A stretch of 13,167 nucleotides of DNA. It comes from Desulfonatronospira sp. Lineage in GTDB: Bacteria > Desulfobacterota > Desulfovibrionia > Desulfovibrionales > Desulfonatronovibrionaceae. The notes under the pieces are model-generated. The model was given only the letters and a program-made list of their open reading frames with translations, did no database searches and was not told where the DNA came from. Every line of letters starts with the position of its first letter. Position 1 is the stretch's first letter. Position numbers and translations under genes: made by a program. The DNA lies in assembly GCA_003554505.1 (NCBI GenBank), contig PWGS01000103.1:1-13167 (forward strand). Reading direction: 5' to 3'. Below are positions 1 to 13,167 of the stretch, one piece after another.

Positions 1-80
1 AATAGGATGCTTTTTTCACGCACAAATCTTTACAAGGTTCTCTCAGGCAAAATCAATATTAAACACTTAAACAATTCACA

Positions 81-521
81 ATGGTTTTAACTTTACTCAA
101 GATTTCACGGGAAGCCGTTCATCCTGTCTTTGATTCAGATGAGATGAGGTTCTGCTGGAAGGTGAACATGCAGCAGTCCCTGGACGGACATGGGGGGCTG
201 GATCCTTTTCTGTCCAGGTCTTCATTTATTCTGGCCGACTATTTCGGCAGGATCGTCTGGGTGGCCACAAGAGATGCCACCTTCGGGCCGGTTTTCACGG
301 AGATAGACTGCCGCAGAAGACCGCACAGATATCCTTGCAGGGGGCGGCTGGAGATAATCTATGTGGATCACCTCTGCAATGGACAGATTTACTGGCGCTG
401 TTCCTCCTGCAGCGACAAGGGGATAATAGTCGGATGGGAGGGTTCATGCTGGGACATGATGGACAGAGTGCCTGTACATGCCCTTTCCAGGGCCGAGGAG
501 AACCCCGGGCAGGACTTTTGA
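81..521 (+). CDS. Uncharacterised Cys-rich protein with a zinc-ribbon-like C-terminal half
   Basis: The product is 146 residues, soluble, with no signal peptide or membrane segment. Cysteines lie at residues 25, 77, 86, 99, 107, 110 and 123. The C-terminal half has a C-S-S-C knuckle (107-110) followed by G-I-I-V-G-W-E-G and W-D. I recall similar CxxC...GxxxxWxG arrangements in small conserved hypothetical bacterial proteins, but no function is known to me. Zinc binding is inferred from the cysteines only. The ATG at 81 has no visible ribosome site. The in-frame ATG at 168 has a good one (GGAAGG about 5 nt upstream) and would give a 117-residue protein that keeps the whole Cys-rich part, so the start is uncertain. 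The gene converges on tgt with 57 bp between the stops. No intrinsic terminator is evident between them. Confidence 0.6.
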   Translation: MVLTLLKISREAVHPVFDSDEMRFCWKVNMQQSLDGHGGLDPFLSRSSFILADYFGRIVWVATRDATFGPVFTEIDCRRRPHRYPCRGRLEIIYVDHLCNGQIYWRCSSCSDKGIIVGWEGSCWDMMDRVPVHALSRAEENPGQDF

Positions 522-578
522 TTCATTACTGAAGGCTTGTCTGCAGAATCAACTTTTCTTGGACGCATCCTGGAAAAC

Positions 579-1703
<1,125 letters not shown>

Positions 1704-1716
1704 TCAGCAAGCTCCG

Positions 1717-2358
1717 TTAAATGGAAATAAATTTCGGGCAGATATCATACAGCGGACATTCTCCGCACAAGGGTTTCCTGGCCCGGCAGATTTCCCGGCC
1801 CAGAAACACCAGCATGTGATTCAGATCCCCCCAGTCTTCCTGTTCGAATTGTGACATGAGATCCTTTTCAATCTTTTTAGGATCCTGTGACCGGGTTAAC
1901 CCCAGGCGGTTGCATGTCCTTTTTACATGGGTATCCACGGCCACTCCGGCCTTGATGCCGTAGACGCCGTAGAGGACGATATTGGCGGTCTTGCGGGCAA
2001 CCCCGGGCAGGCTCATGAGATCGTCCATGTCCGCAGGAACCCGGCCCTGGAATTTGCCGGTTATGATCTCGGCGGAGTCAATGATATTTCTGGATTTGGT
2101 ACGGAAAAAGCCGGCCGGCCTGATTATCTGCTGTACCTGCTGCGGATCTGCTTTGGAAAGAGATTCTGCGTCCGGCCACCTGGAAAAAAGCTCGGGAGTG
2201 ATTTTGTTCCCCTGGACATCGGTACACTGGGCGGACAGGATGGTGGCCACGAGAAGTTCCCAGGGAGTCCGCCATGTAAGGGCGGTTCCCGGGTCCGGGT
2301 AGCGCTTTCTGAGCCTTTTTATCACTTCCCGGGGCAATGGGGATCGGGTGGTTTTCAC
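1717..2358 (-). CDS. nth: Endonuclease III, base-excision repair DNA glycosylase/AP lyase
   Basis: Nth removes oxidised pyrimidines from DNA and cleaves the abasic site by beta-elimination. The 213-residue protein matches the usual length. The helix-hairpin-helix motif LPGVARKTA carries the catalytic lysine K123, and VDTHVKR carries the catalytic aspartate D142. The C-terminal [4Fe-4S] cluster motif is complete: C191-x6-C198-x2-C201-x5-C207. The start is GTG with only a weak ribosome site, and the gene begins 17 bp after the ispA stop, so translation may depend on coupling to ispA. The spacing of 17 bp (to ispA) and 13 bp (to tgt) supports an operon. Confidence 0.96.
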   Translation of the reverse strand: MKTTRSPLPREVIKRLRKRYPDPGTALTWRTPWELLVATILSAQCTDVQGNKITPELFSRWPDAESLSKADPQQVQQIIRPAGFFRTKSRNIIDSAEIITGKFQGRVPADMDDLMSLPGVARKTANIVLYGVYGIKAGVAVDTHVKRTCNRLGLTRSQDPKKIEKDLMSQFEQEDWGDLNHMLVFLGREICRARKPLCGECPLYDICPKFISI

Positions 2359-2375
2359 GGGGTCCGGTCCGGTTT

Positions 2376-3272
2376 TCAGCTTGCCCTGTCCACGATATAC
2401 TGGGCCAGCATGTACAGAAACTCTTTGCTCGGACCCTGGTAATCATTGAGGCAGGCCTTTGCCTCGTCAGCTGCTGCCTGGGCCAGGTCCCGGCTCTTTT
2501 CCAGCCCCAGGAACCTGGGATATGTGGATTTGTTCACTGATTCGTCGCTTCCCACGGGTTTGCCCAGGGATATTTCGTCACCTGTCACATCCAGGATATC
2601 ATCGACAATCTGGAAGGCCAGGCCGATGTTGCTGCCGAAACTGGAAGCATTCCGGGTATCCCTCCCCTTTTCAGGATCCGAACCGGCAAGTATTGCTCCG
2701 CTGCAGCATGCAGCCCTCAAGAGGGCCCCGGTCTTCATGGCGTGCATGCCTTTGAGATCCTGAAGCTCCATACTTTCCCGGCCTGTGGCGCGCATATCCA
2801 TGCACTGCCCCCCTACCATGCCCGACGGTCCGGCTGCTTCGGCAACATGACCAACGGCAGCCAGAACATTTTTTGCCGGAAAAGGGGCTTTAAGCATCAT
2901 GGTGAAAGCCTGGGTCAAAAGGCCGTCTCCGGCCAGTATGGCCAGGGCCTCTCCGAATTTTTTGTGGCTGGTGGGCTTGCCCCGCCTCAAGTCATCATTG
3001 TCCATTGCCGGGAGGTCATCGTGTACAAGGGAGTATGTATGGATCATTTCCAGACCGGATGCAAAGGGCAGGATATCTTTTGCGGATGCCCCGGTCATCT
3101 CCCCCCAGGCCAGGCAGAGTACAGGTCTGACTCTTTTCCCTCCGGCCATGAGACTGTATTCCATGGCTTCCTGCAGTTCACCGGGAACCCCTTCAAGCTG
3201 CAGGCAGCTTTCCAGATACTTTTCCACCTCGCTTGCCCTGGCAGCCAGTTCCTGCCTGAACTCCTTACTCAT
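2376..3272 (-). CDS. ispA: Short-chain trans-prenyl diphosphate synthase (farnesyl/geranylgeranyl type)
   Basis: The enzyme condenses isopentenyl diphosphate with allylic diphosphates to give C15 (or C20) prenyl diphosphate for quinone side chains, undecaprenyl carriers and similar products. Both Asp-rich motifs are intact: first DDLPAMD at residues 85-91, followed by DDLRRGKPTSH, and second FQIVDDILD with D224-D228. The ATG at 3272 is preferred over the longer frame opening at 3296: it gives 298 residues, the family's usual length, and an N-terminus of the expected MSKEFRQEL type. It also has AGAGG 5 nt upstream and overlaps the end of xseB in an ATGAGTAA arrangement that suggests translational coupling. 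Chain-length specificity (C15 or C20) cannot be settled by eye. The common partner dxs does not follow; nth does. Confidence 0.95.
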   Translation of the reverse strand: MSKEFRQELAARASEVEKYLESCLQLEGVPGELQEAMEYSLMAGGKRVRPVLCLAWGEMTGASAKDILPFASGLEMIHTYSLVHDDLPAMDNDDLRRGKPTSHKKFGEALAILAGDGLLTQAFTMMLKAPFPAKNVLAAVGHVAEAAGPSGMVGGQCMDMRATGRESMELQDLKGMHAMKTGALLRAACCSGAILAGSDPEKGRDTRNASSFGSNIGLAFQIVDDILDVTGDEISLGKPVGSDESVNKSTYPRFLGLEKSRDLAQAAADEAKACLNDYQGPSKEFLYMLAQYIVDRAS

Positions 3273-3483
3273 CATCCCCTCTTGGTGCTTGGACATCCTC
3301 GGCCAGAACAGTGATCTCGTGCCTTGCTTTTTCCAGTTGTTCCCGGCAGGCCCTGGTGATTTCCATACCCTCTTTGAAAAGCTGCACGCCTTTTTCCAGG
3401 GGCAGTTCCTTCTTCTCCAGCTCCTGCACGATTTTTTGCAGTCTCTGTACTTTCTTGTCGAAATCTCCCTGTTTAGCGGGCAT
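3265..3483 (-). CDS. xseB: Exonuclease VII small subunit
   Basis: XseB is the small helical subunit that decorates XseA in exonuclease VII, which degrades single-stranded DNA to oligonucleotides. The 72-residue product has the family pattern F-D-x-x-V-x-x-L-x-x-I-V-x-x-L-E near the N-terminus, then L-P-L-E-x-G-V-x-L-F-x-E-G and a second helix. The ribosome site AAAGGA (3491-3496) is 7 nt from the ATG. Its first base is also the last base of the inverted-repeat element's terminal repeat. The gene overlaps ispA by 8 bp. xseA is not in the window. Confidence 0.94.
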   Translation of the reverse strand: MPAKQGDFDKKVQRLQKIVQELEKKELPLEKGVQLFKEGMEITRACREQLEKARHEITVLAEDVQAPRGDDE

Positions 3484-3495
3484 ATAAGTATCCTT

Positions 3496-3691
3496 TAATT
3501 AGTTTCCATCCGGAAACGGTTCTTTTTCCTTTTGGCGGCGTCAATCTGCACAATTATTCGTCACCGTATTAAGATACGCCTCCTCATAATTGCTTGATTT
3601 CCTTGCCAAAAGAAAAAATTTCTCGTTTCCGGAAAGAAAACCAATAGCTTCGACATCCGGAAAGAAAGACTTTCCGGATGGAAACTAATTA
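3496..3691 (-). repeat. 196-bp non-coding element with 21-bp terminal inverted repeats, copy 1 (complete)
   Basis: The ends, 3496-3516 and 3671-3691, are perfect 21-bp inverted repeats starting TAATTAGTTTCCATCC. Read on the minus strand, the element matches 12999-13167 at about 93% (12 differences in 169 bp, no gaps). Its internal complementary arms are: a hairpin at 3654-3680 (11-bp stem, 5-nt loop); long arms 3523-3536 with 3605-3618; arms CAATTAT 3551-3557 with ATAATTG 3586-3592; and a small CGTAT/ATACG hairpin at 3565-3578. CCGGAAA/TTTCCGG recurs at both ends and twice inside. There is no meaningful open reading frame. The termini allow a TA target duplication, as in IS630/Tc1-type MITEs, but that assignment is inference. 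A structured RNA is the alternative. Confidence 0.85.
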
Positions 3692-3867
3692 TGGCTGCCG
3701 GGATGGAAACTATTTACGAAAATATTGTCAAGTTTTTTCTTCAGGGTTAACAACATGTTAAGATAATTTGGTTTTTTCTGACGCCATATTTTTCGTGACT
3801 ATTTTTCAAACCCTGCACTTGGCAGTCATCCGGGACGAAACCAGAGTTTCGCAGCAGTACCGGACAC
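3692..3867. other. Non-coding spacer between the element and the larC stop
   Basis: I see no gene in this AT-rich stretch. On the minus strand it holds a TTGACA hexamer (3726-3731), but no good -10 box lies at the right distance, so a promoter for xseB is not supported beyond that. At 3701-3712 there is a 12-bp match to the element's terminal repeat, listed separately. No clear intrinsic terminator for larC was found. Confidence 0.5.
3701..3712. repeat. Solo partial copy of the element's terminal repeat
   Basis: GGATGGAAACTA repeats 12 bp of the right terminal repeat (3671-3691) in the same orientation, 9 bp beyond the end of copy 1. It may be a remnant of an older or nested insertion, or chance in AT-rich DNA. 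It is short, so confidence is limited. Confidence 0.4.
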
Positions 3868-5028
3868 TTATCTTTCAGCCTCCCCTTTTCCTGAAAGCCG
3901 GATCTGGACCACGGACTCTTTGCCTCTGTCTGCCAGGTTCAAAAGATCATTCATTTCCGGACGCACATAACTTCTGCCGTCAAGAAAAATCTCTTTGGCC
4001 TGAACATCCCGGTTTTTAAGCTTGACCCCGGTACTTCTGCGTGGGAGCAAAAAGCGTTCCTGGAGCTGCACCCTTATTCCCAGGGTGAGGGAATGTCTGA
4101 AGAAAGCATCCTGTACACTGCTTAGATTATCCGGTCTGCACATAACCTGCACCTGGCAGCCGGGCCGGTTCTTTTTCATTGTCCCGGGCAGGTGGATCAC
4201 ATCCAGGGCTCCGGCCTGCATCATGCTCTCCAGGAAAACGCCCAGTTCTTCCCCTGTAAGATGGTCAATATTGGTGGTAAGCAACCAGACCTTGTCCTGA
4301 TCATAGCTTTCCTGGCTTTCTTCCGTCTCTGCCAGAAAGACCCGCAGTCCGTTAAAGCCCTCCTGCTTTTCACCGAATCCGGTTCCAGACTTTTTCAGGG
4401 TTCCCCGGAACCCGGAACTGTATTCCTGCACCAGTTGATCCAGAAGCAAGGCACCGGTAGGAGTAATGATTTCCCACTCATACCCGGACGGTTTTATTTT
4501 TTTGTCCTGAAGCAGCATGGCCGTAGCCGGAGCAGGCAGGGGAAGTTCACCGTGGGCGGGCTGAACTCTTCCCGTGAACCAGGGTACAGTTGAAGCGCTT
4601 ACGCGCCGCACACCCAGCTGCTCCAGCCCAAAGAAGGCTCCGACAATATCCATGAGTGTATCCAGGGCCCCTACTTCGTGAAAATGCACCCGCTCAACGT
4701 CCATGCCGTGCACCAGAGCCTCCACCCGGGCCAGCCGCTCAAAGGCACGTATTGACCCGGTTTCAACCTCTTCTGAAACAGGCAGTCTGTTCAGCAAAGC
4801 ATGAATTTCCCGGAGCAGTCTCAAGGGTTGGTCATGATCCCAGCTGAAATCCGCTTTTTTGCCCTGTATACCGTTCCTGGTCTCCGGGGAAAATTTCATC
4901 TTGACTCCCAGACCGAGGCTGTTAAACGCTTTTTCAAGAGGGATGAAGTCCACTCCCAGGTCTGAAAGGGCTGAGACAAACATATCGCCGCTGATCCCGT
5001 ATTCCAGATCCAAGTACAGTAAAGACAT
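3868..5028 (-). CDS. larC: Nickel-pincer cofactor biosynthesis protein (nickel insertion)
   Basis: LarC is the CTP-dependent nickel insertase (cyclometallase) that completes the nickel-pincer nucleotide cofactor of lactate racemase LarA and related enzymes. Family signatures in the 386-residue product are LYLDLEYGISGDMF near the N-terminus, VHFHEVGALDTLMDIVG (about 113-130), P-A-H-G-E-L-P-L-P-A-P-A-T (about 157-169) and ITPTGALLLDQL (about 188-198). The C-terminal half includes TTNIDHLTGEELG. The frame opens at 5118, but the ATG at 5028 is chosen: it has GGAG about 6 nt upstream, and the first 30 residues of the longer form do not resemble the family. The gene is one unbroken frame, unlike the lactobacilli in which larC is split by a programmed frameshift. 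The N-terminal half lacks the long His-rich stretch seen in many LarC proteins. larA, larB and larE are not in the window. Confidence 0.9.
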   Translation of the reverse strand: MSLLYLDLEYGISGDMFVSALSDLGVDFIPLEKAFNSLGLGVKMKFSPETRNGIQGKKADFSWDHDQPLRLLREIHALLNRLPVSEEVETGSIRAFERLARVEALVHGMDVERVHFHEVGALDTLMDIVGAFFGLEQLGVRRVSASTVPWFTGRVQPAHGELPLPAPATAMLLQDKKIKPSGYEWEIITPTGALLLDQLVQEYSSGFRGTLKKSGTGFGEKQEGFNGLRVFLAETEESQESYDQDKVWLLTTNIDHLTGEELGVFLESMMQAGALDVIHLPGTMKKNRPGCQVQVMCRPDNLSSVQDAFFRHSLTLGIRVQLQERFLLPRRSTGVKLKNRDVQAKEIFLDGRSYVRPEMNDLLNLADRGKESVVQIRLSGKGEAER

Positions 5029-5116
5029 GCAATCTCCGTGGGTTGAAATGACCAACGATACGCTACACTCGCGCTGCGGGCGGGCCCAGCCCTGGAAGGA
5101 CCGCTGTATGAAAAAC

Positions 5117-5129
5117 ATTATACATTATA
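5117..5129 (-). promoter_or_regulatory. Candidate -10 boxes for larC
   Basis: Two consensus TATAAT hexamers lie on the minus strand (5117-5122 and 5124-5129), about 90 nt upstream of the larC start, in the larC/PspC-gene divergent region. Neither has a convincing -35 box at 16-18 bp, so this is only a candidate. Confidence 0.3.
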
Positions 5130-5155
5130 ACTGTCGCCCGGCCACTGAATAAAAA

Positions 5156-5587
5156 ATGCTCAAGGCACAAAAAAGAGTTCAAGACGCCCTCCTGGGAGGG
5201 GTGCTGGCTGGACTGGCTCATCACTGGCAAATCAGCAAGTCCTTGTTGCGTATTGTATTTTTCCTGGCGTTTGTTTTGTTGAATTTCATACCCTTTATGG
5301 GCTGGTCGGCATCCATGGCTCCGGTACTTCTGTATGTTCTGTTGTGGCTGGCAATGCCTGAGCCCTCCGGTAAGCTTACAGAAAAGGAACTGGAAAACAA
5401 GGCCGCCAGAACCAAGACCTTTTACAATTACCCCATGCTGGGCGTCGTGCTCAACCTGGTCCCCTTTTTGTTTTTGGCCCTTTTTAACCCGGATCAACTG
5501 TACATGCTTCTTCTGACCGTTCCCGCATTTGTTCTTCTCCTGCCCGCAACCCTCTTTATCATAACCGGGATAATTAAGGCAGCATAG
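5156..5587 (+). CDS. PspC-domain small membrane protein
   Basis: The 143-residue product begins with a PspC-like domain (about residues 6-70): a basic start, L-G-G-V-L-A-G-L-A-H-H-W-Q-I-S, L-L-R-I-V-F-F-L, and a hydrophobic run ending L-L-Y-V-L-L-W-L-A-M-P-E. A short charged linker (about 70-90) follows, then two more strongly hydrophobic segments. PspC proteins are inner-membrane proteins best known from the phage-shock envelope-stress response, where PspC works with PspB to relieve PspA. No pspA, pspB or pspF is nearby, so a phage-shock role is unproven and I give no gene symbol. The ATG has no clear ribosome site upstream. The gene stands alone, divergent from larC. Confidence 0.75.
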   Translation: MLKAQKRVQDALLGGVLAGLAHHWQISKSLLRIVFFLAFVLLNFIPFMGWSASMAPVLLYVLLWLAMPEPSGKLTEKELENKAARTKTFYNYPMLGVVLNLVPFLFLALFNPDQLYMLLLTVPAFVLLLPATLFIITGIIKAA

Positions 5588-5897
5588 CCATCCTTGTGTG
5601 CCGGCGTGCCTGATCAACAGGTGAACGGTAAAATTTTTGCGTTGAAAGGCATCCCTTGCACTGACTTCACTGCCGTTCTTTTCAGACATCCTTATATACT
5701 TTTTGTGTCCGTTTACCTAAAACTGGATGCATCACAAAAAATCTCTTAATATTCTGATATACAAAAGATGCCCTGGCAGCAATACTGCCTTTCTTTGCCT
5801 TTAAATTATTACTCAAACTTTACGGTGTTTTTCTCCAGCCTTCCTGCCTTTATGGCACGCATGGAGCTTTCCAACAACTCTGTTGAAGAGGACAAGA
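5588..5897. other. Non-coding leader region upstream of the regulatory/symporter cassette
   Basis: No gene is supported in these 310 bases. From left to right it contains: a near-consensus TATACT hexamer at 5695-5700 without a recognisable -35 box; an 8-bp inverted repeat TTTTTGTG/CACAAAAA (5700-5707 and 5733-5740) with a 25-bp gap; a short GC-rich hairpin followed by T-rich sequence (5775-5797); and the ribosome site AGAGGA (5887-5892) of the next gene. The promoter of the cassette is probably here, but I cannot place it with confidence. Confidence 0.45.
5775..5797 (+). terminator. Weak terminator-like hairpin
   Basis: GGCAG (5775-5779), loop CAATA, CTGCC (5785-5789), then TTTCTTTG. The stem is only 5 bp and the T tract is interrupted. 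It could end the PspC-gene transcript or act as an attenuator in the leader of the downstream cassette. Confidence 0.3.
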
Positions 5898-7835
5898 ATG
5901 TTTGGACAGAAAAAAGAAGGCCTGCAGGCCCATGACCCGGATATGGTGGTGGACTTTCTACAGGGCATACTCCCCTTTAAAGAACTGGATCACAATACCC
6001 TGGTAAATCTGGCCAAGAGCGCTAATGTGGATTTTTATCCCAAAGGCACCAGAGTGCTCACCCAGGACGTGTCTGAAGTCAACTATGTTTACTTGATTCA
6101 GAAAGGCGGTGTCAAAATCTACCTCCAGGACCAGGCCGGGGACACGAGTCTCAAGGACTACCGAGGGGAAGGCTCTGTTTTCGGCGCCCTGGCCGTGATC
6201 CGGGGAGCCAGGGCCAGCATGACTGTAGAGGCTGTGGAGGATACTTTCTGCTTTTTATTCCCCAAAAAATCTTTCCTGGAACTTCTGCAGACATATCCTG
6301 GATTTGCCCAGCATTATCTCAAGGTTTTCTCCAGGGACTATGTCCAGAAGTCACTGGATGAACTGCGCAAGGAAAGACTTACCCCCAAGACTGAAGGATC
6401 CCTTTACCTGTTTACGGTAAAGGTCAATGACATTATCCGCAAAAAGCCGGAAATAATCACCCCTGTCCAGAGCGTGCAGCAGGCGTCTCAGCGTATGTCG
6501 GATCTGAACATAGGGTCTTTGCTTATCCGGGATGAATACGGGAAGATCTCCGGGATCATCACGGACAAGGATATACGCTCCAAGGTAGTGGCCCGGCGGA
6601 TGCCCTACTCCACAGAAGTGGAAAAGGTTATGAGTTCGCCGGTCAAGACCATACCGGCGCAGAGGGTCTGTTTCGATGCCCTCCTGGACATGATGAGCAA
6701 CAGAATTCATCACCTGGCGGTTCAGGACGGAGACAGGATCATCGGAGTAATTACAAGTCACGACATCCTGGTACTGCAGGGCGAATCCCCTGTTTATCTT
6801 TTCAAGGAGATAATGCACCAGAACAGGATCGAAAGACTTTACGAGCTTTCCCTGAAAGTTCCCCTGGTAGTGCGCCCCCTCATTGAAGAAGGGGCCAAGG
6901 CCAATAATATAACCAGGATGATCACCATACTCAACGATCTTATTCTGGCAAGACTTCTGACACTGCTCCAGGAGCAGCTGGGCCCGCCTCCGGTGCCTTT
7001 CTGCTGGCTGCTCATGGGCAGTGAAGGGCGAAAGGAGCAGACTTTCCGCACGGATCAGGATAATGCCCTGGTCTATCAGGACCCCGAAGATGAAGAGCAG
7101 AAAAAGAAGGCGGAAACATATTTTGAAAAATTCGGACAGGAAGCCATAAACCACCTGGTCAAATGCGGCTATCCCCTGTGCCAGGGAGGAAATATGGCTT
7201 CCAACCCCAAATGGCGGCAACCCCTGTCCGTATGGAAAAAATATTTCACCAGGTGGGTAAACAGACCCGAGCCCGAAGAGGGCCTGAATTCAACCATATT
7301 TTTTGATTTTCGCCCTGCATACGGCGATATGGAGCTGGGCCAGCAGCTCAAGGATGAGCTGCAGAGTCTGGTAAAAGGAAAGGATATGTTTCTGCGGTAT
7401 CTGGCCCAGGACTGTTTTCGAACCAAGCCCCCCTTAAGTTTTTTCAAAAACTTCATTGTGGACCGGGATGGAGAGCATAAAAACCGTCTGGACCTCAAGG
7501 CCAGAGGGCTTGTCCCCTTCTGGGACTTTGCCCGGGTCATGGCTTTGAAGCACGGCATAATGGAAACCAATACCCTGGAAAGGCTGGAGATTCTGGACCG
7601 GGAAGGACACATGCCCCACAACCTGTTTGTGCGGGCCAGGGAATCCTATGAATTTCAGATGCAGCTTAGATTCGTCAACCAGCTAAAGCTCATGGAAGCC
7701 GGAGAACAGCCGCACAATTATATTGATCCAGCAGAGCTGAGCGACCTGGAAAAACAGACCCTGAAAGGGGCTTTTTCAGTCATCAGCAACCTGCAAAGCT
7801 TCCTCAAGGAAACTTTCAAGCTGAACATGGGTTGA
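5898..7835 (+). CDS. Regulatory nucleotidyltransferase: cNMP-binding, CBS pair and DUF294 domains
   Basis: The cytosolic protein has 645 residues. Domain order: a cyclic-nucleotide-binding/Crp-like effector fold (about 15-140, with Y-P-K-G-T-R-V-L and the G-E-G-S-V-F-G-A-L turn); two CBS domains (about 183-232 and 243-297, with G-I-I-T-D-K-D-I-R and G-V-I-T-S-H-D-I-L); a DUF294 nucleotidyltransferase domain related to GlnD (about 330-470); and the helical DUF294 C-terminal domain to the end. The nucleotidyltransferase signature G-S-E-G-R-K-E-Q with D-Q-D (D386 and D388) and a later D470 in F-F-D-F-R-P are present, so it may be active. There is no DNA-binding domain. A TTG at 5883 opens the frame, but the ATG at 5898 has AGAGGA 5 nt upstream and is preferred. 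Homologues often sit beside Na+/solute symporters. Ligand and target are unknown; control of the symporter is inferred from position. Confidence 0.9.
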   Translation: MFGQKKEGLQAHDPDMVVDFLQGILPFKELDHNTLVNLAKSANVDFYPKGTRVLTQDVSEVNYVYLIQKGGVKIYLQDQAGDTSLKDYRGEGSVFGALAVIRGARASMTVEAVEDTFCFLFPKKSFLELLQTYPGFAQHYLKVFSRDYVQKSLDELRKERLTPKTEGSLYLFTVKVNDIIRKKPEIITPVQSVQQASQRMSDLNIGSLLIRDEYGKISGIITDKDIRSKVVARRMPYSTEVEKVMSSPVKTIPAQRVCFDALLDMMSNRIHHLAVQDGDRIIGVITSHDILVLQGESPVYLFKEIMHQNRIERLYELSLKVPLVVRPLIEEGAKANNITRMITILNDLILARLLTLLQEQLGPPPVPFCWLLMGSEGRKEQTFRTDQDNALVYQDPEDEEQKKKAETYFEKFGQEAINHLVKCGYPLCQGGNMASNPKWRQPLSVWKKYFTRWVNRPEPEEGLNSTIFFDFRPAYGDMELGQQLKDELQSLVKGKDMFLRYLAQDCFRTKPPLSFFKNFIVDRDGEHKNRLDLKARGLVPFWDFARVMALKHGIMETNTLERLEILDREGHMPHNLFVRARESYEFQMQLRFVNQLKLMEAGEQPHNYIDPAELSDLEKQTLKGAFSVISNLQSFLKETFKLNMG

Positions 7836-7906
7836 TTGATCCCGGTGACCGTATGGCCTGGGGACCCTCCAACTGCTTAAAACGGTGGTAATAAGCGAGG
7901 TAATAC

Positions 7907-8788
7907 ATGACTGCACTGAGCGCATTTACTTTAAATATCTTATCAGGATTCGCCTGGCCTTTCACCAGGGACGACAGCGAGCCCGCCCATCCTCTGCTGG
8001 CCCGGAGCAAAGAATATTTTGCTGCCCTGGACCACGACAGGCCTCTGGACGAATACGATTTTGTTGTCCTGGACACTGAACTTACCGGCTTAAATGTCAA
8101 AAAAGACGAGATTGTCACCATCGGCGCCCTGCAGGTAAGCGAGATGCGCATAGACATGGAAAAGAGTTTCTACTTCTGTGCCTGTCCCACCAGGGATGTC
8201 CCCAAGCAAAGTATCGTTATACACGGCATAACTCCTTCAGAGGCCCAGAAGGCCCCTCCCCTCAGGGAGGCCCTGCAGGGACTGCTGGATTTCTGCGGAA
8301 ACGCCATAATTGTCGGTCACAACATCAATCTGGATATGAGCGTCATCAACCGGGAGCTGAAAAAAGAATTCGGGGGCGAATTGCATAATCCCTGCATTGA
8401 TACCATGCGCCTGGCAAGAGTATACCGTGAAGGACACTGGATGGGTGCCTATGAATGCTACGAAGAATACTCCTATAACCTGAGAAAATTGAGCCGTGAA
8501 TTCGGACTGCCTCTTTTTACAGAGCACAATGCCTTTACCGATGCCCTGCAGACCGCCTACCTTTTTATCTACCTCGTACACAAGATGCAGGAGACCTCCA
8601 CCTGGACCCTGAAGGACCTGTGCAGGGCAGGCTGTATCAGGCGGGGTTTTTTTCAGAGCCGGGAGAGCAAAACAATCCACTGCCCAGGAAATGCGGGAAA
8701 TACGGTCTCCTTTCTCTGCTCTTCCCGGTTGTCATTTTTCTATGAATCTGGATGGATTCAGATAAGTAATATCCAAAAAGGAGGTTAA
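7907..8788 (+). CDS. DEDDh-family 3'-5' exonuclease-like protein (DnaQ/PolC-epsilon type)
   Basis: All residues of the DEDDh two-metal active site are visible in the 293-residue product: D56 and E58 in VVLDTELTGL (ExoI), D143 in GHNINLDMSVINREL (ExoII), and H207 with D212 in HNAFTDALQ (ExoIII). The family covers the DNA polymerase III proofreading subunit, RNase T and stand-alone nucleases. This one is not the polymerase subunit, judging by its setting between a DUF294 regulator and a symporter. The start has GAGGT 6 nt upstream. The last 45 or so residues (after about 245) look unlike a conserved domain and may be a read-through tail. The stop lies 5 bp before the symporter ATG, and the symporter's ribosome site is inside the last codons, so coupling is likely. 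The substrate is unknown. Confidence 0.88.
   Translation: MTALSAFTLNILSGFAWPFTRDDSEPAHPLLARSKEYFAALDHDRPLDEYDFVVLDTELTGLNVKKDEIVTIGALQVSEMRIDMEKSFYFCACPTRDVPKQSIVIHGITPSEAQKAPPLREALQGLLDFCGNAIIVGHNINLDMSVINRELKKEFGGELHNPCIDTMRLARVYREGHWMGAYECYEEYSYNLRKLSREFGLPLFTEHNAFTDALQTAYLFIYLVHKMQETSTWTLKDLCRAGCIRRGFFQSRESKTIHCPGNAGNTVSFLCSSRLSFFYESGWIQISNIQKGG
8659..8728 (+). other. Long-loop inverted repeat within the exonuclease gene tail
   Basis: CCGGGAGAGCA (8659-8669) pairs with TGCTCTTCCCGG (8717-8728) with one bulged base and a 47-nt loop. It lies in the poorly conserved 3' part of the exonuclease gene, just before the symporter. It might be an mRNA structure setting symporter expression, or chance. 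Confidence 0.35.
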
Positions 8789-8793
8789 GGAAA

Positions 8794-10575
8794 ATGGAAA
8801 TCGACACAACTTGGGTCTGGGTTTTTCTTGCCCTGTACATCATTTACTGTTTTTCCTGGGGACTGCGGGGGTTTTTCACTGAAAAAACCTCCTACGGCTA
8901 TTCCATAGGCGGACGACAGATCCCCATGATCGCCTTTCTCATGGCCGCAACCGCTGCATCATTCAGCGGCTGGACCACCATCGGCCATCCGGGGCTCATC
9001 TGGCAGTACGGGCTTGCTTACGGCTTTGTATCCTTTTACGCCCTGACCATACCCTTGACAGGATCCTTTTTCGCCAAGAGGGCCTGGCTCATGGGCAAGA
9101 GATACGGCTTCGTCACTCCCGGGGACATGTACTCCTACTATTACAACCGGGAGGGAGTGCGCTGGCTGGCAGTGCTCACCGCCATTCTTTTCGGCATTTT
9201 CTATGCTGCCATTCAGCTCATGGCCGCAGGCGCCCTCTTTCACTGGGGGACCGGCTTTCCCCTCTCCTGGGGAGCCATTCTCATGGCCTTTATCGTCTGG
9301 TTCTATGTGGTTACCGGAGGTCTGAGGGCAAGTACCTGGGTGGGTGTGGTCCAGTTCATCCTGCTCATGGTGGCCATGGTAACCATTGGTGCCTATGTCC
9401 TGGCCCACTTCGGCGGCTGGAGCAATATGAGCCAGGAAATAAACAACATGCCGGACAGGTTCCTGGAAATACCCAGTGTCATAGAGTTTACCGTGGGTCA
9501 GGAGAAATGGACGGCCATGATGATCCTTACCTCCCTCTTCGCCCTCATGGGCATTCAGGCCTCCCCGGCCTTTACCATGTGGCAGTTCGCCAACAAGAAT
9601 CCCAGGCCGTTCGCCTGGCAGCAGGTTTTCATGTCCGCATTTCTGGTGGGATTCGCCATGTTTTTCTTCACTGCCTTTCAGGGACTGGGAGGTCAGATTC
9701 TGGATATGCAGGGCCTCATTGACCCGGCCAGGGATTCAGACGTTGTGCCTATGCTCATGGCCAAATTTCTGCCGCCCTTTGTGCTGGGCATCTGCTTCAT
9801 CGGACTCATCGCGGCCATGCATTCCACGGCAGCGCCATACATAGGCACTGCCGGATCCATGCTGCTGCGCGATGTCTGGTGGCTGAAAATAAGAAACAAA
9901 CAGGGCGGCCATGCCGAGCAGATCTGGATGAACCGCCTGTTTGTGACCATATTGACCATCCTGGCCCTGGTGATTGGGCTCACCTCCCAGGCGGCCCTGG
10001 TTATCCTGGGGGCCCTGGCCACTTCCCTGGGCTTTATCATGTACATTCCCCTGCTGGGCACCCTGTGGGGATTCCGCTGGCCTTCCATAGGCACGGTACT
10101 GGGCATCATTGCCGGACTTATCGCGGTATTCATGACCTATTACGTCTTCCCCAATCCCCTGACCATTCACTGCGCCGCCTGGGGCATAGGAACCGGACTG
10201 CTGGTGGCCTACCTGAGCAGGCTTTTGGGCAGGACCGCCAATCAGGCCACCCTGGACAGGCAGAAGGAAGTTCGCTCCTGGCTGGACAACATTGAAGCGC
10301 CAAGCCCCAGTGGGCGGACCTGGCGCAATTCCATGAAATTTATCGTGCCGCTGTGGTTTCTGCTTGCAGCCGGTCCCCTGGCCATGATGGGCAACTGGGG
10401 ACTTTTCTCCTTTGCCGGTTTTCCTTCGGCCTGGTCCTGGCAGATAGCCTGGTGGATCGTGGGGATTATCATGATGTGGGCTCTGTGCTTCAAGGCGGAA
10501 ATGGCCACCATTACCAATGACCAGATCCGGCGGGCGGAAACGGAATCAAACATAGTGGTCCAGGAAGTGACCTGA
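8794..10575 (+). CDS. Sodium:solute symporter family protein
   Basis: The 593-residue polytopic inner-membrane protein has about 13 hydrophobic segments and the LeuT-fold SSS-family look: Y-S-I-G-G-R-Q-I-P after the first helix, A-A-T-A-A-S-F-S-G-W-T-T-I-G in the second, a T-P-G-D-M-Y box, V-V-T-G-G-L-R-A-S-T-W-V-G-V-V-Q-F, and A-A-M-H-S-T-A-A-P-Y in the sodium-site helix. SSS proteins couple Na+ entry to uptake of organic solutes such as acetate, proline, sugars or pantothenate. The substrate is not readable here; monocarboxylate uptake is one possibility because the neighbouring regulator and nuclease genes are typical companions of acetate-symporter-like genes. A strong ribosome site AAGGAGG (8778-8784) lies 9 nt upstream, overlapping the end of the exonuclease gene. 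It is followed by a stem-loop and a 28-codon membrane peptide gene. Confidence 0.92.
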   Translation: MEIDTTWVWVFLALYIIYCFSWGLRGFFTEKTSYGYSIGGRQIPMIAFLMAATAASFSGWTTIGHPGLIWQYGLAYGFVSFYALTIPLTGSFFAKRAWLMGKRYGFVTPGDMYSYYYNREGVRWLAVLTAILFGIFYAAIQLMAAGALFHWGTGFPLSWGAILMAFIVWFYVVTGGLRASTWVGVVQFILLMVAMVTIGAYVLAHFGGWSNMSQEINNMPDRFLEIPSVIEFTVGQEKWTAMMILTSLFALMGIQASPAFTMWQFANKNPRPFAWQQVFMSAFLVGFAMFFFTAFQGLGGQILDMQGLIDPARDSDVVPMLMAKFLPPFVLGICFIGLIAAMHSTAAPYIGTAGSMLLRDVWWLKIRNKQGGHAEQIWMNRLFVTILTILALVIGLTSQAALVILGALATSLGFIMYIPLLGTLWGFRWPSIGTVLGIIAGLIAVFMTYYVFPNPLTIHCAAWGIGTGLLVAYLSRLLGRTANQATLDRQKEVRSWLDNIEAPSPSGRTWRNSMKFIVPLWFLLAAGPLAMMGNWGLFSFAGFPSAWSWQIAWWIVGIIMMWALCFKAEMATITNDQIRRAETESNIVVQEVT

Positions 10576-10601
10576 TAACCTCGGCTGGAGCAGAAAGACC
10601 G

Positions 10602-10632
10602 TCCCTGGGTTCCACTTTCCGGGATCCAGGGA
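10602..10632 (+). promoter_or_regulatory. Intercistronic stem-loop between symporter and small peptide genes
   Basis: Arms 10602-10613 and 10621-10632 form a 12-bp stem (10 Watson-Crick and 2 G-U pairs) around a 7-nt loop ACTTTCC, starting 26 nt after the symporter stop. No T tract follows, so it is not a standard intrinsic terminator. It more likely protects the 3' end of the symporter message or marks a processing point, giving different transcript levels for the two genes. Confidence 0.6.
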
Positions 10633-10668
10633 TGGTTTGATAATCATAAACACCAAGGAGAAATAACA

Positions 10669-10755
10669 ATGAAATCCGAAGATATCTGGTTGATCGCGGT
10701 GCTGGTATTTATTCTTGTGTGGCTGGTGCTTCTGGGCACGGGCGCCCTGGGATGA
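10669..10755 (+). CDS. 28-residue single-helix membrane peptide, candidate symporter small subunit
   Basis: The ATG at 10669 is preceded by a near-perfect ribosome site AAGGAG (10655-10660) at 8-nt spacing. The frame closes at TGA 10753-10755. The peptide starts with a short polar, acidic head (M-K-S-E-D), then about 19 hydrophobic residues including two tryptophans (I-W-L-I-A-V-L-V-F-I-L-V-W-L-V-L-L), and ends G-T-G-A-L-G. It is 93 bp downstream of the symporter on the same strand. Short one-helix proteins next to SSS and NSS transporters are known as small or accessory subunits, so a partner role at the membrane is inferred. I cannot assign it to a named family. It is convergent with the M48 protease gene, 31 bp away. 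Confidence 0.75.
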   Translation: MKSEDIWLIAVLVFILVWLVLLGTGALG

Positions 10756-10770
10756 AACCGGCGGGATCAT

Positions 10771-10808
10771 GCAGGCGGCGGATGATTCAATTTTCCTCTG
10801 CCGCCTGC
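10771..10808. terminator. Stem-loop at the convergent gene ends, possible bidirectional terminator
   Basis: Arms 10771-10782 (GCAGGCGGCGGA) and 10797-10808 (TCTGCCGCCTGC) form a 12-bp stem with one G-U pair and a 14-nt loop. The loop contains the M48 gene's stop codon. It sits 15 bp after the small peptide gene's stop. There is no T run beyond either arm, so termination may be inefficient or factor-assisted; the position between convergent genes is the main argument. Confidence 0.5.
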
Positions 10809-12064
10809 TCCAGGGCACTTATACGTTCCATCAAAGTGGGATGTGAATAGTAAAAACCGCTGTATAAAGGATGCGGGGTGAGGTTGGCCAGGTTTTCCGT
10901 GCCAAGCCTGGTCAGTGCCCTGATCATGGGCTGCACTTCTCCCAGTTGCTTTGCAGCAAAACTGTCAGACTGGTATTCGTGTTTCCTTGAAAGAGCACCC
11001 AATAAAGGGCTGAGCCAGAAAGTAACCCCCCCGGCCAGAAGGGCAAAAAGCACAAGTGCAGGGGCCGGACCGGCATGTTCCGGCTGAAAACCGAAGGCCT
11101 GGATAAAGGCCGGGGGTTCAAGGAGCCAGGCAGCCAAAGCAAAACCGGTCAGGAGCATGATCGCGGACAGGGCCAGCATCCTGGGCACATGCCCTTTTTT
11201 GTAATGACCGATCTCGTGGGCCAGCACTGCCTCGAGCTCCCGGGGTTCAAGGTGCTCAATCAGTGTGTCAAAAAGTACGATGCGCCTGAATCTGCCGAAC
11301 CCGGTAAAAAAGGCGTTGGAATGACCGGAGCGTTTACTTCCGTCCATGACCTGAATGGTTCTGGCCTTGAACCCTGCCCTGTCGGCCAGGTTCATGAGCC
11401 TTTGGCGCAGCCCGGGATCAGGCAGCGGGGTCAGCTTGTTGAACAGAGGCAGGATTAGCATGGGGTAAAGGACCATCATCACCAGCTGAAAAAGAAATAC
11501 CAGGGCGAAGGCCCATATCCACCACAGGCTGCCGGCCCAGATTATCAGCCAGATAATCAGGCTTAACAGGGGCACGGCGATAACCACAGCGATGATCAGA
11601 CCCTTGATCTGGTCCGAAATCCATAGCCTCATGGTGCTTTTGTTGAAGCCAAAGCGCTCTTCCAGCCTGAAGCTGGAATAAAAATCCAGGGGAAGGTTGG
11701 CCAGGAAGAAAACAAGGTATATGGCTGCCAGAAAAAGGCTTTCCCGCAGGACATATATCTGGATGCCGGAATCAAAAAAATTGTGGTAAAGCCAGGGAAG
11801 AATCCCGGAAAAAAGAATCCCTGCCAGCAAGACCGTGCCATACCATATGCTCAAGAGTTCAAACCTGTTCTTGGCCAGGGTGTAATCCACCGACCGCTCA
11901 TAAGTGTTCTGGTCCATTATCCTGAACACCGTATCCGGAGGCCGGAGCCTCAGACTCAGAACCCGGGAACGGTTCAATACTGCCAGCACGGTCTGCCAGC
12001 AGGCCCTGGCCGCCAGCAAGGCTGCTGCAGCAATCATTATCAGTATTTCCAGATCTGATATCAT
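10787..12064 (-). CDS. Ste24-like M48 family integral-membrane zinc metalloprotease
   Basis: The 425-residue protein matches the CAAX prenyl protease 1 (Ste24) layout: an N-terminal M48 membrane region with helices at about 5-30, 70-95, 107-127, 153-178 and 181-206, then the catalytic domain. The zinc motif is HEIGH (H283, E284, H287) followed by Y-K-K-G-H. The third ligand is E363 in HEYQSD. S-G-H-S-N-A-F-F-T-G-F-G (246-257) and the C-terminal S-H-P-T-L-M-E-R-I are also family signatures. Two further helices lie at about 295-315 and 333-355. Bacterial homologues have no known prenylated substrates and are thought to act in membrane-protein quality control; that role is inference here. The start has GGAAG about 4 nt upstream. 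The gene lies 58 bp downstream of the EamA gene and is probably co-transcribed with it. Confidence 0.93.
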   Translation of the reverse strand: MISDLEILIMIAAAALLAARACWQTVLAVLNRSRVLSLRLRPPDTVFRIMDQNTYERSVDYTLAKNRFELLSIWYGTVLLAGILFSGILPWLYHNFFDSGIQIYVLRESLFLAAIYLVFFLANLPLDFYSSFRLEERFGFNKSTMRLWISDQIKGLIIAVVIAVPLLSLIIWLIIWAGSLWWIWAFALVFLFQLVMMVLYPMLILPLFNKLTPLPDPGLRQRLMNLADRAGFKARTIQVMDGSKRSGHSNAFFTGFGRFRRIVLFDTLIEHLEPRELEAVLAHEIGHYKKGHVPRMLALSAIMLLTGFALAAWLLEPPAFIQAFGFQPEHAGPAPALVLFALLAGGVTFWLSPLLGALSRKHEYQSDSFAAKQLGEVQPMIRALTRLGTENLANLTPHPLYSGFYYSHPTLMERISALEQAAEEN

Positions 12065-12122
12065 ATCGCTTCCATTGTTTTTATAACCCCTTAACTCTCC
12101 AATCCCTTATACATAAAGCTTT

Positions 12123-12983
12123 TCAGGCCCGCAACAGCCACAGGGCGGCCAGGGCCAGACCCAGGCCCAGCAGACGGGAAGCATCCAGGCGTTCTTTGAA
12201 AAATATAACCGCCAGCAGTACCGGCACCAGAAAATGCATGCCGTTGACCACAGCTACAATGGAAAGAGGCCCCAAAGCCAGGGCCTTTAAAAAAAGATAA
12301 AAACCGGCCAGATTGAGCAGGCCCATGACAAGTCCGATTCCAAGGGCCAGCCTGCCCTGTCCCTGATCCTGTGTGCCGGCGAACATCCTCGGGGACAGGG
12401 CAAGAGTGAACAGGGGGGAAAAAATATAGGACAGAGCTATGAAAGCCCATATATCGGTATGATCTGCTGCAAATTTACAGGTGATGGCGGACAGGCCTCC
12501 GGCCAGCATGGCCAGAAAGACCAGCAAAAGCCCTCTTCCCCGTAGCCCACCCTGAAAATCACTGCTTCTATCCCGCCCCAGGATCCACACAGTGGCCAGT
12601 GAAAACAACAGCCCAAGCACCTGCTGCAGGGCCAGGCTCTCCTGCAGGAAAAACACTGCGAAAAGGACCACCAGGACAATGTTCATGCGGATCAAGGGAT
12701 AGGCCACAGCTGCGGGAACATGTTTCAAAGCCTGGATATGGCACAGGGTGGCGCTGGCAAAGGTCAGGCTGTTGGCCAGGGAGATGAATATAAGAAATCC
12801 CGGAGCACTGATCTCCGGCTGTCTGGTTAAAGTTACAGCACCGGCCAGAACGGCCACAGTAGCCATAAACACGAATGTCGTCCTGAACGTACTGCAGTTC
12901 CTGGCAGCAGCCACTTTATACAAAAAGCGCTGTCCGCCCAGGAGTACAAGAGCTGACAGGGAGTAGGCATACCAGAGTTCCAT
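12123..12983 (-). CDS. EamA/DMT-superfamily ten-helix transporter
   Basis: The 286-residue product consists of ten hydrophobic segments in two EamA-type repeats (about 1-137 and 150-286), with no soluble domain. Each repeat ends in the family pattern: F-L-Q-E-S-L-A-L-Q-Q-V-L-G-L-L at about 111-125 and F-F-K-E-R-L-D-A-S-R-L-L-G at about 259-271. DMT transporters usually export small metabolites such as amino acids or nucleotide-related compounds; the substrate is unknown. The ATG at 12983 has only a weak ribosome site (AAAGAT, 8 nt upstream). The terminal repeat of an inverted-repeat element begins 15 bp upstream of the start, so that element or what lies beyond it must supply the promoter. 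It is followed by the M48 protease gene. Confidence 0.9.
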   Translation of the reverse strand: MELWYAYSLSALVLLGGQRFLYKVAAARNCSTFRTTFVFMATVAVLAGAVTLTRQPEISAPGFLIFISLANSLTFASATLCHIQALKHVPAAVAYPLIRMNIVLVVLFAVFFLQESLALQQVLGLLFSLATVWILGRDRSSDFQGGLRGRGLLLVFLAMLAGGLSAITCKFAADHTDIWAFIALSYIFSPLFTLALSPRMFAGTQDQGQGRLALGIGLVMGLLNLAGFYLFLKALALGPLSIVAVVNGMHFLVPVLLAVIFFKERLDASRLLGLGLALAALWLLRA

Positions 12984-12998
12984 AACAGTTTATCTTTA

Positions 12999-13167
12999 TA
13001 ATTAGTTTCCATCCGGAAATTTCTTATTTCCGGATGCTGAAACTGATGGTTTTCTTTCCGGAAACGAGGAGTTTTTTCTTTTGGCAAGGAAATCAAGTAA
13101 TTATGAGGAGGCGTATCTTAATACGGTGACGAATAATTGTGCAGATTGACGCCGCCAAAAGGAAAAA
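12999..13167 (+). repeat. Second copy of the inverted-repeat element (cut by the window edge)
   Basis: This is the inverted copy of 3523-3691, gapless over 169 bp with 12 differences. Nine of those differences fall within the hairpin and linker at 13020-13047; the remaining 120 bp differ at only three places. The terminal repeat (12999-13019) is identical to that of copy 1. The hairpin at 13010-13036 keeps its 11-bp stem through a paired change relative to copy 1. About 27 bp, including the other terminal repeat, should lie beyond the window. The element starts 15 bp upstream of the EamA gene. No coding potential is seen. Confidence 0.83.

Follow-up and report, generated by a model that had tools for sequence, protein, structure and literature searches.

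A MITE with ISNCY-type ends that probably carries a conserved structured RNA in the Desulfobacterota

Two copies of a short inverted-repeat element in the window

The window analyzed here, which is the whole 13,167-nucleotide stretch of contig PWGS01000103.1 from Desulfonatronospira sp., contains two copies of a short repeat, each lying next to the 5' end of a gene. Copy 1 lies at a distance of 18 bp from the start codon of the gene xseB, which encodes the small subunit of exodeoxyribonuclease VII (3265..3483, minus strand; TIGR01280 above cutoff), and copy 2 is found 21 bp from the start codon of a gene for an EamA-like transporter (12123..12983, minus strand; PF00892 above cutoff). The two copies have opposite orientations relative to these genes. 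An earlier note, made from the sequence alone, had described the element as lacking an ORF, and the ORF list of the window indeed contains none of 60 aa or more inside it; one 87-aa frame overlaps copy 2.

The same note had described copy 1 as a 196-bp element (3496..3691) with perfect 21-bp terminal inverted repeats. We placed the boundaries by aligning 39 copies together with their flanks and by the pairing of ends across loci. The aligned copies gave a mobile element proper of 184 bp (3502..3685), for which the minus strand is the strand with the conserved fold, and positions 1-184 of the covariance model R1 matched this same interval on the minus strand with an E value of 1.1e-53. The element is flanked by the same 6-mer, TAATTA, on its left (3496..3501) and right (3686..3691) sides, a target-site duplication that agrees with the consensus TAATTA/TAnnTA of 56 copies. 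The perfect 21-bp repeats are present (3496-3516 and 3671-3691), but the true terminal repeat is 15 bp long, and it appears longer because the TAATTA duplication is palindromic and extends it. The 15-bp repeat occupies 3502..3516 on the left (GTTTCCATCCGGAAA, plus strand), where its sequence is that also seen at the ends of an ISNCY element in genome G005, and 3671..3685 on the right (minus strand, from the sequence). The left end reads GTTTTC in most copies of the element but GTTTCC in copy 1 of the window, which is why the repeats of the latter are perfect.

On the folding strand, the structure line of R1 places a 5' hairpin at model positions 1-39 (3647..3685, minus strand), with the right terminal repeat inside it. 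The conserved core, a long hairpin, was matched by a second model, R2, at 3511..3630 on the minus strand (E 8.5e-28), and the bases of its internal loops (GGCAAGGAA..., TTGACGC) are invariant or nearly so.

The second copy (13005..13167, folding strand plus) matched R1 positions 1-163 and lacks its 3' end, because the window is the entire contig (C218). It has the TAATTA duplication on one side (12999..13004), the other side being past the contig end, and its site was found half-empty in genome G001, which has a single TAATTA and no element. The inverted second copy of about 93% identity that had been reported earlier was recovered as a 170-nt match (93%; 3523-3692 versus 12998-13167). Adjoining copy 1, the sequence GGATGGAAAC followed by TATTTA (3701..3716; 94% repeat-family match) resembles the leftover end of an older element and is a possible remnant of the right end of another element.

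Target-site duplications, empty sites and copy number

The earlier note had suggested that the flanks be examined for target duplications and empty sites, and both were found. Exact duplications of 6-7 bp, with the consensus TAATTA, were present in 56 of 74 loosely paired copies of approximately full length, where 3.2 were expected by chance when the right flanks were dealt out anew. The 56 copies with duplications are on average 92% alike. The remaining 18, which lack an exact duplication, comprise among others false pairs produced by the loose search for ends and copies whose duplications differ by one mismatch. When 57 copies were compared with the available loci, two orthologous spanning matches were obtained, one of which was exact: locus L145 has a single TATCTA, and L035, which holds the G005 copy, has the element between two TATCTA sequences. 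The second case (L167/L134) is less clean, and no clean empty-site comparison was obtained for window copy 1.

The expectation of a mobile unit with many copies in the genome proved correct. In its own genome, an assembly of 1.64 Mb in 306 contigs that is 82.6% complete, the element was found in at least 40 separate places, many of them partial (52 matches were merged); this count is a lower bound, with 40 of 75 first-look candidates scored. Sixteen of the 40 places start or end within 10 bases of a contig end, and therefore the repeat breaks the assembly. Matches to the element were found in 21 of 61 genomes, its own included, three of which had only 1-2 weak matches, and G005 has 17 places that cover at least 139 of the 196 bases. 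Among the best 80 of 88 database stretches, all but three came from Desulfonatronospira or Desulfonatronovibrio, the exceptions being one Desulfonatronum, one Desulfohalobiaceae MAG and one Pacearchaeota MAG. The copy binned as Pacearchaeota (L184) lies in what is probably a mis-binned bacterial contig. No match to the window element was found in plasmid and phage collections, and a search of viral contigs with two patterns gave 0 matches.

We also analyzed the position of the copies relative to genes. According to a simple ORF caller, 40 of 44 long-flanked copies lie outside predicted ORFs, versus 27% expected at random positions. The ISNCY-ended copies showed no consistent orientation rule relative to genes; a repetition of this orientation analysis is not relied on, as its simple ORF caller made errors at GC-rich loci and conflicted with the dap genes identified there.

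Several copies and their surroundings show additional features. Loci L008, L042, L065, L132 and L179 contain a long form of the MITE, in which two unrelated hairpin inserts (CCACGCG..CGCGTGG and CCTGTC..) occupy the same position of the core, as if the core has a variable extension stem. A tandem array with 171-bp spacing at L078:6270-6950 (G005:C1:1156302-1156852) contains one end of the long MITE form together with the hairpin-like sequence CTCCTTAGCCAAGGAGGGG. A second dispersed repeat is common to L082, L081, L084, L175 and L193; it contains or adjoins the MITE copies of L175 and L084, and GGGGACTGTCCC is found near the copy of L082.

Insertion sequences of the ISNCY family with the same ends

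A transposase gene bounded by the same terminal repeats, which the earlier note had proposed to look for, was found in genomes G005, G010 and G615. A search of G005 with the terminal repeat revealed two facing ends 1658 bp apart, with a 474-aa ORF between them and TATGCA on both sides. The encoded protein scored 492 bits against NCBIfam NF033593 (ISNCY family), for which the cutoff is 325, and it also matched Pfam DDE_Tnp_1 and DUF772; NF033593 was scored on the G005 copy, and the other partner copies were matched to G005 by sequence only. The partner copy of G010 is 85% identical; it is flanked by a 6-bp duplication (GAATTA), and one of its ends deviates by a single mismatch. G615, which belongs to another family, has three IS copies with 44-45% protein identity and with these ends at no more than one mismatch. 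One of them has TAAATA on both flanks and a structured element approximately 60 bp away. No direct duplication flanks the other two, and internal stops occur in two of the three copies. Autonomous partner ISs of approximately 1.66-1.7 kb, with 15-bp ends and a 6-bp duplication, are therefore present in the genus, in the family and in another family. Matching transposases are rare, being found in 3 of 61 relatives (one as a fragment) and in 4 of 30 distant genomes (two weak or partial), and none was found in the 82.6%-complete own genome. The suggestion that the element is a MITE thus proved correct, given its many copies, its target duplications, the empty site and an autonomous partner IS bounded by the same terminal repeats.

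The window MITE and three of the partner ISs have nothing significant in common beyond 15-16 bp at the ends; for a distant MITE, the match to one IS end extends to as much as 30 bp. Because only the ends are common to the IS and the MITE, the latter is no simple deletion derivative of that IS. We take the partner IS to belong to ISDol1, a group with a duplication of 6-7 bp. ISDol1 is named as an ISNCY subfamily in a passage of PMC8147514.

The segment G005:C1:62615-65797 (L077) was considered as a parent from which the MITE would have arisen by deletion, and was rejected, as it consists of a MITE copy into which an unrelated IS has inserted. The IS inside it encodes an 851-aa DDE transposase (Pfam DDE_Tnp_1) and has the ends TCAGAC/GTCTGA and a 3-4-bp junction repeat. 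It reached no NCBIfam cutoff and is possibly an unclassified IS.

A conserved fold with a preferred strand

Comparison of the folding energy with shuffled sequences gave z = -9.9 for the minus strand and z = -7.4 for the plus strand, with 0 of 200 shuffles reaching the observed value in each case. An alignment of 34 diverse copies that were found by sequence alone, and which is therefore free of the selection bias of a structure model, showed two-sided changes in 11 of 50 pairs (shuffle mean 2.1; 0 of 500 shuffles as high).

The distant core sequences were retrieved by means of a structure-based model, and such a search is biased towards pairing sequences. For the core alignment we started from 70 sources, of which 20 had no core or a weak one, as judged partly by the complementarity of one stem. 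Two duplicates were further dropped, and from the resulting 48 we removed two false hits, two sequences with large inserts and two near-duplicates, which left 42 sequences. In this 42-sequence alignment, two-sided changes were found in 24 of 35 pairs and in 296 cells, versus 95 cells when shuffled, and 95.3% of the cells were paired, versus 41-51% for slid partners. After removal of the helix that the selection favours, 16 of 21 pairs still showed two-sided changes (209 versus 68 cells), and 93.3% of the cells were paired, versus 32-46%. When 15 of the left-out sources were scanned again with the core model, 14 scored 77.8-99.4 bits and one (L025) scored 37 bits.

On the modelled strand, G·U combinations numbered 146 versus 13 for A·C (49 versus 25 in a narrower alignment). 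This excess of G·U over A·C indicates that the modelled strand matters, which is the minus strand for copy 1 and the plus strand for copy 2. Distant members keep a core of similar length, with loop bases that are invariant or nearly so. Judged by eye, the internal loop GAAATC/GATTGA can be read as containing tandem G·A pairs, in the manner of a kink-turn.

Mobile and settled forms across the phylum

In the order, 59 of 297 genomes had matches to R1 at E values up to 1e-4; for the phylum the figure was 45 of 395 genomes, and most genomes had none. R2, which describes the core of approximately 124 nt, matched in 90 of the 395 genomes and in 56 of 246 genera of the phylum. A distant set was assembled from 40 fetched members and 20 places from one family of the same order, f5, which is probably Desulfovibrionaceae. 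When up to 3 mismatches were allowed, an ISNCY-type end was recognized on one or both sides in 32 of 33 distant full-length members, which were drawn from the best-scoring ones. Exact 6-bp duplications were found in 11 of the 33 (shuffle mean 1.3), and some of the others have 7-bp or one-mismatch duplications.

The ends of the distant members were also examined for pairing. Where the 5' end is unlike the 3' end, it has a partner 20-34 nt on, inside the 5' hairpin (GTGTCC/GGACAC, GTGCCC/GGGCAC and GTGTTC/GAACAC). A hexamer that pairs fully with the 5' end was found at 15-85 nt in 25 of 33 members, versus 16.1 when shuffled (maximum 23 in 500 shuffles), and 10 of 33 show full pairing between the 5' end and the terminal hexamer at the 3' end. 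Members with the common end GTTTCC mostly have its partner 47-75 nt in, outside the 5' hairpin.

A different form of the core was observed in f5. None of its 26 copies has an ISNCY-type end within 80 nt of the core, and there are five sets of copies that each occupy one locus common to two or three genomes. In 22 of these 26 copies (L297-L321, L323), a stop codon that closes an open frame of at least 80 codons running towards the core, mostly TAG, lies no more than 10 nt from the 3' end of the core; this was also true for 16 of 20 after removal of shared-locus copies. The first base of the element is G, and a TAG stop is therefore created when it inserts behind a TA. The stop-codon hypothesis was rejected for window-type copies with duplications, for which the feature was found on 8 of 108 sides versus 297 of 1693 random TA sites, i.e., without an excess. 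Distant full-length copies have it on 14 of 65 sides, 12 of 33 at the 3' side versus 2 of 32 at the 5' side (Fisher p 0.005). The stop feature belongs to part of the family. The f5 core had no match in a plasmid or phage collection, and the distant core gave a single match, weak and partial, to a plasmid of Geobacter, without confirmation by the core model.

Known RNA families, the Geobacter short RNAs and the dap operon

No Rfam 15 family reached its gathering score over the element. In two of five scans there were matches over it, all well short of that score (E 0.76 and worse), and the other three gave none. Beside an element copy, at L020:1391-1488, there are matches to Acido-Lenti-1 RNA (Rfam RF01687), one above and one below the gathering score. 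The apical part of the core seems to us to bear a vague resemblance to the Toxic small RNAs and to sRNA-Xcc1. Kinship with them was not supported, as neither was among the Rfam matches. As presented in passages of the respective papers, the Toxic small RNAs (RF02278; PMC4603805, PMC7011215) and sRNA-Xcc1 (PMC2996969) are likewise structured small RNAs with a function that is not known, and the former have several copies per genome; the reported lengths are 57-92 nt and 88 nt, respectively, versus approximately 124 nt for the core.

In the genome paper of Geobacter metallireducens, 24 predicted short RNA elements with the central palindrome GRCGTAGCGCTGCTACGCC are described, one of which separates dapAB from dapL; the legend of that family names only Geobacter species and Desulfotalea psychrophila, and the passages concerned make no link to a MITE or to ISNCY (PMC2700814). 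We searched the 395 genomes for GRCGTAGCGCTGCTACGCC, allowing one mismatch, and found it in 15 of them, with 1-33 matches each; the reversed control was found in 9 genomes, with at most 2 matches. Matches to the core model were present in 13 of the 15 genomes bearing GRCGTAGCGCTGCTACGCC, and in 20 of 30 fetched loci this palindrome fell inside a core-model match. In the window copy, the apical stem has diverged and lacks it. In genomes G514 and G554, a core in sense orientation separates dapB from dapL, and in G552 the core is found twice, in the dapA/dapB and dapB/dapL gaps, also in sense orientation; the dap genes were identified with NCBIfam, except dapB of G554 and a partial dapL of G552, which were identified by eye.

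The presence of GRCGTAGCGCTGCTACGCC within the core match and the same dapB-dapL place in the same operon suggest that the core of the element and the Geobacter Gmet_R1005 group are very probably the same family, noticed in 2009. The earlier statement that the element is not a described family therefore holds with respect to Rfam at threshold, but very probably not with respect to the 24 predicted Geobacter RNAs. In open-licence PMC full text, GRCGTAGCGCTGCTACGCC and Gmet_R1005 were found only in PMC2700814, and among open-licence PMC titles and abstracts on MITEs together with ISNCY or Desulfo names, none describes the element.

Discussion

We propose, with a probability of roughly 0.78, that the element is a MITE moved in trans by an ISNCY-family DDE transposase and that it carries a structured RNA, which it would thereby spread. 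The ISNCY transposase would recognize the common 15-bp ends (GTTTYCATCCGGAAA) and would insert the element into targets resembling TAnnTA, of which 6 bp would be duplicated; the ends, the duplications and the empty site all point to such movement. Read from the minus strand of the window copy, the predicted RNA would begin with a 5' hairpin containing one of the terminal repeats, followed by a long hairpin with conserved purine-rich internal loops, the outer stem of which would include the other terminal repeat. Compensatory changes have preserved the fold of the core across many of the phylum's families, also where ISNCY ends are not seen or where the core is at the same operon in several genomes. 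The interior may thus act as a structured RNA, either as a cis element of a host transcript or as a small RNA, and the transposon would be the means by which this RNA spreads. With respect to the earlier suggestion of a repeated structured RNA, a structured interior with strong covariation was found in many families, whereas transcription and an RNA function are predicted from sequence.

A broader version of this proposal is more tentative, and we put it at somewhat less than even odds. The whole MITE may be one structured RNA unit, a mobile non-coding RNA of an undescribed class that is kept across the phylum and seeds itself into transcripts via a borrowed ISNCY transposase, and some copies, i.e., those of the dap operon and of the 3' ends of f5 genes, may have become fixed as host regulatory parts. 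MITE interiors are usually viewed as passenger sequence. Here the interior is not filler but a structured element matched in 90 of 395 genomes, without an Rfam family at threshold, and the same core is found both in an intact-ended mobile element and settled in one biosynthetic operon in several genomes. If correct, the proposal would provide a direct and testable case of a transposon spreading regulatory RNA.

Covariation would equally be expected from a folded single strand of DNA, and the fold could serve transposition or replication as a structure of single-stranded DNA, instead of being an RNA. The arrangement of the ends would suit such a role, as the 5' hairpin contains the element's own end, divergent 5' ends have a matching partner 20-34 nt on, a pairing hexamer occurs in 25 of 33 distant members versus 16.1 when shuffled, and 10 of 33 pair with the 3' terminal hexamer; furthermore, G·T wobbles form in DNA too. 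However, the partner of GTTTCC lies mostly at 47-75 nt, outside the 5' hairpin, and the f5 and dap-operon copies keep the core without visible mobility. We know of no DDE elements with target duplications that need folded single strands, which also speaks against this explanation, and we consider it unlikely.

It seems similarly improbable that the element is a plain MITE with a neutral interior, the palindrome of which is kept matched by template switching or by gene conversion from arm to arm. MITEs are commonly palindromic. The mean likeness of 92% among the 56 copies with duplications is what recent spread would give, and a stem-loop is called typical of MITEs in a passage of PMC11448079. 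Repair between the arms should perfect the palindrome, yet the asymmetric loops hold bases that are invariant or nearly so across families. In addition, the 146 G·U versus 13 A·C combinations favour one strand, and the core persists without ISNCY-type ends in all 26 f5 copies, some of them at loci common to more than one genome.

Two other explanations have next to no probability left. A MITE of the IS630/Tc1 type inserted at TA, as the earlier note had suggested and as the prominence of TA in the target consensus TAATTA might indicate, is refuted by the 6-bp, TAnnTA-like duplication and by the ISNCY-family transposase that the elements with matching ends encode. Likewise, an origin of both window copies by one segmental duplication, which their location within 10 kb of each other might suggest, is refuted by their differing flanks, by the separate duplications of most full copies and by the exact empty site of another copy.

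The MITE with a structured interior that we propose can be compared with several known systems. From general knowledge, and not from a direct comparison, REP/BIME sequences are dispersed intergenic hairpins as well, and the f5 copies at gene ends recall them; the element differs from them in being longer, in its conserved internal loops and in having a mobile form with ISNCY ends. A 187-nt MITE of Microcystis that is attributed to an ISL3-type transposase is described in passages of PMC11448079 as short, without a transposase gene, present in high copy number and forming a mainly intergenic hairpin, with the ends and duplication length of a resident IS. The present element differs from it in its ISNCY partner and in its interior, which is structured and conserved across many families of the phylum. 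With the ISNCY ISs themselves, the element has the 15-bp ends and the 6-bp duplication in common; it differs from them in being without a transposase and in matching them only at the ends.
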